64,000 bases of DNA from the IMG/VR virus record IMGVR_UViG_3300020034_000010, positions 1-64,000 of that record, one strand, 5' to 3'. The position numbers and the translations under genes were made by a program. Source of the DNA: a virus. The notes beneath the pieces are model-generated. The model saw only the letters and a list, made by a program, of their open reading frames with translations. It did no database searches and was not told where the DNA came from. Of this stretch, positions 1-64,000 are shown piece after piece; positions within the stretch are counted from its first letter, which is position 1; each line of letters starts with the position of its first letter.

Positions 1-1
1 A

Positions 2-529
2 GCGCGCAACGATTGGGTACTCACTACCGAGCCCGAGCTTGTCTTCTGCACCGACATCGTTGCGCGCTGGGAAAGGCTGCACGAGGACCAGCCCAACGAT
101 GTGATCTCCACCGGCGGGGTTCACTTTGCACCTGAGGGTTGGGTGCCGTCGGATAATCCCGAGTTTCTTGGTCTAGATACTGAGTACCCCGACTCGTGGC
201 AGGACGCGCGCGGCTGGGTTGCTCCGCACGCTGCCCTCTGGAATAAGGAGTGGCTGGGCGAGGTACGAGGCTGGGACGAGACCTTCCCTGGATCGTGGGG
301 CTGGGATGACACTGACCTGCTGACCCGGCTTCGGATGATCGGGCACGGACAGTTCATCGACCTCGGGGCCGAGGCGATCCACCTGTTCCATCCATTGGGC
401 GGGGACGAACATTCGTGCAACGAGGCTCACTTCCTCGCCAAGGATTTTCACACCGGCGGGGTTCGCGACATCGTTGCCAACCGTGAGCACGAATGGGGCA
501 TGCTTAAGGTGAAAGGACAGAACGAGTGA
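2..529 (+). CDS. Glycosyltransferase, GT-A type, C-terminal part (cut at window edge)
   Basis: The frame is open to the left edge, so the N-terminus is missing; 175 residues are visible. A GWDE box followed by GWDDTDLLTRL is the acceptor-side pattern of galactosyltransferase-like GT-A domains, and a late HLFHP resembles the closing His of such folds. A paralogue lies at 19622-20410 with the same order (GWDERF, GTDDLDLMARL, HQFH). The stop overlaps the GTG of the next gene by 4 bp, so it is co-translated with a methyltransferase and a second glycosyltransferase. Target (DNA base, virion protein or host surface) cannot be told. Confidence 0.8.
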   Translation, partial: ARNDWVLTTEPELVFCTDIVARWERLHEDQPNDVISTGGVHFAPEGWVPSDNPEFLGLDTEYPDSWQDARGWVAPHAALWNKEWLGEVRGWDETFPGSWGWDDTDLLTRLRMIGHGQFIDLGAEAIHLFHPLGGDEHSCNEAHFLAKDFHTGGVRDIVANREHEWGMLKVKGQNE

Positions 530-1170
530 AACACAGCGACCAGCTCAAAGAGGAGGTCAAGACGTGGTGCATCGCTGACCCCGTTAAGCGCGAAGAGAAG
601 ATGCTCCGCGAGCGAATTCGCCACCCCCAGCTCATCAAGGACCTGCTGCTCGACAAGCTGCCGACGGCGGGCATGAAGATCATCGAGGTCGGCGGCGGAC
701 CCGAGCCGATCAGTGACCTGCTTCCATTCAAACTCCGCATCGTTGTCGATCCCTGCGCCGACGAGTACGCGAAGTACTTCCCGACCCCCCACCACATCAA
801 CGAGCCGGCCGAGGACATGGGCGACTCCGACTGGCACGGTGAGTTTGACCTGATCATCTGCACCAACGCTCTCGATCACGTCCGGGATACGTCGATGGTC
901 CTGAGCCGCATCTATCGCTGCCTCAAGCCGGGCGGTTACTTCGCTGTGATGTGCGCGGAAAACAACGCGATCACCAATCCCCATCCTTGTCACGTCATCA
1001 ACCTGACCCCGGCGGATCTGCATCGCTCCTGTGACCAATGGGCCGAGACCGTCTGGGAGCTGAACTACGAGAAGGACGACTATCGCTATGGATGGGCGGA
1101 ACAGCCCGACGGTCGGTGTGGTCAGCCGGCCTTCGCGATCCTGTTCCGCAAGGCCGTCGGGTATGAGTGA
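526..1170 (+). CDS. Class I SAM-dependent methyltransferase
   Basis: 214 residues with GTG start in a GTGA overlap. Motif I is IIEVGGGPEP (about residues 47-56), the acidic end of strand 2 is VVDPCADEY, and the post-I region FDLIICTNALDHV and LKPGGYFAVM are typical of the Methyltransf_11/25 group. It sits between two glycosyltransferases, as in glycan-decorating cassettes where a sugar is methylated. The substrate is unknown; a role in sugar or small-molecule modification is inferred from neighbours only. Confidence 0.85.
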   Translation: MKHSDQLKEEVKTWCIADPVKREEKMLRERIRHPQLIKDLLLDKLPTAGMKIIEVGGGPEPISDLLPFKLRIVVDPCADEYAKYFPTPHHINEPAEDMGDSDWHGEFDLIICTNALDHVRDTSMVLSRIYRCLKPGGYFAVMCAENNAITNPHPCHVINLTPADLHRSCDQWAETVWELNYEKDDYRYGWAEQPDGRCGQPAFAILFRKAVGYE

Positions 1171-2209
1171 GCTGGACATTAAGAAGGACGTGTGCATGGT
1201 GGGGCTCGACACGTCGGCGCCCTGCTACTACCGCGTGATGATGCCCGCAATGCGGTTGAAGTGTGACTGGGTGGGCATCCAGGGTTACCCGCCGAAGCTC
1301 CACTGGACCACCGGTGACGTAGGTGGTGACTCGAAACTCCCCGACTTCATCGACGACTACAAGATCGTGGTGCTTCAGCAGCCCGCCGGCGAGAGTTGGG
1401 AGAAGATGATCACGGCCTTGCAGGAGCACGGCAAGAAGGTCGTCTTCGAGATCGACGACTACCTGCACGACATCAAGAAGCGCGAGGACCACGGCTTCCA
1501 GCAGTCCTACGATGCCCGTGCCCTCGTTCTCTATGAGCGCTGCATGCGGATGTGCGATGCAGTGATCTGCTCGACCGACTTCATTGCACGGAAGTACAAG
1601 AAATTCAACGAGAACATATACGTGTGTCGCAACGGGATTGATCTGAACCGTTACAAACTTACGCGGCCAGCCAGGGACACCATCAACATCGGGTGGGCTG
1701 GCGCCACTGGTCACCAGAAGGCGATCATGCCGTGGCTCAACCAGATTTATGCCTTGATGAACAGCCATGAGGAGCTGTGCTTTATCTCGATTGGAGCCCC
1801 CATGGCGGAAGCCCTCTCGCCCACCTATGGTGAGGAGCGAGCGATCAAGATCCCGTGGACGGCGATCGAGCAGTACCCCGCGGCGATGACCATGTTCGAC
1901 ATCGCTCTTGCGCCGGCGGGCTCCGGTGGTTGGTACAGGGGCAAGTCGGACCTCCGCTGGCTGGAGGCTGCCGCACTCGGCATTCCGATCATCGCGAACC
2001 CGAAGGTCTACCCCGAAATCGAGCACGGGGTAACTGGCTTCCACGCCGTCGGACCGCACGAAATGGTCGAATCTCTCATGGGTCTGATCGGAGACAAAAC
2101 GTTGCGGGAAACCGTGGGGCAGCAGGCGAAAGAGTACGTGGAAGAGCACCGCTCGATGGACTTGATGACGGAGCAGTGGGCAGATGCCTTCAGGGCCATC
2201 GCCGGCTGA
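1163..2209 (+). CDS. Glycosyltransferase, GT4/GT1-like (GT-B fold)
   Basis: 348 residues when started at ATG 1163, which overlaps the preceding TGA by 8 bp; an upstream in-frame ATG at 1088 would run deep into the methyltransferase and is unlikely. The C-terminal half shows a GT-B nucleotide-sugar domain: INIGWAGATGHQ (about residue 171), then DLRWLEAAALGIPIIAN with the GT4-type E, and a closing helix YVEEHRSMDLMTEQW. Third member of a modification cassette with the two upstream genes. Confidence 0.85.
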   Translation: MSELDIKKDVCMVGLDTSAPCYYRVMMPAMRLKCDWVGIQGYPPKLHWTTGDVGGDSKLPDFIDDYKIVVLQQPAGESWEKMITALQEHGKKVVFEIDDYLHDIKKREDHGFQQSYDARALVLYERCMRMCDAVICSTDFIARKYKKFNENIYVCRNGIDLNRYKLTRPARDTINIGWAGATGHQKAIMPWLNQIYALMNSHEELCFISIGAPMAEALSPTYGEERAIKIPWTAIEQYPAAMTMFDIALAPAGSGGWYRGKSDLRWLEAAALGIPIIANPKVYPEIEHGVTGFHAVGPHEMVESLMGLIGDKTLRETVGQQAKEYVEEHRSMDLMTEQWADAFRAIAG

Positions 2210-2570
2210 AGTCACCGCAGAGATCGCGCGGGTGCTGAACCTCTACAGGTTCCACTACGGCGATGAGTATGCGCTCCAAGATGGTGTCGAGGAGGCGCTG
2301 AAGAACGCTGGCGTCGAGTACACGCGGGAGGCGCAGATCAGCTCCGGCCGGATCGACTTCTTGGTCCACGCTCTCTTCGAGATTGGGATCGAGATCAAGG
2401 TGGACGGGGCGCCCTCGAAGGTGAGGCGTCAGTTCTATCGCTACCTCGACGACGGCGCGATCGAGGGGCTAGTAGTGGTCACGAGCCGCCGCCGGCACCG
2501 TCAGTTCGCAGGCACGCACATGACCGGCAAGAGTATCGAGATCGTCTGGTTGGGCGACGGTGCCACCTAA
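2184..2570 (+). CDS. Small PD-(D/E)XK-like nuclease
   Basis: 128 residues. GRIDFLV followed by GIEIKVDG gives the D...ExK signature of PD-(D/E)XK nucleases (D about residue 53, E-K about 69-71), with a basic tail patch RRRHRQF. It overlaps the upstream stop by 26 bp and the helicase start by 11 bp, so it probably works with or beside the helicase in DNA processing. Length suits a minimal core, as in VRR-NUC or Holliday-type resolvases, but subfamily is not assignable by eye. Confidence 0.7.
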   Translation: MPSGPSPAEVTAEIARVLNLYRFHYGDEYALQDGVEEALKNAGVEYTREAQISSGRIDFLVHALFEIGIEIKVDGAPSKVRRQFYRYLDDGAIEGLVVVTSRRRHRQFAGTHMTGKSIEIVWLGDGAT

Positions 2571-4236
2571 GACGTTCGGAAAGGTCGAGCGGTACGGAGC
2601 GGACTGGCACGTAAGCGCCAGCCCCGACGTGATGATGAAGCTCAAGCGCTGGTTCCCGCGGGTCCAGGCGAACCGTAAGGGCGCGCTCGTGGTGCGGGCG
2701 ACACCGGAAGTGAGCCGGGACATCGAATGGATTCTCGATCGCTACCCGATGGAGATGGAACCGACGGTCAAGACTCTGCTCCACAAGGAGTCGGAGGAGG
2801 ACCGAACCCTTGAAGTTGACGCCCTCGACATCCTCAGCGGGGGTGAACTGAAGCGGGAGCTGAAATGGCAGGTACCCGAAGCCCGGGACTACCAGCTCAC
2901 CGCGGCCGACCTCGCCCTGCGCACCGGCCGACTGCTGATCGCAGATGACCTCGGGCTCGGGAAGACGCTCACCTGCCTCCTGACCCTTAGGGACGCTGGG
3001 CTCCTTCCGGCGCTGATCGTCTGCCAGACCCACCTTACCCAGCAATGGGCAGACCAGATCGCTCAGTTCATGCCCTGGCTGACGACACACATCGCGAAAA
3101 AAGGTTCGCCCTACAAACTCGCGAAATACCACGATGGCAAGCGTCCGGACGTACTGATCATGAACTACGCGAAACTCGCTGGCTGGGCGCCGGCGCTTCG
3201 CGGCAAGGTGAAAGCTGTGATCTGCGACGAGGCCCAGGAATTGCGGCGCGAGGGCTCACAGAAGTACGAAGCGGCAGGAATGATCTGCGATGCCGCAGAA
3301 GTTGTCGTCTTCGCTACCGCCACGCCGATCTACAACTACGGCGATGAGGTCTTCAACGTCATGGACTGCCTGAAAGCTGGCTGCCTGGGAAGCCGCGAGG
3401 AGTTTATCCGCGAGTGGGGCAAGCACATGGGCAATGGCCACATCGGAGTCAAGGACCCCGTGGCCTTACGTGAACACCTGATCAACCAGCACCTGATGAT
3501 CCAGCGGACCCGTAAAGAACTCGGCCGAGAGCTGCCCGAGACGACCGTGACGCACTACTCGATCGAGTCCGACGACTCGGAGTTCGAGCGACTGATGGAA
3601 GGTGAGGAGAGAAATGCTGACCTCCTCGTGTCGCGTGAAGCTTCCAAGGAAGAATTGTTCACGCTTAGTGGAGAGTTCGAATGGAAGCTCAGACGTGCGA
3701 CCGGCGTGGCAAAGGCTCCCTTCGTGGCGGAGTTTGCAAAGACGGTACTCGAATCACAGAAGCAAGTCGTACTTTTTGGATGGCATCACGATGTGTATGA
3801 CGTGTGGAGAGAGAAGCTGAAAGAGTTCAATCCGGTCTTCTACACAGGACAAGAGTCCCCTGCAAAGAAGCTGTTTGCGAAGCAGCAATTCCTCGACGGT
3901 GAGGCACGTGTCTTCTGTATGTCGCTTCGCGCCGGCGCCGGGCTCGATGGCCTCCAGGCGGTCAGCAACGTGGCGATCTTCGGCGAGCTGGACTGGTCGC
4001 CAACGATGCACGAACAGTGCGTAGGGCGCCTTCGACGGGACGGTATGCATGACCCGGTGCTCGCCTACTTCATGGTGTCGGAGAACGGATCGGACCCGAT
4101 GATCGCGGACACGCTCAACCTAAAGCGCACCCAGTCGGAGCCGTTCATGGACCCGAACTCGAAGCTGCTCACGGTGAAGACGATCGAGGGCAGCAAAGGC
4201 CAGCGACTAGCGGAAGACTTCCTGAAGCGCAAATAA
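2560..4236 (+). CDS. SNF2-family DEAD/DEAH-box DNA helicase
   Basis: 558 residues, GTG start. Motif I DDLGLGKT (about 129-136), motif Ia VCQTHLTQQW, motif II ICDEAQE (DEAQ, about 223-226), motif III FATATP, then the C-terminal RecA lobe with GAGLDGLQ and motif VI EQCVGRLRRDG. This is the layout of phage SNF2-like helicases used for fork remodelling or recombination. The first 105 residues precede the ATPase and have no recognised domain. The small nuclease gene overlaps its 5' end. The coding strand ends 39 bp before a strong hairpin. Confidence 0.92.
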   Translation: MPPKTFGKVERYGADWHVSASPDVMMKLKRWFPRVQANRKGALVVRATPEVSRDIEWILDRYPMEMEPTVKTLLHKESEEDRTLEVDALDILSGGELKRELKWQVPEARDYQLTAADLALRTGRLLIADDLGLGKTLTCLLTLRDAGLLPALIVCQTHLTQQWADQIAQFMPWLTTHIAKKGSPYKLAKYHDGKRPDVLIMNYAKLAGWAPALRGKVKAVICDEAQELRREGSQKYEAAGMICDAAEVVVFATATPIYNYGDEVFNVMDCLKAGCLGSREEFIREWGKHMGNGHIGVKDPVALREHLINQHLMIQRTRKELGRELPETTVTHYSIESDDSEFERLMEGEERNADLLVSREASKEELFTLSGEFEWKLRRATGVAKAPFVAEFAKTVLESQKQVVLFGWHHDVYDVWREKLKEFNPVFYTGQESPAKKLFAKQQFLDGEARVFCMSLRAGAGLDGLQAVSNVAIFGELDWSPTMHEQCVGRLRRDGMHDPVLAYFMVSENGSDPMIADTLNLKRTQSEPFMDPNSKLLTVKTIEGSKGQRLAEDFLKRK

Positions 4237-4253
4237 GCCGTCCGAGCGTGCGC

Positions 4254-4259
4254 TACTAT
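4254..4259 (+). promoter_or_regulatory. Candidate -10 box (TACTAT) before the sigma-like gene
   Basis: TACTAT in CGCTACTATGG lies 17 bp after the helicase stop. It has no clear -35. The same hexamer precedes the leaderless gene at 59622. If used, transcription would start near 4266, just ahead of the hairpin at 4276-4325. Confidence 0.4.
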
Positions 4260-4275
4260 GGCGGAGCTGAGTAAC

Positions 4276-4328
4276 GGGCCTTCACCCGGAGCCGCCTCCA
4301 ACAGGGCAGCTCGGGGCGAAGGCCCTTT
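4276..4328 (+). terminator. Rho-independent terminator-like hairpin
   Basis: GGGCCTTC (4276-4283) pairs with GAAGGCCC (4318-4325). CCC (4285-4287) with GGG (4314-4316) and GAGC (4289-4292) with GCTC (4309-4312) extend the stem, and TTTGT follows. It separates the helicase from the sigma-like gene. The 3' arm holds GAAGG, the nearest purine-rich stretch to ATG 4336, so it could also affect that gene's translation. Confidence 0.65.
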
Positions 4329-4335
4329 GTCGTAC

Positions 4336-4917
4336 ATGGACGCGAAGAAACCACACCAGGACATTTACCACTACGAGGGACTAGTGCGCAAAACTGCGGC
4401 ACGCCTCGTAAAGGATGTCGAGGATGACTTCGACGAGATATGTCAGTTCCTCCGAGAGAAGGTGTGGAAAGGACTGGCATCTTTCAACAGCAAAAAAGTC
4501 AAAACGACTTCGAAATACACGCCGGCAGAGCAATGCGAACGCTACGTATTCTCATGTGTCGCTAACGGTGTGAAGGATGTGGTAAAGAAGAAACGTCGCA
4601 ACCTGCTGTTCATTGAGGACATCGCCCGCGCCGACGAAGGCGAGGTCCTCGTGGACAGCTTCTTCGATCGCTATCTCAGCGTCGAGGATGCCTACCCCTC
4701 CTTCACTGAGGTCCCGTTGATCCCCTCCACTCTCAGTAACGTCGAGCGCCGAGTGGTTCTGTTCTACTACTCCGGTTACACCACGGCAGAGATCGCCGCC
4801 GAGACGGCGCTGCCGACCAACGAAGTCCTCAGGGCCGCGGCCAAGGTTCGGGAAAAGATGGCCGACTGGAACCCGATCGACGCCGGCGTGCCGATGCCTC
4901 TCCCAGCCGCCGCTTAG
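4336..4917 (+). CDS. Sigma-70-family-like RNA polymerase sigma factor
   Basis: 193 residues from ATG 4336; an in-frame ATG at 4258 would translate through the terminator-like hairpin and is less likely. Region 2-like part (about residues 10-95): VEDDFDEICQFLREKVWKGL then CERYVFSCVANGVKDVVKKKRR, with the acidic DD and closing basic helix of sigma region 2. Region 4-like part (about 135-175): LSNVERRVVLFYYSGYTTAEIAAET, a helix-turn-helix. It is the obvious candidate to read the repeated TCGTAnATTA boxes in the right half; that link is inference. Confidence 0.75.
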   Translation: MDAKKPHQDIYHYEGLVRKTAARLVKDVEDDFDEICQFLREKVWKGLASFNSKKVKTTSKYTPAEQCERYVFSCVANGVKDVVKKKRRNLLFIEDIARADEGEVLVDSFFDRYLSVEDAYPSFTEVPLIPSTLSNVERRVVLFYYSGYTTAEIAAETALPTNEVLRAAAKVREKMADWNPIDAGVPMPLPAAA

Positions 4918-5117
4918 GCTGGGATCTCGACGTTGACGTTGAGCGCCACCGGTTTCCGGCTGTCCTTCGCCAGGAGCGGCCCGCACTGCTGACCGGCCTT
5001 GCACATGGCCTCTTCCAGCGTGTCGGCCGACACGATCCTCCAGGTGGGGCCTGGGCGCGCGGTGAGGCCACCGTCGGCCTCGTAGAGCGGGACGACTTTG
5101 ACCTTGAATTTGCTCAT
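4914..5117 (-). CDS. Small protein of unknown function
   Basis: 67 residues, last gene of the minus-strand operon, converging with the sigma-like gene (4-bp overlap of the two 3' ends). Contains a basic N-terminal strand (MSKFKVKVVP) and two cysteines in EEAMCKAGQQCG. The ATG lies inside the end of the upstream gene, so it is translationally coupled. No family recognised. Confidence 0.75.
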   Translation of the reverse strand: MSKFKVKVVPLYEADGGLTARPGPTWRIVSADTLEEAMCKAGQQCGPLLAKDSRKPVALNVNVEIPA

Positions 5118-5713
5118 TGTTCCTCCTCGAACATCGCGTTGACGATTGGCTCCCAGCGACCGCCCTTGCGGAGCTGGACCTGGAGCACCGAGCCACGGTC
5201 CTCTCGAATCTGACGCCGGCGCACGCGGATCTCGCGCTCGCCTCCGGGCTTCGTTGGGTCCCTGACTACAAGCCCGCCAGGATGTCGATTGATGACGATC
5301 CCGACGTGCTCGATCCCGTTAGATGACAGTCGAAAACGCGCCTCCGAATGAGCCCTGGAGAAGTCGATGACCGCCCTTTCTTCGTTACTGCGTTCGAGAA
5401 GCTCGGAGACCATGGCTTCGAGGGCTGCCTTGCGGGTCTCGTAGGGGCCGTGGCCGTAGCGATCGAAGCCAAAGCCGGAGTCGAGCGAATAGCCGCTGCG
5501 TTTCGGTCCCTCTTCCATTCGCCAGCACTTCACGCTCTTGTGGTACTTGGCGATGCGAGAGCCACGATGGGTGGGAGGGCTGTAGGTATAAGTGGACTTA
5601 TAGACCCGTCCTATTTGGGCGCCTCCCTCAGTACTGACCTCCCAGTTGTCCTCACCGTCGGGGCGAAGCTCCAGGGTCCAGTCCCTGCCTTGTGCGCGGA
5701 TTCTCGTAATCAC
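5114..5713 (-). CDS. Protein of unknown function
   Basis: 199 residues. Starts with a beta-rich stretch (RAQGRDWTLELRPDG), then a Tyr/Arg-rich middle, and ends in a basic region rich in REIRVRRRQIRED. Overlaps both neighbours by 4 bp. No domain recognised; length and coupling support expression. Confidence 0.8.
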   Translation of the reverse strand: MITRIRAQGRDWTLELRPDGEDNWEVSTEGGAQIGRVYKSTYTYSPPTHRGSRIAKYHKSVKCWRMEEGPKRSGYSLDSGFGFDRYGHGPYETRKAALEAMVSELLERSNEERAVIDFSRAHSEARFRLSSNGIEHVGIVINRHPGGLVVRDPTKPGGEREIRVRRRQIREDRGSVLQVQLRKGGRWEPIVNAMFEEEQ

Positions 5714-5934
5714 AGAAGTGTCTCCTGTTCATGGGTGAGCGTGTACAGCTTGCGCAAACCTTTGATCGTGATGCGATCTTTCTTAAAGTGCGGTTTATTC
5801 CCGTGAATGTAATAACGCTCGACGATCACGCGATCTTCCACGACCTTGATGACACGGATCTGCCCGTTGCTCTTTAGCCGTTCAGGGTCCTTGGCCACCC
5901 AGTGCTGGCCCGGCTTGATTACACCGTCGCTCAT
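5710..5934 (-). CDS. Small protein, possible KOW/SH3-like barrel
   Basis: 74 residues from ATG 5934, chosen because it overlaps the stop of the upstream gene (ATGA); a longer start would double the overlap. Sequence begins MSDGVIKPGQHWVAKDP and continues with alternating strands (IRVIKVVEDRVIVERYYI), like small phage proteins with an SH3/KOW-type beta barrel. Function unknown. Confidence 0.75.
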   Translation of the reverse strand: MSDGVIKPGQHWVAKDPERLKSNGQIRVIKVVEDRVIVERYYIHGNKPHFKKDRITIKGLRKLYTLTHEQETLL

Positions 5935-6170
5935 GGCCAGCGCCTCTTCACTCGGCCGACGCCTGTCACGGGGTTCTGAACCTCCAGCGTCCACTCGGTG
6001 GTGGGCGACTCTGAGCGCCCGTCGAACCAGTACATCGTGGTCCGTCTGATCTTCATTCCGAACATGCCAGCCGGCGGCGGAAAGTTGGGCTCGCCGCCGA
6101 GTGCTTCGATGATCACCTGCCCCGGACCTATATCTATCTCCTGTCCATCGACAGTGCGAATGACGGTCAC
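5931..6170 (-). CDS. Small beta-rich protein of unknown function
   Basis: 79 residues, ATG start. Predominantly alternating hydrophobic strands with Pro/Gly turns (EPNFPPPAGMFG) and a basic C-terminus (VGRVKRRWP). Overlaps both neighbouring genes by 4 bp, as part of the integrase-containing operon. No family recognised. Confidence 0.75.
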   Translation of the reverse strand: MTVIRTVDGQEIDIGPGQVIIEALGGEPNFPPPAGMFGMKIRRTTMYWFDGRSESPTTEWTLEVQNPVTGVGRVKRRWP

Positions 6171-6403
6171 TTGCCCTGCACCGGGACGTAGCTCAGGAAC
6201 GCCTCTGCCTCGCGCGAATAGATCGCTCGACCGATGTGCGTCTTCGCCTGGTTGATGGTCTTCATGGTCACTCGACCCGGGAGGGAGCCGATGTCAGCGT
6301 AGAGACCAGACTCAGGCATGGCGCCTTCGAGTTCGTTCTCGCCGCTGCCGCCGTGAATGACGGTGAGGATGAACACGTACTTGTAATTCTTAAGCGGAGT
6401 CAT
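6167..6403 (-). CDS. Small protein of unknown function
   Basis: 78 residues directly downstream of the integrase, with its ATG inside the integrase stop overlap. Begins MTPLKNYKYVFILTVIHGG and has a basic middle (KTINQAKTHIGRAIYSREAEAF). The position next to int is where excisionases often lie, but no winged-helix or MerR-like pattern is visible, so no such role is claimed. Confidence 0.75.
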   Translation of the reverse strand: MTPLKNYKYVFILTVIHGGSGENELEGAMPESGLYADIGSLPGRVTMKTINQAKTHIGRAIYSREAEAFLSYVPVQGK

Positions 6404-7374
6404 GCAACCTGGGCCTCGAATTTCTCCTCGTATTTCTCTACCTGCCGCTGTATATCTGTGCGGACAAGTTGCGTGTAACGCTTGGTCTCTTCAAGCGATG
6501 CGTGTCCTAGAAGTTTCGACACGACCTCGATACTCATACCGGCGCGGAGCCATGTTGTCGCGCAGGTGTGGCGGAGACGGTGAAGTTGCCAGCTCCCCTT
6601 GAGATCGGTCATGTAAAGGGCGAAGCGTCGATCGCTCATCGGCCGCAGCCATACGCCCTCGGGGCCGATACGGGTAAGCGAGAGCCACGGCTGGTCGTGG
6701 TTGGGCTTCAGCTCGGAGCGGAACTCGATCCAGTTCCTGACCGCGCCTTTCGCGGCGGTGGTGAAGGGCACTTCCCGGAATTTGTCGCCCTTGCCTTCGC
6801 GCACCACGAGGTATGCATTGTCGTAGTGCATGTCGTCGAGGGCGATCTCGAAAATCTCATGCCGGCGGAGTCCACAGTCGAGGGCGATGCGGATGACTGC
6901 GGTGAGCTGAAGACGCTGGGCATGGTGTTCAACCCGCTTGTAGTGCGACGTGCCGCGGCGCCACCGTTCGAGGAAGCGCCCATCGTCCAACGGATAGGTC
7001 TCGGCCAGCACCGGCCACAGTTCCTTGATTTCCTTCTCGGAGTATGGCCGCGGCAGAGCCTCTTTCATCTTGGGGAACTTCGCTCGCTTGATCTTCATCA
7101 GGTCCTCAGCCGAGTAGAGCCCGTTCTCGAAGGCCCAGCCGAAGAAGGGTCGCACCAACATCCCGTACTTGCGCACCGTGGATGCCTCAAGCCCACCAGA
7201 GCGGAGGCTGCTCAGCCAGCGACGGTAGTGCTCGGGGGTGCAATCGACCGGGTTTCGCTCGCCGGCGAACTCGCACAGGGAGGTCAGCGCCCGCTCCTGG
7301 TCGCGGCGCCGAGCTTTAGTCAGGGTGTTGTAGCCCTGGTACTCATCGGCAAAGCGGTCGAGCACGTTACTCAT
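6400..7374 (-). CDS. int: Tyrosine recombinase / phage integrase
   Basis: 324 residues from ATG 7374 (7368-7374 overlaps the end of the upstream gene). N-terminal SAM-like core-binding domain about 1-100; catalytic domain about 115-310. Catalytic set is complete: Arg in GLRRHE (170/171), Lys in EGKGDK (205/208), box II LHRLRHT (H265, R268), GH at 290-291 and the nucleophile Y300 in KRYTQL. It would integrate or excise the genome, or resolve multimers. Overlapping genes on both sides leave no room for an adjacent attP. Confidence 0.95.
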   Translation of the reverse strand: MSNVLDRFADEYQGYNTLTKARRRDQERALTSLCEFAGERNPVDCTPEHYRRWLSSLRSGGLEASTVRKYGMLVRPFFGWAFENGLYSAEDLMKIKRAKFPKMKEALPRPYSEKEIKELWPVLAETYPLDDGRFLERWRRGTSHYKRVEHHAQRLQLTAVIRIALDCGLRRHEIFEIALDDMHYDNAYLVVREGKGDKFREVPFTTAAKGAVRNWIEFRSELKPNHDQPWLSLTRIGPEGVWLRPMSDRRFALYMTDLKGSWQLHRLRHTCATTWLRAGMSIEVVSKLLGHASLEETKRYTQLVRTDIQRQVEKYEEKFEAQVA

Positions 7375-10012
7375 CGTCGATCTCCTCGTCTTCCTCGTCG
7401 TCGCGCTCGGGCTCGGCGGTGGAAATGATGTAGTGGCTAATACTCTCGTCAACCGAGACGCCAGCGGCCTGGGCTGCGGCCCGGACCGTCATGCCCTCAA
7501 GGTCTACGTCCCTGTCGATGAGATCGGCCAGGAATTTGAGGCTCAGGTCTTCGGGCAGTTCGGGGTCCTTGAGCGTTTTGCGATGTCCCTCCCAGAGGGT
7601 CTCGTCGGCGTACTCCTCCATGAAGTCCCGGAACATCTGTTTCTCGGCGTCCTGAAGGATCTGGTCCTCCACACTGTTGCTTGCGAGGTAGAAGACATGG
7701 GATAACTCCTGTCCCGCTTCCTCCATCTCTTCCGCCCGTTCGTAGCGTTTCTCCTGCTTGGCGATGGCCTCGGGGTTGGTGTAGAGGACCTCTCGGCTCT
7801 CGCCATACCTCGACCGGCCCTCGGCTTCCCACGGGCGGTTGCCGATGTAGTGGTGGGTCCGTTCGAAGCCACTCCTCTCTTTGACGACCGGCTTGCCTTG
7901 TTCACGACTCCATCTGTGGTCAATGCATCCCCACCTACGTTCAACGCGATCATGGTCAACACTGGGATGGCGGGGTACCGTGATCGGGTCAATGCTCCAG
8001 ACCTCGAAGAGTTCCTGGCGAGCGAAGTAGGTCACAGCGATGCAGTCCTCGGTAATGAGCGACTTGCCGATCTCTTCTTTCTCGGGGTCAGTCAGGTAGT
8101 CACTGAGCGAAGCACCACGCAGCCACGCCTTCCACCGAGCAGAGGAGTAGAAGATTCGCCAGCTCAGTACCGTCCGTGGTGGCATCTTCCAACGCTTGAC
8201 TTCCTTCTCGACGCCACGTTTTGTGTACACGATGATGCGAACAAAAACGTTCTCGTCATTCTCCGGCGTCAGCACGACGTGATAGCCATCGGGCCGGCGC
8301 CCAATCACCAGTGCGTCCCGGTGGCGTTCTTGCAGTGTCTTGAGCAGCTCCGCCGGGGTTGCCGTCTTGTCGAGCTTCTTACGCACCACGTACTGGTCAA
8401 CGATCTCGGTTAGCGCCTTGCGATCGTGCTCGTCGTCGCCAACCAGGGCGCGGTGTTCACGGTTCTTGAACTTCCACCACTCGACAAGGCCAGGCACGGT
8501 GCGTCGGGCGCTTTCGATCGTCTCGCCGTGTTCGGTAACAAGCTGCGCTGCGATCAGCTCGCGGAAGGGCGCCTCGGCTTGTGCCTCTTCGCGTTTGATT
8601 TTGATCGCTGCCTTCAAGAGCGGGAACATGTAGAGGTACTCCGACCTGTCGCTGCGTGCGCGGAGGTACTCTTCCATCGTCTCGATCTCGGCGAAGTCAA
8701 TGGCGATGATGAACTTATCCTTCGGGCCAATAAGGACTGAGGCTTTCCGCTTGTAGGGTTCAGACCCGTAGTAGGAATACTTCGTGTCGGTACGTTTGTA
8801 CTTGACCACGAGGTCCTTGCCTGCGCGTCCGTCGATGGTCAGCGGTTCCCATGATCCCTCGGGAGCGCTGGCTGAGGATGGCCTGAGTCGAGAGTGCCCA
8901 TAGCGATAGCGCCCCTCTCGGCTGAACGTGTTGGCCTTGTGCCAGATCGGACCTTCGAAGGCGCCGACGATCCGCATGCCGGGCCGTAGCTCGCTGTTGA
9001 TTCGCCGGAGCCACTGCTTGAATGGCTCGCGGCCGGTGCCCAGACCCTCCTCTGCGTCCAGGATGAATTTCACCTTGCCTTCACGGTGCATCTTGGAGTC
9101 GAGAAAGTTGACGCCGAACTCAGGAAGGGGATGGAAGATTGCCGTTCGATCTACGAGCCCCTGAAGGACAAGACCCATGCGCATGTAGTGGCGCTGTTTG
9201 CTCTCCACTTCCTCTTCCGCGCGATCGTGCCTGAAGTCGCCCGGTTCAAGGACCTTGGTCTCATACTCGCCGGTGTCGAAGTTGTAGCGGCGTTCCTCGA
9301 AGAGCTGAGTGAACTCATCCGCCGGCGGGACCATATGCTCACCCACTGAGAAGTTGGTCCAGATGCGATAGAGGCACTCGCCGTTGCGGATGAGGAAGTA
9401 GGTGTGCTCGTCGAACTTGCCGGCCTCGTCGTTGGCCCACGCATGACCGTAGTCCTTAGACTCGGCGTTGCGGGGTCGGATCGCGACGACGCCCTTCTCG
9501 TCGGGGATTACCTGTTCGATGTGTCGCTCGTCTTCCATGAGCCACTCGTCGAATCGCTCGACCTCCTGGAAGTCGATGCCGTTGTTCTCGGGGTCGATCG
9601 CGCTCTCTTCGTCCATCGCGAGCACGAGCTGACGTATGTGGATCGGGGTGTCAGCGGGCGCCGGCTCGCCCTTACGCAAGGTGAGGATCTCCTCGGAGCG
9701 GCCAAGGTACAGGTTCACCGTCCAGATTCCCTCTTCGAGTCGCTCGATCATTTCTTGCAACGGCCCAATGATCTCCAGCGCCTCACTCATGCGCCGGTCT
9801 AGCTCTTCCTGCATCTGTTCAGTCAGTGCCTTGACCTCTTGGCGCTTCTTCTCGATGAGCTGCTTGCGCCGTGCCATCTCTCGCTTGAGGACAGGTGCCG
9901 CCTTGCCCACGTGGACAAGCGCCTGCGTAGTCTCACCAGTGTCGTTCAGCAGCTCCTGTGCTTCGCCGGTGGCTTTCGCAATCTCATCCTGTATGCGGTC
10001 GATCTCGGTCAC
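7367..10012 (-). CDS. Large protein of unknown function with N-terminal coiled coil
   Basis: 881 residues from GTG 10012, which overlaps the upstream stop as GTGA. Residues about 1-110 are a charged coiled coil (Lys/Glu/Gln heptads); the rest is a mixed charged globular region with a very acidic tail (DDEEDEEIDDE). I find no Walker A, HNH, DEDD or polymerase signature. Being next to the integrase and in one operon with RuvB suggests a DNA-transaction role, but this is weak. The longest gene in the window without a call. Confidence 0.9.
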   Translation of the reverse strand: MTEIDRIQDEIAKATGEAQELLNDTGETTQALVHVGKAAPVLKREMARRKQLIEKKRQEVKALTEQMQEELDRRMSEALEIIGPLQEMIERLEEGIWTVNLYLGRSEEILTLRKGEPAPADTPIHIRQLVLAMDEESAIDPENNGIDFQEVERFDEWLMEDERHIEQVIPDEKGVVAIRPRNAESKDYGHAWANDEAGKFDEHTYFLIRNGECLYRIWTNFSVGEHMVPPADEFTQLFEERRYNFDTGEYETKVLEPGDFRHDRAEEEVESKQRHYMRMGLVLQGLVDRTAIFHPLPEFGVNFLDSKMHREGKVKFILDAEEGLGTGREPFKQWLRRINSELRPGMRIVGAFEGPIWHKANTFSREGRYRYGHSRLRPSSASAPEGSWEPLTIDGRAGKDLVVKYKRTDTKYSYYGSEPYKRKASVLIGPKDKFIIAIDFAEIETMEEYLRARSDRSEYLYMFPLLKAAIKIKREEAQAEAPFRELIAAQLVTEHGETIESARRTVPGLVEWWKFKNREHRALVGDDEHDRKALTEIVDQYVVRKKLDKTATPAELLKTLQERHRDALVIGRRPDGYHVVLTPENDENVFVRIIVYTKRGVEKEVKRWKMPPRTVLSWRIFYSSARWKAWLRGASLSDYLTDPEKEEIGKSLITEDCIAVTYFARQELFEVWSIDPITVPRHPSVDHDRVERRWGCIDHRWSREQGKPVVKERSGFERTHHYIGNRPWEAEGRSRYGESREVLYTNPEAIAKQEKRYERAEEMEEAGQELSHVFYLASNSVEDQILQDAEKQMFRDFMEEYADETLWEGHRKTLKDPELPEDLSLKFLADLIDRDVDLEGMTVRAAAQAAGVSVDESISHYIISTAEPERDDEEDEEIDDE

Positions 10013-10299
10013 TTCAACCTCAGTGCGGCATCGACCGCATCCTTCCGCCTCTTGTAGTACCCCTCGCAGAAGTCCCACTGTGACCAGTCCTCAACGTCTG
10101 CGCCTGAGAACGCTGTCAGCGTTGAGCCTAGCCAGCGCCATATCTCCCAGTGGTCAACTTCGCGGTCACCGTGGCCATCGGGCGAGGGCGCCAGTTCAGT
10201 GCAAATACGGATGCGCCAAGCCGTCTTGCCGTCGTTCGATGGCAGCAGCCAATCGCCGGCGCCGATCCTGGTCATCGCGTATTTGCGCTCTACTGCCAT
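10009..10299 (-). CDS. Small Trp-rich protein of unknown function
   Basis: 96 residues, ATG start. Trp-rich (DHWEIWRWLG, DWSQWDFCEGYYKRR), with a short amphipathic C-terminal helix. Pattern suggests a small alpha/beta fold binding protein. Its stop overlaps the start of the 881-residue protein. Confidence 0.75.
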   Translation of the reverse strand: MAVERKYAMTRIGAGDWLLPSNDGKTAWRIRICTELAPSPDGHGDREVDHWEIWRWLGSTLTAFSGADVEDWSQWDFCEGYYKRRKDAVDAALRLK

Positions 10300-10302
10300 G
10301 GT

Positions 10303-10521
10303 CTAGACAAACGGAGCGATGGACCCGATCTCGACAAGGTTGCGACCCTCGACCGTGCGCTTTTGCACAGCGAAGGTGGTCTCATTGTCGAGTCGCTCGG
10401 TTAGGTCGTGGTAGATCCCGTAGGGCTTGTCGTTGTAGTCCTCGTGGGGATCGACGATGCAAACTTCCGCCTCCGGTTCCTTGAGGCACTCCAGTGCCCA
10501 GATGAGTTCACGCACGTTCAT
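10303..10521 (-). CDS. Small acidic protein of unknown function
   Basis: 72 residues. N-terminus MNVRELIWALECLKEPEAEVCIVDPHEDY resembles short phage proteins of the form 'LI..L....P.a.V.v', seen in many phage genomes without known role. Overlaps the upstream gene by 4 bp. Confidence 0.75.
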   Translation of the reverse strand: MNVRELIWALECLKEPEAEVCIVDPHEDYNDKPYGIYHDLTERLDNETTFAVQKRTVEGRNLVEIGSIAPFV

Positions 10522-10757
10522 ACTGAATACTCCTTTCGGCCCCCGCGAGGGCCAATAGTGACGTGTCGAGTGGCCGACCGTCGGCTCTTGGGCATCCGGG
10601 TCACTGTGACCTCGAAATCGGGCTCACCGACCGTGGTTCTGATGCCAATGCGAATAGCCCTATCGCCCGCGCGTTTGACGTTGATGATCTCCCTGGTCAG
10701 AGCGTCGAGCTGCTTGCCCTTGATGACGTTGCGGTCGATTTTGCCCGTGGGCGTCAT
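10518..10757 (-). CDS. Small basic protein of unknown function
   Basis: 79 residues, strongly basic (KGKQLDALTREIINVKRAGDRAIRIGIR; MPKSRRSATRH). Possible nucleic-acid binder from charge alone. Coupled by 4-bp overlaps on both sides. Confidence 0.75.
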   Translation of the reverse strand: MTPTGKIDRNVIKGKQLDALTREIINVKRAGDRAIRIGIRTTVGEPDFEVTVTRMPKSRRSATRHVTIGPRGGRKEYSV

Positions 10758-11152
10758 AGTACGTTGTCCCCTTGTGGAGTTCCGATGGGTTGCATTAGGT
10801 CCATAAAGTTCAGCTCACCGTCGCCCCCGTGGTGCTCCCAGAACTCTTCCTTGGTGGCAAACACGTTGTCCCTGTCGGCCGGCCCGCATGCAACCTCGGG
10901 GTCCCGGGGTTCCTTCAAGGTGTTGGCTCGGAACGTGGCGGCGCCTTGACATTGGCGAATGTCCGGGTGCTCCCACTTACCGACCGTGCTGCCCTCCTCA
11001 CTAACGATGGTCTGGTGGCAGGCGATAGCTATGTCGCTGTCGGCCGCACGCAGCCAGTCGAGTGGACCCATCGGTCCGAGCCAGCCAGCGGCAGACTTAC
11101 GTCGCCATGGACAGTCGTTGCAGGGCTTGGGGCAGGCGGGCGGAAGCGGCAT
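10754..11152 (-). CDS. Cys-rich DUF6283-like protein
   Basis: 132 residues. N-terminal CPKPCNDCPWRRKS, a later CHQT, QCQGAA and ACGPADRDNVF match small phage proteins of the DUF6283 type, which start with a CxxCPWR motif and carry further Cys/His that probably bind zinc or an iron-sulphur cluster. Role unknown. Family assignment is by motif recall, not by search. Confidence 0.75.
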   Translation of the reverse strand: MPLPPACPKPCNDCPWRRKSAAGWLGPMGPLDWLRAADSDIAIACHQTIVSEEGSTVGKWEHPDIRQCQGAATFRANTLKEPRDPEVACGPADRDNVFATKEEFWEHHGGDGELNFMDLMQPIGTPQGDNVL

Positions 11153-11394
11153 TAGAGGGAGTGGTTTGCCTGTCCGAAATTACGCAGACTGTCGCGTACA
11201 TCGCCGGCGCCGGGCACGCGTAGCTCGACCTCATCGAGTCCGCCAAGCTCCCTGATTGCAGCCTCGGCAACGAGGAAAACGTCGTCGTCGTCGCCAGTCA
11301 TGGCATCGCGAAGCTCCTCGGCCTGTTCTGCGGGTACGGAGACCTCGACACTGAACGTGGCCATCCCACCCCGAATCGTTACATCACTCATCAC
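11152..11394 (-). CDS. Small acidic protein of unknown function
   Basis: 80 residues (79 if the second Met is the start). Contains a DDDD run and a beta-strand-rich start (MATFSVEVSVPAEQAEELRDAM), like a ferredoxin-like small domain. Overlaps the 3' end of the RuvB-like gene by 11 bp. Confidence 0.75.
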   Translation of the reverse strand: MMSDVTIRGGMATFSVEVSVPAEQAEELRDAMTGDDDDVFLVAEAAIRELGGLDEVELRVPGAGDVRDSLRNFGQANHSL

Positions 11395-12466
11395 ACAGCT
11401 CCTTTGCTCGTTGAATGCCGGCGTCGGTCAGTACGCGACCTTGCCCGATCTGTACATACCCCTTCTCGATGAGATAGGGCTCGACTCGTAGAGCGATCGC
11501 CTTTGAGTCGCGGCTCTTTCCGATACCCGTGGCGATGGTGTTGACGCTCGCGCGGTAGCTGACGCCGCCGCTCTGCGTCTCCCGCCTGCTCTTGGTGTAG
11601 AGGAAGATCAACATGTTCTGCATGTCGAGCGTAAGCCCATCGTCGGTGACGCCGTTCAGCTCGTGGAGGACCTCGCGCGCGGTGTCGGCGTCAACAACGT
11701 CGTCGCAGAGCATCCCAGCGTTCTTCACGTAGTTGTTCACCTGCCGCGGCACACCACGAGCGGCGCCGGCGAACAGCTCGGCCGCGGTCGGGACGACGAC
11801 GAGCCCCAGCTTGTCACCGTTCCAGCGCGCCATGCCGGCCAACGCCGCCTCATCGTAGGGCTCAAGCCTCGGGCGAAGCGGGAAGCGCGCCAAGAACGGA
11901 TCAGGCAACAGCCCCTCATCCGTGGTGGTGCCGATGATCGTGATGTCCGGGAAGTCGAGCAAGCCGTTGCCAGCCGGCATCACCCGGTCCTCCATGATCG
12001 CGTAGAGAACCTCGGGTTGAGTCGAGCCGCTGATCCCGCGGCGTTCCATGACGCCCTGCTGGTGGATCTCCTCAATTCGGAGAATGTCACCGTCTCTCAT
12101 TACCTGCCGCAGTTCAAGCAGTGTGTCGCGCGAGACGGGCGCCTCGACCTCGAATACCTCGGCATCGAGTTCATGGGCGATGACGTGAGAGAACGTACTC
12201 TTGCCGGTGCCGGCAGACCCGACCAGGAGCACGTGGTCTAGCGACCGGTGACGCCGCTTGCAGGTCTCGACTACGCGGGTCATCATCGCGACCGCTTTCT
12301 CCTGCCCGATGACCTCAGCGAAGGTTTCCGGGCGCAGCACATTCTTAGAGCGCTCATCGGTTGAGACGGCGCGCGGTGCGTCGATCAGCGCCTCGCCTCC
12401 ACCGTGAGTAGAGGCAAGCTCGGCTATCTCGGCGCGTAGGTTGGCGTTGGTACTGAGCGTGCTCAT
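11384..12466 (-). CDS. RuvB-like Holliday-junction branch-migration ATPase
   Basis: 360 residues, close to bacterial RuvB (about 335-350). LRPETFAEVIGQEKAV, Walker A GSAGTGKS (83-90), Walker B ILRIEEIH (128-135), sensor 1 TIIGTTT, then FLARFPLRPRLEPY, and a C-terminal winged helix EPYLIEKGYVQIGQGRVLTDAG as in RuvB. The usual RuvB DEIH is EEIH here. No RuvA or RuvC is visible in the window, so it would need host RuvA or act alone as a AAA+ motor in phage recombination or replication. Confidence 0.9.
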   Translation of the reverse strand: MSTLSTNANLRAEIAELASTHGGGEALIDAPRAVSTDERSKNVLRPETFAEVIGQEKAVAMMTRVVETCKRRHRSLDHVLLVGSAGTGKSTFSHVIAHELDAEVFEVEAPVSRDTLLELRQVMRDGDILRIEEIHQQGVMERRGISGSTQPEVLYAIMEDRVMPAGNGLLDFPDITIIGTTTDEGLLPDPFLARFPLRPRLEPYDEAALAGMARWNGDKLGLVVVPTAAELFAGAARGVPRQVNNYVKNAGMLCDDVVDADTAREVLHELNGVTDDGLTLDMQNMLIFLYTKSRRETQSGGVSYRASVNTIATGIGKSRDSKAIALRVEPYLIEKGYVQIGQGRVLTDAGIQRAKELCDE

Positions 12467-12876
12467 TCGAAGCGGCGAAGGTAGTGGGGATGATTGAACA
12501 GGAAGAACAAATGTGCACGGCAGGTCTTAGGCATCGAGACGGCGTGATAGTCCCAATCGTTGTTGAGCAGCGCGAAGACGTTGAACATAAGTAGGCACGC
12601 TGCGCCAAACTCATGCGGTGCGGCAATGCGACGAGAGACGTTGATGTAACACGGTTCAGGTTCAGCGGGCGCCGACGATTCGCCGGTTCCGGCCAGTTCG
12701 GCTTCGCTGACGATCTCAACGTCGATCGATGTACACAGCGCCGGCGCTCCCCAATTCTGCTCGGCCAGCCGATAGGCATAGCTGACCGAAGGCGAAGGGG
12801 GAGCCGCCGCCGCGGTGCCGGTGTAAAGGGCGAGAGAGAAGACGATGGGCAGGAGGATCTTGCTAGCTCGCAACAC
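12463..12876 (-). CDS. Exported Cys-containing protein of unknown function
   Basis: 137 residues. Residues 1-25 form a signal peptide (hydrophobic core ILLPIVFSLALYTGT, cleavage likely at AAA-A). The mature part has four spaced cysteines (CTS, CYI, CLL, CRA) that may form disulphides. Exported phage proteins in an early-type operon can act in host-surface modification or superinfection exclusion; that is speculation. Confidence 0.75.
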   Translation of the reverse strand: MLRASKILLPIVFSLALYTGTAAAAPPSPSVSYAYRLAEQNWGAPALCTSIDVEIVSEAELAGTGESSAPAEPEPCYINVSRRIAAPHEFGAACLLMFNVFALLNNDWDYHAVSMPKTCRAHLFFLFNHPHYLRRFE

Positions 12877-13135
12877 TGCCGGCCTCCTGCTCGATCTCGG
12901 CGCGCACCTTCGCGAGCCGCTCGATGTCCTCGGCGCAGCACGCTCGGTTGCGCTCGCTGTTGTAGCGGCGCGCCTTGCGAATGAGCCCGGGGCAGTTCTT
13001 TTCGACGTAGACCTCAGAGAGCGGCGGCGTCTCTTCCATGAATCGGACGGTCAACGCTGACCGCTCGGAAGCCGAGAGTTTGTCGCGGATCGCCCGCGCC
13101 TCTTGCAGCGTGCGTTTCTCAGTCCACTGTGTCAT
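12863..13135 (-). CDS. Small helical protein of unknown function
   Basis: 90 residues, mostly charged helices (TLQEARAIRDKLSASERSAL; DIERLAKVRAEIEQEAG) with one CC pair and one CPGL. Overlaps the exported-protein gene by 14 bp and touches the upstream stop by 1 bp. Confidence 0.75.
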   Translation of the reverse strand: MTQWTEKRTLQEARAIRDKLSASERSALTVRFMEETPPLSEVYVEKNCPGLIRKARRYNSERNRACCAEDIERLAKVRAEIEQEAGSVAS

Positions 13136-14352
13136 TACTTGTCGCTCCGAAGGCGAACCTTTGTGTCACAGTCATAGTAGGCGTGTGTGCCCTCATCGTC
13201 TTCGACCTCTACCGATCCTTGGACCGGTCCGTAGCCGACGCAGGTGAAGAATCTCCCGCTTCGATCTTCGAATTCGCGACCGTGCTCGATTCGGTCGAGC
13301 CTCATTACGTCGTCGTGGAAGTTGCCGTCTGCGTCCCCGGTGAACTCCTCGATCTTGACTTCACCGAAGGGCTCGGGCTCGGGGTCGCCAGCCATGCCAT
13401 TGGGCGAAGAGGGTGTGTCTTCGCTACGTGGAGCGTAGGACTGTGTGTCTTCTAGTTTCTGCTTCGCGACTTCGAGATTCCCAAACCGCCAGCCCTCTGG
13501 GTCATCGTTTTCTTTGGCCTCCCTAATGGCACCGTCAATCCACGCGAGAGTTGCGCTGCGTCCGTGGGAACGCAGGTGGGCGGCGGCGTCAGAGAGTCCA
13601 TTCTCTTCGAACTCATCGGCAAGTGAACCGTAGGTCGGGATGCCCATCTGCTCGGCAACCCAATCGGCCGCGGGTCCGCCGAACTGGTCCCAGAGACGGT
13701 CGGCGTCGATCTTGGTGAGGTCGAAGTCTGACGGTATGTGCTCGCGATTCACGAGCACATCCAGTAGGACGTTCAGGAAGCACCGGTCGGTGTGTCCGTC
13801 GAGCGGCGTCCGCGGATCGATCTTGTTGCCGCAGTTCGGGCATTCGACGGGCTCGCGATGTTCCTCGCCGGCCTCCAGGAGCGCGGCGTAGAACTGCTGC
13901 TTGTATCCGCCGGCGCCCTCGATGCCTTGCTCGATCTCGAACGCGAAGGCAAGGAAGCGGTCACGCAGGTCCACGTCTTCCTCGCCCGGGTCAATCAGCT
14001 CGGAGCCGGGGATATTCTCGGTGCCGGCGACGGCAAGCCATCCGCCGGAGCGGCCGGCCTGATAGATCGTCTCGAAACCGTGATCCTTCGCGAGCTGCTC
14101 GGCCCAGTGCCAGAAGTCGTGTTGCACCTGCTCGTAGATACGCTGCGTCTCAGCGTCTCCGATCTTCTTGGCCGCAGCTTGTGACGCAAGCGGGTACTGA
14201 TGGATCGTGTCGTGATCCTTTACGTCAATCGCGAGAAGTCCATCCTTCTCATTGATAATGACGCCAAGGGAGCGATCATCCCAGCGGACGCGGAGATCGT
14301 GTCCCTGAAAGTAAGCGTTTGCGGAAGTGCCGAAGGTGTACTGCGTGTCCAT
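13135..14352 (-). CDS. Protein of unknown function with a zinc-ribbon-like motif
   Basis: 405 residues. The middle carries CPNCGNKI...HTDRC (CxxC-H-C, likely one zinc). Flanking regions are acidic and mixed alpha/beta; the C-terminus is a beta-rich module ending in a YDCDTKVRL strand. First gene after an 80-bp gap with a candidate promoter (14391-14421), so it may head its own transcript. Confidence 0.8.
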   Translation of the reverse strand: MDTQYTFGTSANAYFQGHDLRVRWDDRSLGVIINEKDGLLAIDVKDHDTIHQYPLASQAAAKKIGDAETQRIYEQVQHDFWHWAEQLAKDHGFETIYQAGRSGGWLAVAGTENIPGSELIDPGEEDVDLRDRFLAFAFEIEQGIEGAGGYKQQFYAALLEAGEEHREPVECPNCGNKIDPRTPLDGHTDRCFLNVLLDVLVNREHIPSDFDLTKIDADRLWDQFGGPAADWVAEQMGIPTYGSLADEFEENGLSDAAAHLRSHGRSATLAWIDGAIREAKENDDPEGWRFGNLEVAKQKLEDTQSYAPRSEDTPSSPNGMAGDPEPEPFGEVKIEEFTGDADGNFHDDVMRLDRIEHGREFEDRSGRFFTCVGYGPVQGSVEVEDDEGTHAYYDCDTKVRLRSDK

Positions 14353-14389
14353 GATTTACCTCTGCGGTCTCGTTTGTCCTGCGTTCAGA

Positions 14390-14411
14390 GGATATACCGC
14401 GACCGGGGAAC
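14390..14411. repeat. Direct repeat copy A of a control-region element
   Basis: Plus-strand core GGATATACCGCGACCGGGG followed by AAC. Copy B is at 15063-15083; both have TCTCG and TTTGTC about 20 bp upstream in the same order. Probably an operator or promoter core of the divergent region. Confidence 0.55.
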
Positions 14412-14421
14412 TGTAGCGCAA
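14391..14421 (-). promoter_or_regulatory. Candidate promoter for the minus-strand operon
   Basis: On the minus strand TTGCGC (14416-14421) and TATATC (14391-14396) are separated by 19 bp. TTGCGC is also the -35 of the candidate promoter at 41087. The -10 lies in a core (GGATATACCGCGACCGGGG on the plus strand) repeated with changes at 15063-15083. Confidence 0.5.
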
Positions 14422-14432
14422 GGTGGCCGGTT

Positions 14433-14840
14433 TTAGTCGGCGGGCCAGAAACGCGCTGCAAGCTCGGAATATCCCAGCTCGGGGAATGAACGCATCAGGC
14501 CAGCTCGTGCCTGTTCAGCGTCACAGCCGGTCTGTTCGATGACCAGCTCCGCGGTGAGGAAGTCGGTGTCCGCTTGGCGAATGCGTAGGATCGCCGCGTC
14601 TATCTCCCGTTCAGCGGAGATCAGATCGCGCGCTAGTTCAGCTCTCAGAGCCTCGTGAAGACTCATCGCCGGCGACCGCCCAAGCGTGTTCGATTCGCCA
14701 TGGAATTGCAGCGCTATAAGGATCGTGTCCATGTCGCCGGGAGATATCGTCCAATTCTCCCCGGCCGCTCTACCATGCGAATCTCGCGTGATTCTGCGCA
14801 TCTGCGGTTCAGCGGCATTTGTGGGCTCTGAAACCGCCAT
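14433..14840 (-). CDS. Helical protein of unknown function
   Basis: 135 residues. The C-terminal two-thirds is helical (LHEALRAELARDLISAEREIDAAI) and ends in a UBA- or HTH-like helical segment (FLTAELVIEQTGCDAEQARAGLMRSFPELG). First gene of the long minus-strand block; its ATG faces the 14.84-15.19 kb control region. No family recognised. Confidence 0.75.
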   Translation of the reverse strand: MAVSEPTNAAEPQMRRITRDSHGRAAGENWTISPGDMDTILIALQFHGESNTLGRSPAMSLHEALRAELARDLISAEREIDAAILRIRQADTDFLTAELVIEQTGCDAEQARAGLMRSFPELGYSELAARFWPAD

Positions 14841-14861
14841 TACAAGCCACGGTTCAGGGTT

Positions 14862-15068
14862 TTGCGAAAGGTCGAACTAAGGTGGTGGCGTGGCCGGCGC
14901 ATCTCACGCAGGGAAACCGCGACCGCCAAGCCCGCCACGGGAAGCGTTAGTGCCAATGAAACAGCGGCACTGTTGCTAATCGTGTGGGCTTGGCTTTCTA
15001 TCGCGGTCATGGACACAGCACTTAGGAAGTGCGAAACGGAAACCGTCTCGCGTTTGTCGCAGGGATAA
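14862..15068 (+). CDS. Possible small membrane protein
   Basis: 68 codons from TTG 14862. A hydrophobic stretch AALLLIVWAWLSIAV followed by MDTALRKC looks like a single membrane helix, similar in style to the 41-residue protein at 16389. There is no ribosome binding site and the repeat copy B overlaps its end, so it may be fortuitous. Confidence 0.3.
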   Translation: MRKVELRWWRGRRISRRETATAKPATGSVSANETAALLLIVWAWLSIAVMDTALRKCETETVSRLSQG

Positions 15069-15083
15069 CCGCGACGGGGGAAC
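15063..15083. repeat. Direct repeat copy B of a control-region element
   Basis: GGATAACCGCGACGGGGG followed by AAC on the plus strand; partner of 14390-14411. On the minus strand it gives GGTTATCC, comparable with GGTATATCC in copy A, so it may be a second promoter or operator for the leftward operon. Confidence 0.55.
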
Positions 15084-15106
15084 GCTTGAGACGTGCGCCG
15101 CGTTAG

Positions 15107-15119
15107 TACATATGTCTAC
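15107..15119. repeat. TACATATGTCTAC element, copy 1
   Basis: Thirteen bases identical to 17539-17551. Lies just ahead of the -35 box of the 15125 promoter, where an activator or repressor half-site would sit. The second copy is part of a full dyad. Confidence 0.5.
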
Positions 15120-15124
15120 AGGAC

Positions 15125-15152
15125 TTGATATCTGCGATTACCTGCCGATAAT
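15125..15152 (+). promoter_or_regulatory. Sigma-70-type promoter
   Basis: TTGATA (15125-15130), 16-bp spacer, GATAAT (15147-15152): five of six matches in each box. It drives the 15.2-18.0 kb module. Predicted start is near 15159, and AAGGAAG precedes ATG 15190. Confidence 0.75.
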
Positions 15153-15189
15153 GCATACATGGACGCAAACGCATACAAAGGAAGTCACA

Positions 15190-15858
15190 ATGTCAAACGC
15201 ACTTATTAGAGACATGGCCGCGCAGGAAGCGGCCGACCACGGTAGCCACGGTTACCATGGGGACCACGCCGGCGCCGAGCTGCTGAAGCTTTGCGCGAAA
15301 GCCGTAAGGATCGGCGCGCGCAGAGAAGAGCGGGAATTCAGCTTGCCGGCCATCTCCGCCGATGAGCGGGAGGAATACACAAATGAGCTTGCCGCGCGCT
15401 TGATTGGCGAACATGGCGGCTTGCCTGACATCGAGAGCATTGGCGCTGGCTATCTCGCCAAGCGTGCTAGCGGGCTCGTGTTGAACGATAAGAGCCGGCG
15501 CGCGATCGACACGGGAGAACCGGGAGCGGCCGAGCCGGGAGCTGATACGCGGCTTGACGGTCCATTGTCCATACCTGCCGATGTTGAAGCGGTCGCGGAG
15601 CTGCTAGGGCTTGGGGAGACTGCAACTAAGGCTCTAGCCGCTGCCATGGTGCCGGCGACACGCTCCGAATGGGCGGCGCACTTTGGGTACGCCAGTGCGG
15701 ACTCGTGGCGCGTCATGGCGCGCCGTGGGCGAGCTGAGCTCGTGTCGATAGGTCCGGATGCCATCCGCGCAGCTCTGGCGCGCGTGGAAGCGGAGAAGGC
15801 GAAGCGAATTGAAGCCGAGCAGGTAGACATTCGCGCACTGATTGAGGAGGCTCGATAA
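15190..15858 (+). CDS. Helix-turn-helix protein, possible regulator or sigma-like factor
   Basis: 222 residues from ATG 15190, chosen for the AAGGAAG site and because an in-frame ATG at 15112 lies upstream of the promoter start. The C-terminal part has ATRSEWAAHFGYASADSWRVMARRG, a typical helix-turn-helix, ahead of a charged helix. The N-terminal helices (EEYTNELAARLIGEHGGL; YLAKRASGLVLNDKSRRA) resemble sigma region 2 loosely. Heads the module. DNA binding is likely; the exact role is open. Confidence 0.7.
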   Translation: MSNALIRDMAAQEAADHGSHGYHGDHAGAELLKLCAKAVRIGARREEREFSLPAISADEREEYTNELAARLIGEHGGLPDIESIGAGYLAKRASGLVLNDKSRRAIDTGEPGAAEPGADTRLDGPLSIPADVEAVAELLGLGETATKALAAAMVPATRSEWAAHFGYASADSWRVMARRGRAELVSIGPDAIRAALARVEAEKAKRIEAEQVDIRALIEEAR

Positions 15859-16340
15859 TGCATTACGTCGATACAATAGGCGACATTGAACATCTCAATT
15901 CCGGCATCGGTCATCATTTCTTCGACACTGACACAATGCGTTTCTTCGCGTCACGTGTCCACGAGCCGGTTATCTCTCAACGTTTCTTTATCACGTCTGA
16001 GGAGCGCGGATTTGACGATAACAAACGTGAGTCACATATCCGCATGGTGCGGAATGATGGCAGGATCGAAACGTTGCACATTGATGATGAACGTGCGACG
16101 TATGACACGCCGGCCAAGGCACGCAAAGCCCTAGAACGGGCTCTAGAAGCTGGCACTAGCGTGCGTTTTGATCTCTATGAGATGGACGCCGCGACCCTAT
16201 CCGGCAGGACTGAGAGAGAGATCCTGCGTAACTTCTATTGGCGCGCGTGGGTGGGACGGCTTGGCATCGGTAGCCGGACCGATAGGACCGATGCGCGGCG
16301 CATGGCCAAGGAAGCCGGCGAACCTTGCCCAATCGGATAA
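15858..16340 (+). CDS. Actinophage-type DUF7447-like protein
   Basis: 160 residues, ATG in a TAATG overlap. HHFFDTDTMRFFASRV, QRFFITSEERGFDD and IRMVRNDGRIETLHIDDE follow the order of a small family common in actinophages (DTMRFF, F-x-TSE, beta strands). The C-terminal 50 residues add a basic helix (REILRNFYWRAWVGRLG) that looks like an extension. Function of the family is unknown. Assignment from motif recall. Confidence 0.75.
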   Translation: MHYVDTIGDIEHLNSGIGHHFFDTDTMRFFASRVHEPVISQRFFITSEERGFDDNKRESHIRMVRNDGRIETLHIDDERATYDTPAKARKALERALEAGTSVRFDLYEMDAATLSGRTEREILRNFYWRAWVGRLGIGSRTDRTDARRMAKEAGEPCPIG

Positions 16341-16388
16341 ACGTTTAGACCGCTTGCAAACGCGACACGAGTAGCGGAAACTAATCCC

Positions 16389-16514
16389 ATGGACACGTTG
16401 AGACTTATCGCCATAGGAATATGCATTCTGTTGCTCGTGTCGCTTATCCACGGCGCGGTAGATCCCGGCGCCGCGCATACGGCGCGACAGAACGCAATAG
16501 AACTTACGGAATAG
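16389..16514 (+). CDS. 41-residue single-pass membrane protein
   Basis: ATG 16389, stop 16512-16514. Sequence MDTLRLIAIGICILLLVSLI gives one membrane helix at the N-terminus followed by a short polar tail. Starts with CCCATGGAC like 17592. No ribosome binding site is evident, but codon pattern and the module context support it. Confidence 0.55.
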   Translation: MDTLRLIAIGICILLLVSLIHGAVDPGAAHTARQNAIELTE

Positions 16515-16524
16515 AAAGGCAACA

Positions 16525-17331
16525 ATGAGCGTTGACATGGACACAAAGCTTAGGGTTTGGCAGATTCGCGCGAAGGCACTAGGCGAAGACGCCGGACGCG
16601 CTGCGGGTAGCTGGGCAGCGGACGGGAACACAGATAAAGAGTCGGCCGCGAAGGTACTCTGGATGATGCGTGGCGGAGATCCCGCTGCGGTCGATTACCT
16701 GCCGCGTCATCCCGATCTGAGCGGAGAAGACGCCGACGGACCTACGCCGCGGTCTGTGCTCGAAGACGTGGCCGATGAGTCATGGACCGATATCGAATTG
16801 CTCGCAGAGGATGAGCAAATCGGGGAATGGATGGACGCGGTATCCGATGCGTGGGAGGAAGGCGTTTCGGAGACTTTCGAGCTGAGCTGCGAGCGGGAGC
16901 TGATCGCGGTCGCTGAGCCCGATAGAGCCGCTGAGGAAGCCGAATTCCTGCGCGGCTACATGGAATGCGCGTTGTGGTCTTCCAACGATGAGAACGGGAA
17001 GCCGCTCGACGACGAATATGTAACGTCGGATGTATCCGACGATCTGAAAGTGCGCATGTCGCAGGACTGCGCCGCATTTATCCGTACCGTGAGCTGGGAG
17101 ACGCTAGATCGCTTTAGTGAGGTCACCGGCCGCGATTACGCGTCCCATGGCCATGATTTCTGGCTTACGCGTAATGGCCACGGCGCCGGCTTTTGGGACC
17201 GATACCTAGAGGTCTCGACCATGCCAGACCGCAAGCGCGCCGAGAATCTTGGCGAAGCCATCAGCGTAGATGCGCGCGCTGCGGGAGAATTCAACATAAA
17301 CGCCTACGATGGCAGAATCGAGCAGATGTGA
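16525..17331 (+). CDS. Conserved actinophage protein of unknown function
   Basis: 268 residues. The C-terminal half contains FLRGYMECALWSSNDENGKPL, MSQDCAAFIRTV and GHDFWLTRNGHGAGFWDR, the hallmark blocks of a phage protein family widespread in actinobacteriophages. The N-terminal 110 residues are extra and acidic, not part of that block. Conserved Trp, Arg, His and Asp suggest an enzyme or ligand pocket; no activity is known to me. A 1-bp TGATG overlap couples the next gene. Confidence 0.85.
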   Translation: MSVDMDTKLRVWQIRAKALGEDAGRAAGSWAADGNTDKESAAKVLWMMRGGDPAAVDYLPRHPDLSGEDADGPTPRSVLEDVADESWTDIELLAEDEQIGEWMDAVSDAWEEGVSETFELSCERELIAVAEPDRAAEEAEFLRGYMECALWSSNDENGKPLDDEYVTSDVSDDLKVRMSQDCAAFIRTVSWETLDRFSEVTGRDYASHGHDFWLTRNGHGAGFWDRYLEVSTMPDRKRAENLGEAISVDARAAGEFNINAYDGRIEQM

Positions 17332-17528
17332 TGCGCGTAACCGTAGAGATCGAGACCCAAGAGCCGGATACCATTGCGGACGGCGCCGGCATGCTCGCAG
17401 CTAAGCTGCTGCGGGATGTGGCCAACAGCGCGGAAATAGGCGGCATGGTGAGCGGACCGTTGCACCTGCCGCTTACCGGCGAGAGGATCGGCCGATATAG
17501 CGTGGATGTGAGCCGGGAGCGCATATAG
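17331..17528 (+). CDS. Small protein of unknown function
   Basis: 65 residues, ATG 17331 overlapping the preceding TGA by one base. Pattern MRVTVEIETQEPDTIADGAGMLAAKLLRD suggests one beta strand plus a helix, then a beta hairpin. No family recognised. Confidence 0.7.
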   Translation: MRVTVEIETQEPDTIADGAGMLAAKLLRDVANSAEIGGMVSGPLHLPLTGERIGRYSVDVSRERI

Positions 17529-17538
17529 GTAGGGCTCA

Positions 17539-17563
17539 TACATATGTCTACTGAGGTAGACAT
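17539..17563. promoter_or_regulatory. Operator-like dyad containing TACATATGTCTAC copy 2
   Basis: ATGTCTAC (17544-17551) and GTAGACAT (17556-17563) are a perfect 8-bp inverted repeat with a 4-bp spacer. The left arm and flank are identical to 15107-15119. Lies upstream of a leader similar to that of the 15190 gene. Best read as a regulator binding site. Confidence 0.55.
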
Positions 17564-17591
17564 GCGGCGCCATAGGTGCGAATGTATACCC

Positions 17592-17777
17592 ATGGACACA
17601 ACGACACATAGGCATAAGGAAGATCAGCAAACCTTCCGCGATTTCCTTGACAATGGCAGCGTCAAGGATGAGCGCACGTCGTACGACGATGGCAGCACGC
17701 GCGAGCCTGATTGGAAAGCCGAGCCCGCAAAGCGGCGCCCATTGGCGCCGTCACCATTCACTAGGGGGACCAAATGA
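17592..17777 (+). CDS. Small charged protein of unknown function
   Basis: 61 residues from ATG 17592 (MDTTTHRHKEDQQTFRDFL). An in-frame ATG at 17544 lies inside the operator-like dyad and is less likely. Highly polar, probably disordered C-terminal third. Overlaps the next gene by 4 bp. Confidence 0.6.
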   Translation: MDTTTHRHKEDQQTFRDFLDNGSVKDERTSYDDGSTREPDWKAEPAKRRPLAPSPFTRGTK

Positions 17778-18019
17778 GCGCAGACGCCCAAACCATCTAC
17801 CATCCGACGCGCCGGGCTGCTGCTGAGATCCTGGTAGACCAGTACGCGCGCGAATTCGATAGAGAGCCGGCTGTTGACGCCGCCTATGACCATCTCCGGA
17901 TCGCAGAGGAAAGCAGAGGCGACACCATCGAGCGCAACGGGATCGCGGTAAGGGTCTCGGCGGATGGCTACAGCGTCCGACGCGTGGCGCCGACGACGCA
18001 AATTTCCGCCGAGGGCTAG
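17774..18019 (+). CDS. Small helical protein of unknown function
   Basis: 81 residues, ATG in an ATGA overlap. First half helical (RRAAAEILVDQYAREFDREPAVDAAYDHL), second half beta. Last gene of the 15.2-18.0 kb module, followed by a terminator 36 bp on. The name-giving pattern 'AA.iL..yA..fd.eP....A' is seen in other small phage proteins. Confidence 0.75.
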   Translation: MSADAQTIYHPTRRAAAEILVDQYAREFDREPAVDAAYDHLRIAEESRGDTIERNGIAVRVSADGYSVRRVAPTTQISAEG

Positions 18020-18055
18020 TCGCTGCGCGGCGCCCAAACGGATAGCAGCAGGTAG

Positions 18056-18079
18056 AGCCCGCTAGAACGCGGGCTTTCC
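18056..18079 (+). terminator. Rho-independent terminator
   Basis: AGCCCGC (18056-18062) pairs with GCGGGCT (18069-18075), 6-nt loop, followed by TTCCT. Closes the 15.2-18.0 kb transcript. Confidence 0.75.
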
Positions 18080-18668
18080 TGTATCTCGGCGCGCGCATAA
18101 TCACATCCTCACTTCCGCCTAGTCATCCGTAGCAGCATCGGGACATGGCAAATGGCCAGCCTGACGGCTTGGCTCGTGGCACTGGGAGCGGGATTGGAGC
18201 AGCTCTAGCCGCTTGATAGATGGGATGGGAAACGGCGCTGATTTTCGGGGAAACGTGGCGGAATTCGGAAATGCGATGGCACGATCCTGTCCTACCCAGC
18301 CATTCCCGCCACGAGCCCACGCCTACGCCTATCGTCAGTCCGTATGGGACTGTACGTAGACCCCCCCGGTTTTTTCGGCACAACGGCGCCGGCTCAGATT
18401 TACCTCATCGGACCCACACGGTCGCTACGCCCCCAAGCCAGAATTCGGGTGTGTCATGTCTCCAAAACGAACAAATGCAACACCCCCTGGGGATGGGTGC
18501 GGAACCCCCACACATCCCCCTAAAAGTGATGTAAAACGACGATTCAGTCGTTATTTAAGGGTGTACTTATGCGCGCCTCCCCCCTCTGAAGAAGTTGGCG
18601 CCTTGTGAAACTGCGGCTGGGTAAGGAAGAGGCTTTTGGGCGCCGGCCCGCGGCTGTAGGCTCGGGCT
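18080..18668. other. Long non-coding region, 589 bp
   Basis: No convincing gene. It has a homopolymer junction CCCCCCCGGTTTTTTCGG (18361-18378), several short ATG frames (a 104-codon frame at 18220 is Pro/His-rich and unlike its neighbours), and a weak A/T-flanked hairpin AACGAC (18535-18540) / GTCGTT (18547-18552). Could hold a genome end, an origin or control sites; none is proven. Confidence 0.6.
18657..18662 (+). promoter_or_regulatory. Candidate -10 box for a leaderless gene
   Basis: TAGGCT is followed by 6 nt and GTG 18669, with no ribosome binding site. Same geometry as 46015/46027 and 59610/59622. Confidence 0.4.
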
Positions 18669-18884
18669 GTGAAGCGATCGACGTGGGTCCTGCTGGAGAG
18701 CGTGCTGGCCGAGCTGCTGGAGCGGCGCCGGCGGCTGGAGGCCGAGACGATCGAGGTTGGCGGCGAAGTGCTGCCCGCGGAAGGCTGGATCGCAGAGGAG
18801 TGGTTCGGCAAGATCCCGCCGGTGGAGTCTCCGGAGCTGGCGAAGGCGCTGGAGGACCTCCGCGACAGCGAGGTATTCGATTGA
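18669..18884 (+). CDS. Small helical protein of unknown function
   Basis: 71 residues, GTG start 6 nt after a TAGGCT box (likely leaderless). MKRSTWVLLESVLAELLERRRRLEAETIEV is a long amphipathic helix, followed by an acidic tail with conserved-looking EEWFGKIPPVESPEL. No family recognised. Nothing coding is seen between it and 19095. Confidence 0.65.
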   Translation: MKRSTWVLLESVLAELLERRRRLEAETIEVGGEVLPAEGWIAEEWFGKIPPVESPELAKALEDLRDSEVFD

Positions 18885-19053
18885 TACCCTGGCCGGCGGA
18901 GCGGCGCCGTTGACGCCAGTGGGGCTGGACCGGGGTCGGCTTATCATGAGAGCGGCCCGGGGCCATGAGACAGAGCCTCCCGATAGAAGTCCGTCGAGCA
19001 ACCCGGTCTGTGGCGGACCTCTCTTCTGCGGGGACCGGGGGCATCGCTCACCA

Positions 19054-19064
19054 TTTGCTACTCT
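19054..19064 (+). promoter_or_regulatory. Candidate extended -10 promoter
   Basis: TTTGCTACTCT has TGC plus TACTCT, an extended -10 pattern. The start would be near 19071; CCAGGAGG follows before ATG 19095. Confidence 0.4.
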
Positions 19065-19094
19065 GCGCGCGTAAACGAGACCCAGGAGGTAGAA

Positions 19095-19625
19095 ATGAAG
19101 CACTGGTTCGCCGCAATTCTCGCCGCGCTCATCGTCGTCGTCGCCGGTTCAGCTCTCGCATCCGTCCCCGGCGGGGGGACGAATTTCGTAGCTCAAGACC
19201 CTGCCGTGACGGCGATCGCCTCTGGTCAGACCCCGGCCACCGGCGGCGGCGCGGAAGCCTGCCACTGGAAAGCCGAAGAAATGGTCTACTGCCAGGGCGA
19301 AGGAATCACCTTTACGCCGGCGAGCGATGCGACCTGCCTGGTCGGCGCCAGCATCGGGTTGGTCGGCGAGCCGATGGGCGAAAAAGCCGGGCTGCTCGAC
19401 GGCGTTGAGTACGGGATCGGGCTCCACTACGAAGGCGCCGATCATCAGGTTGACCAGAATGGGCTGGCGGCGACCCCCAGCTACCAGAGCTATGCGACCA
19501 TGCCCCGGACCCGATTGGTCCCCGTCGAAGCCGGCAAGGAATACTCGCTGGAGGTCTGGATTCATTCGACTGCGGCCTCCCACGGGACGGCCTACTGGTA
19601 CCTGAGCTACGTCTGCTTCGGTTGA
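19095..19625 (+). CDS. Exported protein of unknown function, beta-sandwich-like
   Basis: 176 residues, preceded by a strong AGGAGG. Residues 1-22 are a signal peptide (AAILAALIVVVAGSALA). The mature part is beta-rich with VPVEAGKEYSLEVWIHSTAASHGTAYWYLSY near the end, like carbohydrate-binding-type jelly rolls. It is coupled to a glycosyltransferase by a 4-bp TTGA overlap, so the exported protein may be glycosylated or surface-linked; that is inference. Confidence 0.8.
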   Translation: MKHWFAAILAALIVVVAGSALASVPGGGTNFVAQDPAVTAIASGQTPATGGGAEACHWKAEEMVYCQGEGITFTPASDATCLVGASIGLVGEPMGEKAGLLDGVEYGIGLHYEGADHQVDQNGLAATPSYQSYATMPRTRLVPVEAGKEYSLEVWIHSTAASHGTAYWYLSYVCFG

Positions 19626-20410
19626 TCTCTCTGCTGATCACCACGCCCGGCCGGTCGGGGCTTCTCCAACGGAGCCTCGACCGCTTGGCGGAATTGACCC
19701 TCCCTACCCAGCTAGTCGTCATCGACGACGCTTCCGAGGAAGGCGAAACCCTGGTGTGGGTCGTCGAGCAGTTTGAGGATCGGACGGGGTGCCCCAGCGT
19801 CTATGCGCGCACGGAGACCTCCAACGGCAACTGCTGCGTGCCGCGGAACCTGGGGCTCGCGCTCTGTAGCGAGCCGATGGTGGCCTTCGCGTGCCCGGAG
19901 ATGTACTTCCTCACCGATGTGGTCGCGCGACTCCAGCACGCGCCGCCGGATGAGCTGACACTGGCCGGTGCGATCTACTACGGCGTGAGTGATGACGATC
20001 GCCAGCGTCCCTTCGACCTGGAGCGCTCCGGCGACGGCAAAGCCAACGCCCCGTACATCGCGGCGACAGCCCGCGAGAACCTGATCAAGATCGGCGGCTG
20101 GGATGAGCGGTTCACCGGCTGGGGCACCGACGACCTGGACCTGATGGCGCGCCTCGACGAAATCGGCGTCCACCGGGCCTGGGACATGGAGGCGGTCGCC
20201 CTGCACCAGTTCCATGGCGACGGCGGCGGGCCGGAGGAGAAGGGCCGGCAGGCGAAGGCCAACTCGGTGATCCTCGATCGCAAACCGTTTACCCATGGCG
20301 CGGCGTTCCACGTTTGCAGCGAAGAGTGCCTCGTGGGCCGGGGTGTGAAGATAGTACGAGACCCTGAGTTCTTTACACCGCAAAATGCGGCATCTCTAGC
20401 TAAGGGATAA
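19622..20410 (+). CDS. Glycosyltransferase family 2-like (GT-A)
   Basis: 262 residues, TTG start in a TTGA overlap. N-terminal nucleotide-binding strand ISLLITTPGRSGLLQRSL, VVIDDASEEG, VPRNLGLALCSEPMVAF, then GGWDERFTGWGTDDLDLMARL and HQFHGD: a complete GT-A layout. Paralogue of the protein cut at the left edge. The DxD-like position is read as FACPEMYF here, which lacks a plain DxD. Donor and acceptor unknown. Confidence 0.85.
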   Translation: MISLLITTPGRSGLLQRSLDRLAELTLPTQLVVIDDASEEGETLVWVVEQFEDRTGCPSVYARTETSNGNCCVPRNLGLALCSEPMVAFACPEMYFLTDVVARLQHAPPDELTLAGAIYYGVSDDDRQRPFDLERSGDGKANAPYIAATARENLIKIGGWDERFTGWGTDDLDLMARLDEIGVHRAWDMEAVALHQFHGDGGGPEEKGRQAKANSVILDRKPFTHGAAFHVCSEECLVGRGVKIVRDPEFFTPQNAASLAKG

Positions 20411-20414
20411 ATCC

Positions 20415-20433
20415 ACACACTTCGTAAGTGTGT
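20415..20433 (+). promoter_or_regulatory. Perfect 8-bp hairpin or operator
   Basis: ACACACTT (20415-20422) and AAGTGTGT (20426-20433) flank CGT. No U-tract follows, so it is not a plain terminator. TGTGTATGTT overlapping its right arm resembles TGTGTATATGTT before 29370. The next gene has GGAGG. Confidence 0.5.
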
Positions 20434-20467
20434 ATGTTGCGCAGGCAATCGAGACCGGAGGACCAGT

Positions 20468-20671
20468 GTGTGGCGCTCAATCGATACGAGGACCTTGGCG
20501 AAGCGACCCCGGGTGGCGCGGGTGAATAACCCGACGGATCTGCCCGTCGTCGCCATTCGCAACTACGACGGCCAGCAGGTCGAGGCCGAGATCGTGTATC
20601 AGAAGGGCTTCGTCGAGCTGACCTTCACCGAGGAGTTCGAGGGCGAAGTGGCCCTCGCGCTGCCGGCATGA
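20468..20671 (+). CDS. Free-standing tail-fibre-type beta domain, copy 1
   Basis: 67 residues, GTG start after GGAGG. NNPTDLPVVAIRNYDGQQVE and VELTFTEEFEGEVALAL match the C-terminal strands of phage fibre domains in this window (HELGKIPSVITFDSEDNEIE...IEIRFNAEVSGKAVLN at 49647). A diverged tandem copy follows. As an isolated domain it may be an accessory virion or adhesin-like protein. Confidence 0.75.
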   Translation: MWRSIDTRTLAKRPRVARVNNPTDLPVVAIRNYDGQQVEAEIVYQKGFVELTFTEEFEGEVALALPA

Positions 20672-20865
20672 CCGACATCTGGCGCGCAGTTCAGACCGAC
20701 ACCGGCATCGCGCAGGTGCAGAACCCGACCGACCTGCCGATCGTCGCCATTCGTGACTCGCAGGGCAAGTCAGTCGAGGCCGACATCGCCTACCACGAGG
20801 ACTACGTGATCATCAACTTCGGCGGTCGGTTCGTCGGCGAGGTCGCTTTCGGGGTGGCAGCGTGA
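20668..20865 (+). CDS. Free-standing tail-fibre-type beta domain, copy 2
   Basis: 65 residues. QNPTDLPIVAIRDSQGKSVE and VIINFGGRFVGEVAFGV align end to end with the preceding gene, so the pair is a tandem duplication. Overlaps both neighbours by 4 bp. Confidence 0.75.
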   Translation: MTDIWRAVQTDTGIAQVQNPTDLPIVAIRDSQGKSVEADIAYHEDYVIINFGGRFVGEVAFGVAA

Positions 20866-21065
20866 GTCAGATTCTCGTCAAGAGGCACCTGGGCAAGGTC
20901 GGTGACACGGTGAGCGTCGGCGGCGCCGTGATCCTGCCGATCGACGACTTGGAGCTGATCGGCTTCGCCGCGACCGCGACGATCGTAACTGTGGACGTTG
21001 GCAAGCAGGATGAGCTAGTCGCCAAGCTGCGGGCCGAGGGTCACGAGGTAAGGGTGGTTCCGTGA
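20862..21065 (+). CDS. Small beta-rich protein of unknown function
   Basis: 67 residues, GTG start. VKRHLGKVGDTVSVGGAVILP and a final alpha/beta unit (DELVAKLRAEGHEVRVV). Coupled to both neighbours by 4-bp overlaps. Possibly a head/tail-type small barrel; no family recognised. Confidence 0.7.
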   Translation: MSQILVKRHLGKVGDTVSVGGAVILPIDDLELIGFAATATIVTVDVGKQDELVAKLRAEGHEVRVVP

Positions 21066-21385
21066 GCTTCCCAGAGGAGGCGTGGTTCGTCTCGGTCAAG
21101 GAGGATGGCTCACTAGACCGCAACTGGGGCGGCGACTGCGAGGAAGCGGGCGAAACGCCCCAGGAGCTTCTGATGGGCGACGGGACGCGGATCGTCAAGG
21201 TAATGCCGGTATCCGAGGCGCGGCAGCCCCTCGACCGTATTGCCGATGCGATTACGGCTTGCCGGGAGATCGAGAACGATCGCCACGATGAAACCGTACT
21301 CGTCGGGGACCCAACCACAAGCCAGGCTGCACAAGTGGCGGTTTCGACTGCCGAATCGATTCGACATGTACTGGAGGCTTTGTGA
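21062..21385 (+). CDS. Small protein of unknown function
   Basis: 107 residues, GTG start. Two halves: beta-rich to residue 45 (EEAWFVSVKEDGSLDRNWGG) and helical after (LDRIADAITACREIE; TAESIRHVLEAL). Part of the coupled small-gene run. Confidence 0.75.
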   Translation: MSFPEEAWFVSVKEDGSLDRNWGGDCEEAGETPQELLMGDGTRIVKVMPVSEARQPLDRIADAITACREIENDRHDETVLVGDPTTSQAAQVAVSTAESIRHVLEAL

Positions 21386-22146
21386 GCGGAATGGAGACAC
21401 AGGCGCACGTCAAGTATCACGCCGCAGAAGCTCGGAGATGGGCAGAAGCGGCCGATAACGAGGCTGTGGGCTCTGGCGGTGACGCTGGTCTTGCCGGTGA
21501 CACTGCCAACGGTGAGTTCTCCTGGAAGCGTGCTGGTGTGTTCGCCGGGGTCTCTCAGGCTCATGGAACCGCGGCGCTGGCGACCGTCCTGGGCGAGGGG
21601 TACATCTCGGGAGAGATGGAGATGGTCAAATTCGCCGGTCAGCAGGAGCCAGTGCCGATCGGCGCCGCGGCCGAGACGCTCGCCAAGAAGTTCTGGCAGC
21701 TCCGGATCACCGACGGGGAAAACCTGGAGCCGTGGGACGAGCTGAGCGACGAGGAACAGAAGAAAAAGCTCACCATGGCTGCCACGATGATCCAGGACAC
21801 TCTTCTCCCGCTCATAAAGCCCTCTTCTACCCAGCCGGCTGTTCCGGTGGTGCCAGCGCCCGGGGTGCCCGCCCGAGGCGTGTTGACGGCCGGTCAGCGG
21901 GTCTTGGCGGTGCCGACGGGAGGCCATGTGTGGCCAGCGGTTTTGAAGACCGGCGTTGGGGCTCCCTATGAAGGTGTGGCAGGCGTGGTTGAGAGAATTG
22001 ACCCCGAGAGCGACTTGATCAAGGTCCTGGTTGATCCGCAGGCTGGTGGGCAGGTTGGTCCGACCGTTCAGTTACATCGGGAGCAGCTTCGTATTCCCGC
22101 GCCGCCGCCGCCGGAACCTCCGGGCGAGCCGAGGATGTCGGGATGA
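21382..22146 (+). CDS. Two-part protein of unknown function with Pro-rich tail
   Basis: 254 residues, GTG start. Residues about 1-150 are helical with KFWQLRITDGENLEPWDELSDEEQKKKL. After a Pro/Val linker, a beta-rich C-terminal part (GQRVLAVPTGGHVWPAVLK; LIKVLVDPQAGG) looks like an SH3/Tudor-type barrel. Ends in PAPPPPEPPGEP. Immediately upstream of and coupled to the ubiquitin-like gene. Confidence 0.75.
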   Translation: MSGMETQAHVKYHAAEARRWAEAADNEAVGSGGDAGLAGDTANGEFSWKRAGVFAGVSQAHGTAALATVLGEGYISGEMEMVKFAGQQEPVPIGAAAETLAKKFWQLRITDGENLEPWDELSDEEQKKKLTMAATMIQDTLLPLIKPSSTQPAVPVVPAPGVPARGVLTAGQRVLAVPTGGHVWPAVLKTGVGAPYEGVAGVVERIDPESDLIKVLVDPQAGGQVGPTVQLHREQLRIPAPPPPEPPGEPRMSG

Positions 22147-22718
22147 GCGAGCTGAGCCTGGGCAGCAAAATCGTTATCGGCGACGACTTCGAGGCCGACC
22201 TCCGGTTGGACTTCTTCTTCTGTCCGGATCACGGCATCTTCATACCCAGCCGCTTTTCCATGGATTGGACCACCGACGAGGGGTGCCCGGCGTTGATGTC
22301 CGACGAGGAACAGTGTGGGAAGACCATGCGCTCGGTCAACTTGGCCGACTGGCAAAAAGCGACCGTGCGGATCGAGGTCAACCGGAAGACCTACGAGATT
22401 CCCACGAAAGCTGTCTCGGGGAAGGCCCTGCGCGAGCTGGCGGAGATCCCCGAGGATGAGGATCTGCTCGGTAAAGGTGAGCCCCATGAGGGCGAGCTGG
22501 GCGATGACGGGTGCTACCTGCTGCCGCCAGGCCAGCTAATCCATCCACAGGAAGGCATGGAGTTCTTCAGCGTGGCCAAAGACCGGACCCTGGTCTTCGC
22601 TGGCATCCCGATCGAGGTCGATCCGAGCTTGGCGCCGAACCGCATCCGGCTGGTGACGGGTGTGGCCGAGAAGGTCTTCAGAATCGAGGGCGAAGAGATG
22701 ATCGAGGAGACACAGTGA
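22143..22718 (+). CDS. Ubiquitin-like (multiubiquitin-type) domain protein with zinc-finger-like N-terminus
   Basis: 191 residues. N-terminal FFCPDHGIFIP with later GCPAL and QCGKTM (C27, H30, C48, C58) is a likely zinc site. Residues about 73-146 (TVRIEVNRKTYEIP, SGKALRELAEIPEDEDLL, LIHPQEGMEFFSVA) match the pattern of bacterial multiubiquitin domains: strand, loop, 'tG.elrelagip.d', 'v.l..g..Fftv'. It has one such domain and no C-terminal Gly-Gly. No E1, E2 or JAB protease gene is recognised nearby. Confidence 0.7.
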   Translation: MSELSLGSKIVIGDDFEADLRLDFFFCPDHGIFIPSRFSMDWTTDEGCPALMSDEEQCGKTMRSVNLADWQKATVRIEVNRKTYEIPTKAVSGKALRELAEIPEDEDLLGKGEPHEGELGDDGCYLLPPGQLIHPQEGMEFFSVAKDRTLVFAGIPIEVDPSLAPNRIRLVTGVAEKVFRIEGEEMIEETQ

Positions 22719-23101
22719 GCGACCCAGTTCTGATCGCGCGCCTGCGTTTTCTCGCGGACGTAATGGAAGGCCCGTGCAAGGAGCACGTTGCCACCATGCC
22801 CAACGACGAGATCGACTCGACGCTGAAAATGTGTCAGGACTTCCGCGAGTCGGCCGACCAGCTCGAAGCTCAAGGCGAACTGCTGGCCCTGGTCCTCGAC
22901 GAGATGGCCGCGGCGACCAACCGGGATCTTGCAGCCGACGGTGCCGTTGGTGACGAGGAGGGTGTGGTCTGGGCGAAAATTGAGAAGGCCGCTGGCGAGC
23001 TGCGCCTGCGGGTGATCGGTTCCGATGCTATGCCGGCGGGTATGACCTTTGCCTGGATAAAAGACCGAGAGAAGGAACAGGCGCGCGATGGATCAGAGTG
23101 A
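22715..23101 (+). CDS. Helical protein of unknown function
   Basis: 128 residues from GTG 22715 (GTGA overlap). Largely helical with two Cys early (MEGPCKEHV; LKMCQDF). Ends with a charged helix (WIKDREKEQARDG). Directly after the ubiquitin-like gene. Confidence 0.75.
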   Translation: MSDPVLIARLRFLADVMEGPCKEHVATMPNDEIDSTLKMCQDFRESADQLEAQGELLALVLDEMAAATNRDLAADGAVGDEEGVVWAKIEKAAGELRLRVIGSDAMPAGMTFAWIKDREKEQARDGSE

Positions 23102-23480
23102 CATCCGCATCGGGGCGATATTCGCTTCCGCAGGGGGGTGGAACAAATTCGTCAAGGTGAAAACGGTCGATCTGGAGCGCAAGCGGTTGGAATTCGCGTG
23201 GCTGGGTCGTGGTGGAGAGCGCGGTACTTACGTCGGTATGGGCTTCATCGAATTCTGCGACGGGCGCTTCGTGCAGCAGTCGGAGCGAACCGCCGAGGAC
23301 TTTCGCGAGCACCTAGAGCTGAAGATGCAGGAAGCGGGCGGCTGGACTGAACCGATCGGGTTCGTTGCGCTCGCCGGACTCCACATCGCCGAGGCAATCG
23401 ATGGGCTCGCAAACGCTGTTCGAGGCACCAACAAGGAGGCTCGCAAGAGTCGGGAAGGCGGTCCTGGATATGGCTCGTGA
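23088..23480 (+). CDS. Protein of unknown function with SH3-like start
   Basis: 130 residues. N-terminal beta part (IRIGAIFASAGGWNKFVKVKTVDLERKRLEFAW) resembles small phage KOW/SH3-like domains; the C-terminal half has a helix with Gly/Ala (FVALAGLHIAEAIDGLANAV) and a basic tail. ATG overlaps the upstream gene by 14 bp. Confidence 0.75.
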   Translation: MDQSDIRIGAIFASAGGWNKFVKVKTVDLERKRLEFAWLGRGGERGTYVGMGFIEFCDGRFVQQSERTAEDFREHLELKMQEAGGWTEPIGFVALAGLHIAEAIDGLANAVRGTNKEARKSREGGPGYGS

Positions 23481-23838
23481 TCTGAAGCCGGCTGAAGACC
23501 AAGACCGTTACGGTCACTACTCACCCCCGCGCGAGGAGGTTCGCCCCGACGGCAAGGGGTTCGGCGCCAGCTTCGCGTGGATCTACGGTGACGCGATCGG
23601 CAAAGCGCCCGACGGCCTGATCGAGAGCGCCCTCGGGAAACTCGCTGACCGAGAGAAGCTGCTGGGTGATCTGCTGGGCCGGGTCGAGCGCAAGCACGAG
23701 GCAAAGATCAAGGAGTTGAGCAAGCCGCTCGAAGAAGCGCGTCACGAGCTTCAGGCTGCGCAGATCCTGATCAACAACATGCGCGCCCCACTCGCGCCCG
23801 TCGAGTACCCGGAGAAGGCGTATGGATCGCCTCGCTGA
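23470..23838 (+). CDS. Coiled-coil protein of unknown function
   Basis: 122 residues from ATG 23470, overlapping the upstream stop by 11 bp. A charged coiled coil spans about residues 50-100 (LADREKLLGDLLGRVERKHEAKIKEL in pieces). No family recognised. Confidence 0.75.
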   Translation: MARDLKPAEDQDRYGHYSPPREEVRPDGKGFGASFAWIYGDAIGKAPDGLIESALGKLADREKLLGDLLGRVERKHEAKIKELSKPLEEARHELQAAQILINNMRAPLAPVEYPEKAYGSPR

Positions 23839-24106
23839 AGAGCTTCTTGAGTCCGCGGAGCTAGTCGATCGCTGTATCTGTTGTGGCAGTGAGCGAACTC
23901 CCCGGATGCGCCGCACGATCAGTCGCGAGCTGGGCGGCGTAGCGGCGAGCGCGAAGTTCACCGTGGAGTACTGCGCCGACAGCGTGGCCTGCGGCGAGTG
24001 GCGCGCGATGGAGATAATGGACACCATGGCGGCGACCTTCCTCCAACTGGAGCTTCGCCGGCGAGGCACGAGCATCATGGATCTCGGCGTTCCCGACTCT
24101 GAATAA
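23822..24106 (+). CDS. Cys-rich small protein
   Basis: 94 residues. CICCGSERTPR near the start plus EYCADSVACGEW gives two Cys pairs, a likely zinc site like a treble-clef knuckle. The rest is helical. Followed by AAAGGAAGAGG for the next gene. Confidence 0.75.
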   Translation: MDRLAEELLESAELVDRCICCGSERTPRMRRTISRELGGVAASAKFTVEYCADSVACGEWRAMEIMDTMAATFLQLELRRRGTSIMDLGVPDSE

Positions 24107-24126
24107 ACCAAAAGGAAGAGGACAAA

Positions 24127-24363
24127 GTGCATATCAACGTGAGGCAGGAAGTGGGCGACGATGGGTCGCACACCACCTGCGTCTGGGTTGTCGGTGACGA
24201 CGGCGAGACGCAGAAGACCAGTTACCTCAAGGACGGCGAACAGGTCTCGGTCGAGGTCGGCTTCACTCAGGCCAGTCAGTCGGCGTCCGTCGGCGAGGTC
24301 GAACCGTTCGGCAACGACCCGGCGCAGCCCTCCCCGCCGCCGACGGAGCCCCCGCCTGCCTAA
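24127..24363 (+). CDS. Small protein with Pro-rich tail
   Basis: 78 residues, GTG start after AGGAAGAGG. Beta-rich core (VRQEVGDDGSHTTCVWVVGDDGETQ) and a disordered tail ending PSPPPTEPPPA. Resembles small phage decoration-like proteins only in composition. Confidence 0.7.
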   Translation: MHINVRQEVGDDGSHTTCVWVVGDDGETQKTSYLKDGEQVSVEVGFTQASQSASVGEVEPFGNDPAQPSPPPTEPPPA

Positions 24364-24761
24364 TGCAGTTCGACATGCTGTACACCCCGCTTGATCTGAG
24401 CCTCCAGATCGCATTGACGACCTGGACCGGCACCCCTGGCCACGCCAGTCACTGGCGCGTGGACAGTAAGGGTCAGGACGGGGCTGTGCGGTTGTTGCTC
24501 GGCCGGGGGGACTCCGACGTTCTCCCCGGCTTCAATCTCTTCCTGGTCCCCGGTTCGGCCGAGGACCTTACGTCCTGGGTTGCGCGTTGGCTTGGGCAGG
24601 CGAAGATGCCGGAGGTAAGATTCGAAGGCGACGGCGAAAACAAACCTTCGCATCGGATCTATAGCGATGCCCGTAACGGCGTCGGCACACACGAGGACGC
24701 GCTTGCGAGCCCGAACGTGCTCTGCGCGATCGAACCGGTCTGGGAGTACATCGGAAAGTGA
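24363..24761 (+). CDS. Protein of unknown function
   Basis: 132 residues, ATG in a TAATG overlap. Mixed alpha/beta with LDLSLQIALTTWTGTPGHASHW and LTSWVARWLGQAKMPEVRFEG. No motif recognised. Confidence 0.75.
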   Translation: MQFDMLYTPLDLSLQIALTTWTGTPGHASHWRVDSKGQDGAVRLLLGRGDSDVLPGFNLFLVPGSAEDLTSWVARWLGQAKMPEVRFEGDGENKPSHRIYSDARNGVGTHEDALASPNVLCAIEPVWEYIGK

Positions 24762-24768
24762 CGCTCCG

Positions 24769-24936
24769 ATGGCTGTACTTAGCGGCTGGTGCCCCGACGG
24801 CCACAAGATCGAGGTCTCGATTATGAGCTGCGACGTTCGCCGCGAAGGCGAGGATGGCGTCGTGGCTGTCACCGGGATCGAGGACGTAACCTGTCAGTGC
24901 GGTAAGCTGATGACAGACCTGGAGGTTGAAGAGTGA
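24769..24936 (+). CDS. Small zinc-binding-like protein
   Basis: 55 residues from ATG 24769, 7 bp after the preceding stop. WCPDGH near the start, MSCDVR, and CQCGKL at the end give Cys/His pairs suitable for a zinc ribbon. Overlaps the next gene by 4 bp. Confidence 0.65.
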   Translation: MAVLSGWCPDGHKIEVSIMSCDVRREGEDGVVAVTGIEDVTCQCGKLMTDLEVEE

Positions 24937-25373
24937 TACTCAGGCCCGGCATGGTCGTCTTGGTTCCTTCCAGCGGAGGCTACGCGCCTGACGCGACCGA
25001 ACCCGAGTTGCTGCGGGTGGTGTCGATCGGCGGCGTACAGGGTTGTTTCGTGGAGTCCCTTACCTATGGCGACAGCAGGGAATTTCCCCTGGACTGGGAC
25101 TGGGTGGTGAATGCAGGTAATCTCAGCCGAGTGCTCGATGCGGCGACAGGCAGGGGCGGTGCGTTCCGAGAGGACTCCAAGAAGATCGGCGGCGGCGATC
25201 TGTTCGTATTCCCCCCGGAGATCCCCGAGCGTGCCTCTCCGCCTGAGGAGGGCTTCGACCTGGAAGACGGACACCTGCCATGGCTCCTCAGTTCGAAAAT
25301 CAGCCTCGGCCTCGGTCTCACGGCTCTGGTGGTGTCGCTGGCTGCGATCGTGATCGCTACGGTGCCGAAGTGA
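24933..25373 (+). CDS. C-tail-anchored membrane protein
   Basis: 146 residues, GTG start. An SH3-like opening (LRPGMVVLVPSSGG) and a soluble region to about 115, then one membrane helix at the very end (ISLGLGLTALVVSLAAIVIATV). Topology suggests a cytoplasmic domain anchored at the membrane by its C-terminus. Confidence 0.75.
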   Translation: MILRPGMVVLVPSSGGYAPDATEPELLRVVSIGGVQGCFVESLTYGDSREFPLDWDWVVNAGNLSRVLDAATGRGGAFREDSKKIGGGDLFVFPPEIPERASPPEEGFDLEDGHLPWLLSSKISLGLGLTALVVSLAAIVIATVPK

Positions 25374-25540
25374 AATTCCGCGCCACGAGCTACTCGATGG
25401 GAGTTGTGATCGGGCAGGCCACCTTCGAGGCCGAGAGTTATGGCGCCGCCCGCCGGCACCCGAAGGTTCGGGCTCTGCCCGCGGGCGCTCAGGGGGAGCG
25501 CGGCAAGGTGCAGGCGATCGGGATCAAACTCCTTCGATGA
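25370..25540 (+). CDS. Small protein of unknown function
   Basis: 56 residues from GTG 25370 (GTGA overlap). Basic, with MKFRATSYSMGVVIGQATFE. No family recognised. Confidence 0.6.
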   Translation: MKFRATSYSMGVVIGQATFEAESYGAARRHPKVRALPAGAQGERGKVQAIGIKLLR

Positions 25541-25816
25541 GTGACGGTTCGAGAAGCCATACCGCTCAGCGAGCAGGCTGGGACTGTTCTCCTCTTGCTC
25601 GCGGAAGGACACCGAGCCGACGTGAAGGTAGGATCGAGCTGGTATCCAACCAGGGTCTTCCGAGACGCAGATGGGAACCTGAGCATCAACGTGCAGGGCG
25701 CATCAGTGGCAGCTCTTCGCCGGCGCGGCCTAGCGATCAAGGCGAAGGGCGCCTGGGGATTGACGCAGGAGGGCTGGGCTGTGGTCGAAGGCCAACTGGA
25801 GACGCCGCCTAAATGA
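25541..25816 (+). CDS. Small protein, possible winged-helix fold
   Basis: 91 residues, GTG directly after the previous TGA. VLLLLAEGHRADVKVG and LRRRGLAIKAKGAWGLTQEGWAVVEG follow the pattern of a wing and recognition helix in small phage wHTH-like proteins; the second stretch is also seen in the 32225 gene (LAMEAKGLLEW...YLTAAGVAAG). Confidence 0.7.
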   Translation: MTVREAIPLSEQAGTVLLLLAEGHRADVKVGSSWYPTRVFRDADGNLSINVQGASVAALRRRGLAIKAKGAWGLTQEGWAVVEGQLETPPK

Positions 25817-26010
25817 AAGAGTGGATCATCATCAACGACGAGGGCGAGACCTTCTCCGGCGTTGCCGACAGTAAGCCTGTGTTCGGTGCCAAGGCCGCGG
25901 TCTTCGATTTGAAGTCGAAAGCTGACGAGCGCGCAGGGGCGCTCACCAAGAAGGGGCTGAAGGTCGAAGTCGGCTGGCGCGAGACCAACGTTCGTCCGGT
26001 GGGACCGTAA
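25813..26010 (+). CDS. Small protein of unknown function
   Basis: 65 residues, ATG start. KEWIIINDEGETFSGVADSKPVFGAKAAVFD then a Lys-rich helix. Resembles short phage proteins of about this size, none characterised. Confidence 0.7.
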   Translation: MKEWIIINDEGETFSGVADSKPVFGAKAAVFDLKSKADERAGALTKKGLKVEVGWRETNVRPVGP

Positions 26011-26190
26011 GTGCCCGAGATGGAAAAATGCCCCGAGTGCGATGTGGAGCTGCCGACGGATGATCTTTGGGCACAGGTGGCTCACATGGAGGCAACTCAC
26101 CCTGGAGTCATCAAGCAGCGACTCAAGGACGCGGGGTTCGAGGAGCAGCCTGACGGTAGCTGGGACGATTTGCTGGCGGTTCCCGAATGA
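26011..26190 (+). CDS. C2H2-like zinc-finger small protein
   Basis: 59 residues from GTG 26011, directly after the preceding stop; ends 26190. MEKCPECDVELPTDDLWAQVAHMEATHP is Cx2C-x14-H-x5-H, a classic C2H2 spacing. The rest (VIKQRLKDAGFEEQPDG) is helical. Overlaps the acetyltransferase start by 4 bp. Confidence 0.7.
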   Translation: MPEMEKCPECDVELPTDDLWAQVAHMEATHPGVIKQRLKDAGFEEQPDGSWDDLLAVPE

Positions 26191-26705
26191 GCGAAATCAT
26201 CGCCGGCGAAGGAACGATCGTCCCCAACGACGTGAGCTGTCACTGTGACCTGCACATCGAGAAGTACTGCTCGATCGCGTCGGGTCTACGGATCGTCTCT
26301 GGCCAGCACCCCGCGGTCGCCTATCCCGACTGCATTTCGAACTTCCCCTTCAAGGAGCACGGCTGGGCCGAGTGGTATCCGCCGAGCAAGCACGGTGGGC
26401 TCGTGGACATCGGCTCAGACGTGTGGATTGGCGAGGCCGTGGCGATTATGGACGGGGTGGTCGTCGGGCATGGCGCTGTGCTCGCGGCTGGCGCCATGGT
26501 CGTCAAGGACGTGCCTCGTTATTGCGTTGTGGCCGGGAACCCGGCGAAGGTCGTCAAGCAGCGGTTCACCGATGACCAGTGTGACCGCCTCTGTGAAATC
26601 GCCTGGTGGGACTGGCCTCGGGAACGGATTGAAGCCTGGCTGCCGTCCATGACTAACGTCGAGGAGTTCTGCCGAGATGCTCCTGTTGCCGAGGGGCTGA
26701 GGTAG
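26187..26705 (+). CDS. CatB-like hexapeptide-repeat O-acetyltransferase
   Basis: 172 residues. Left-handed beta-helix repeats: IEKYCSIASGLRIVSG, then VDIGSDVWIGEAVAIMDGVVVGHGAVLAAGAMVVKDVP in pieces, ending YCVVAGNPAKVV. The order SGQHP, HGG, NPAK is that of CatB/XAT acetyltransferases, which move acetyl from acetyl-CoA to sugar or drug hydroxyls. With the window's glycosyltransferases it may decorate a glycan. Resistance function should not be assumed. Confidence 0.9.
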   Translation: MSEIIAGEGTIVPNDVSCHCDLHIEKYCSIASGLRIVSGQHPAVAYPDCISNFPFKEHGWAEWYPPSKHGGLVDIGSDVWIGEAVAIMDGVVVGHGAVLAAGAMVVKDVPRYCVVAGNPAKVVKQRFTDDQCDRLCEIAWWDWPRERIEAWLPSMTNVEEFCRDAPVAEGLR

Positions 26706-26707
26706 CG

Positions 26708-26857
26708 ATGCTGCCCAAACTCATCCTCGCCTTCGCCGGCGTCGTTCTATGCGCTGTCATCGTCTATTGCTCAGGGTGCAATCTCCACGAGCAACACGAA
26801 AGGGAACGTTGCGAACGAGGCCAGATCGCCAGTTGCCCTGTTACCCCCGGGCGGTGA
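26708..26857 (+). CDS. 49-residue membrane or lipoprotein-like protein
   Basis: ATG 26708, stop 26855-26857. Residues 4-20 are hydrophobic (KLILAFAGVVLCAVIVYC), then SGCN and three more cysteines in a short polar tail. Possibly a membrane anchor with a disulphide-rich tail; a lipobox (YCSGC) is conceivable. Confidence 0.6.
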   Translation: MLPKLILAFAGVVLCAVIVYCSGCNLHEQHERERCERGQIASCPVTPGR

Positions 26858-26864
26858 TAACAGC

Positions 26865-27299
26865 ATGATCGAGACCGTCGAAGAACTCCACGAGTACGTG
26901 AACCGTTACCACGTCACAGCACGCATCGACGACATCGAGGGGCGCCTGTCGATCCGCGGGGGCAAGGCGGTCGGCATCAGCTACAAAACCGAGCGAGGGA
27001 GCTGGCTGATGCTCGGGGTTGACGAGGCTGACATCGGCCGTCTGGAGATTGGTACTAGTGACAGTTGGGTCAGCCTAGAAGACTTCGACGAGAAGGCCAC
27101 TGCACAGCGGATTGAACGATTCGAGAAGCTGAGCAATTTGGAAATGGCGACCGATAACTACCTTCGCGCTGCGACTGCCCTGGTCGAGGCTCACGAAGCC
27201 CTGGGCGCCGAAGACCAGGACGCCTTGCAACTCCCAGAGTTCCCGATTGTTCCAGCGCCGCCGGTGAGGATCTCCGCGCATCGAGAGGCGATCAAGTGA
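26865..27299 (+). CDS. Protein of unknown function
   Basis: 144 residues, ATG start. Beta-rich first half (ARIDDIEGRLSIRGGKAVGISYK) and helical second half (AATALVEAHEALG). No family recognised. Confidence 0.75.
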   Translation: MIETVEELHEYVNRYHVTARIDDIEGRLSIRGGKAVGISYKTERGSWLMLGVDEADIGRLEIGTSDSWVSLEDFDEKATAQRIERFEKLSNLEMATDNYLRAATALVEAHEALGAEDQDALQLPEFPIVPAPPVRISAHREAIK

Positions 27300-27303
27300 G
27301 CTG

Positions 27304-27813
27304 ATGGGCGACTTCGAGAAGCGCACCTACTACGTAGTTCGCGACCGCACCGGTGCAACCTATAGCGCTCTGCGGGCGCCGGAGCCGTCTTACTCCCGGG
27401 GAGATATCGAGCCGCCGGGGCAGAAGATCGAGGCATATACGTCGGAGGAAGCAATCGCCCTCGTTGCGCGGGGAATGGTCACCCAGACAGAGATTCTCGT
27501 GCCGCTGAGTCGGGAAGCGATGGTCGGCTTCCTGGGGCTCGGCCACCCCCATAGCGCGACGTGGTTCGCCGAGCTAAAACACACCTTCGAAGAAATGACC
27601 GGCGAAAAGATGTCGGACAAGTTCTCCGACGAGCCCCGGGTCTTTACTGCCAAAGAAATGACCGCACTAGTAATGGCGATGGCGCGCGCTTACGGTCACG
27701 GCACGACGATCATGGCCCACGTCAACTCGAATAAAGAACTGACGCCCGATAGTGCTAAAGCAATCGAGATGATCGTTCGAGCGGCCTATAACGAGATGCT
27801 GATCGGAGAGTAA
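27304..27813 (+). CDS. Protein of unknown function
   Basis: 169 residues. Mixed alpha/beta start (RTYYVVRDRTGATYSAL), then helices rich in Met (MTALVMAMARAYGHGTTIMAHV). Stop overlaps the next ATG (TAATG). Confidence 0.75.
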   Translation: MGDFEKRTYYVVRDRTGATYSALRAPEPSYSRGDIEPPGQKIEAYTSEEAIALVARGMVTQTEILVPLSREAMVGFLGLGHPHSATWFAELKHTFEEMTGEKMSDKFSDEPRVFTAKEMTALVMAMARAYGHGTTIMAHVNSNKELTPDSAKAIEMIVRAAYNEMLIGE

Positions 27814-28184
27814 TGTCTTACACAAAGAAACAGATGGAGAATGCCGTCACAGCCGTGATGCATTGGAAGTTCCCTCACGGCATGGTTGACGAAAGCCTCG
27901 TTCGTAACTACGAAGACGTGGTGCGCAAACACCTGGAGATCGCGGCGCCGATCCTGACTGGCGTGGATGATCATGACTTTCGTTTGGGGGAGGCGTTTCG
28001 CGAGATCGGCCTGCCGGAGGACACGATTCGTCGTGCTCAGAAGGGGCACTGGTCTGATTTCAAGTCACCCCTTGACGGACCGAAGTTGGAGCTTGTCGAG
28101 ATGCTGCGGAGGAAGGGCGGGGAAGGCGTCGATGGGGCAGGGGCGCTCGCGCAGAGGGTTATGACGGGTGAGTTCGATGGCTGA
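27813..28184 (+). CDS. Protein of unknown function
   Basis: 123 residues, helical, beginning SYTKKQMENAVTAVMHWKFPHG. DHDFRLGEAFREIGLPEDTIRRA is a likely two-helix unit. Overlaps the next gene by 8 bp. Confidence 0.75.
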   Translation: MSYTKKQMENAVTAVMHWKFPHGMVDESLVRNYEDVVRKHLEIAAPILTGVDDHDFRLGEAFREIGLPEDTIRRAQKGHWSDFKSPLDGPKLELVEMLRRKGGEGVDGAGALAQRVMTGEFDG

Positions 28185-28494
28185 GGAGGTCATTACTCGT
28201 TATATCTGCAAAGACTGCGGTCGTGACTGCTCCGCGGAGACGATCGATCTTGACGAAGGTCGGAAGAAATGCACCAAACGTATCCACAGGTCGATGCCGG
28301 TCAAGCGGATCTACTTCAACATCAAAGGCGTGGCAGCAGCGCTTAGGCTCGGCGAATCAGCCCGCACCCCGGAAGACGGCTTCTGGGAAGGTGGCGCCGA
28401 GGAGGAGTCGGAGCGCGTGCTGGCTTACCGTCAGGGTGTGCGCGAGGGGATCGCTATCGCTCGGGCGGACCTGAAGAGGATGGTCGATGCCTGA
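28177..28494 (+). CDS. Small zinc-binding-like protein
   Basis: 105 residues from ATG 28177 (in the overlap with the upstream stop). YICKDCGRDCSAE followed by KKCTK gives three or four Cys for a zinc knuckle; the C-terminus is a charged helix (GVREGIAIARADLKRMV). Confidence 0.75.
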   Translation: MAEEVITRYICKDCGRDCSAETIDLDEGRKKCTKRIHRSMPVKRIYFNIKGVAAALRLGESARTPEDGFWEGGAEEESERVLAYRQGVREGIAIARADLKRMVDA

Positions 28495-28633
28495 CTCCAA
28501 GGCGGTGCTGACCATCGCGCGCGAGATGTGGGAGCAGGTCCACGATCGCCAGTGGAAAACGGCCTCGATCGAAGAACAGCGCCGGTGGTGCAACTGGGCT
28601 CGGTCGGCTCTGGTCAAGGCCCATGTCGAGTAA
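28487..28633 (+). CDS. 48-residue protein of unknown function
   Basis: ATG 28487, stop 28631-28633; overlaps both neighbours. MPDSKAVLTIAREMWEQVHDRQW and EEQRRWCNWARSALVKA form two amphipathic helices with three Trp, a pattern I recall from short actinophage proteins. Confidence 0.65.
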   Translation: MPDSKAVLTIAREMWEQVHDRQWKTASIEEQRRWCNWARSALVKAHVE

Positions 28634-28811
28634 GCCGCTCCCGGACATGTCGCACATGTTCGACCGCTGGGATCGGCGCCGGCGACCAAAGCTGAACCCT
28701 CGGAAGTGCAAACATCCGACGGCTGCGCTGAGCGTTCATGGGCTTGCCCTCCTGCGGGTGGGCAAGACCGTCCACTGTCCCGGCTGCAATGGCGCCCTGC
28801 GGCTCAGGTGA
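28623..28811 (+). CDS. Small basic zinc-knuckle-like protein
   Basis: 62 residues. RKCKHPTAALSV and VHCPGCNGALRL give C-x-H and CxxC pairs, a small zinc ribbon in a basic context (DRWDRRRRPKL). Confidence 0.65.
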   Translation: MSSKPLPDMSHMFDRWDRRRRPKLNPRKCKHPTAALSVHGLALLRVGKTVHCPGCNGALRLR

Positions 28812-29083
28812 GCGAGCGCGCCAACATCCGGGCTGTGCGCACCTACCTCGACGAGGCCAAGTCCGACCGACTGGCGATCGATCTGATGGTGGCCGCTGCC
28901 GCTGGCGACGACCTGCCGACCGCGGTCAAGCGCCTTGAAGAATCACTGGCCAATCTGCCGCCGACCAAAAAGGCGATCAAGGCCAACTACGTGTGGAATG
29001 ATCTCGTTGAACGGACCCGCGAAATGATGGAACTCTGCGTGCGCGACTTCAAGCTGCTGATCAAACGCGAGGCTGCGGGGTGA
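28808..29083 (+). CDS. Helical protein of unknown function
   Basis: 91 residues from GTG 28808 (GTGA overlap). Entirely helical by pattern (SDRLAIDLMVAAAAGDDLPTAV; LVERTREMMELCVRDFKLL). No family recognised. Confidence 0.75.
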   Translation: MSERANIRAVRTYLDEAKSDRLAIDLMVAAAAGDDLPTAVKRLEESLANLPPTKKAIKANYVWNDLVERTREMMELCVRDFKLLIKREAAG

Positions 29084-29307
29084 GCTACGACTATCGCGAC
29101 ATCGAAGCTGCCTTCAGGTGCGCCGGGGACTCACAGGACCGGCCGACGCTGCAAGAGGCGAAGGGAAAGGTGTTCGCGCACCTGGAGGGTCGCTGTGACT
29201 GCCTCGTCGGCCGATGCCCGGCCTGCGGCGAGCGTGAATCCGGCGGCATGCAGATCCACCTTTTTCAATGCCCGTTGTTGTTACTCGCTCCGTTAGAAAT
29301 GCCGTAA
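29080..29307 (+). CDS. Small zinc-finger-like protein, paralogue of 34773
   Basis: 75 residues, GTG start. EGRCDCLVGRCPACGERESGG then HLFQC provides CxC, CxxC, H and C ligands. It aligns with the 34773 protein throughout (AAFRCAG/QAFECAA; HLEGRCDC/HLNGECKC; CPACG/CESCG; H...C), so the two are duplicates 5.7 kb apart. Confidence 0.75.
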   Translation: MSYDYRDIEAAFRCAGDSQDRPTLQEAKGKVFAHLEGRCDCLVGRCPACGERESGGMQIHLFQCPLLLLAPLEMP

Positions 29308-29331
29308 AGAGCACGATATTCGGACAGTCCC

Positions 29332-29361
29332 CTGCACATCTCACTCGGATGTGTATATGTT
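29332..29361 (+). promoter_or_regulatory. Candidate promoter
   Basis: CTGCAC (29332-29337) and TATATG (29354-29359), 16-bp spacer; alternatively TATGTT (29356-29361) 8 nt before ATG 29370, a leaderless layout. Lies in one of the few gaps (62 bp) of the small-gene run. Confidence 0.45.
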
Positions 29362-29369
29362 CCCGCGAC

Positions 29370-29840
29370 ATGCACGAACCACTCACCACAGCAGAGGCCA
29401 AGGCCCTCCTCGATCACATCGCCGGCGCCCATGACGCGGTGATCGACTCGGCCATCTCGAAGCTCACGCACATGCTGGAGCGCGAAGCGCCACGAGAGCT
29501 GCCTGCGAACCCGATCGAGCGGATCTGGACCTGCAAGATCGGCGCGCAGCTCAACGGCCGTCTCAGGGTCGCAGATCGCCCGATGATGCTCGCGGTGCAG
29601 GAGGCATTTGGCGAGATGCTGATGGCGCCGGAGGAATTCATGTTCAGCGGCTGGGGCGGGTCGCTCACGGAGATCGAGCGCGCGTCGGTCGAGGATCGGA
29701 TGCCTGATCCACTGAGAGTCGAAGTGTTCCCGTCCGACGCTGCCTCGGTGCTCCAGCTCCTGAACGAGATGGATCTCACCTGCGATCTGCCCGAGGACAC
29801 CCGGGGCCGGCTTCGCAATCTTCAGAGGTCGGATCTGTGA
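29370..29840 (+). CDS. Protein of unknown function
   Basis: 156 residues from ATG 29370. Helical N-terminus (TTAEAKALLDHIAGAHDAVIDSAISKL in pieces), then mixed. No ribosome site; probable leaderless start. Overlaps the next gene by 4 bp. Confidence 0.75.
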   Translation: MHEPLTTAEAKALLDHIAGAHDAVIDSAISKLTHMLEREAPRELPANPIERIWTCKIGAQLNGRLRVADRPMMLAVQEAFGEMLMAPEEFMFSGWGGSLTEIERASVEDRMPDPLRVEVFPSDAASVLQLLNEMDLTCDLPEDTRGRLRNLQRSDL

Positions 29841-30118
29841 CGATCGACGACGAGAAGGTCAGGAAGCTCGCCGACGGGCATGGGCTCAACCTGGACGAAG
29901 GCAACAGGATCATGCTTGCCCTTGGCCGTGGGCAGGGTGACGAGGGCTTCAACGAGGGGCAGCTCGCTCAGGCCCTGCATGCCGTCTACAGGATGCGCAC
30001 GATGGGGGTCGTCGCGCATATGATCCTGAAAGGCGAAATGGACATAATGATCAAGGACGGTGAAGTTCGCTATACCACCAACCCGTCCTTCGCCCCCGAA
30101 GAGAAACCCGATGAGTGA
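29837..30118 (+). CDS. Small protein of unknown function
   Basis: 93 residues, GTG start. Helix-rich (VRKLADGHGLNLDEGNRIML; QLAQALHAVYRMRTMG) then a beta hairpin (GEMDIMIKDGEVRYTTN). Overlaps the next gene by 8 bp. Confidence 0.75.
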   Translation: MTIDDEKVRKLADGHGLNLDEGNRIMLALGRGQGDEGFNEGQLAQALHAVYRMRTMGVVAHMILKGEMDIMIKDGEVRYTTNPSFAPEEKPDE

Positions 30119-30335
30119 CGAGGCACCGAAATACGACATCCTCCGAGTCCAGGCGGGAGTCACAATCGCTGTGGTCAAGGACGCAACACACGTCCAGACT
30201 GTCGGGATCGTCAAGTTGGTCTGGGGCAATATCCCCGACGATCTTGTCGGCGATCGACAGGAGCCCACCGACAAGGGGGAGTGGAAGTTTCACCTTGGTG
30301 GTACTGACTGGATGTTGGTGAAACGTCATGGCTGA
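30111..30335 (+). CDS. Small beta-rich protein of unknown function
   Basis: 74 residues from ATG 30111. YDILRVQAGVTIAVVKDATHV and FHLGGTDWMLVKRHG. No family recognised. Confidence 0.7.
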   Translation: MSDEAPKYDILRVQAGVTIAVVKDATHVQTVGIVKLVWGNIPDDLVGDRQEPTDKGEWKFHLGGTDWMLVKRHG

Positions 30336-30768
30336 CACCATCGTCTTCGAAGACATTCTGATCCTCCTGCCCGAGGGCGCGCTGCTCAGCCTCAAAAACC
30401 ACGCCAGCGGCGAATCGGTGAGGGCACACACCGAGCTGGACGAGGATCGAGAGAGCTACTGGGCGACGATCGCCAATGCCTTCGAGAATGCGATCAAGGG
30501 GCAGCAGCAAGTGAGGGCCGGCGCCATTGGACCGCAGGAGACCGGCCTGCGCCTCGGCGATGTGTGGGGGCTGTACGAATCCTTCCGTAAGGAAATGGAG
30601 TCCGAGGGCGAGGGGCGCCTAGAGGGCATCGACGAAATCACCAGCAACTTCTTCACCAAACTCGACCACATCTTGCGCGGCGACTCTGGTCACCAGGAGC
30701 CCGACGAGATGAACGCGCGCCGCGTGCAGTACTTCAAAGAATTCCTCGCCCAGAACGGATGGGGATGA
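30328..30768 (+). CDS. Protein of unknown function
   Basis: 146 residues. Opening TIVFEDILILLPEGALLSLK, then helical with a charged C-terminus (ARRVQYFKEFLAQNGW). Coupled by overlaps to both neighbours. Confidence 0.75.
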   Translation: MADTIVFEDILILLPEGALLSLKNHASGESVRAHTELDEDRESYWATIANAFENAIKGQQQVRAGAIGPQETGLRLGDVWGLYESFRKEMESEGEGRLEGIDEITSNFFTKLDHILRGDSGHQEPDEMNARRVQYFKEFLAQNGWG

Positions 30769-30989
30769 AGGTCGAAGTCGAGATACGCAACGGTCGGACG
30801 GCCTTCAGGTTCGCTAAACGAGGACTGTTGCTCAAGGCAATTGAAAGAAAACCCGCCGATAGGCAACAGGCCAGCATCCCCTGCGAGATCCGGCACAACG
30901 TGGACGACGGGTTCATTCCTGGACGTGTGCGATTCCTTAGCGCCAATTCGATCTCATACGTCCTGGAGCTACCCGAGGAGGAGTCATGA
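30765..30989 (+). CDS. Small basic protein of unknown function
   Basis: 74 residues from ATG 30765 in an ATGA overlap (an ATG two codons earlier is possible). Beta-rich with IRNGRTAFRFAKRGLLLKAI. No family recognised. Confidence 0.7.
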   Translation: MKVEVEIRNGRTAFRFAKRGLLLKAIERKPADRQQASIPCEIRHNVDDGFIPGRVRFLSANSISYVLELPEEES

Positions 30990-31129
30990 ACGGACCAGTC
31001 CTTACCGTGAAGTGTGTCGGCTGCGGCGAGAAGAAAGACCTCAAACCGGGAGACGTGCCCGCCGGCGAGATGCCGATGTGCGACAAATGCTTCAACCCGA
31101 TGGTTGCCCAGAGCGCGAAGGTTGGCTGA
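30986..31129 (+). CDS. 47-residue zinc-ribbon-like protein
   Basis: ATG 30986, stop 31127-31129. VKCVGCGEKKDLKPGDVP and MCDKCFNPM give CxxC twice, 28 residues apart: a minimal zinc ribbon. Overlaps both neighbours. Confidence 0.7.
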   Translation: MNGPVLTVKCVGCGEKKDLKPGDVPAGEMPMCDKCFNPMVAQSAKVG

Positions 31130-31344
31130 TGGCGCAGGACAACACTCGCGAGTGCCCGATCGACGGTTGCAGTAACCGTCACAGTCGCTCGAAACTGATG
31201 TGCAAAGAACACTGGTACAAAGTTCCGAAAGAACTGCGCGACCGAGTGTGGTCCACCTACCGCAGCGAGGGCGTTTTCTCCGAGGAGTACATGGACGCCC
31301 GGGACGCGGCGATCGGCGCCGTGGAAGAACGGTTGGCTGCATAA
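31129..31344 (+). CDS. Small zinc-finger-like protein
   Basis: 71 residues from ATG 31129 (TGATG). ECPIDGCSNRHSRSKLMCKEHWYKVP is C-x4-C...C-x2-H, a phage and actinobacterial zinc-finger pattern (lC..HW..lP). Ends the coupled run; a 139-bp leader region follows. Confidence 0.75.
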   Translation: MAQDNTRECPIDGCSNRHSRSKLMCKEHWYKVPKELRDRVWSTYRSEGVFSEEYMDARDAAIGAVEERLAA

Positions 31345-31354
31345 ATGTCTAGCT

Positions 31355-31384
31355 CTGCGGAAAATGCGGCAACTTCGTATAATC
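31355..31384 (+). promoter_or_regulatory. Promoter with consensus -10
   Basis: CTGCGG (31355-31360), 17-bp spacer, TATAAT (31378-31383). The extended TCGTATAATC resembles the TCGTAnATTA boxes. Start would be near 31390, the first base of a stable hairpin. Confidence 0.65.
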
Positions 31385-31389
31385 TTCCG

Positions 31390-31476
31390 ACCGGCGGGGC
31401 TACGGTCTCGTGCCCCGTCGGTATATTCACTCCGGCTCCAGTGGCGCACCGGGGCAGGATAATGCGACCTGGAGCC
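31390..31476 (+). ncRNA. Structured mRNA leader with SD-sequestering hairpin
   Basis: Hairpin 1: ACCGGCGGGGC (31390-31400) with GCCCCGTCGGT (31412-31422), one G-T pair. Hairpin 2: GGCTCCAG (31434-31441) with CTGGAGCC (31469-31476), plus CGCA with TGCG inside. GGAG (31471-31474), the only ribosome site for ATG 31484, lies in the closing arm. Looks like translational control (riboswitch, thermometer or protein site); no known class recognised. Confidence 0.5.
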
Positions 31477-31483
31477 TAAACTT

Positions 31484-31711
31484 ATGGACGACGAGACCAA
31501 AGAGAAGCTGGCAAAGGTAATGGACAAGGTGGTCGAGCTGGACGCCGACCTGTCCCTGACCTCGAAGGGGTACGGCAAGGTCGAATGGTCGATCGGCATC
31601 CACTTCGGCGAGGAGACGCCCGGCAGCTCGATGGTCGCCGGCGCCAGCTACGGCATCGGCGACACGCTCAGTGAAGCCCTGGACGGGCCGATCAGCGACT
31701 TCAAGCTGTGA
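31484..31711 (+). CDS. Small trypsin-co-occurring-like protein of unknown function
   Basis: 75 residues, ATG start 9 nt after a GGAG that is paired in the leader hairpin. Helix (KEKLAKVMDKVVELDADL) then a beta sheet with VEWSIGIHFGEETPGSSMVAGASYG. The sheet pattern is like small CU044_2847-type proteins, but that is a weak likeness. Confidence 0.7.
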   Translation: MDDETKEKLAKVMDKVVELDADLSLTSKGYGKVEWSIGIHFGEETPGSSMVAGASYGIGDTLSEALDGPISDFKL

Positions 31712-32178
31712 CCCGCGAAGAACAGATCCGGCGCATCGAAGAGGCCATTCACTACGCCGCCGCGGATGACATGCTCAGCATCAACGAGCTGTCGGAGCAT
31801 GCCCAGCGCCAGCTACACGATAAGGCCGTGGCTGCGCTGGCGTCACTGGAGCACCCGCCGATCCACATCTACACCCCCCGGGAAGCGCTGCTGATGATCC
31901 GCGGCCTCGTCCACACCGTCAGGGCCGGCGGCATGTCCCGCGATCTCAAGAGGCAGTTCGACGAGATGACGCTGGCCGGGCTCACCGGTCGCGAGGATTT
32001 CCTGATCACCGATCGTCTCAGCGACAAGCTCGCAGAGGCGCACGCGATCCTGGGTGAGCTTGCGGAAACGGCTCCCGGCACGCCCGAGTTCTTTGCCCTA
32101 CTTGCCCGAGCCCGAGAGGCCCGCGTATTGGGACCCGATCTTGAGGCCATGATTGAGCATCGAATGACCAGGGTCTAG
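31708..32178 (+). CDS. Helical protein of unknown function
   Basis: 156 residues, GTG start. EEQIRRIEEAIHYAAADDMLS, then HIYTPREALLMIRGLV and MSRDLKRQFDEMTLAG. Wholly helical by pattern. A 46-bp gap with a GGAGG follows. Confidence 0.75.
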   Translation: MTREEQIRRIEEAIHYAAADDMLSINELSEHAQRQLHDKAVAALASLEHPPIHIYTPREALLMIRGLVHTVRAGGMSRDLKRQFDEMTLAGLTGREDFLITDRLSDKLAEAHAILGELAETAPGTPEFFALLARAREARVLGPDLEAMIEHRMTRV

Positions 32179-32224
32179 TGGACCTTGGTGGACCAGTAAT
32201 CGAGACCAACGCCGGGAGGCAAAG

Positions 32225-32722
32225 ATGGACACCAAGGTGACTCCGACGCAATCGAAGATCCTTGCCGAATGCGTCAAGAAGGCTTATGACAACGGCTGGG
32301 ATGGCAGCCTTCAGAAGACCACTCTTCGGCCGAAGCTTGGCAGGGAGGGAACCGAACCGACGCGTCTCGCCATGGAGGCCAAGGGCCTACTGGAGTGGGG
32401 CAAGTCGTCAACCAACTCCGGCCAGTTCTATCTCACGGCTGCGGGTGTTGCCGCCGGCAATGACTTCTACCTCAAACGACACGGTGGGACTGCTGAGGCG
32501 GACGCCAAGATCAAGCGCACCAAAGAACAGGAAGAGGCGCAGGCCGAGCAGGACAAGGTTGATCACGCCGCCCATCTTTTCCGCGGCCTGAATTCAGCGA
32601 CCAGGGCTCGCGGCGGCACCAAGGCCATGTCGAGCAGGATCAAGAAGCGACAGTGGGGCGAAGTCCGTCTCTCGATCGACGATCTGATCGCGCTCGGCGA
32701 AGGCATTGAGAAGCTTCGCTGA
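32225..32722 (+). CDS. Winged-helix-like protein with charged tail
   Basis: 165 residues after GGGAGG. Residues 1-75 suit a winged helix: TPTQSKILAECVKKAY, LRPKLGREGTEPTRLAMEAKGLLEW, GQFYLTAAGVAAG. Then a long charged helix (KIKRTKEQEEAQAEQDKVDHAA). Likely DNA-binding; target unknown. Confidence 0.7.
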   Translation: MDTKVTPTQSKILAECVKKAYDNGWDGSLQKTTLRPKLGREGTEPTRLAMEAKGLLEWGKSSTNSGQFYLTAAGVAAGNDFYLKRHGGTAEADAKIKRTKEQEEAQAEQDKVDHAAHLFRGLNSATRARGGTKAMSSRIKKRQWGEVRLSIDDLIALGEGIEKLR

Positions 32723-32726
32723 GCTG

Positions 32727-32837
32727 GTGAGGGATCTCTACAAGAAGCTGGAATTTGATCGCTATCCGCCACCGTGGGCGTCGATCATCATCCTCTGCCA
32801 GGCGCTGACGATCATCGGATTGCGAGGTATCGGGTGA
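32727..32837 (+). CDS. 36-residue protein of unknown function
   Basis: GTG 32727 (TTG 32706 is an alternative), stop 32835-32837. MRDLYKKLEFDRYPPPWASI then a hydrophobic stretch IIILCQALTIIGL, perhaps a short membrane helix. Its stop forms a GTGA overlap with the next start, which supports it. Confidence 0.5.
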   Translation: MRDLYKKLEFDRYPPPWASIIILCQALTIIGLRGIG

Positions 32838-33091
32838 GCGTCCCTGTCCGGCCTCCGGGCCTGGTGACAGTACGCTGGTTCGGGATGTCCGACACCACAA
32901 AGGAGTTCAGCGGGATTCGGCTTGACGACGCCCTTTGTCAGGCAGTCAGAACGTGGTTCCCGTCGAACGAGGCACCTGATCGATTCGTCCTTCCAGTCGT
33001 GATCGAGAGGGATGGAAAACGTATGACTGACGAGGAGGCCGAAGCCTACGTCAGGAAGGAGTTCGCAGTGAAACGCGCCACCCGAACCTGA
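32834..33091 (+). CDS. Small protein of unknown function
   Basis: 85 residues from GTG 32834. VPVRPPGLVTVRWFGMSDTTKEFSG, then RMTDEEAEAYVRKEFAVKRATRT. Ends before a 64-bp gap with possible promoter elements. Confidence 0.7.
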   Translation: MSVPVRPPGLVTVRWFGMSDTTKEFSGIRLDDALCQAVRTWFPSNEAPDRFVLPVVIERDGKRMTDEEAEAYVRKEFAVKRATRT

Positions 33092-33155
33092 CGGTGTTCC
33101 CCTCCGTCGGTGTTAGATGCAACAATGCGTTTTTCCGCAAACTGGAAGGAGTTCG

Positions 33156-33503
33156 ATGAACGCACTGGATGAGGCACGCGGGTTGGTACAGAACCGACTT
33201 GCAGACCTCAACGATGAGAAGGCTCGCTTGGAGCGGGCCTTGAAGGAGCTGGACGGCGGCGTGAAACGTGGGCGTCCCCGCAAAGCTGCTTCAAGCACAG
33301 GCAAATCGCGGCGGAAACGCCGTGGCGGGACGCGGGCGAACGAGGCGGTCAAACTGATCGCCAAGCACCCCGGCATCACCGCGTCCGAGATCGCGAAGGC
33401 GATGAAGATCAAGCCCAACTACCTGTACCGGGTCCTCGCGGATCTGGAGAAGCAGAAGTTGGTCAAGAAGGACGGACGGAAGTACACCGCCGTCAAGAAG
33501 TAG
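33156..33503 (+). CDS. Basic winged-helix DNA-binding protein with AT-hook-like linker
   Basis: 115 residues after AAGGAG. A short coiled coil (EARGLVQNRLADLNDEKARL), a basic linker with RGRPRKAA (AT-hook core RGRP) and KSRRKRRGG, then a winged helix: KLIAKHPGITASEIAKAMKIKPNYLYRVLADLEKQ in pieces, wing LVKKDGRKYTAV. Coiled coil suggests a dimer. Monocistronic between gaps, closed by a strong terminator. A nucleoid-type or transcription regulator is likely. Confidence 0.85.
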   Translation: MNALDEARGLVQNRLADLNDEKARLERALKELDGGVKRGRPRKAASSTGKSRRKRRGGTRANEAVKLIAKHPGITASEIAKAMKIKPNYLYRVLADLEKQKLVKKDGRKYTAVKK

Positions 33504-33513
33504 CGGTGGCGGT

Positions 33514-33563
33514 GTACCGGGCGCCCTGGTGAAGACGGCCAGGGCGCCCGTACGTTTCTCTTT
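33514..33563 (+). terminator. Strong rho-independent terminator
   Basis: GTAC plus GGGCGCCCTGG (33519-33529) pairs with CCAGGGCGCCC (33539-33549) plus GTAC; loop 9 nt; GTTTCTCTTTTC follows. The best terminator in the window. Confidence 0.9.
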
Positions 33564-33584
33564 TCTCGGTGTTTGCGGAATCGT

Positions 33585-33615
33585 TTGACACCTTCGTCAA
33601 AACCTCTGATAGCTT
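33585..33615 (+). promoter_or_regulatory. Promoter with consensus -35
   Basis: TTGACA (33585-33590) and GATAGC (33608-33613, 17-bp spacer) or TAGCTT (33610-33615). GTG 33624 lies 8 nt after TAGCTT, so the mRNA would have almost no leader. Confidence 0.65.
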
Positions 33616-33623
33616 CCCGCGCC

Positions 33624-33806
33624 GTGGCCGCATCCGACAAGATCATCCGTCTGCGGGTTCCGAGTCAGACGTTGAATAGGCGCCGGCTCGCCGAAGCCGA
33701 GGTCGTCATCGACAAAGACGGCATGGTGATCAAGAACCGGTTTGGTCCCGAGGGTCGGCAGGCGACCCAGGACGAGCTGGATCGCGCGGTCGAGGTCTAT
33801 GGGTGA
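33624..33806 (+). CDS. Small protein of unknown function
   Basis: 60 residues from GTG 33624. SDKIIRLRVPSQTLNRRRLAEAEVVIDKDG is a beta hairpin with a basic turn. First gene of the transcript from the 33585 promoter. No family recognised. Confidence 0.7.
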   Translation: MAASDKIIRLRVPSQTLNRRRLAEAEVVIDKDGMVIKNRFGPEGRQATQDELDRAVEVYG

Positions 33807-34024
33807 ACACGACTTGCGGCGTTTGCGGCCAGATGTTGACTCCGGCGGATGTCGAGCACCGGATCGAGATCGAGCAGGAAACCTACATCGGCGACATGGG
33901 CTGTCAGATGACCCTCGAAGTCTGGTATTGCAACAAGGGCGCGATCTGTAGTGCGGTCGCCGCAGCTAACAAGCTGGACGAGGTTGCCGAGACCTTCTTC
34001 TCCGTCGTGGGGACCCGAGAGTGA
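33803..34024 (+). CDS. Small Cys-rich protein
   Basis: 73 residues, GTG start. TTCGVCGQML (CxxC), then GCQM and WYCNKGAIC: probable zinc ribbon with beta hairpins. Coupled to both neighbours. Confidence 0.75.
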   Translation: MNTTCGVCGQMLTPADVEHRIEIEQETYIGDMGCQMTLEVWYCNKGAICSAVAAANKLDEVAETFFSVVGTRE

Positions 34025-34776
34025 GTGACAAACAGGCCAGAGGCCCCGAGTGGGTCCGCGGGACCCCTCAGTACGTCGCGGTCGCCGACCAGGCTGGCAA
34101 AGCCCAGGAGGCCGCGAGGACGGCCACTGCGGTCACTGACGAAGCGAGCTGTGCCTCCGCGGCCGAGCTGCTCTCCAAGGTCGCGAAGGTCGTCAAGTAC
34201 ATCGAAAAGCAGCGACTCGACACCACTGAGCCCTACCGGAAGTCCACGGACGCGATCAACGCGGAGTTCAAAGAGCTGGCGGCTCCCCTTGTCGGTGTTG
34301 AAACCCGTCTCCGCGAGGAGGTCGAGGACTTCGAAGCGAAACGGCGCGCGGCGGAGGCTGAGGCACGGCGCAAACACGAGGCTGAAGTCGCCGAGCATGA
34401 GCGCAAAGTTCGCGAGGCCGAGGAAGCCCGACTCAAAGCCGAGGAGGACGCCCGGATCGCGGCTGAGCAGGCTGCCGCCGCCGCCAAAGCCGCGGCCGAA
34501 CCCCCGCCGCCTCCACCCCCGCCGCCGGAGCCCGCCCCGGCTCCCCCTCCTCCGCCACCACCCCCGCCACCGCCGGCGGCGAGCGGCAAACGATCGACCA
34601 CTACTGGCTCGGTCAGCACCAGGACCGAATGGAAGTACGAAGTCATCAACTTCGCTGAGCTGCCCGATGACCTGAAGATCCTCAATCAGGCCGAGGCGAC
34701 TCGACGTGTCAGGGGCGGCGATCGAAACATTCCTGGCCTGCGGATCTATCCGGTCGAGAAATCACACGTTCGATGA
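34021..34776 (+). CDS. Coiled-coil phage protein with Pro-rich linker, possible recombination accessory factor
   Basis: 251 residues. Residues about 1-150 are helical and coiled (EKQRLDTTEPYRKSTDAINAEFK in pieces; KRRAAEAEARRKHEAEVAEHE). A linker of two Pro runs spans about 160-188. The C-terminal domain TEWKYEVINFAELPDDLKILNQAEATRRV...IPGLRIYPVE is a small domain common at the C-terminus of phage proteins found near RecT/exonuclease genes. No such genes are beside it here. Confidence 0.75.
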   Translation: MSDKQARGPEWVRGTPQYVAVADQAGKAQEAARTATAVTDEASCASAAELLSKVAKVVKYIEKQRLDTTEPYRKSTDAINAEFKELAAPLVGVETRLREEVEDFEAKRRAAEAEARRKHEAEVAEHERKVREAEEARLKAEEDARIAAEQAAAAAKAAAEPPPPPPPPPEPAPAPPPPPPPPPPPAASGKRSTTTGSVSTRTEWKYEVINFAELPDDLKILNQAEATRRVRGGDRNIPGLRIYPVEKSHVR

Positions 34777-34988
34777 CCGCATATTCCCCGGCCGACCTGG
34801 ACCAAGCCTTCGAGTGCGCGGCGCGGTTAAAGCTCTCCGAGAGCGTGGATTCGGTGAGGGTCAGGGTGCAGGCCCATCTCAACGGAGAATGTAAGTGTCA
34901 GCTCCAGCGGTGCGAGAGCTGCGGCAAACGGGTACTAAATGGAATCCCGCGACACACGGACGAATGTCCACGTAGGAGGGGCAAGTGA
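34773..34988 (+). CDS. Small zinc-finger-like protein, paralogue of 29080
   Basis: 71 residues, ATG overlap with upstream stop. HLNGECKCQLQRCESCGKRV then PRHTDECPRR: CxC, CxxC, H, C ligands in the same order as 29080. Sequence identity outside ligands is moderate, so the duplication is not recent. Confidence 0.75.
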   Translation: MTAYSPADLDQAFECAARLKLSESVDSVRVRVQAHLNGECKCQLQRCESCGKRVLNGIPRHTDECPRRRGK

Positions 34989-35299
34989 TCTCCTTCAAAA
35001 ATCGCGAAGAGCTGGTCAAGTTCGTGCAGGCGTGCTCTGACTCGGAGTACTCCCCGGAAGAAGTGGTCGATGACCTGATCAAGGATATGCACGAGGCTGG
35101 CGAGATCACCGTCTACGCGCTGGAGGCAGAGCGGTTCTTGAAAGACGGGGTAAGGGCCTTCAATGCTCTCGGTGACACCCAGGAGAACGCCCAGCTCTCT
35201 GCCCTGCTGGGGATCGGCTTCGCTCTAATGCACGGCGCCGAGAACGCCGAGATGTTTTATGCCGGCTTTCTCGATCGCACGCGGGCGGAAGAGCGATGA
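34985..35299 (+). CDS. Helical protein of unknown function
   Basis: 104 residues, GTG start after TAGGAGG. FKNREELVKFVQACSDSEYSPEEVVDDLIKD in pieces, then LSALLGIGFALMHGAENAEMF. No family recognised. Confidence 0.75.
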   Translation: MISFKNREELVKFVQACSDSEYSPEEVVDDLIKDMHEAGEITVYALEAERFLKDGVRAFNALGDTQENAQLSALLGIGFALMHGAENAEMFYAGFLDRTRAEER

Positions 35300-35538
35300 A
35301 GATCAAAAGTCGCATCGGCCTTCGCCGGGCGGCACCCACCACCGTCGAGTCGTCCACAGTGCTGGTCGTGCTCAGTAAAGGTGACACCGAGGTTTACAGG
35401 GTCGAGCTGCCGACGGAGGTTGCTCGCGACGAGGATGGGCTCTACGTCGCCCTGTCTCCGCACGAGCGTAGTCTTGGCGAGGACGTTACCTGGGACGGCA
35501 TCTCAATTCAGGCCCGATATAGACGGCGCGATGTGTGA
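35296..35538 (+). CDS. Small beta-rich protein of unknown function
   Basis: 80 residues. Alternating strands (STVLVVLSKGDTEVYRVELP). Coupled at both ends. Confidence 0.7.
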   Translation: MKIKSRIGLRRAAPTTVESSTVLVVLSKGDTEVYRVELPTEVARDEDGLYVALSPHERSLGEDVTWDGISIQARYRRRDV

Positions 35539-35707
35539 CGAAGAGGATGAGGACTTCGACGATCGTGACGCCCGGGAAGTCCGAGAGGACGAAGAATATG
35601 AGGACGCCGATCGCAAAATCGACGCTGCAAAACTTGGGGACATCGATCTTGATGTGGACTGGTTCCCCCCGAAGGGTAGATCAGGCATGAGGAAACGTGG
35701 CGCCTGA
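35531..35707 (+). CDS. 58-residue very acidic protein
   Basis: ATG 35531. MCDEEDEDFDDRDAREVREDEEYEDADRK: about half of the first 35 residues are Asp or Glu. Could mimic DNA or act as a chaperone-like tail; no family recognised. Confidence 0.65.
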   Translation: MCDEEDEDFDDRDAREVREDEEYEDADRKIDAAKLGDIDLDVDWFPPKGRSGMRKRGA

Positions 35708-35897
35708 ACAAGTCACCAAGAACTTGGCCCGCGGGCGCATCGACCGGATCGGGGCGATCTTCTGGGGCATCCATGATGTCGAGGAGATCGTAGTGCGGGT
35801 TTTGGCTGACTACGCGCTCGTTGGAGGCGCCCCGATCGATGTGTTGAAGCAGCGTGCGAAAAAACGAGTGGAGGAAATGCATGCGAATCAAAGTTGA
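35697..35897 (+). CDS. Small helical protein of unknown function
   Basis: 66 residues, GTG 35697 within the end of the acidic gene. IGAIFWGIHDVEEIVVRVLADYAL is a hydrophobic helix pair. Overlaps the next gene by 17 bp. Confidence 0.65.
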   Translation: MAPEQVTKNLARGRIDRIGAIFWGIHDVEEIVVRVLADYALVGGAPIDVLKQRAKKRVEEMHANQS

Positions 35898-36099
35898 GAT
35901 GGGCGAAGGTAGGGATAAGTCTCAGAAGGTCACCACCGAGGACGGGGAGATCATCGAGGGGGTCAAGGAGTGCCGCTGGGTGGCGGGCACGCAGGGACCC
36001 CCGATGCTCCAGCTCGATCTCTATGCGGAGAAAGTCGAGTTCGATCTCGGCAGCAACGAGCCGGCCGAAGGCCCCTCGGAGGCAGAGGCCCCGGCTTGA
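35881..36099 (+). CDS. Small protein of unknown function
   Basis: 72 residues from ATG 35881. Beta-rich (MRIKVEMGEGRDKSQKVTTEDG; LQLDLYAEKVEFDL) with an acidic Pro/Ala tail. Confidence 0.7.
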   Translation: MRIKVEMGEGRDKSQKVTTEDGEIIEGVKECRWVAGTQGPPMLQLDLYAEKVEFDLGSNEPAEGPSEAEAPA

Positions 36100-36425
36100 A
36101 CTTCGAGCTTCGAGAGTACGTTTGGGATCGGGTGTGGAAGAGCCCGGCGATGGTCGTCGCCTTCAAAGAGGAGAACGAGCGATACACCGTCGTGGAGATC
36201 GTCTCTTCCCAGCAGAAGTACGGTCGCGTTGCCAAGCGGATGGAGTCCGATCTCTGCCGCTTCGTGAAGCTGATCGTGCCCGAGGACGAGGCCGAGCTGG
36301 CTGAGCGATTGGTCGGCTTTGGCGTCGGAGAGCACATGACGAAGGTGGAGCGCGAGCTTGCTGATGACTTCGCGAACCGAGTGCTCGGAGCCCGGCAGCG
36401 CCGCGGGATCGTTCAGAAAGCCTGA
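36096..36425 (+). CDS. Small protein of unknown function
   Basis: 109 residues, TTG start in a TTGA overlap. FKEENERYTVVEIVSSQQKYGR, then helices. Ends with a TGATG link to the antitoxin-like gene. No toxin motif seen. Confidence 0.7.
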   Translation: MNFELREYVWDRVWKSPAMVVAFKEENERYTVVEIVSSQQKYGRVAKRMESDLCRFVKLIVPEDEAELAERLVGFGVGEHMTKVERELADDFANRVLGARQRRGIVQKA

Positions 36426-36595
36426 TGAACATCGAGAAGAACGAGCTGGTTTCGATGACGACGATTCGGCGTGAGCTGACCGATCGCGTTGACGACCTCC
36501 AGGAGGGCCGACTGGAGAAGATCGTTATCACTCGCAACGGCAACTTCGAGGCGGTGCTGCTCAGCGTCCCTGAGTACGAGGGGTTGATCGAGTGA
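36425..36595 (+). CDS. Phd/YefM-like antitoxin (orphan)
   Basis: 56 residues from ATG 36425. VSMTTIRRELTDRVDDLQEGRLEKIVITRNGNFEAVLLSVPEYEGL in pieces fits the Phd/YefM N-terminal DNA-binding fold: helix, 'r.....l..vv.g....viTr.g...avl.s..ey..l'. It is shorter than usual (about 80) and lacks most of the toxin-binding C-terminal tail. Neither neighbour looks like Doc, YoeB or ParE, so it is an orphan regulator or an anti-toxin decoy. Confidence 0.75.
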   Translation: MNIEKNELVSMTTIRRELTDRVDDLQEGRLEKIVITRNGNFEAVLLSVPEYEGLIE

Positions 36596-36891
36596 ACCAG
36601 GACAGCGGCGGCAAACCACACGTAACGGTTGGCGAGCTTCCCGACAAAAGCGATCGTGTCGAGGAGCTGTGGATCTTGGTGGCGATCATGCCCGACGGCG
36701 GCGAGGGGATCTACGGCCAGACAGTCGAGGGGATGATGCTCAACTTCATCGCTCAGGACCCTGCGACCAAGGACGCGATGGAGAGCTTCCTGCGCGAGTC
36801 CGGCTCCGTGGAGGTTTGCCGCCGGCAGGATCGGACGCTGGAGTGGCGGCACGTCTATCTCCACCCCGATGTCAAGGAAATCCTGACTTAG
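36592..36891 (+). CDS. Protein of unknown function
   Basis: 99 residues, GTG in a GTGA overlap with the antitoxin-like gene. VEELWILVAIMPDGGEGIYG, then MMLNFIAQDPATKDAMESFL. The opening strand pattern is shared by small phage proteins; no RelE or Fic motif is seen, so it is not called as the toxin. Confidence 0.75.
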   Translation: MNQDSGGKPHVTVGELPDKSDRVEELWILVAIMPDGGEGIYGQTVEGMMLNFIAQDPATKDAMESFLRESGSVEVCRRQDRTLEWRHVYLHPDVKEILT

Positions 36892-36895
36892 CTCG

Positions 36896-37444
36896 GTGAA
36901 GAAGAAGCGCCCGAAGATCCCTCCGAAAGAGCTGCGCGAGCTGTGGGCGCAGATCCCTGACATGAAGAACTGCCTGGGGGCTTGCGAGCGCTCCTGCGGT
37001 CCGATCGGCTGCTCCTCGATGGAGAAGAAGTTGATGGAGGACCGCGCCGGCCGTAAGCTCGGCACCACGGGCAAGGACGCCGCGGAGCGATGCAACATGC
37101 TCGTGAATGGGCTATGCAGCGTGTACTCGATCCGGCCGTCGATCTGCCGACTCTGGGGCGTGGTTCCTTCCCTGCGTTGTCCGTATGGCTGTATCCCGGA
37201 GCGCGAACTCACTGACCGGGAGGGTTACGGCATCATGGCCGAAGCGATGGCGCTCGCGGGTGATGCCGATGGTCACGATATGCAGGAGTTAATCCGAGCT
37301 GCGACCCCCGAGTTCTGGCAGAAGTTGAAGGAACACGCAGGCGGCGCGCCGGACCTCGGCGGGTCGATCGTTGCTTCCAGGCGTCCGGCGGCAAAGGCAC
37401 TGTACGAGGCCGCAGCCGAGATTCGCAACCGAGTCGTAGATTAG
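36896..37444 (+). CDS. YkgJ-type cysteine-cluster protein
   Basis: 182 residues, GTG start. Cys pattern: NCLGACERSCGPIGCSS, then RCNMLVNGLCSVYSIRPSICRLWG and LRCPYGCIP. The 'C....G.C.vY..RP..CR' block is the YkgJ/UPF0153 signature, thought to hold zinc or an iron-sulphur cluster. Role in phage unknown. The last codons form part of a TCGTAGATTA box. Confidence 0.85.
   Translation: MKKKRPKIPPKELRELWAQIPDMKNCLGACERSCGPIGCSSMEKKLMEDRAGRKLGTTGKDAAERCNMLVNGLCSVYSIRPSICRLWGVVPSLRCPYGCIPERELTDREGYGIMAEAMALAGDADGHDMQELIRAATPEFWQKLKEHAGGAPDLGGSIVASRRPAAKALYEAAAEIRNRVVD
37434..37443 (+). promoter_or_regulatory. TCGTAGATTA box 1
   Basis: Candidate -10 (TAGATT 37437-37442) 12 nt before ATG 37455, the first lysis gene. 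One of seven TCGTAnATTA sites. Confidence 0.55.
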
Positions 37445-37454
37445 AGAGGACGCC

Positions 37455-38225
37455 ATGAAGAAGAAGTTGACCGCCCGTCTCAAGGAAGCTGTCCACAAGC
37501 GGTCCCTCTTCGGGAAGGCGATGGAGATCGCCGATCGCCGGCGGCACGCCTTCAATAAACGGCTGACCGAGCAGAAGGAGAGGTTCGTCTCGCAGGAGGC
37601 GATCCTCCGCACCCTGAAGCAGCACGACTCGGCCGACGAGGAGCGCATTCAGGACGAGGAACAGGTTCTTTACCTCATCTATGGGAAACTGGAACGCCTG
37701 AGGAAGAAGCGCAACTTCTGGCGGGCTCGATATGTGGCCGCGCGGGAGCGTCACATGCACTGGGGCACGGTCCTTCGTCACCGTAAGGATCGAATCCGGG
37801 CGTGGGCTCAGAAGCACGAATCTTTCCAGCCCTATATGGCCAACGGCAAGCCATACGAGAAGCTCACCGACGAGGCGAAACACGGGATCTACCTGGACTT
37901 CAAGGAAGGTCTCTATGTCACTTCCACCTATGAGGGGTTCTCTGGCGACGGCGTGCATACGCCAACGTCCTACCACTACATCACTAATCAGCCCGAAGAA
38001 AAGGGGCGGTGCTGGGACGCCGGCAGCACCAAGCTCTCGGTGATGGAAGGCTGCCAGCGGCGACAGACGAGTCAGTTCCCCTCTTACTTGACCGAGCAGT
38101 TCGGGCCGATCAACGACTTGGCCTACAAGAACGGCATTCGCGAGACTCTTCCCGAGGGGTCGGCGCTTGAGACCCTTCACGACAACCATGTCCACACCGA
38201 CATCCGGGATGGTGCTTTTGCATGA
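37455..38225 (+). CDS. Lysis-region protein: basic coiled coil plus M15-like peptidase domain
   Basis: 256 residues after GAGAGGA. Residues 1-125 are a Lys/Arg-rich coiled coil. The C-terminal part, DEAKHGIYLDFKEGLYVTSTYEG then HTPTSYHY...GRCWDAG, follows the S-x-H...D layout of M15/VanY-like DD-peptidase relatives in phages (usually SYHY.GRAVD). The final His of M15 is not obvious, so activity is unproven. Coupled to the glycosidase-like endolysin. Confidence 0.65.
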   Translation: MKKKLTARLKEAVHKRSLFGKAMEIADRRRHAFNKRLTEQKERFVSQEAILRTLKQHDSADEERIQDEEQVLYLIYGKLERLRKKRNFWRARYVAARERHMHWGTVLRHRKDRIRAWAQKHESFQPYMANGKPYEKLTDEAKHGIYLDFKEGLYVTSTYEGFSGDGVHTPTSYHYITNQPEEKGRCWDAGSTKLSVMEGCQRRQTSQFPSYLTEQFGPINDLAYKNGIRETLPEGSALETLHDNHVHTDIRDGAFA

Positions 38226-38899
38226 AGATCGGCAAGCTCACATCGAAGCTGAAGGTGCGCAAGTCGCGGCGCGATCACCAGGCTGAGCTGTACAAGAAAA
38301 CCGGCGAGCGCGGCCACGCGAAGGCTGCCAAGCGCCAGGCCAAGGCGGTGCGCTTCCTCAAGGGCCTGCTCCGCAAGGAGCGCCGGCGCCGCAAGCAGGT
38401 ACCGCGGGTGATGTTCGATGACGTGACGGTCGATCTGATCCCGTCGAAGGCCGAGGCTGTCGCCGGCTACGTGGGCGGCAACTTCACCACCTGGCCGACG
38501 ATTGTCCAGCGCTTCCCGCACGCCCACAAGCTCTCGATCGCGGTCAACACGAGCGAGTCCGCGCGCTGCCTCGACGTTGAGCCCGGCGATGCCACCCCGG
38601 CCGACGCTCCGGCCTGGCTCCGCCGCCAACAGCATCGCAACCCCCACTCGATCCCGGTCATCTACGCCTCGATCTCGGCAATGCCCGAGGTCGTCGCAGC
38701 GATGGGTCGGGCGGGGATCAAGAGGAGCGAATACCTCCTCTGGTCAGCTCACTACACCTTCCACGAGCACATCTGCGGGCCGAAGACCTGCGGATTTGCC
38801 ACGAAGGTCGATGCAACGCAGTGGACTGACTCGGCCCTGGGTCGCAGCTTGGACCAGAGCCTGCTGTCGCCGGACTTCTTCGCCGACGGTCAGTCCTAA
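38222..38899 (+). CDS. Endolysin with glycoside-hydrolase-like (Rv2525c/DUF1906-type) domain
   Basis: 225 residues. Residues 1-60 are strongly basic (KLTSKLKVRKSRRDHQAEL; LRKERRRRKQV). From about 62: MFDDVTVDLIPSKAEAVAGYVGGNF, HKLSIAVNTSESARCLDVEPGDATPADAPAWL in pieces, VIYASISAMPEVVAAMGRAG, and a closing TKVDATQWTD. This is the glycoside-hydrolase-like fold of actinophage lysins. LDVEPGDA holds the probable acidic catalytic pair. It should cut wall glycan at lysis. Confidence 0.85.
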   Translation: MKIGKLTSKLKVRKSRRDHQAELYKKTGERGHAKAAKRQAKAVRFLKGLLRKERRRRKQVPRVMFDDVTVDLIPSKAEAVAGYVGGNFTTWPTIVQRFPHAHKLSIAVNTSESARCLDVEPGDATPADAPAWLRRQQHRNPHSIPVIYASISAMPEVVAAMGRAGIKRSEYLLWSAHYTFHEHICGPKTCGFATKVDATQWTDSALGRSLDQSLLSPDFFADGQS

Positions 38900-38920
38900 C
38901 CCAACCCAACGAAAGGAATC

Positions 38921-39379
38921 ATGAATCTCAACGCCCTCCTGGCGAAGATTCCTCTGGCAAGCAGTGTGTTCTTGGTCTACGCAGTCGTGGGCCTGATCAT
39001 GCTCTTGGCAGGGACGTTGGAGTACGGGTCCTACAGTGACAACCTGCTCGCCATTGGCCTTGCCTGCGGCGCGCTCGGGGTCCCTCGGGCCATCTCCAAG
39101 GTCGCCAACAACGTCCAGTCCATCAACCTCCTCGGGTTCATCGAGTCGATCCAGGTCCCTTCGATCGTCTTCGTGATCTTCTTAGGGGCCAGCTCGGTCA
39201 GCCTGATCCTCACCACCATCACGTTTGGACAGTTCTCAGAAAACGTGTTGAAGGTCGGGGTCGCCTGCGGCGTCCTACAAGCAACACGCGCCGTCGAGCA
39301 CGTTTTCGCATCAACTGACGTAGCACCGGCAGCACCGTTAGTGGGAGAGCCGGTTTCTCCCGCACCGAGCGGGAATTAG
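38921..39379 (+). CDS. Holin candidate, internally duplicated membrane protein
   Basis: 152 residues after GAAAGGAA. Four hydrophobic stretches; the two halves repeat: LLAGTLEYGSYSDNLLAIGLACGALGVPRAI and LILTTITFGQFSENVLKVGVACGVLQATRAV align throughout. Directly after the endolysin. Position and membrane segments make it the best holin candidate, but two short membrane genes follow that could share the job. Confidence 0.7.
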   Translation: MNLNALLAKIPLASSVFLVYAVVGLIMLLAGTLEYGSYSDNLLAIGLACGALGVPRAISKVANNVQSINLLGFIESIQVPSIVFVIFLGASSVSLILTTITFGQFSENVLKVGVACGVLQATRAVEHVFASTDVAPAAPLVGEPVSPAPSGN

Positions 39380-39386
39380 CGCGGCA

Positions 39387-39414
39387 CCCGGCGGGGCCTA
39401 CGGGCTCCGCCGGG
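39387..39414 (+). terminator. GC-rich terminator-like hairpin
   Basis: CCCGGCGG (39387-39394) pairs with CCGCCGGG (39407-39414), 12-nt loop with further pairing. No U-tract. Separates the holin candidate from the next gene. Confidence 0.55.
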
Positions 39415-39415
39415 G

Positions 39416-39421
39416 TATCGT
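39416..39421 (+). promoter_or_regulatory. Candidate -10 box for a leaderless gene
   Basis: TATCGT followed by 6 nt and GTG 39428. No ribosome binding site is present. Confidence 0.4.
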
Positions 39422-39427
39422 CGTCTC

Positions 39428-39766
39428 GTGGCCCCAACGCCGCAGACCTACGTCAAGCGCTCTCGGTTCTGGCCTCCGCGCGACCGCGAGGACACTCCGA
39501 TCCCGCACAAGATCGAGACGATCGGATTTCTTCGAGCGGTTCCCCACCTGCTGTCGTTTTTCGACAAAGTGGTGCCGGAAGAGTTCTGGACCGAAGAAAC
39601 CGATGTGGCCGGCACGAGGATCGTAATCGCCTGCCCTTGCGGCGAGGAGCCGGTCCTGGAGTATCGGCTCCGCAGCTACTCGATCGCCGAGTGCGGCTGC
39701 GAACGCTTCTTCATGCACGACGGCACGCAGGTCCGGGTCGGCAAGTCCGACGACCCAGCCTCGTAG
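39428..39766 (+). CDS. Cys-rich protein of unknown function
   Basis: 112 residues, GTG start, likely leaderless. C-terminal IACPCGEEPVLEYRLRSYSIAECGCERFFMHDG carries CxC and CxC for a zinc ribbon. N-terminus is basic and Pro-rich. Its last codons overlap TCGTAGATTA box 2. Confidence 0.75.
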   Translation: MAPTPQTYVKRSRFWPPRDREDTPIPHKIETIGFLRAVPHLLSFFDKVVPEEFWTEETDVAGTRIVIACPCGEEPVLEYRLRSYSIAECGCERFFMHDGTQVRVGKSDDPAS

Positions 39767-39770
39767 ATTA
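39761..39770 (+). promoter_or_regulatory. TCGTAGATTA box 2
   Basis: Candidate -10 (TAGATT 39764-39769) 48 nt before GTG 39818; a GGGAGCAGG site lies in the leader. Confidence 0.5.
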
Positions 39771-39817
39771 CAAGGGGCACCCCCTCGCGGGAGCAGGGCG
39801 GTCCCAACGAGACCAAC

Positions 39818-40090
39818 GTGACTGTGGAGCCAACCGATCGAGACGAGCTGAAGGCAGCCATCGAGCTTGCTGAATGGCGAGGGAAGATGGACGAGCGGAT
39901 GCGGAGCGGAGACGGCCGCTTCAAGAAGATCGACGAGACCCTTGAACGAATCGAGACCAAACAGGATGAACAGGGCGAGGATCTCGCCACGATGAAGGCG
40001 AAGGTGGCCTTCTACGGTGGGATCGGGGGCATGGCGGGCTCTGTCGTTGTCGGGGTCATCGTGGCATTCGGGACTAAGGCGCTCGGATGA
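39818..40090 (+). CDS. XhlA-like membrane protein, holin candidate
   Basis: 90 residues, GTG start. A charged coiled coil (RFKKIDETLERIETKQDEQGEDLATMK in pieces) then one membrane helix (FYGGIGGMAGSVVVGVIVAFG): the layout of XhlA-type haemolysin/holin helpers. Coupled to the next membrane protein. Confidence 0.7.
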   Translation: MTVEPTDRDELKAAIELAEWRGKMDERMRSGDGRFKKIDETLERIETKQDEQGEDLATMKAKVAFYGGIGGMAGSVVVGVIVAFGTKALG

Positions 40091-40413
40091 CCACCAAGCT
40101 CAAGCTCCAGCTCATTTTCGGCTTCGCCGGCCTGGTAATTGTCGCCGGCGCCCTCGGTTTCTTCCTGCGGCTCAACGTCGAATCGAACGAACGCACAGAA
40201 GCTGACACGGCCTACCAGAACCAGCTCACCGCGTGTCGTTCCCGCGGCAACGAAATGCGTGAATACGTCTTCTCCCTCGCCGAGGCAGACGCCGAAGATC
40301 CCGACCCGGGCAAGCGGGCCGCGGGGCGCGCTGTGATCTACGGCATGAAGCACGCCGAATACTCCAATGCCAACGGCACGATTCACTGCCAGGAAGCGGT
40401 CAAACAGCCATGA
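40087..40413 (+). CDS. Membrane-anchored protein, spanin- or holin-helper-like
   Basis: 108 residues, ATG in an ATGA overlap. One N-terminal membrane helix ([19 protein letters not shown]), then a soluble helical part with two Cys (TACRSRG, IHCQEA). Topology is like Rz-type or holin-accessory proteins. The next protein has the same N-terminal layout. Confidence 0.65.
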
Positions 40414-41084
40414 GCCACCTGTCTCGCAAGAACAAACTCCAGCTCCTGGCGATGGGGCTCAGCGTCTTGATCGGCGCGGTTTTGCTGGGCCTTCTCGTCC
40501 GCGGCGGCAAAGAACACGAACGGGCAAAGACACAGAAGGCGCAGAGTGCCGCCAGCAAAGCGGAAGGCACCGCCAAACAGGCTCAGAAAACGGCTACGAA
40601 GGCCCACGTCGAATCGAAACAGATCATCCGCTACCTCCGCGGCGAACGGGGTGTGCCGGGCCTCACTGGCGCCGAAGGGCATCCGGGGGAACTTGGCCCG
40701 GCCGGGCTCACCGGCCCTGAAGGAAAGCTCGGGCTCGTCGGGCCTGAAGGTCCCCGCGGTCCCGCTGGCGCAGAGGGACCGCAGGGCGAAATCGGTCCGC
40801 CGGGTCCACAGGGCTCGCGCGGCAACGATGGGTCCAGCGGCTCCAATGGCTCGAACGGTGAAAAGGGCGATCGAGGCGAATCTGGACCACAGGGTGCTGA
40901 AGGAATCGCCGGTAGCCCTGGTTCTCCTGGCGCCGGCGGCGCGGAAGGTCCGCCCGGACCTCCGGGGCCAGAAGGCCCTCCGGGACCACCCGGGCCGGAA
41001 GGACCGCCGGGTCCAGCCGGGGAAGCAACCGTGCTCCACTGCACGGAAATTGCGCCCGGCGAATTCACCTGTGAACCAGCTTAA
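40410..41084 (+). CDS. Membrane-anchored collagen-like protein
   Basis: 224 residues. Residues 12-30 form a membrane helix ([19 protein letters not shown]), 33-70 are a Lys/Ala helix, and about 78-205 are Gly-X-Y collagen repeats ([10 protein letters not shown] type, many PGPP). A short Cys-bearing end follows ([15 protein letters not shown]). Collagen repeats in phages normally trimerise fibres; here the anchor puts the rod outside the host membrane, or in the cytoplasm if inverted. Coupled to two other membrane genes. Confidence 0.85.
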
Positions 41085-41086
41085 CC

Positions 41087-41115
41087 TTGCGCTCGCCGCC
41101 GGGCTGATGTATACC
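41087..41115 (+). promoter_or_regulatory. Candidate promoter for the packaging operon
   Basis: TTGCGC (41087-41092), 17-bp spacer, TATACC (41110-41115) before ATG 41139. Same -35 as the minus-strand promoter at 14416. Confidence 0.55.
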
Positions 41116-41138
41116 TGCCCCTTGGCTAGTAGCGAACA

Positions 41139-41498
41139 ATGGCTGTAAGAACCAACTGGCACGAGGACGCAGATAGGACCGGCTCATCGGTAGTCGATCC
41201 GTTTGACCTGCCATCCTCCGCGCCAGTGGCGGTGACGGCCCCCTTATCCCTTGATCTCCCCTTCGATGAGCTGGAGCGGCGCATCAAGATGCTCCTCCAC
41301 CGCGAGGCTTTCCTCTGCAAGGAGGGACTCACCTGCGCGATCAAGGACAACCCCGAGGGGACCTGCCTGGGCTGCCCACTAAACGAGGTCGGCAGCGATA
41401 GCGCCAAAGGCGCACTGTGCAAAATCGGCTGCGAACAAGAGCGTGTGCAGACGATGATGCTCGCCAAACATGCCCAGCCAGCCCAGCCGAAGTGGTAG
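41139..41498 (+). CDS. Cys-rich protein of unknown function
   Basis: 119 residues. Helical middle (PFDELERRIKMLLHREAF) with FLCKEGLTCAIK, TCLGCPLNE and LCKIGCEQE: six Cys in pairs, probable zinc or iron-sulphur cluster. First gene after the candidate promoter at 41087. Position before the terminase genes is where small regulators are found, but no role is assignable. Confidence 0.75.
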   Translation: MAVRTNWHEDADRTGSSVVDPFDLPSSAPVAVTAPLSLDLPFDELERRIKMLLHREAFLCKEGLTCAIKDNPEGTCLGCPLNEVGSDSAKGALCKIGCEQERVQTMMLAKHAQPAQPKW

Positions 41499-41958
41499 GG
41501 GCGCCGGTCCTCGGCCCTACAAGCAGCGCCGAGCCCGGACGATCTTCCTGCGTGTTCCCTACTCGGAGTGGGGCGCGGTCAAGGCGGGTCGCAAGCGCGA
41601 GTTCAGAGCCTCTCCGAAAGCGACACCGCAGCTCTGGGACGTTGATCCTCCCCTGCCGGTAGTTGCATACGCGATCTCGAAGGCACTTGGCTACCGATCG
41701 CAGCTCATGATCCTGGAGGAGACGTGGCGCGAGCCCCTCGGCGCGATCTCGGCCGAGTCGCTGAAGCAGGAGGGCCAGCCCGACATCGCCCACTTCCGGC
41801 GCTACTGGATGGGCCGCGAGCACACAGCCTTCAAACCCACCCGGTTGGTCTCGGTCTTTCGAGTCCGGCCCTGGCAGCCCTCTGACTTCGCCACCATGGG
41901 CGAGCGTCTCCTAGAGCGGCTCTACGGCGAATTCCTTGGCGACGTTAGAGCAGGTTGA
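41470..41958 (+). CDS. ASCH-like conserved phage protein
   Basis: 162 residues, overlapping the upstream stop by 29 bp. TIFLRVPYSEWGAVKAGRKREFRA, LPVVAYAISKALGYRSQLMILEETW in pieces, HFRRYWMGR and FRVRPWQ are blocks of a phage family resembling ASCH/PUA RNA-binding folds (K/R-x-x-E-F-R near the start). RNA or modified-base binding is possible. Lies next to HNH and terminase genes. Confidence 0.7.
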   Translation: MPSQPSRSGRGAGPRPYKQRRARTIFLRVPYSEWGAVKAGRKREFRASPKATPQLWDVDPPLPVVAYAISKALGYRSQLMILEETWREPLGAISAESLKQEGQPDIAHFRRYWMGREHTAFKPTRLVSVFRVRPWQPSDFATMGERLLERLYGEFLGDVRAG

Positions 41959-42325
41959 ATTCGCCGAGGAGGCCCGGTCGCAGCGGATCTGTGCCGCCGA
42001 GGGGTGCCGTAGGAATTGGCCATGGCACCCACACCACGTAGTCAAACGCCAGGACCTCGAAAGGGCGCTCGGGCTCAGCAAATACAACGAGGCCGACCAC
42101 GCGATCCTCTGGGACCCGCGGAACTGCCTGCGGCTCTGTCCCGACTGCCACATGAACCACCACGGGCTCTACAAGCTGAAGCTGAAGGTCCTGCGTCCCG
42201 CAAGTTACGAGTTTGCCTTCGAGCATTTGCGTGCCGGCGCCGGCGAGTACCTTCGACACCATTACGATGGCGACGATCCGAGGCTAGAGGAATATGAACG
42301 GACCTATCACGATCTGCAAAGTTGA
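41936..42325 (+). CDS. HNH endonuclease
   Basis: 129 residues, TTG start overlapping the upstream gene by 23 bp. ICAAEGCRRNWPWHPHHVVKRQDL, LWDPRNCLRLCPDCHMNHH: HNH core (HPHH, N, H...H) with two CxxC-type zinc pairs. HNH proteins beside the terminase are needed for packaging cleavage in many siphoviruses, so this is probably a packaging nuclease and not a homing enzyme. Confidence 0.88.
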   Translation: MATLEQVEFAEEARSQRICAAEGCRRNWPWHPHHVVKRQDLERALGLSKYNEADHAILWDPRNCLRLCPDCHMNHHGLYKLKLKVLRPASYEFAFEHLRAGAGEYLRHHYDGDDPRLEEYERTYHDLQS

Positions 42326-42947
42326 GGCGCCCGGCGGCGGCGAGGTCCTGCTCCGCTCCGAGGCCGAGGTCCAGCTCTATGAGGAGATGTCCGCGGCCTA
42401 CCAGAATGACTATCGCCTGGTGCGCCAGAGCGAGAAAGTCCTGCTCGGCTCGATCCTGAGCCAGGCGCTGATCCTCTTTCGCGCCCAGACCGAAATGACC
42501 GGCGTCAAGGCGACGACCGACAACAACGGTGTGCCCAACGGCTATGAGGAGGTCAAGCTCAGCAGCACGGAGCGCACAGCCCTCCAGAAGACGATCTCCG
42601 AAGCCACCAAGGAGATCCGCGAGATCGAGAAGGCGCTCGGCATCGACAAGAAGTCGCGCGACTCCGGCGGACAAGAAAACGTCGCTACGTACCTGACGAC
42701 ACTGAAGCGTGCAGCGCACAGGATGGGTGTACATATCCATCGCCGAGTGAAACTCTACGAGGAATTCGCGATGGAGCTTCGCTGGCGGTTGCGTTTGCTC
42801 CGCAACGGTGACGACGAGGATAAAAAATACCACGACATCTCGCCCGAGAAAATATGCGCATGGTCTGAGAATAAACTCGCGGAAATAGAAGAGTTCGACA
42901 AACTGTTCGCAAAATCACAATCAAAACTATTCGGAGGCAAACTGTGA
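42294..42947 (+). CDS. Probable terminase small subunit
   Basis: 217 residues, ATG within the HNH end. Helical: LLGSILSQALILFRAQTEMTG, STERTALQKTISEATKEIREIEKAL in pieces, MGVHIHRRVKLYEEFAMELRWRLRLL. Size, helical build and position two genes upstream of the large subunit fit a DNA-recognising small terminase, though no classical helix-turn-helix is plain at the N-terminus. Confidence 0.6.
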   Translation: MNGPITICKVEAPGGGEVLLRSEAEVQLYEEMSAAYQNDYRLVRQSEKVLLGSILSQALILFRAQTEMTGVKATTDNNGVPNGYEEVKLSSTERTALQKTISEATKEIREIEKALGIDKKSRDSGGQENVATYLTTLKRAAHRMGVHIHRRVKLYEEFAMELRWRLRLLRNGDDEDKKYHDISPEKICAWSENKLAEIEEFDKLFAKSQSKLFGGKL

Positions 42948-43144
42948 CATGTGAGGAGAGGTTGGCACAGGCGGCGACGATCGGTGATGCCATGGCCGAC
43001 ATGCTGAGCGACGTGTATCCCGAAGGCACGGAGCAGATCCGCGAGAACTGGAGCACGCTGATGGCCGACTGCCAGCGCGCCGGCGCCGTGCCAGCACCCT
43101 CCGAGCCCGGTGATTACATGGAGGAGTGGGCAGGCACCGACTGA
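42944..43144 (+). CDS. Small protein of unknown function
   Basis: 66 residues, GTG start. MTCEERLAQAATIGDAMADMLSDVYP, helical and acidic with two Cys. Coupled to both neighbours. Confidence 0.7.
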   Translation: MTCEERLAQAATIGDAMADMLSDVYPEGTEQIRENWSTLMADCQRAGAVPAPSEPGDYMEEWAGTD

Positions 43145-43656
43145 TGATCAAGCGAACGATCCAATGTCTCCGTCGGCGCGAATTCAAGGCGCTGCTAGAG
43201 GACTTCGTGGAGCCGGAGTACATCGGGCACGAAGACTGCCCGCTGATGGTGCGCTACACCCTGTTCTATCGGCTCGGGGTCAAGGTCACCATCCACTACT
43301 TCCCCCCGGAAGTCACGGACAAGGACCCGCACGATCATCCCAGCGCATTCGTCAGCCTGATCCTGAAGGGCGGCTACTTCAACACCGAGTGGGTCAAGGT
43401 TGATCTCCCCGGCCAGGAGTACATGCAAGAGTTGGAGTGGATCGAGCGCGGCCGGTTCATCTACCGACCTGCGAAGCACATGCACATCGTCGAGACCAAC
43501 CATCTCGGCGCCTGGACCTTCGTCGTCATGGGGCCGAAGTCTCGGCCGTGGGGATTTCTGCGGCTGGTTGATCAGAGCTGGTGGCCCTTCGAAAGGTACG
43601 TCGAGAAATTTGGCGGGACGGCTCGTTGCGAGACCGATGATGGATCTCGAACGTAA
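43144..43656 (+). CDS. Cupin-fold protein
   Basis: 170 residues from ATG 43144 (TGATG). DKDPHDHPSAFVSLILKGGYFNTEW gives the HxH motif of cupin box 1, and FIYRPAKHMHIVE the His of box 2, followed by WTFVVMGPKSRPWGFL. Three His can bind a metal. Cupins of this kind occur in phages beside terminase with no known role; a small-molecule or peptide hydroxylase is possible. Confidence 0.75.
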   Translation: MIKRTIQCLRRREFKALLEDFVEPEYIGHEDCPLMVRYTLFYRLGVKVTIHYFPPEVTDKDPHDHPSAFVSLILKGGYFNTEWVKVDLPGQEYMQELEWIERGRFIYRPAKHMHIVETNHLGAWTFVVMGPKSRPWGFLRLVDQSWWPFERYVEKFGGTARCETDDGSRT

Positions 43657-45428
43657 TGGTCGCCCTGAAGGAACTGCCGGAGTTCCTTGAGAAGGGCGTC
43701 TACCCGGACACCGAGGACGACAAGATCCTTGGTGAGATCGCCGAACTCGCAGGTAGTCAGTTTCTGCCCGAAGGTGACTATGACCTTGACCTCGACGATT
43801 TCCTGCTGTACTCGATGCTCACCGACTCGATCTACGCGGCCGAGCTGCTGTGGGACGACCCGACCAACCACGAATTCGGCGGGCTCTACCGTGTCAAGGA
43901 CTACCAGTACCCGCTCTGGCGCCACGAAGGTACCTACGCCGGTTTCGCCTGTGCTCGCGCGGTAGGCAAGACCGAGAGCATCAAGGGGGACGCCTTCTCT
44001 CACGCCTTCAAACGGCTCGGGGAGAACATGCTGGTGACGGCGCCGGAGCTGATCCACCTTCAACCTCTGACCAACTCGATCGAGGAACGGATTCGCGACA
44101 CCAGGCTGACCCGCGACTTCCTTGATCTCCGCGGCGGCAAGACCGGCTTCACACACAAACCGTTCGGGGTCGAGTTTGCCGACGGGACCAAGATCGTCGG
44201 CCGTATCCCCAGACTCACCGGTACTGGTGTCAAGGGGCAGCATCAGCCCGACCTCCGCATCGAGGAGGCCCAGGACTACCCGAAGCGTGGGTGGGATGAG
44301 GTTCACGAGACAGTCAACAAGGGTGGTGTCGATTGGAAAGGTGATCCCGACTTCACCTACTGGTTCTACGGGGTGCATTCGGGCGCGCGCGACTCGGGGT
44401 TCTACTCTCGTGCCGGCAACTCCTCCTTCAAACTGAAGACGATCACCAAGCTTCAGACGGTCGAGTGGAACAAAGCCGAGAAGGACGCTGCACTCGCGGC
44501 CTACGGTGGCTCCAACTCGCCGGACTATCGCCGCAACATCCTCGGCGAGGCTGGGTCGCCGGCAAGCCCCTACTTCGTGATGTCGAGGCTGATGGCGACG
44601 ATCGACCAAGACGAAGAGAGCGACTACAACCAGAACCAGTACGTCTCCCAGCAGATCCACGCAGAGGAGATCGAGGATCTCGACATGTCGATGACCGACG
44701 TGCTCGACCTGCCGGTCAACTACGGGCCGATTCATGGGGGGATGGATGTAGGGCTCACCGAGTCGCCGACGGTGATCGTGTTGTTCTCGAAGGAGAAGGT
44801 CGCTGGCCGTGATCGACTGAAACTGTTGCGGATGTATCACCTGTGGCGCCTGCGGCCAAAGCAGATCAGGGAAACGCTCTATGCCCTCGACTATCACTTC
44901 GGCAAGAAGCTGCTCAGCTTCGGCATGGATGTCACCGGGCTCGGCTTCCCGATGTTCCAGGAGATGGAAGACGACGAGACCGCTCCAAAGCACCTACTAG
45001 AAATCAGTCGGGGCTACTTCTTCAATGCCTCTGTTCCAGTGGGTATCAACAAAGACTTCGTGCGCGAGGACACCGACGGTCAGCTTCGCGACCAGTATGG
45101 ATCGGCGGTGAAGAAAGAGATCGATCCGCTCTCCGGCGAGGAACGTTACATCTCCCTGATGCCGATGATCGAGGCCAGCACCCGCTACGTCCGCGACTGG
45201 GTGGATACCGGGACGCTAATGCTGCCCTTCGATCGCGAAGTGGTCGGTGACATGCAGGGCGAGACCCACCAGCGAGTGAAAGCCGTCGGGGAACGGCGAG
45301 GCAAGAAGCCGAACTCGATGCACATCCTGGACGCGATCCGCGGCGCCGGCATGGCTGAGCGAGCCGAAGAAATTGAGGCCGAGATCGGCAACGAGCCCCA
45401 GGAAGAAGTACTGGACTTGGTGGGATGA
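43656..45428 (+). CDS. terL: Terminase large subunit
   Basis: 590 residues, ATG in a TAATG overlap. ATPase: CARAVGKTES (98-107, Walker A variant), LRIEEAQD (200-207, Walker B with catalytic E). Nuclease: GGMDVGLTESPTVIVLF (D364), FGMDVTGLG, and a late ILDAIRGAG. It drives DNA into proheads and cuts the concatemer. Longer than many (about 500), with a long N-terminal extension of about 85 residues. Confidence 0.93.
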   Translation: MVALKELPEFLEKGVYPDTEDDKILGEIAELAGSQFLPEGDYDLDLDDFLLYSMLTDSIYAAELLWDDPTNHEFGGLYRVKDYQYPLWRHEGTYAGFACARAVGKTESIKGDAFSHAFKRLGENMLVTAPELIHLQPLTNSIEERIRDTRLTRDFLDLRGGKTGFTHKPFGVEFADGTKIVGRIPRLTGTGVKGQHQPDLRIEEAQDYPKRGWDEVHETVNKGGVDWKGDPDFTYWFYGVHSGARDSGFYSRAGNSSFKLKTITKLQTVEWNKAEKDAALAAYGGSNSPDYRRNILGEAGSPASPYFVMSRLMATIDQDEESDYNQNQYVSQQIHAEEIEDLDMSMTDVLDLPVNYGPIHGGMDVGLTESPTVIVLFSKEKVAGRDRLKLLRMYHLWRLRPKQIRETLYALDYHFGKKLLSFGMDVTGLGFPMFQEMEDDETAPKHLLEISRGYFFNASVPVGINKDFVREDTDGQLRDQYGSAVKKEIDPLSGEERYISLMPMIEASTRYVRDWVDTGTLMLPFDREVVGDMQGETHQRVKAVGERRGKKPNSMHILDAIRGAGMAERAEEIEAEIGNEPQEEVLDLVG

Positions 45429-45613
45429 AGATCAGCGTAGAGCGTCATCTTTGGCCAATCCCTCGGCCCTATATCGAGCGGGGGTGGGAAGTTCACAGCA
45501 TGTGGATCGCCTTTGTGATCGGCAATAAATTCACGGACGATGTATTCAGCCTCACCTTGGAGTACAGGCTCTCGGAACGCCAGTATCAATTTCTGCTGAA
45601 GGTCTTCGGATGA
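45425..45613 (+). CDS. Small protein of unknown function
   Basis: 62 residues, ATG in the terminase stop. ISVERHLWPIPRPYIERGWEVHSMWIAFVIG, aromatic-rich. No family recognised. Confidence 0.65.
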   Translation: MKISVERHLWPIPRPYIERGWEVHSMWIAFVIGNKFTDDVFSLTLEYRLSERQYQFLLKVFG

Positions 45614-46017
45614 CCTACGAGGAAGTCAAAGACCGGATCATCGAAGTTGCGGCCGTTCATCTGCCAGAGACGCCCGAGGACATGGCCAGCAGGATCAAGA
45701 TTGAAGTGCTCGAAGCCCACCTGCTCTACACGGCTCGCGCGCGCGGCATCCTCGAAGAAGCCCGGTTGGCCATGGAGGATCGCTACGAAGAAATAGACGA
45801 TACCTGGCGGAAACTTACGGGCTACGAGATGTATCTCAACGGGAAACCGAAATCTCAAACTGACATCGACGAAGCCAAGCGCCAGGTAGATCCGAACCTA
45901 TTCGGTGAGAGGCGTCTCATTATGAAACTTCTGCGACAGGTCGGTAATCAAATCCGCCGCCTTGAGAAAGACGACGCCGTGGCGTCACGTTCCTACACGA
46001 TGCTGACGGGTTCGTAG
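45610..46017 (+). CDS. Helical protein of unknown function
   Basis: 135 residues. VKDRIIEVAAVHLPETPEDMASRIKIE in pieces, LEEARLAMEDRYEEIDDTWR, then RRLIMKLLRQVGNQIRRLEKDD: three long helices. Ends with GSTAG inside TCGTAGATTA box 3. May be a packaging or portal helper. Confidence 0.75.
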   Translation: MTYEEVKDRIIEVAAVHLPETPEDMASRIKIEVLEAHLLYTARARGILEEARLAMEDRYEEIDDTWRKLTGYEMYLNGKPKSQTDIDEAKRQVDPNLFGERRLIMKLLRQVGNQIRRLEKDDAVASRSYTMLTGS

Positions 46018-46021
46018 ATTA
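46012..46021 (+). promoter_or_regulatory. TCGTAGATTA box 3
   Basis: TAGATT (46015-46020) then 6 nt and ATG 46027: -10 box of a leaderless gene. Confidence 0.6.
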
Positions 46022-46026
46022 CGTAG

Positions 46027-46650
46027 ATGGAAACGTTCCTGATCGCCCCGTCCGAGCGCGCGCGGCTTTCACTGCGCCGCTACCAACGCAACGACGAGCC
46101 CTGTCCCCACGGCTATCACAATGCCTCGGCTCCGATCGGGTTTGTGCCCATGACGATCGGCGGCGAGGAAAACTATGAGTTCGACTCGCCGGAGAAGCCC
46201 GCAAAGGACGATCCGCGGTGGCCGGTCAAATGCGAGCACTGCACCTACCACTTCGCCCCGGACGATTGCTGGCAGCTCTCTATCCAGCCGCTGTACGTGG
46301 CCGCAGATGGCCGTGAGACCAGCCTGCACGACGCTCCTACCGGCGCGATGTGGGATGCCTTCTGGTTGCCCGACAACTACAAGATCAACGGCTCAGGGCC
46401 TTGCTGGATCGTCAGGCTGCCCAATGGCGATGATTGGACCATGGGCTCGAACGCGACCAACTGCCCCCGCGAGGGCGAGGACCACGACTGCTGGTGCGTA
46501 CATGGGGAGGCGCCGAAGCTGACTGTGGACAAGAATCCCGAGCCCGGCCGAACTACCTGCAACGCCGGCGGCGGTTCGATCTGGGCTGGCCAGGGAACCG
46601 AGCGTGATTGGCACGGTTTCCTGCGGGATGGGCAGCTCGTTCAGGCTTAA
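46027..46650 (+). CDS. Conserved phage protein of unknown function
   Basis: 207 residues, likely leaderless. VKCEHCTYHFAPDDCWQ (zinc-like), GPCWIVRLPNGDDWTMGSNATNCPREGEDHDCWCVHG, then CNAGGGSIWAGQGTERDWHGFLRDG. This set of blocks recurs in hypothetical proteins of many phages; fold and role are unknown to me. Just upstream of the portal. Confidence 0.8.
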   Translation: METFLIAPSERARLSLRRYQRNDEPCPHGYHNASAPIGFVPMTIGGEENYEFDSPEKPAKDDPRWPVKCEHCTYHFAPDDCWQLSIQPLYVAADGRETSLHDAPTGAMWDAFWLPDNYKINGSGPCWIVRLPNGDDWTMGSNATNCPREGEDHDCWCVHGEAPKLTVDKNPEPGRTTCNAGGGSIWAGQGTERDWHGFLRDGQLVQA

Positions 46651-46704
46651 CTCTCGGAAAAAGGGCCTTAGCCGGGTCCGTGGACAGGCTTAGTCCGAGG
46701 GCGC

Positions 46705-46714
46705 TCGTACATTA
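46705..46714 (+). promoter_or_regulatory. TCGTACATTA box 4
   Basis: TACATT (46708-46713), 7 nt, ATG 46721 of the portal gene: leaderless layout. CTCGGA (46653-46658) and TCCGAG (46693-46698) form a wide inverted repeat just upstream. Confidence 0.6.
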
Positions 46715-46720
46715 CTAGCG

Positions 46721-48958
46721 ATGGAGGTATGGGAAGAGGACGGTCTGATTCTCCCTCCCGGGGCGACCCCGGGCGTTCTCGATGGGGAGCCGGCGCCGGG
46801 CTCGCGCCGAGAGCAGCAGGCGGTAATCGACAACCGCACCGACTTGCCCGACGAGCTGATCATGGGCGCCGCCCAGACGTACTTGGAGGAGAACAGCGCC
46901 TACAACCTGCGCAACAACATGCCGATGTCGGTCTACAACGACGGCGGCGGCTCGATGATGTCGCGGGCCGAATTTCGATCGCCCTCCTCGATCCCCGACG
47001 AAATCCGCCTCGCGCGCATGTTGGCCGAGAAAGACGACGATATCGCCGCGGTCATCGGCGAGATGATCGGCCTGGCCTTCTCCGACGGCGTGCAGGTCCA
47101 GCACCAGGACGAGCGTACCCAGGCCCTCTTCGAAGGGATCAACGAAGAGATGGATATCGAGGGCGTGCTCGCCAACATGTACCGCGAGTGGCTGATCGCG
47201 GGGCAGGTGAGCACCACGATGCTCTTCACTCGCGAAGAACTCGACTACGAACTCAGCGACAAAGAACGGATGCAGTCGGCCAACGTCGCGGTTCCACGGG
47301 TCGGCGTCCTGGCCTCGGAGCAGATCCGCGTCCTTGGCAACGACATCTTCGGCACGGCTCAACTTGCCTACGAGCCCGAGAGCGAAAAACTCAAGCGCTG
47401 GCTGGAAGAGTACTTCAACCCACGTACGTCGCCGGCGCGCAAAGCCGAACTGGGTAGGAAAGATCGCGTTGCGGCGAACATGTTCATCGGCAAAGTCGCA
47501 GTTAACCCCTTCATCACAGATAACCCGCAGACGACGACGGGTGTGCTCTACCTGCTCAATCCGTTGGTAGTGCAGCGCACGACGATGCCGAAGGGTGCGT
47601 GGACACAGCCGCGGCCGACGATGACGAGGAACTTCCCGCTCCTGGAGGCGAAGCGGCTGCTGAACGTGATGGACTTCGCGCTTCTCCAGGGTGGCAGCAA
47701 CTTCATCGTGGTCGCGAAGAAGGGCACCGACCAGCGGCCGGCGAGAGGCAACGAGGTCGCGAACCTCCGCGAAGTCGTCAAACGCGCTTCCAAAGTCGGC
47801 CTGATCGTCGGGGACCATCGCCTCAGTTTCGAAATCATCACTCCGAAACTGGACGAATTGCTCAACGCGGAGAAGCGCAAACTGCTCGGCCGCAAGATGG
47901 CGATGGGCTTGATGCGAGTCGGGGAGCACGGCAGTGAAGACTCCGGCGCCGAGGGGCAGGTTGCCGAGATCGAAATGTTCTCGCGGGTGATCTCCTGGGA
48001 CCGTGACCGTTTGATCAAGCACCTGGAACGCAACATCTACAAATCCACGGTCAAACGCAATCCGAAAGTGTTGAAAGGCGCGGCGAATATCTGGGTGATG
48101 AAACTCATCCTCCAGGGGACGCAGTACTTCAACGACATGGTGTTGAAAATGCGCGACCGCGGTGACATTTCCCGTCGCTCTACTGTCCAGGCTGCCGGGT
48201 TCGACTACGAGGCTGAGCTGGGGGAGCGCGAGCGCGAGCTTGCTGCCGGCCACGACGAAATCCTCGTTCCGGGCGTTGTGCCCCACACGTCTCCCGATCA
48301 GCCGGGGCAGACGCCCCAGATCAACGACAACGGCGGCGGGCGCCCGGCCGGTGTCAAAAACGGAGACGAACCCGGTCCGCGGCCGAAAAAAACGCTCAAC
48401 AAAGTCGCCGGCGAGACGATCAAAGCCTGGTTCGACGAGGACGCCGATGTCGATCAGGTTGTCCGCATGGGCGAAGAGACCTACAAAGTCCTCGACGCCT
48501 TCCCCGATCGCGTCATCGGCCGGCTCACGGCCAACGACATCGAAGCCCTCAGGCTCAGCGAGGCCGGGCGCATCGGGCCGACGGTATACGTTCCCGTCAA
48601 CCCCGGCTACGAGGTCGCGGAAGCTCGCGCGGTGCGCCTCGAAGATGGGCTCTCCCTGTTGGTCGGCCAGATCCCGGGCGGCGCGATCGTCGCCAAAGCG
48701 ATCGGCTTCCGCGAGCCCAGGTGGACCGCGGAGCAGGCCGAGGAGACTGCGATCAAATGGGGCTTCCTCACCGAGGCACTGCCCGACCTCGACCCACTCG
48801 ATCCCGACGAGGAGACCGCAGCGGCCGACGGTCGAGAGCTGACCTTGAAGATCGAGTTGAACGGCGGTAACGAAGGCGGAGCCCGGATGCTGATCAAAGA
48901 CAAAGACGGTCAGATCATCGGTTCCCAGCTCGCCGTAGATCCGCCGAAAGACGACTGA
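46721..48958 (+). CDS. Portal protein
   Basis: 745 residues, longer than common portals (about 450-550). The body (residues about 75-480) has the portal pattern: RLARMLAEKDDDIAAVIGEMIGLAFSDGV, VLANMYREWLIAGQVSTTMLF, later ERNIYKSTVKRNPKVLKG and FNDMVLKMRDRG. After about 560, a linker and an extra domain (IKAWFDEDADVDQVVRMGEETYK; LTLKIELNG) that standard portals lack. It forms the DNA gate and terminase dock. Confidence 0.85.
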   Translation: MEVWEEDGLILPPGATPGVLDGEPAPGSRREQQAVIDNRTDLPDELIMGAAQTYLEENSAYNLRNNMPMSVYNDGGGSMMSRAEFRSPSSIPDEIRLARMLAEKDDDIAAVIGEMIGLAFSDGVQVQHQDERTQALFEGINEEMDIEGVLANMYREWLIAGQVSTTMLFTREELDYELSDKERMQSANVAVPRVGVLASEQIRVLGNDIFGTAQLAYEPESEKLKRWLEEYFNPRTSPARKAELGRKDRVAANMFIGKVAVNPFITDNPQTTTGVLYLLNPLVVQRTTMPKGAWTQPRPTMTRNFPLLEAKRLLNVMDFALLQGGSNFIVVAKKGTDQRPARGNEVANLREVVKRASKVGLIVGDHRLSFEIITPKLDELLNAEKRKLLGRKMAMGLMRVGEHGSEDSGAEGQVAEIEMFSRVISWDRDRLIKHLERNIYKSTVKRNPKVLKGAANIWVMKLILQGTQYFNDMVLKMRDRGDISRRSTVQAAGFDYEAELGERERELAAGHDEILVPGVVPHTSPDQPGQTPQINDNGGGRPAGVKNGDEPGPRPKKTLNKVAGETIKAWFDEDADVDQVVRMGEETYKVLDAFPDRVIGRLTANDIEALRLSEAGRIGPTVYVPVNPGYEVAEARAVRLEDGLSLLVGQIPGGAIVAKAIGFREPRWTAEQAEETAIKWGFLTEALPDLDPLDPDEETAAADGRELTLKIELNGGNEGGARMLIKDKDGQIIGSQLAVDPPKDD

Positions 48959-49278
48959 TGCTGACCCCCGAGGGGCAGAAACAGCTCGCGCGCCTAATCG
49001 CCGAATGGGTCCGGGGCGGAGCGATCGTCGTGGGCAATGGAACTGAGTCCGCCGAGGCACCGATCGAGAGCATCGAGGTCGTCCAGGTCGAGGGTGATGG
49101 CGTCAGCTATGGCGTTCAGGTCGAAGCGACCTTCGGCGCGACCGCCGCCAACTTCGAGTGGGCGCGTAACGGGGTCAAGCTCGCCGACGGCACCGAAATC
49201 GATGCCGACCAGAAGGACGGAGGCCGCAAGGTCGCCGGCGCCGCTTGGAAGTTGGCGGTTCTGGTCAAGGTGGCCTAG
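48958..49278 (+). CDS. Small structural protein, Ig-like
   Basis: 106 residues, ATG in the portal stop. A helix, then beta strands ESIEVVQVEGDGVSYGVQVEATFG and VAGAAWKLAVLVKV. Start of a run of fibre/Ig-like genes inserted between portal and protease. Confidence 0.65.
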   Translation: MLTPEGQKQLARLIAEWVRGGAIVVGNGTESAEAPIESIEVVQVEGDGVSYGVQVEATFGATAANFEWARNGVKLADGTEIDADQKDGGRKVAGAAWKLAVLVKVA

Positions 49279-49646
49279 TGGCTGTCGAAGTCAACATCGA
49301 CTCGGTTGAAACTGAGGACTCGGTTCCCGCGTCGGCCCCATTCAGAATCAGTGACAAGCCTGGGAAATCGAAACTGACCTACAGCTTCACGGTGACGGCC
49401 GATGGTGTGATCAGGGCTTGGCGCAGCCGCTTCCAGCCGACCGATCGCAACCACGGCAGACTCCTCGCCAGCCGAGGGATGGTGTGTGGATCGGGGGATC
49501 GCTGCGGGTCTCCGGTCGCTCGATCCTTGGTGGCAACTTCTCCTCTCCCAAATAGCGAGGAAATCAACGAGGCCGATATCCATGGCTTCTCGGACGGGGA
49601 TTACCCTGTCGAGGTCTTTGCAATGGAAGAAGGCGCCTGGAACTAA
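49278..49646 (+). CDS. Ig-like structural protein
   Basis: 122 residues from GTG 49278. FRISDKPGKSKLTYSFTVTADGVIRAWRSRF and DIHGFSDGDYPVEVFAMEEGAWN are the strands of a small Ig-like domain as in phage surface proteins. Probably an accessory head or tail appendage. Confidence 0.7.
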   Translation: MAVEVNIDSVETEDSVPASAPFRISDKPGKSKLTYSFTVTADGVIRAWRSRFQPTDRNHGRLLASRGMVCGSGDRCGSPVARSLVATSPLPNSEEINEADIHGFSDGDYPVEVFAMEEGAWN

Positions 49647-49976
49647 ATGCCGTGGGAAGAAGAGACATGGATTGATGACGATGGAACCCTGACGGTCGGT
49701 ACGCCTTTTGATGCCGACCGGATGAACAACATCGAAGTCGGCATTCGTGAAGCTCTGGAAGGAACCGGCGGCGGCGGCTCCGATGTGAACCTAGTGTTCA
49801 CCCAGGGAGTTGCCGCAGAAGTATGGGTCATCAAACACGAACTAGGCAAGATTCCATCTGTGATCACCTTCGACAGCGAAGATAATGAGATAGAGGGTCA
49901 AGTAGTGCCTCTGTCCAATGACGAAATCGAAATCCGCTTCAACGCTGAGGTTTCGGGGAAGGCAGTACTGAACTAA
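49647..49976 (+). CDS. Tail-fibre-type protein
   Basis: 109 residues, ATG directly after the preceding stop. DGTLTVGTPFDADRMNNIEVGIREAL is a fibre-attachment-like start; the rest is the fibre domain HELGKIPSVITFDSEDNEIE...IEIRFNAEVSGKAVLN, shared with the genes at 20468, 20668 and the 49976 C-terminus. Confidence 0.75.
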   Translation: MPWEEETWIDDDGTLTVGTPFDADRMNNIEVGIREALEGTGGGGSDVNLVFTQGVAAEVWVIKHELGKIPSVITFDSEDNEIEGQVVPLSNDEIEIRFNAEVSGKAVLN

Positions 49977-51178
49977 TGGCCGTTAAAGACATCCTCACTC
50001 ATTTCGATTTCAAGAAGTCCAACGAGCTTCGCAACGCGCTGGTCCACAAGCTCGCCGCCGCACCGTCGGAACCTGTCGAGGGACAGATTTATTACGACAC
50101 CGTTCTTCACAAGTTCTTCTACTACAACGGCACCGAATTCGTAGCGAGCGATCTCTCCGCCCTCGAAGCCGGTGACGCGCTCACCAAGACCGGCAACAAA
50201 CTCGATGTCGCCCCTGGAACCAACCTGGAGATCAGCTCCGACACGATCCGCATTGCCGCGACCGCGGCCGGCTCCGGGCTCGGAGGGGGCGCGGCCGAAG
50301 CCCTGAAAGTCAACGTCGGCACCGGCATCGAGATCAGCTCTGATGCAGTTCGTATCGCGGCGACAGCGGCGGGCGCCGGCATCGGGGGAGGCGGCGGCTC
50401 AGCACTGTCGATCGCTGCCGGGACCGGGATCACGATCGAAACCGACGGGGTGGCTGTTGACACCACGGTCATTGCGACCAGGGAATTCGCAGAAGCCCTG
50501 ATCAACGGGACCGACAACAAGGCGTCGGTGCGCGCGGCGACCACGGCCAATATCACGATCGCTACTGCCCTGAACAATGCTGACGTGCTGGACGGGGTGA
50601 CCCTGGCCACCGGCGATCGGGTCCTGGTCAAGAACCAGACCACCAAAAAAGAAAACGGGATCTACATCGTCGGTGCTTCCCCAGCCCGGGCCACTGACGC
50701 CGATATCAGCGCTGAGGTTACGTCTGGTCTCTACGTCTTCGTTTCGGAGGGGACGGTCAACGCGAGCAGCGGCTGGCAGCTCTTTACCAAAGACCCGATC
50801 ACCCTTGGCACTACCGAACTCGTCTTCGAACAGGTCTCGGGAGCAGGGCAGATCACCGCTGGAGCTGGGCTCACGAAGACGGGGAACGTCCTCGATGTTG
50901 GTGAAGGCGCGGGCATCAAAGTCGAAGCCGACAAAATCGTGCTGGACACCGCGGTCGCTGTCAGGAAGTTCGCAGGGCTGATCGGCACCGGTGCCGCAAC
51001 CGAAATCGAAGTCGAACACAAACTCGGGACCGAAGACGTGACGGTTCAGGTCTGGCAGGCCGGCGGCGAAAAGCTCCAAGTGGACTGTGGCGTACAGAAA
51101 ATCTCCACCGAAAAAATCAAACTGCTGTTCAACGTTGCCCCGACCTCAAACCAGTACCGGGTCGTCGTTCACGGCTAA
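49976..51178 (+). CDS. Tail fibre with glycine-rich repeats
   Basis: 400 residues. N-terminal ILTHFDFKKSNELRNALVHKLAAAPSEPVEGQIYYD (fibre repeat), then several copies of 'GtGieIssD.vrIAaTAA.aG.GGG', a central ADVLDGVTLATGDRVLVKNQTTKKENGIYIV domain typical of fibre proteins, and a C-terminal EVEHKLGTEDVTVQVWQAGGEK domain. Low-complexity Gly/Ala parts suggest a flexible shaft. Confidence 0.8.
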   Translation: MAVKDILTHFDFKKSNELRNALVHKLAAAPSEPVEGQIYYDTVLHKFFYYNGTEFVASDLSALEAGDALTKTGNKLDVAPGTNLEISSDTIRIAATAAGSGLGGGAAEALKVNVGTGIEISSDAVRIAATAAGAGIGGGGGSALSIAAGTGITIETDGVAVDTTVIATREFAEALINGTDNKASVRAATTANITIATALNNADVLDGVTLATGDRVLVKNQTTKKENGIYIVGASPARATDADISAEVTSGLYVFVSEGTVNASSGWQLFTKDPITLGTTELVFEQVSGAGQITAGAGLTKTGNVLDVGEGAGIKVEADKIVLDTAVAVRKFAGLIGTGAATEIEVEHKLGTEDVTVQVWQAGGEKLQVDCGVQKISTEKIKLLFNVAPTSNQYRVVVHG

Positions 51179-52470
51179 TGGAGCAACTCGGTAAGTTCAT
51201 ATCGCCTCACTCGGAAGGCAAACCGAGCAGCCCGGTCGAAGGCCAGCAGCACTTCGACGTTCTTAGGAACGAACTCTACTTATGGGATGGAACCGAATGG
51301 GTCGCGCTTGGCGATAAGAATGCTGTGCTCGACTCGTCTGCCTTTTCGACGGAAAGCAAAAGCAGCTTCGGATGGACCCACACGTTCAACGATTACGTTA
51401 CGGGGCTACTAGTTCTGATCGTCCAGACGGGCTCCACTTCTAACTTAATTAGTTCGGTCAAATACAGCGGGGTCGAACTATCGCTGATCGGCGAAGTCAA
51501 AGACACGACTGAGGGCGGCGCTGTGTGGGCGTATTGGACCTCGACGCTCACGGGGGGGTTCACTGGGAGCGGCAATAAAGTCTCCGTAGTCGTCGCGGAC
51601 GCAACCGCGAAGATTGGTGCCTCCTATGGGTTTAGCGGCGCAGAGGATCTAGTCGCCCAGATCCAGACTGCTACAAGCGCGAGTAGTAAAGAAATCGAAT
51701 TCGAAACTCCGGCCAGGACGGGAATCGAAGTGGCTATGGTTGGGGCTGCCCATACTGGACTGGAAACTCCCACCGTCACCCCTAACGAACGAACTACCAC
51801 TGACAAAACACAGGACTTCGGAACGGCAGGTGCGATCTTCGGGCACCTGACGCATTCCAGGCGGTGGACTGGCGGTGTCGGTGTTGGGTGGACCGCTTCA
51901 ATCGCCGATGACTTCGGGCTCATGAACGTCGTGGTGCGCCGTCGTCTGATCTCCGGGCCGGGCACGGCCTTCCCCTCGACCCCTGCGATCGGCGACAGTT
52001 TCACCTTCATCGCGAGTTCCTCCAAGAATGTCTACTGGCAGTTCGTCTACGACGGGCTCGGCACAAATCCCTGGAAGAAGGTCGGTGGGCCACCGCTCAA
52101 ATCCTGCGACGTTGGCGGGGAACGCTCGTCGGGGACCGCCGGCTCCATCCTCACCACCGGGTCGCCGGTCATCGAAGTCCCGGTGTCGGGTGAATACACC
52201 GGGCGCTATGGGTGCTCGTGGACGCAGCTCGCGACCGCGGGGGCGACCCAGGCCGACTCTCGCCTCTTCATCAACGCCTCCCAGAAAGAGATTTACTCGC
52301 TCGTCGGCACTCAACAGTTCGAGGGTGACCCGATGGACCACGGTTGGAACCAGCCCTACGCGATCACCAAAGGCCAGGCGGTGCAGACCCGCTACTCCTC
52401 CAACAACGCGCGGGCCTACACCTTCCACGATCTCTTTATCGAGGTCGATCCGATCTGCGTTGCAGGGTAA
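51178..52470 (+). CDS. Tail fibre or receptor-binding protein
   Basis: 430 residues. Begins like the previous fibre (EGKPSSPVEGQQHFDVLRNELYLWDGTEW), then a beta-rich middle (FGWTHTFNDYVTGLLVLIVQTGS) and a C-terminal jelly-roll-like part (GEYTGRYGCSWTQLATAGATQADSRLF in pieces). Likely the host-contact fibre. Codon use is a little AT-richer in the middle, consistent with exchange of the receptor part. Confidence 0.75.
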   Translation: MEQLGKFISPHSEGKPSSPVEGQQHFDVLRNELYLWDGTEWVALGDKNAVLDSSAFSTESKSSFGWTHTFNDYVTGLLVLIVQTGSTSNLISSVKYSGVELSLIGEVKDTTEGGAVWAYWTSTLTGGFTGSGNKVSVVVADATAKIGASYGFSGAEDLVAQIQTATSASSKEIEFETPARTGIEVAMVGAAHTGLETPTVTPNERTTTDKTQDFGTAGAIFGHLTHSRRWTGGVGVGWTASIADDFGLMNVVVRRRLISGPGTAFPSTPAIGDSFTFIASSSKNVYWQFVYDGLGTNPWKKVGGPPLKSCDVGGERSSGTAGSILTTGSPVIEVPVSGEYTGRYGCSWTQLATAGATQADSRLFINASQKEIYSLVGTQQFEGDPMDHGWNQPYAITKGQAVQTRYSSNNARAYTFHDLFIEVDPICVAG

Positions 52471-53153
52471 TGCCCTCCGGCTTCGTAGTCACCCTCGACC
52501 GGACGGCGCCACCATTCGCCGTCGAGATCATCTCCGTCGGCCCTGACCCGACCCTGATCACGCTGAAGCTGGTCTCCGACGCCGAAGCCTTCGAGTTCCG
52601 GCTCTGGGGCGCGATCGACACCGGCGACCCGGCCAACGCCGGCTATGGCATCGACGAATCGGCCGAATGGCTGCCCTTCGACGAAGAAATCCAGGTCCGC
52701 ATCCCAGACCCGGACTCGGCCGAAACCCGGCTCAGCCTCCAGGTGCGCGACGACGTATGGAACGCCTCGCCCATCGAAGTCGTCGTCTTCGGGGAACCGG
52801 AAGCCCCGACACCGCAACCGACTCCAGCCCGGCCGGGTGGAGCTGGCCACGTCGAGCCCCCTCGCCGGACGCCGGCGCCGCGGGGCAGGAAGCTCTCACG
52901 GGAAGAGACGATCGTCGTGTCGAGTACAGCCACGGTCGAAGTCGTCGTCGAGCGGGAGACGGAGATCAGTTTGGCGTTGTCGGCTGCCATCGAAGCTCGC
53001 GGGACCTCTTCTTCACTGCTGCGGTTGTCCTCTGTGTCTCGAAGCGCAGCCGAGATCAGCATCGTTTCCGATTTGGAAACAGTCAGCCTTTACGACACCA
53101 CCCGTGGGCTTGACCCCGTGGAGGAAGAAGCTCTCGTAGCCGTCCTGCTGTGA
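52470..53153 (+). CDS. Ig-like/fibronectin-like structural protein
   Basis: 227 residues from ATG 52470. First 110 residues form an Ig-like domain (LDRTAPPFAVEIISVG, EFRLWGAIDTGD, ETRLSLQVRDDVWN). A Pro-rich linker follows, then a Ser/Thr/Glu-rich tail. Typical of appendage proteins that bind surfaces weakly. Confidence 0.75.
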   Translation: MPSGFVVTLDRTAPPFAVEIISVGPDPTLITLKLVSDAEAFEFRLWGAIDTGDPANAGYGIDESAEWLPFDEEIQVRIPDPDSAETRLSLQVRDDVWNASPIEVVVFGEPEAPTPQPTPARPGGAGHVEPPRRTPAPRGRKLSREETIVVSSTATVEVVVERETEISLALSAAIEARGTSSSLLRLSSVSRSAAEISIVSDLETVSLYDTTRGLDPVEEEALVAVLL

Positions 53154-53171
53154 GATCGCGTCTTCCCTGAC

Positions 53172-53181
53172 TCGTAGATTA
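53172..53181 (+). promoter_or_regulatory. TCGTAGATTA box 5
   Basis: TAGATT (53175-53180) 13 nt before ATG 53194, with AAGGAG between. Heads the capsid operon. Confidence 0.6.
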
Positions 53182-53193
53182 AGGAGCAGCGAA

Positions 53194-54552
53194 ATGCCTG
53201 AGATGACCAAGAAGACCGTCTTCGAGCGCGGGGACAAGGTGTACATCGTTTCCCCGGTGGCTCCGTTCACTCCCGACGCCGCCGGCATCGAGGAGTTCGC
53301 CTTCGCCAAGGAGCTGATGGCCCAGGCGCCGAACCAGGCGATCAAGTGGCTGAAAGGCGAGTACGTCGAGGCCGACAAGCCCAACAAAAACGGGCAGATA
53401 TGGACCGAAGGCGAGGTCGCGATCAAGTCGATCACCGCCCAGTTCATGCCGGTGACAGTCATGCACGATCGCCGTACCGCGGTCGGGCTCATCGCCGACA
53501 CCCGCCTTCTGGTCCCTGACAAGGATGGCGTCCCGCGGGCGAAGGTGGACAACACCCTCGCGATCTGGGAGCACCGCTTCCCGGAGATCGCAGAGGAGAT
53601 CGACCACAACTACCAGGCCGGCACTCTCATGCAGTCGATGGAGTGCCACAGCCCCTCGTACTCATGTGCAGAGTGCGGTCAAATGTTCCACAAGCTGCCG
53701 GATGCGGCCGAGCGTAAGAACTGGTGTCACCACCTGCAAGAGGGAGCAGGTCATGGCGCTCGTATATTAAACGGTGTCGTCTTCACGGGAACCGGATTGA
53801 TATTCGGAACTCGGGGCACAGAGGGGGCCAATCCCAACGGCCATCTCGATGTCTTTCAGGATGAGGTAGCCGAGTTTCACGAGCAGGCCCACAAGAACGC
53901 GGGCCGTACACCTAAGAAGAGCCGACAAAAAACACGAAGGAGAAAGACTTCAATGGGCGAGATCGACATCAGTGGTGAGGAGTACGCGGAGCTGAAGGGC
54001 CGTCCGAGTAAGGACGAGCTGGCTGCCGCGGAGAAACGCGCCACTGAGGCCGAGTCCACGGTCAACGACCTGAAGCCCAAGGTCGAGGCCGCTGAGACCG
54101 CCCAGAAAAAGGCGGAGGACGAGAAAGCCGAGTCCGACAAAAAGCTGAAAGAGCTGGAGGAGGAGAAGGCCCAGGTGACCCTCCGCGACGAGCGCTTCGG
54201 CAAGCTCGGCACCGGCTTCGTCGCCAAGCTCGGCGACACGACCAAGGAGAACCTGCGCAACGACGCCGGCAAGATGGAGGACGCCGACTGGGACAAGCGC
54301 CTCTCCGAAGTCGAGGAGATGGCGGGCGTCAAGCGCGATGTCAAGCTGGACGCCAAAAAAGGCGGCAAGAAACCGGCCGAGAAGGACGAGTCGGCCGGGG
54401 CGACCGAGGAGGAGGCCGAGTTCACCATCGAGGAGCTGGCCGCGTCTTCGGCAGGCGGAGGCGACGAGGAGAACGCCGCGCCGACCGTCAACCAGCGCCA
54501 AAGCGTTGCAAGGGGCCTTCTGGGCTCGAAAAAAACGGAGAAGTCCGAGTAG
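53194..54552 (+). CDS. Prohead protease-scaffold fusion
   Basis: 452 residues. Residues about 1-235 look like a capsid maturation protease: FMPVTVMHDRRTAVGLIADTRL (candidate catalytic His in VMHD), WEHRFPEIAEEIDHNY, LMQSMECHSPSYSCAECGQ with a candidate Ser. After a basic linker (KKSRQKTRRRK) the rest is a charged coiled-coil scaffold (EKRATEAESTVNDLKPKVEAAE). Cys pairs at SCAECG and WCHH may hold zinc. It precedes decoration and capsid genes in the usual order. Confidence 0.8.
   Translation: MPEMTKKTVFERGDKVYIVSPVAPFTPDAAGIEEFAFAKELMAQAPNQAIKWLKGEYVEADKPNKNGQIWTEGEVAIKSITAQFMPVTVMHDRRTAVGLIADTRLLVPDKDGVPRAKVDNTLAIWEHRFPEIAEEIDHNYQAGTLMQSMECHSPSYSCAECGQMFHKLPDAAERKNWCHHLQEGAGHGARILNGVVFTGTGLIFGTRGTEGANPNGHLDVFQDEVAEFHEQAHKNAGRTPKKSRQKTRRRKTSMGEIDISGEEYAELKGRPSKDELAAAEKRATEAESTVNDLKPKVEAAETAQKKAEDEKAESDKKLKELEEEKAQVTLRDERFGKLGTGFVAKLGDTTKENLRNDAGKMEDADWDKRLSEVEEMAGVKRDVKLDAKKGGKKPAEKDESAGATEEEAEFTIEELAASSAGGGDEENAAPTVNQRQSVARGLLGSKKTEKSE
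53760..53769 (+). promoter_or_regulatory. TCGTATATTA box 6 inside the protease gene
   Basis: TATATT (53763-53768) lies within the coding sequence (codons of ARIL) about 180 nt upstream of the internal scaffold start at 53953. It may give a separate scaffold transcript. Confidence 0.5.
53953..54552 (+). CDS. Nested scaffolding protein (internal start)
   Basis: ATG 53953 is in frame with the protease and is preceded by GAAGGAG at about 10 nt, a better ribosome site than most starts here. It would give a 199-residue protein: MGEIDISGEEYAELKG, a long coiled coil (about 20-85), then an acidic Gly/Ser tail. This is the lambda C/Nu3 arrangement. Independent production is inferred from the ribosome site and box 6. 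Confidence 0.65.
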   Translation: MGEIDISGEEYAELKGRPSKDELAAAEKRATEAESTVNDLKPKVEAAETAQKKAEDEKAESDKKLKELEEEKAQVTLRDERFGKLGTGFVAKLGDTTKENLRNDAGKMEDADWDKRLSEVEEMAGVKRDVKLDAKKGGKKPAEKDESAGATEEEAEFTIEELAASSAGGGDEENAAPTVNQRQSVARGLLGSKKTEKSE

Positions 54553-54588
54553 AGCCGGCTTCCGCTCAACCAAGGAGAACCCACTGCA

Positions 54589-55167
54589 ATGAACGCCTTC
54601 TTCGACGAAACCGACGGCTCGCACGTCCTCTCGGGGGTTAAAAACCTCCCGAACGCCCAGGTCGTGCATCCCGGTGAGCGCTGGACCGACCGCAAAGCGT
54701 CGGGCGCGATCACTCCGGGGGAACCCGTCGTGCCACTCGCCTCCGGCACTTCGCCGACCGGCACTCTGGTCATGCGTCCCGTCAAAAACGGTGACCTGAC
54801 CCAGCAGCTCGCGCTCGCGACTCGGGTGATCGACATCCCCGATCCGAACACGGGTCCGACCTCGCTCGGCCCCAACGAAGTGCGCAACCAGGACATTCCG
54901 CACATGGAATGGCTGATGGCTCACTACAGCGGGGTCTTCGTCCTGACTCTGGTCACGCCGGACACCTACGCCCCCGGCGAACTGATCGGGTGGGACCTGA
55001 ACGGCGCCCGGCCTGCCGGCAAGGCGACCACGCACGAAGGGGCCTGGTCCAAGAACGCCAACGCGGACATCAAAGCCGTGTTCGAAGTTCAGGACTGGGA
55101 GGAGATCAACTCCTCAACCCACGAGGGCATCCTCACCGTCAAGTTCGTCGGCCGGAGCCAGTTCTAA
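54589..55167 (+). CDS. Head decoration protein
   Basis: 192 residues between scaffold and capsid genes. DGSHVLSGVKNLPNAQVVHPGERW, KASGAITPGEPVVPLASG, then beta strands. Position, size and Gly/Pro-rich beta pattern fit capsid cement proteins. No similarity search was possible. Confidence 0.65.
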   Translation: MNAFFDETDGSHVLSGVKNLPNAQVVHPGERWTDRKASGAITPGEPVVPLASGTSPTGTLVMRPVKNGDLTQQLALATRVIDIPDPNTGPTSLGPNEVRNQDIPHMEWLMAHYSGVFVLTLVTPDTYAPGELIGWDLNGARPAGKATTHEGAWSKNANADIKAVFEVQDWEEINSSTHEGILTVKFVGRSQF

Positions 55168-55197
55168 ACCCACTACGGAATCGGGAGCAGCCACACC

Positions 55198-56133
55198 ATG
55201 GATAACGGAATTTTCAAAGTTCTGGCCCGAATCCAGGGCGAGGAGGACGCGGCGGCAAAAGCGGACCTGATGGAGCAGAGCAATCAGCTTCTGGGCGAGC
55301 ACTTCAAACGCAACCCGTTCGACCTTCAGGAGCTGGCCTACGACATCGTGGGGCTCCTCTGGCAGGACGTGATGAAAGAAGACATCACGTCGAAAATCAT
55401 CGAGGTCAAGAACATCGGCCTCGGCGAGATCGATTACGTCGAAGAGGACCTCCGCGGGGGCCGTGCCTACTGGCAGGGCAAAGGCGGTCAGATCCTCAGC
55501 TCGATCATCCGCCAGGAGCGCAGCTTCATGCCCCGCGAGGAGATGGTTGCGGCGATCGACCTCCACCAGGACGAGATCACCACCAACTTCTGGGGCACGT
55601 TCGAGAAGCTCCGGGCTCAGTACGAAGAGAAGCTGCGTCAGCTCCCGCCGACCCAGCTCGTCGAGCTGATCAAAGCCGCCATCACCGGCGGGTCCTTCTT
55701 CGGCGAATTCGCCGTCTCGTCGCTGACCGCGGCGCAGATCGATTCCGTCGTCGATCCGGTGGCCGCTCGCTCCAAGGGGGGTGTCACGATCATCGGTACG
55801 GAAATCGCGACCCGCCTCCTGGCGCCGATCGGACTCCAGTTCGGCCCGAACCTCCAGGAACAGATTTTCAACACCGGTCAGATCGGGGTCTACAAAGGCC
55901 GCGCGGTCGTCCAGGTCGAGAACTTCGAAGACTTCAACGGGCGGTTCGTGCTCCCGAACGACGAGTTGTGGATCGTCGGGAACAACGCCGGCCGTCTGAC
56001 CTACTACGGAGATCAGAAGACCCAGATCCTCCCGCGCGAGGCTTTCTACCAGCGCTGGGAATCGGCCCGGGACGCCGGCATGCTCCTCTACGGAGCGGCC
56101 AAAGGCCGGATCGGTCGGATCAGCTTCAAATAG
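55198..56133 (+). CDS. Major capsid protein (HK97-like fold)
   Basis: 311 residues, ATG after GGGAGCAGCC. Spine-helix region QDEITTNFWGTFEKLRAQYEEKLRQLPP in pieces, P/A-domain strands GGVTIIGTEIATRLLAPIGLQFG, and C-terminal LPNDELWIVGNNAGRLTYYGDQK. N-terminal helices 1-50 may be trimmed by the protease. Order scaffold, decoration, capsid is standard. Confidence 0.85.
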   Translation: MDNGIFKVLARIQGEEDAAAKADLMEQSNQLLGEHFKRNPFDLQELAYDIVGLLWQDVMKEDITSKIIEVKNIGLGEIDYVEEDLRGGRAYWQGKGGQILSSIIRQERSFMPREEMVAAIDLHQDEITTNFWGTFEKLRAQYEEKLRQLPPTQLVELIKAAITGGSFFGEFAVSSLTAAQIDSVVDPVAARSKGGVTIIGTEIATRLLAPIGLQFGPNLQEQIFNTGQIGVYKGRAVVQVENFEDFNGRFVLPNDELWIVGNNAGRLTYYGDQKTQILPREAFYQRWESARDAGMLLYGAAKGRIGRISFK

Positions 56134-56138
56134 GGCTA

Positions 56139-56168
56139 GGCGCGCCAGGGCATATCGGCCCTGGCGCC
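56139..56168 (+). terminator. GC-rich hairpin after the capsid gene
   Basis: CCAGGGC (56145-56151) with GCCCTGG (56158-56164), extended by GGCG (56139-56142) with CGCC (56165-56168). No U-tract; may act as a partial terminator or RNA stabiliser for the abundant capsid message. Confidence 0.5.
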
Positions 56169-56199
56169 TCGGTGTAAGCACGAGCGAAGGAGATGCGCG

Positions 56200-56793
56200 A
56201 TGGGTGAGTCAGGTCAGAAGAGCAAGTTCCAGAACACGTCGCCGGGTGTCGCCGGCGCCGTCATCCTCGACCACGAAGGCAAAGCGAAGGGCATCCCCGT
56301 CGCGCCTCGGGCCGAGATATGGCTGTCGCTCAAGGAGCAGGGTCTCACCGCCATGGCTCCCCGCCACGAGCACGACAACCCCTTCACGGACGGGACCTTC
56401 ACGCTGATCGCCAAGGGCGAGGATCTTCAGCATCAGCGTCCGATCGGCGACGATCAGGTGCCCCAGCAGCCTCAGTCCGACCCGGAGCCCGGTGACGACC
56501 GCGACCCGGAGAACATCGACATCCGGGAGGAGACCCTGGAGCCCGCCGCGGATCAGCCGCCGGCGCCGCCCGAGCCCGCCCCGGAGCCGGAGCCCGAGAA
56601 GGCTCCCGAGGTCCCGGTGCCGCCGACGGCGACCGAACCCGTTCCCGCTGAGAAGCCGGTCGGTGTCAACCCGGTCGAGGCCGAGGACGGGACCGTGCAG
56701 CCGACTCCTCCGCCGGCGCCACCGGTGGTCGATGGTGGCTCGACGGGGCCGGCGCCCCAACCGGCGCCGAAAGCTCCTCCGAAACGGCCGTAA
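56200..56793 (+). CDS. Head-associated protein with Pro-rich tail
   Basis: 197 residues after GAAGGAG. Residues 1-75 are globular (GVAGAVILDHEGKAKGIPVAPRAEIWLSLKEQ in pieces; FTDGTFTLIA), a type commonly encoded just after the capsid gene. The remaining 120 residues are Pro/Glu-rich and disordered. Confidence 0.7.
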   Translation: MGESGQKSKFQNTSPGVAGAVILDHEGKAKGIPVAPRAEIWLSLKEQGLTAMAPRHEHDNPFTDGTFTLIAKGEDLQHQRPIGDDQVPQQPQSDPEPGDDRDPENIDIREETLEPAADQPPAPPEPAPEPEPEKAPEVPVPPTATEPVPAEKPVGVNPVEAEDGTVQPTPPPAPPVVDGGSTGPAPQPAPKAPPKRP

Positions 56794-56808
56794 CCCCGAT
56801 CGGGGCCT

Positions 56809-57360
56809 ATGGAACCGGTCACCGATCTCCTTCAGCAGCATCTGGAGACGCGCTTCTGGCCCTTCGTTGAGCCGGAAGATGTCGAGGATACCTGCTGGCT
56901 GTGGACGGGGCGGCTGACCAGCAAGGGCTACTCGGCCGTTCGTCTGTTCGGCGGCGCGGTGCTCGGCCATATCGTCTCCTATGAGATCCTCAACGGGCCG
57001 GTGCCCGACGGGCTCGTGCTCGATCATCTCTGCCGGCAGCGAGCCTGCGTAAATCCTCTCCACCTGGAGGCAGTCACTGCGGAGGAGAACACCCGCCGCG
57101 GCCACGAAGCGAAGACGGCGTGCGCTCACGGTCACGCTTTCGACTTCCGGCGGGGAGATGGCGCCCGCGGGTGCCGCGCCTGCGCCCGGGATCGGTGCAA
57201 GGCGTATCGAGCCCGGCACCACGTTCCCCTACTTGCCCGTCCCTGCCTGGAGTGCGGTGACAGCTTCACCCCGCGGTCCCGGCCGGACGCCTTCCTGTGC
57301 TCAGGCAAGTGTCGTCAGCGCCGCCGGCGCCGCCGGTTGAGAGAGGAGACTCTCGCCTGA
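56809..57360 (+). CDS. HNH homing-type endonuclease (insertion)
   Basis: 183 residues. DTCWLWTGRLTSKGYSAVRLFGG, HIVSYEILNGPVPDGLVLDHLCRQRACVNPLHLEAVTAEEN in pieces: the free-standing HNH pattern. The C-terminus adds two Cys clusters (CAHGHAFD, GCRACARDRC; CLECGDSF, CSGKCRQRRRRRR) likely binding zinc and DNA. It splits the head operon. Its first seven codons (MEPVTDL) repeat those of the next gene. Confidence 0.9.
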   Translation: MEPVTDLLQQHLETRFWPFVEPEDVEDTCWLWTGRLTSKGYSAVRLFGGAVLGHIVSYEILNGPVPDGLVLDHLCRQRACVNPLHLEAVTAEENTRRGHEAKTACAHGHAFDFRRGDGARGCRACARDRCKAYRARHHVPLLARPCLECGDSFTPRSRPDAFLCSGKCRQRRRRRRLREETLA

Positions 57361-57953
57361 TGGAACCGGTTACTGACCTTCGGGACACCCGTGTGCTCAT
57401 CCCGCGTCTGCGGCGCGCCCTGGACGGCCCAACGGCCATGTCCTCGGGCGCGCTGTCTTCGACGCTCTTAGATGAACAGCTCAACGCGATCGGCGCCGAT
57501 GCGATCGGCACGGTCATCTTCTACTCGGGGAGCCTCTTCGGGGCCAAACTCGAAGTCTCCGCGCGCGACGACACCTATATGTCGCCGACGGCCTGGCTGA
57601 CCGATCCTGCGCTCACTGAGTCGCAGGTGACGGTCGTCGTCTCCCAGGCTGCCCTCGACTACTTCTTCAACCGCCTGACGACCTCTGAGAGCGGCAAAAC
57701 CGCAGAGACGATCAAGGACGAGGCGACCGAATGGTCATGGGAGGTCAGCGCGCAGACGGTGGTCGAGCGGCTTCGGCAGCTCCGGGCCGACCGGGACCGC
57801 GCGCTCGAACAGCTCCAGGAAGACGACTCCGAAACCGATGCCTCGTGGGTCTCCTTCATCCAGACCCGGGATGCCGTGACCTCGCGCCTGATCGAGCCCT
57901 GGCTCACTCCCGGCGGCGCTGGCGGGTTGAACCCGGCAGAATGGGCGGTATGA
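57360..57953 (+). CDS. Head-tail connector (adaptor) protein
   Basis: 197 residues from ATG 57360 (TGATG with the HNH stop). Helical: VLIPRLRRALDGP, LTESQVTVVVSQAALDYFFNRL, then WSWEVSAQTVVERLRQLRADRDRALEQL in pieces. Position after capsid and before the stopper-type gene fits the adaptor ring. Its start duplicates the HNH start. Confidence 0.7.
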   Translation: MEPVTDLRDTRVLIPRLRRALDGPTAMSSGALSSTLLDEQLNAIGADAIGTVIFYSGSLFGAKLEVSARDDTYMSPTAWLTDPALTESQVTVVVSQAALDYFFNRLTTSESGKTAETIKDEATEWSWEVSAQTVVERLRQLRADRDRALEQLQEDDSETDASWVSFIQTRDAVTSRLIEPWLTPGGAGGLNPAEWAV

Positions 57954-58384
57954 CCGAAGATGCGACGATCACCGGTTACGCCGACGCCCAGGCCCGCCTC
58001 AGGGCCAAGACGGGGCGCGAGCTGTGCTTCTACACGCCGATCGCCGAAACCTGGCCACCGGGCACTCCGCTAGACGTTCACGGCAAGCCGATCGATCCAT
58101 CGGTCGAGCCCGAACAGTCGGGCTTCGAAGGCGCACCGATCCTCTGCAACGTCGCTTCCCGGCCGGTCCGCGGTGCTCTCAGTGCCGGCGCCACGGATTC
58201 ACCGGTGGGCCTGATCGGTTCCAGCTCACTCGTGCTGATCACGGACCCGGAGTTGTATGCGACGGTTGAAGATGCGACAGAGTGTGTCGTCTTCGGTCAC
58301 AGGTACAAAATCGAGGACGCGAAACCTGATCAAATCGGCGGCGATAAAGTGCAGCGCATGTTGATATTCGTGGAGAAGAAGTAG
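57950..58384 (+). CDS. Head-tail stopper-like protein
   Basis: 144 residues from ATG 57950 (ATGA). Beta-rich: RELCFYTPIAETWPPGTPLD, FEGAPILCNVASRPVRGAL, ECVVFGHRYKIEDAKPD. Size and order suggest the head completion or stopper protein. Coupled to the adaptor. Confidence 0.65.
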   Translation: MTEDATITGYADAQARLRAKTGRELCFYTPIAETWPPGTPLDVHGKPIDPSVEPEQSGFEGAPILCNVASRPVRGALSAGATDSPVGLIGSSSLVLITDPELYATVEDATECVVFGHRYKIEDAKPDQIGGDKVQRMLIFVEKK

Positions 58385-58879
58385 ATGGCTGTCACGCGCG
58401 AGGACTATGTAACACAGTCCGTAGACATCTACCTGCGACGGATCATGGAAGAAAAGGGGTACGGGGAAGACGTGATCGAACTCCTCGACTCCTTCCCGCA
58501 CACTCGCTTCGATAGCGAGGAGCTGACCAAGACGTACATCGCCGAGGGCTTCGGCTTCGACGATGGTGGCAAGCAGGCGGAGCTGGGCTCGAACCTCAAG
58601 GAACGGCTCTACACCATCGAGTTCTTCGTCATCGGTCGCACTCCCACATGGGCGGAGAATGTCGCCAGCGCTGTGAAATTCTCACTGGAGAACGATCAGA
58701 CTGTCCCGCTGGTGGACATTCTCCAGCCCGACAAGCCGGTGATCGACGCTCTCGTACTTGCTTCAGTTTCCTCTGAGCACCAACCGATCTCCCAGCCCAA
58801 ACCGTGGCAGGAGAACATCTGGACGGTGCATGCCCGGGTCGAAGACTGTTACGACCCACGCGCCGTCGGCGTGACCTGA
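58385..58879 (+). CDS. Tail terminator-like protein
   Basis: 164 residues, ATG directly after the preceding stop. RRIMEEKGYGEDVIELLDSFPHTRFDS, LKERLYTIEFFVIGRTPTWAENVASAV in pieces, and a late WTVHARVEDCYDP. Alpha/beta pattern and location match minor tail or terminator proteins. Last head-tail gene before the 58.9-59.6 kb island. Confidence 0.65.
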   Translation: MAVTREDYVTQSVDIYLRRIMEEKGYGEDVIELLDSFPHTRFDSEELTKTYIAEGFGFDDGGKQAELGSNLKERLYTIEFFVIGRTPTWAENVASAVKFSLENDQTVPLVDILQPDKPVIDALVLASVSSEHQPISQPKPWQENIWTVHARVEDCYDPRAVGVT

Positions 58880-58914
58880 GAAGTAAACGCGACCCGCGGC
58901 TTACCGGTGATCAA

Positions 58915-58938
58915 AGGGGGTGGCGCCGCTGTCCCCCT
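58915..58938 (+). terminator. Hairpin after the tail terminator gene
   Basis: AGGGGG (58915-58920) pairs with CCCCCT (58933-58938), with GGCGCC in the loop. No U-tract. Confidence 0.45.
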
Positions 58939-58978
58939 AGCCGTGCGTTGGTCGCCGGCGCATCCTACAGGGGATTCA

Positions 58979-59019
58979 CCCGGCGCCGCTTGAGGACCAG
59001 TCAAGAGGGCGGCGCCGGG
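58979..59019. other. Long GC-rich inverted repeat
   Basis: CCCGGCGCCGC (58979-58989) and GCGGCGCCGGG (59009-59019) are a perfect 11-bp inverted repeat; TTGA (58990-58993) and TCAA (59001-59004) extend it with a bulge. Very stable as RNA. Confidence 0.65.
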
Positions 59020-59084
59020 CTCAGCCTGACGACAGCTCATGAGGGCTGCCCGACACGAATTCCCCGCGGCCAGAATACATGTAA

Positions 59085-59105
59085 TTTCGACACCGTTTGT
59101 CGAAA
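59085..59105. promoter_or_regulatory. Operator-like inverted repeat
   Basis: TTTCGACA (59085-59092) and TGTCGAAA (59098-59105), spacer CCGTT. Perfect 8-bp arms suit a dimeric protein site. Confidence 0.5.
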
Positions 59106-59383
59106 ACCCCGCAGTTTGCGGCATGGATGCACCCGATCGACCTTCCCGCTGATCATGGCAGGCGTCCAACCGGGTGCAGAGCCGAGCATCCGCTTGTCCT
59201 CGCCCTTCTGAGACGGTGCCCCGCTGTTCTAGGGCGGTTCGGCTCCACCTGCCGAGCACGGCTGATGGGAGGACCACAGCTTCAGACTCGGCGCCAACCT
59301 ACCAAATGTTGCGGCAAAGACATCATGGTGGACACCACAATCGCCGAAATTGCGGAAAACCAGTTCCCATGCGGCTTTCAGAA

Positions 59384-59399
59384 CGTTTCACGTGGAACA
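59384..59399. promoter_or_regulatory. parS-like ParB-binding site
   Basis: CGTTTCACGTGGAACA differs at one base from TGTTTCACGTGGAACA, the reverse complement of the Bacillus-type chromosomal parS consensus TGTTCCACGTGAAACA. The CACGTG core and both AAC/GTT arms are intact. ParB/Spo0J proteins load on such sites. No parAB genes are visible in the window. Confidence 0.65.
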
Positions 59400-59421
59400 T
59401 TAATTCGGTGACTCACCGTAA

Positions 59422-59494
59422 TGCCGGCGGCGGGACTCGAACCCGCGACATCCTGCTTAAAAGGCAGGCGCTCTACCAACTAAGCTACGCCGGC
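59422..59494 (-). tRNA. tRNA-Lys (anticodon TTT)
   Basis: On the minus strand: acceptor GCCGGCG/CGCCGGC, D arm GCTT...GAGC with AGTTGGTA loop, anticodon stem CCTGC/GCAGG with loop CTTTTAA, T arm GCGGG-TTCGAGT-CCCGC, discriminator A at 59422. CCA is not encoded. All stems are intact, so it should be functional. It lies antisense to the structural operon. AAA/AAG codons are used in several phage genes here. Confidence 0.95.
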
Positions 59495-59498
59495 GGGG

Positions 59499-59600
59499 TC
59501 AGCCCGGGAAGGTGTGGGCAGTGAAGGGGGCGCCGCCGAAGTCGAGCCAGAAGTTGTGCCAGCCCAGCACGGCGATGCGGAGTTTGGTCTCGGTCGTCAT
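59499..59600 (-). CDS. 33-residue protein upstream of the tRNA
   Basis: Minus-strand ATG at 59600, stop 59499-59501. MTTETKLRIAVLGWHNFWL followed by DFGGAPFTAHTFPG; no stops and ordinary codons. It lies 5 bp upstream of the tRNA on the same strand, so both may share a transcript. Real status uncertain because it is short. Confidence 0.4.
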   Translation of the reverse strand: MTTETKLRIAVLGWHNFWLDFGGAPFTAHTFPG

Positions 59601-59609
59601 CGACGTGGA

Positions 59610-59615
59610 TACTAT
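59610..59615 (+). promoter_or_regulatory. Candidate -10 box for a leaderless gene
   Basis: TACTAT followed by 6 nt and ATG 59622; no ribosome site. Restarts the structural operon after the island. Confidence 0.5.
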
Positions 59616-59621
59616 TCCCCT

Positions 59622-60323
59622 ATGGCTGAACTTGGCGCCGGGTTCGAGGATCGGGATAGCGGTTACTTCGCGACCTTGCCGACGCCGCCGGGGCTGCTGG
59701 GAGGGCTCGTCTTGCTGGAGGAGGCCATGGCCTTCGCGCGCGTGAACCCGCTGGGGGCGGAGATCCTCTCGGGGATCGAGAGCCTGATCGGCACCGTCGA
59801 TCGCCAGGTCACGAGGATCACGATCGAGACCGTCAAGGTGGCCGACGAAGCGATCAGGGACAAGATTGAGCGCACGCGGGTTCGGCCGCGGATCAGCTCA
59901 TTTGGCTTCATGGTGCCGAAAAAATCGCTCTCAGAAGGCGTGCGCTCAGAGGTCCTCGGTCCCGGAGCCGTCGGCATCGGCAGTCTCGGGGAGATGGACA
60001 CCGTGGTCGGCACCGACGGTCGGCCCTATTGGCGCACCCAGGAGTACGGCTCCGACCACAACGTCGGCCGGATCATCTACGGGCTCTTCCAGCCCGGTGG
60101 CGCCGCTCCGAGCCAAGAGGACTTCCGCAAGCACCCAGTCTTCCAGCCCGGGGCCGAAGGGGGCGGAGCCATGATCATCCGCCGGCCGATCCCAGCTCGA
60201 CACTTCATGCGCGACGGCGCCGCGGTCGCCGAGAGCTTCAGGGCTCGCGAACTAGGGCAGCTTGAGGACCAAGCGATCGGCGAGATTCGTGTCCTACGTG
60301 CTGCTTTGCCTGCTGCCGCGTAG
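59622..60323 (+). CDS. Tail or neck structural protein
   Basis: 233 residues from ATG 59622; a longer frame upstream would run through the minus-strand ORF and -10 box. VNPLGAEILSGIESLIGTVDRQVTRITIE is a helix pair; then LGPGAVGIGSLGEMDTVVGTDGRPYWRTQEYGSDHNVGR in pieces, and a C-terminal RPIPARHFMRDGAA. The late blocks resemble HK97 gp10-like neck proteins. Confidence 0.65.
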   Translation: MAELGAGFEDRDSGYFATLPTPPGLLGGLVLLEEAMAFARVNPLGAEILSGIESLIGTVDRQVTRITIETVKVADEAIRDKIERTRVRPRISSFGFMVPKKSLSEGVRSEVLGPGAVGIGSLGEMDTVVGTDGRPYWRTQEYGSDHNVGRIIYGLFQPGGAAPSQEDFRKHPVFQPGAEGGGAMIIRRPIPARHFMRDGAAVAESFRARELGQLEDQAIGEIRVLRAALPAAA

Positions 60324-60352
60324 AGCAGACCCACAGTCACAGCCGAGGCCGC

Positions 60353-60362
60353 TCGTATATTA
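60353..60362 (+). promoter_or_regulatory. TCGTATATTA box 7
   Basis: TATATT (60356-60361), 5 nt, GTG 60367; ATG 60373 is 11 nt away. Identical to box 6 including CTCG upstream and A downstream. Confidence 0.6.
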
Positions 60363-60366
60363 AGCA

Positions 60367-60645
60367 GTGGCAATGGCAGAGACGGGCGACGGTAGCCGAA
60401 GGGCGTACATCCATCGGCGTAAGGGTCGTTATATGGCGCAGTTGCTGGAGGAGTTCGAGCTAAAAGTCGAACCCCTAGTTTCAGCACAGGTGGCCGATGA
60501 CTTCAAATCTTACGTTCGGCGGAAAATGAACGCTCTCGCGGCTGATGCTGTGGAGCTGTTGGAGCTTGAGGATAAGGCGATGAACGAGCTGGCGACTGAC
60601 CTGAAGGATCGACTTTTTCCTGATGGCCCGCCGGGAAGGACTTAG
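60367..60645 (+). CDS. Small helical protein before the tail tube gene
   Basis: 92 residues from GTG 60367, which fits a leaderless start after box 7; ATG 60373 or ATG 60433 are alternatives. The first 22 residues are basic and atypical; from MAQLLEEFELKVEPLV onward it is helical. Probably a tail assembly or neck component; no family recognised. Confidence 0.65.
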   Translation: MAMAETGDGSRRAYIHRRKGRYMAQLLEEFELKVEPLVSAQVADDFKSYVRRKMNALAADAVELLELEDKAMNELATDLKDRLFPDGPPGRT

Positions 60646-60648
60646 AAT

Positions 60649-61881
60649 ATGAGCATTCTCGCGGGTGACATTCTTCACGTTGGCGGTCAGAACATCATGG
60701 ACCGCATCCAGCAGGCCGGACTCGGGAATGCGCAGATCCCGATCGAAACGATCCGCGAGGTAGGAAACCGCGAGGTCGTGGACAAGGTGCCGGGCGAGCC
60801 CGACTTCACCTTCACTCTTCAGAGCTTCAACGTCGGCACGGAACTGATCGCGTTCCTGACCGGCAAATCCGGTGGCAAAGCCTCCGCCTCCTTCCCCGGT
60901 TCGGGCGATCCCGACGGGACCGAGTACAACTGGCTCGACTGCGGCTTCGTGAACATCACGTCGCCCTGGAAGAAAGGCTCGACGGGCTCCGCCGGCGTCG
61001 TCGAGGCGGGCTTCCTGGTCCCCGGCTACTACCCGACCCGCTATACCCTCAACTTCGGCGTCACCGACAACGCTCAGCAACAGGCCGAGCTGTCCGGTGG
61101 CTCCTACTACTACGCGGAGGCCGCTCCCGAAGAGAACAAATTCGCCGGTGACGGCGTAACGGTCGCCTTCGAATCGGCCGACACGACCGTCCACTACCGC
61201 AAGGGCGGGGGCGAAGGCGAAACCTTCCGCGACGTGTTCGGCGTCATCGTCGATGGTCAGATCCAGACCGAGGAAATCGACTACAAAGTGAGCGGCGGCA
61301 ACGGCTCGAAAGCCGTCGTCACCTTCGACGAAGCGCCCGAAGGCGGCGCCGACATCCGCTTCTGCTACTTCACCAAAGCGGCCAAGAGCTACCCGCAGCC
61401 GCTCCACGCGTCCTCCCAGGTCCTCCCGGGCGCCGTCCGCGGCCGGAACATCGTCATCGAGATCGACGAAGAGCGCGCCGGCGGCGGTCAGACCTTTACC
61501 CTGGAGGCGACGGTCGAAGGCGAAGTCGAGCGCGAGCTTGGCACCGAAGACGTGATCGCCTACAACGTGAAAGGCACCGACACGAACGGGACCTTCACGG
61601 TGCGGCCGAAGGACAAAGACGCCTTCTTCGACCTCCTCAGCCGGATCACCGGCGTCAGCCGCTCCGAGGTCTTCGGCTTCTTCAACGATCACACGGTCCA
61701 GCTCGACGTGAAAATCCAGAACCCGAAGAACCCGTCGAAAATCCTCAAGACCGTCCGGGTCGCCGATGCCAAGTTCCAGCCTCCGGGCCAGCAGGCCCAG
61801 GTCAACGCGGCGACCGACTTCGCGATCAGCTACGCATCGGTCAACGGCACCTTCTCGGAGTTCAAGGGCGAAGCGCCCTAA
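60649..61881 (+). CDS. Major tail (tube) protein
   Basis: 410 residues. N-terminal tube domain (IPIETIREVGNREVVDKVPGEPDFTFTLQSF in pieces; GTELIAFLTGKSGG), a middle beta domain (GDGVTVAFESADTTVHYRKGGGEGETF in pieces) that looks like an inserted Ig-like module, and a C-terminal tube part (VRVADAKFQPPGQQAQVNAATDFAISYAS in pieces). Location before the tail chaperones supports the call. Confidence 0.85.
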   Translation: MSILAGDILHVGGQNIMDRIQQAGLGNAQIPIETIREVGNREVVDKVPGEPDFTFTLQSFNVGTELIAFLTGKSGGKASASFPGSGDPDGTEYNWLDCGFVNITSPWKKGSTGSAGVVEAGFLVPGYYPTRYTLNFGVTDNAQQQAELSGGSYYYAEAAPEENKFAGDGVTVAFESADTTVHYRKGGGEGETFRDVFGVIVDGQIQTEEIDYKVSGGNGSKAVVTFDEAPEGGADIRFCYFTKAAKSYPQPLHASSQVLPGAVRGRNIVIEIDEERAGGGQTFTLEATVEGEVERELGTEDVIAYNVKGTDTNGTFTVRPKDKDAFFDLLSRITGVSRSEVFGFFNDHTVQLDVKIQNPKNPSKILKTVRVADAKFQPPGQQAQVNAATDFAISYASVNGTFSEFKGEAP

Positions 61882-61960
61882 CCCTCCGGCTTCACCACAT
61901 AGTGGCTTCGCGGCCACGCACTACGGACTCGGCGCGCGAAAGCGCAGGCAGATGTAAAGC

Positions 61961-61976
61961 GGGGCATTACGCCCCC
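61961..61976 (+). other. Hairpin ahead of the tail chaperone gene
   Basis: GGGGC and GCCCC flank a short loop in the 112-bp gap 61882-61993; no U-tract. ACAAGGAGC follows for ATG 61994. Nothing else is seen in the gap. Confidence 0.4.
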
Positions 61977-61993
61977 CACAGACAAGGAGCAGC

Positions 61994-62953
61994 ATGAACG
62001 ATCAGCCCGAGACCCACACAGCAGAGATGCCCCCCGTGGCGGTTGCCGCGGAGGATGTCGCCGTTGGAGGCATGCCGCCGGCAGACGCCGCCCCGGAGCC
62101 GCCCGCGGCCGAGCCAGCCCCTGAGCCGGTCGTCGAAACGAGCCCTGCCGAAGAAGCGACCCCGAAGAGGATGCACAACTACTCGGAGTACCTCCACGTC
62201 GGCGCCGGCGCCGAGGACTGCGAGCACGGCGCTGACGGCGCCTGCGAGGACCCTCAGCACTCCCACATCTGGGTCCGCCTGCCCAACCAGTTCGAGCGGG
62301 CGAACATCTCCGAAAAGGCCGCTGCCGCCGCGGCCCGCCGGCTGCGCCTCCTGCGTGACCCGGAGTCCGACCAGCGGGTGATCCTCGACGGCGAGCTTGA
62401 ACAGCTCCAGGTCGCCAACGATCGCCCGGCTCTGATCGAGCAGATCGTGGGGAAAGACTTCCTCGAAGACCACCTGGCGGCGCTGAAGGAGGTCCTGGAG
62501 GAAGACGAAGACGAGTGGGCGACGATCGACGAGGATCGCGAGCGCCTGCGGGTGCTGGAGCCCATGCCCGAAGAGGAGCGGCCGAAAGAGGAATTCGAAG
62601 AGCTGTCGGCCCATCTCAAAGAGCACACGCGCCTGGTGAACGAGCGCCGGGATGCGATCCAGAAACCGAAGAGGGACGAGCTGGAGGCGAAGGGCACCGA
62701 GGATCTGGTGGACATCCTTCGCGAACAGCAGATCGAGGCGATCGGCACCGCGGCCCGGCGTGAAGAGTCGGCCAAATGGGAGTGGTACATCTGTTCCTTC
62801 AAGCCGAAGTCGCCGGACAAGCCCGGCTTCCCCAGCGATCGGTTCTTCTCGTCGATCGACACGTTCACTTCTGCCTCCACAGAGGAGATCGAGGCAATCT
62901 CCGAGGCAGTCACTCGGTTGGAGACGGAGGCGAGCGAAAAGCTAAAAGGCTAG
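61994..62953 (+). CDS. Tail assembly chaperone, upstream frame
   Basis: 319 residues after AAGGAG. A Pro/Ala/Glu-rich N-terminus (about 1-60), a HNYSEYLHVGAGAEDCEHGADGACED segment, IWVRLPNQFERANIS, and long charged helices. Ends in a zero-frame stop at GCTAAAAGGCTAG. Place between tube and tape measure plus the -1 frame open reading downstream mark it as the G-like chaperone. Confidence 0.8.
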   Translation: MNDQPETHTAEMPPVAVAAEDVAVGGMPPADAAPEPPAAEPAPEPVVETSPAEEATPKRMHNYSEYLHVGAGAEDCEHGADGACEDPQHSHIWVRLPNQFERANISEKAAAAAARRLRLLRDPESDQRVILDGELEQLQVANDRPALIEQIVGKDFLEDHLAALKEVLEEDEDEWATIDEDRERLRVLEPMPEEERPKEEFEELSAHLKEHTRLVNERRDAIQKPKRDELEAKGTEDLVDILREQQIEAIGTAARREESAKWEWYICSFKPKSPDKPGFPSDRFFSSIDTFTSASTEEIEAISEAVTRLETEASEKLKG

Positions 62954-63276
62954 TCCTCGATGACTCATGGCTAGAAACGGTTCGACTCGCGCGGGAGATG
63001 GGAACGGCAGACTTGCTGTTCCCGCCCGGCGTGGAGCGCATAGACGAACTGCCGGCACAATTGTTCGAGGCGATCAGGGTGTCGATGATCTACCTGAGCT
63101 TCGAGGAGCTTCCCGAGGAGGACCGTCCACCCAAAAAGATTTGGGACGACAGTGCGAAACTCAAACTGCACTTCCAACAGGTGAAAGAAAAGCGTAAGCG
63201 ACAGAGCGACCCCGACGCAGCGGCCCCGATCGAGGAGCCGGTGCAGAATGACCTGACGAAACACATCACAAGATGA
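62947..63276 (+). CDS. Tail assembly chaperone, -1 frameshift extension
   Basis: The -1 frame is open across the upstream stop. A slip at CTA-AAA (62942-62947, AAA re-pairing with AAA) yields EKLK-RLVLDDSWLETVRL and continues MGTADLLFPPGVERIDELPAQ to 63276, adding 109 residues and giving a GT-like product of about 427. An independent start at ATG 62998 is possible but lacks a ribosome site. Its stop overlaps the tape measure start. Confidence 0.7.
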   Translation, partial: RLVLDDSWLETVRLAREMGTADLLFPPGVERIDELPAQLFEAIRVSMIYLSFEELPEEDRPPKKIWDDSAKLKLHFQQVKEKRKRQSDPDAAAPIEEPVQNDLTKHITR

Positions 63277-64000
63277 CACCGTTCGACTTCGGAGCCTTTG
63301 AGAGGGAAGCTGGTCAGCTTCTCGCGCAGATGCGCAAAAGCGCCGCGGTCGCAGCGGAGTATGAGTCGCAGGCCAAATCGGGTCGGCTCTCGACCAGCGA
63401 GGCGTCACGCGCTGCGGAGCCCGCCGGCGCTGCCGCTGGCGGTTCGAAGTCGGCCGAGGCAGAGATCAGGTCGCGTGGGCTGGCGACGGATCAGCTCGTG
63501 ACCCGCCAGAAGGCCCTCACTTCGGCCGAGCAGGACGCCTCGCGCGCGGAGAGTCAGCTCGCCCAGAACATGGCACAGAGCCGCGGCTCCCTGCGGACCA
63601 CCGGTGCCCTGACTAACGAGTTCGTGGATGAGGCGAAACGCGGTGCAGTGACGATTCGCGAGATCGGCCAGGAGGTCAGCGGCACGATCTCCAAGTTCGG
63701 CGGCTGGATCGTCGCCGGCGGCGCCGTCTACTTCGCCTTCGACGCCCTGAGTGATGTGAAACGAGGCGCGATCGACGCGGCCTCTGGTGTGGAGCAGATG
63801 AGTCGAGTGATCAACAACCTCGACATCAGTAGTGCGACCGATGAAGTGAAAGAACTGGCGAACGAATTCAACCTGCCGATCTCCAGTGTCACCGAAACTG
63901 CCTTCGGGATCGGCAAGGCGTACCACAACCAGGCGCAGGCTCTCCTCGCCACCAAATCGGCACTGTACGCCGTGAAGGTTGGTGAGCTTGACGCAGGGAC
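63273..64000 (+). CDS. Tape measure protein (5' part, cut at window edge)
   Basis: ATG 63273 (ATGA overlap); 242 residues visible, open to the end. Helical and Ala/Ser/Glu-rich with FDFGAFEREAGQLLAQMRKSAAVAA, a hydrophobic stretch FGGWIVAGGAVYFAFDAL, and GVEQMSRVINNLDISSATDEVKEL in pieces. Follows the tail chaperones as in all siphoviruses. It sets tail length. Confidence 0.85.
   Translation, partial: MTPFDFGAFEREAGQLLAQMRKSAAVAAEYESQAKSGRLSTSEASRAAEPAGAAAGGSKSAEAEIRSRGLATDQLVTRQKALTSAEQDASRAESQLAQNMAQSRGSLRTTGALTNEFVDEAKRGAVTIREIGQEVSGTISKFGGWIVAGGAVYFAFDALSDVKRGAIDAASGVEQMSRVINNLDISSATDEVKELANEFNLPISSVTETAFGIGKAYHNQAQALLATKSALYAVKVGELDAG

Follow-up and report, generated by a model that had tools for sequence, protein, structure and literature searches.

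We found that P0001, a 191-residue protein encoded at 22143–22718 on the plus strand of the 64-kb window analyzed here (the greater part of a virus record of 71,263 bases), contains a true Multi_ubiq beta-grasp domain at residues 73–145. P0001 is a member of the Multi_ubiq family, yet it fails each feature of a conjugation component for which we tested. We tentatively propose, as the reading that we favor but would not call probable, that P0001 is a non-conjugatable ubiquitin-like (Ubl) mimic that binds a Bub/Bil-type pathway of the host.

The open reading frame at 22143–22718 is a real gene of a tailed phage, as indicated by its overlaps with both neighbors and by a codon composition like that of the structural genes. 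It begins with ATG at 22143 in an ATGA overlap with an upstream gene that ends at 22146, and its stop codon overlaps the GTG start of the next gene at 22715 (GTGA), giving 4-nt overlaps on both sides; its GC3 of 0.82 is similar to that of the terminase, portal, and capsid genes of the same phage. P0001 belongs to a run of overlapping small genes on the plus strand (20468–23480; starts at 20468, 20668, 20862, 21062, 21382, 22143, 22715, and 23088), in which successive 4-nt stop/start overlaps continue through 22715 and a longer overlap occurs at 23088. The neighbors of P0001 in this run matched no family above cut-off. At the head of the run (20468–20865), two tandem related genes, whose products of 67 and 65 residues have a common NPTDLPxVAIR motif, lie side by side, and this pair also matched no known family.

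The Multi_ubiq domain (PF14452; 22359–22577, plus strand) was matched by Pfam with an E-value of 2.3e-5 and a score of 24.9 bits, against a curated cut-off of 24.5, and the score rose to 28.1 bits when neighboring residues of the frame were included with P0001. Because the Pfam score was only marginally above cut-off, we built independent profiles. Searched against all six frames of the phage genome, a profile of eight plasmid proteins matched the P0001 frame only (E 4.7e-6; next best 2.1), and real P0001 scored 23.9 bits compared to 10.6 bits for the best of 5000 shuffles. A broader bacterial profile, iterated across 69 cellular loci and 48 distinct bacterial ORFs, aligned positions 5–71 of 72 with P0001 residues 73–144 at 36 bits, and the P0001 frame again gave the sole credible score in the six-frame search (E 4.1e-10; next 0.32). 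Profile–profile comparison with 12 bacterial sequences using hhalign gave 92.9%, an E-value of 3.6e-7, and 30% identity over residues 74–144.

An AlphaFold2 model of P0001, whose input alignment included nine bacterial homologues that bias the result, had pLDDT values of ~82–89 across most of the Ubl domain, with lower values in loops. The modeled elements (strands 74–79 and 82–87, helix 93–99, and strands 106–111, 124–126, and 140–145) follow the strand-strand-helix-strand-strand-strand order of a beta-grasp fold. When the model was searched against the PDB, the first eight matches were all bacterial multi-ubiquitin proteins, with a target-normalized TM-score of 0.71 for residues 155–229 of BubA. 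A fold search of BFVD returned no match below an E-value of 0.001. A single-sequence model made without homologues had poor confidence (41.6), but strands 1 and 2 and the helix persisted. These results establish the family and fold of P0001. It is highly improbable that the Multi_ubiq match arose by chance and that the domain is something different: the Pfam score barely exceeds its cut-off and the confident model relied on homologues, but the independent profiles, shuffles, and hhalign agree with one another, and strands 74–79 and 82–87 and helix 93–99 are retained even in the single-sequence model. The original prediction of a single multiubiquitin-type beta-grasp domain is thus borne out by Pfam, independent profiles, hhalign, and the model, with a ubiquitin-like match in the profile searches and, when homologues were aligned, a beta-grasp model.

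The domain is flanked on both sides by segments without a Pfam match. The predicted Cys/His site is present in the N-terminal segment as C27-x2-H30-x17-C48-x9-C58 (codons 27–58; 22221–22316, plus strand), which, as read from the sequence, may be a zinc ribbon; model pLDDT was <50 at residues 48–65, which overlap this putative element. A DUF6527 profile gave no score against the N-terminus. A 55-residue Cys-rich ORF at 24769–24936 (CPDGH...CQCGKLM) weakly resembles the Cys/His segment, and 25 of 2000 shuffles aligned equally well, so we do not regard the two as established paralogues. After the Ubl domain comes a 46-residue C-terminal extension (22578–22715, plus strand) with predicted beta strands and no known family; as a possible E2 remnant, it gave no score. 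In this architecture the Ubl domain is internal, and the protein has neither a C-terminal glycine nor an INPG-like motif, in agreement with the earlier claim that it has no Gly-Gly tail.

We compared this arrangement with bacterial relatives. Among sampled genomes, Multi_ubiq was above cut-off in 9 of 296 from Actinomycetota, 9 of 299 from Pseudomonadota, and 12 of 247 from Acidobacteriota, where the phylum of each sample was deduced from the named loci that served as centers. Weak tblastn matches in Actinomycetota were dropped, the best of them (L031) having given no Multi_ubiq match with the profile. An E1 gene lay within the locus in 67 of 69 Multi_ubiq loci from bacterial genomes and plasmids, a set that is partly non-independent (several loci trace back to a single ORF, and some were retrieved by query); the two exceptions are an interrupted frame with no domain by profile (L047) and a 1.7-kb fragment (L059). 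E2, ThiF, and DUF6527 genes are present in the annotated bacterial operons. Nearly all of the distinct bacterial ORFs (46 of 48) end no more than 29 residues past the last Ubl domain, with a median of 7, and in the remaining two Multi_ubiq is fused to E2. Two loci of the Acidobacteriota sample (L080 and L083) have Multi_ubiq domains with a fused C-terminal E2-like domain.

For the phage, no ThiF was found in the whole 71-kb record, six-frame profile searches of the genome gave no match to E1, E2, or DUF6527, and a Pfam scan of 58 phage proteins contained no partner enzymes. By these scans and profiles, the domain does stand alone in the phage, as originally proposed. One alternative is a pro-form: the Bub/Bil machinery of the host would process P0001, possibly near Gly154 in LVFAG|IPIEV, and conjugate it, and the pathway would be hijacked rather than blocked. 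Bacterial relatives carry a few residues past a conserved glycine (INPG-xx), in keeping with processing, and in P0001 a glycine lies 12 residues after the FF motif. This spacing is unlike the ~8–9 residues after FF in the bacterial proteins, however, an INPG-like motif is absent from P0001, and processing would have to remove 37 residues; we therefore consider a pro-form improbable.

P0001 lies >20 kb from the terminase (TerL; 43656) and portal (46721) genes and, at ~40 kb, still farther from the tape measure gene, which is outside the window, farther along the record; a probable capsid region is at ~53–56 kb. Pfam and PHROG scans of the 58 proteins identified glycosyltransferases, helicases, a RuvB-like ATPase, sigma-factor regions, an acetyltransferase, and virion proteins. 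Several more small Cys-rich proteins are also encoded in the phage. Phage beta-grasp proteins of the lambda gpI (TAPI) tail-assembly type are known (Iyer et al., 2006; PMC1779556), but assignment of P0001 to this type is very unlikely given its distance from the structural genes, the lack of a JAB or NlpC/P60 peptidase partner among the 58 scanned proteins, and its match to Multi_ubiq rather than to the ThiS/MoaD-like TAPI family.

The distribution of P0001 is patchy. The closest phage by terminase (G001; 78.6 kb, 76% identity) shares the gene order that flanks the P0001 region but has no detected Multi_ubiq domain, with different small ORFs following a partial counterpart of gene 21382; P0001 thus occupies a variable, accessory stretch. 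Exact-peptide contig scans of IMG/VR, INPHARED, PLSDB, and GTDB, which are insensitive to distant relatives, found no close homologues. Two viral scans, which were built on a general consensus-like probe or began with P0001, returned no viral relatives; the same kind of probe did recover plasmid and genome relatives, which were then read as real sequences. A match in another phage, to the gene after its terminase (L051), contained no Multi_ubiq match and was set aside.

Three further unrelated viral records contain orphan Multi_ubiq domains above the Pfam cut-off, each behind a different N-terminus, and we conclude that such orphans recur. In the 485-kb phage LR745208, a coiled coil precedes a C-terminal Ubl that ends in Gly-Gly (L049:3452–4171; 30.4 bits). 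The 595-kb uncultured phage LR756511 has a CxxC...H...C N-terminus followed by Multi_ubiq (L050:3713–4219; 24.6 bits). IMG/VR record 3300031885_000005 (77.6 kb) also carries genes for a primase/helicase, a RecA-like protein, and a family B polymerase; its Ubl protein (L093:5554–6246) joins an N-terminal domain of unknown type to a C-terminal Multi_ubiq domain, which scored 59.1 bits and ends FNVTPTNKS. No E1, E2, or DUF6527 gene was found near the Ubl gene in these records (within 4 kb for LR756511), and ThiF was absent from the whole records of LR745208 and 3300031885_000005; LR756511 has one ThiF gene (L052), 200 kb from its Ubl gene. All three keep the domain C-terminal, whereas that of P0001 is internal, and they may therefore work differently. 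It is possible, although we hold this broader view more loosely than our reading of P0001 itself, that orphan Bub-type Ubls are a viral class, differing from one another in their N-terminal module, that serves in counter-defense by interfering with bacterial Ubl conjugation, with P0001 as a version made non-conjugatable by internal placement.

In the mechanism that we propose, the core of this accessory protein, a Ubl of the bacterial Multi_ubiq (polyUbl/Bub) family, would bind through its surface a host Bub/Bil-type component, which could be an E1, an E2, or a filament-capable host Ubl, and the pathway would be blocked because P0001 offers no free C-terminal glycine for activation. The putative zinc ribbon and the extension might supply a second contact or added stability. 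P0001 is probably not attachable and is therefore a possible decoy against a bacterial tagging system; both its binding to host machinery and its action in counter-defense against Bub/Bil we infer. In favor of a mimic, bacterial Multi_ubiq goes with an adjacent E1, whereas the phage has none of the enzymes; the Ubl domain of P0001 is internal, unlike those of bacterial ORFs; the P0001 gene lies in a variable stretch and is absent from G001, and orphan domains recur in viruses. Against it, Bub operons are without demonstrated anti-phage protection (PMC13373217), and beta-grasp domains can be recruited as ordinary binding modules.

The nearest rival, nearly as likely as a mimic, is that a Ubl captured from a Bub-type operon now serves outside conjugation as a plain adaptor in early phage biology, for example by linking a zinc ribbon with a protein of host replication or transcription. 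The further small Cys-rich proteins of the phage, the position of P0001 within an overlapping run of small genes without assigned functions, its unusable C-terminus, and the lack of any known host pathway for this phage are all consistent with an adaptor. By contrast, all bacterial relatives with intact context are in conjugation operons, and a connection with conjugation is accordingly the simpler explanation. The original prediction had offered a decoy for a host conjugation system or an unrelated scaffold, and both readings stand, as the sequence evidence does not separate them.

Bacterial ubiquitin-like conjugation systems are newly recognized stress and defense pathways. If P0001 is a mimic of the kind proposed, an enzyme-free phage Ubl of the Bub family would be evidence that phages encounter such a pathway and a ready reagent for trapping its E1, E2, or Ubl, and it would parallel the viral mimicry of host signaling proteins seen elsewhere.

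In a literature search that covered few subscription papers, we found no published report of orphan Multi_ubiq domains in phages. PolyUbl proteins were described in 2006 in operons with an E1, an inactive E2-like protein, and a JAB or another domain, together with a metal-binding protein encoded separately (PMC1779556). The type 6e operons of that study (Iyer et al., 2006; PMC1779556) resemble P0001 in having a beta-grasp domain of 70–75 residues, but their metal-binding protein is a separate chain with another Cys/His pattern, whereas in P0001 the Cys/His site and the Ubl domain share one chain, without an accompanying E1. The phage Ub-like proteins described there belong to the tail-assembly, ThiS/MoaD type (PMC1779556). 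The regulation of Bub operons resembles that of immune operons (PMC13373217). The best fold matches to P0001 are solved Bub multi-ubiquitin structures (9d59/9d5a and 9ea8, Citrobacter BubA; 9cd2, E. coli; 8u38/9d5b, Methylobacterium), which contain two to three tandem Ubl domains and in some entries are titled as filaments, in contrast to the one domain of P0001 and its setting outside any conjugation operon. Among viral proteins, the LR756511 Ubl is like P0001 a phage protein with a Cys/His N-terminus, a single Multi_ubiq domain, and no nearby E1, E2, or DUF6527; it differs in that its Ubl is C-terminal and of another Multi_ubiq subtype, and the two Cys/His segments are not demonstrably homologous. 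The plasmid-borne single-domain Multi_ubiq proteins of Methylocystis bryophila (L009) and Phenylobacterium (L011) end with INPG and a few residues and adjoin E2, ThiF, and DUF6527, whereas in P0001 the N-terminus carries a Cys/His site, the loop before strand 4 is longer, the domain is followed by a C-terminal extension, and partners are absent; like P0001, however, they consist of one Ubl, which aligns with that of the phage protein over its entire length, including the helix with TGAxLRxL and the final strand with GMxFF.
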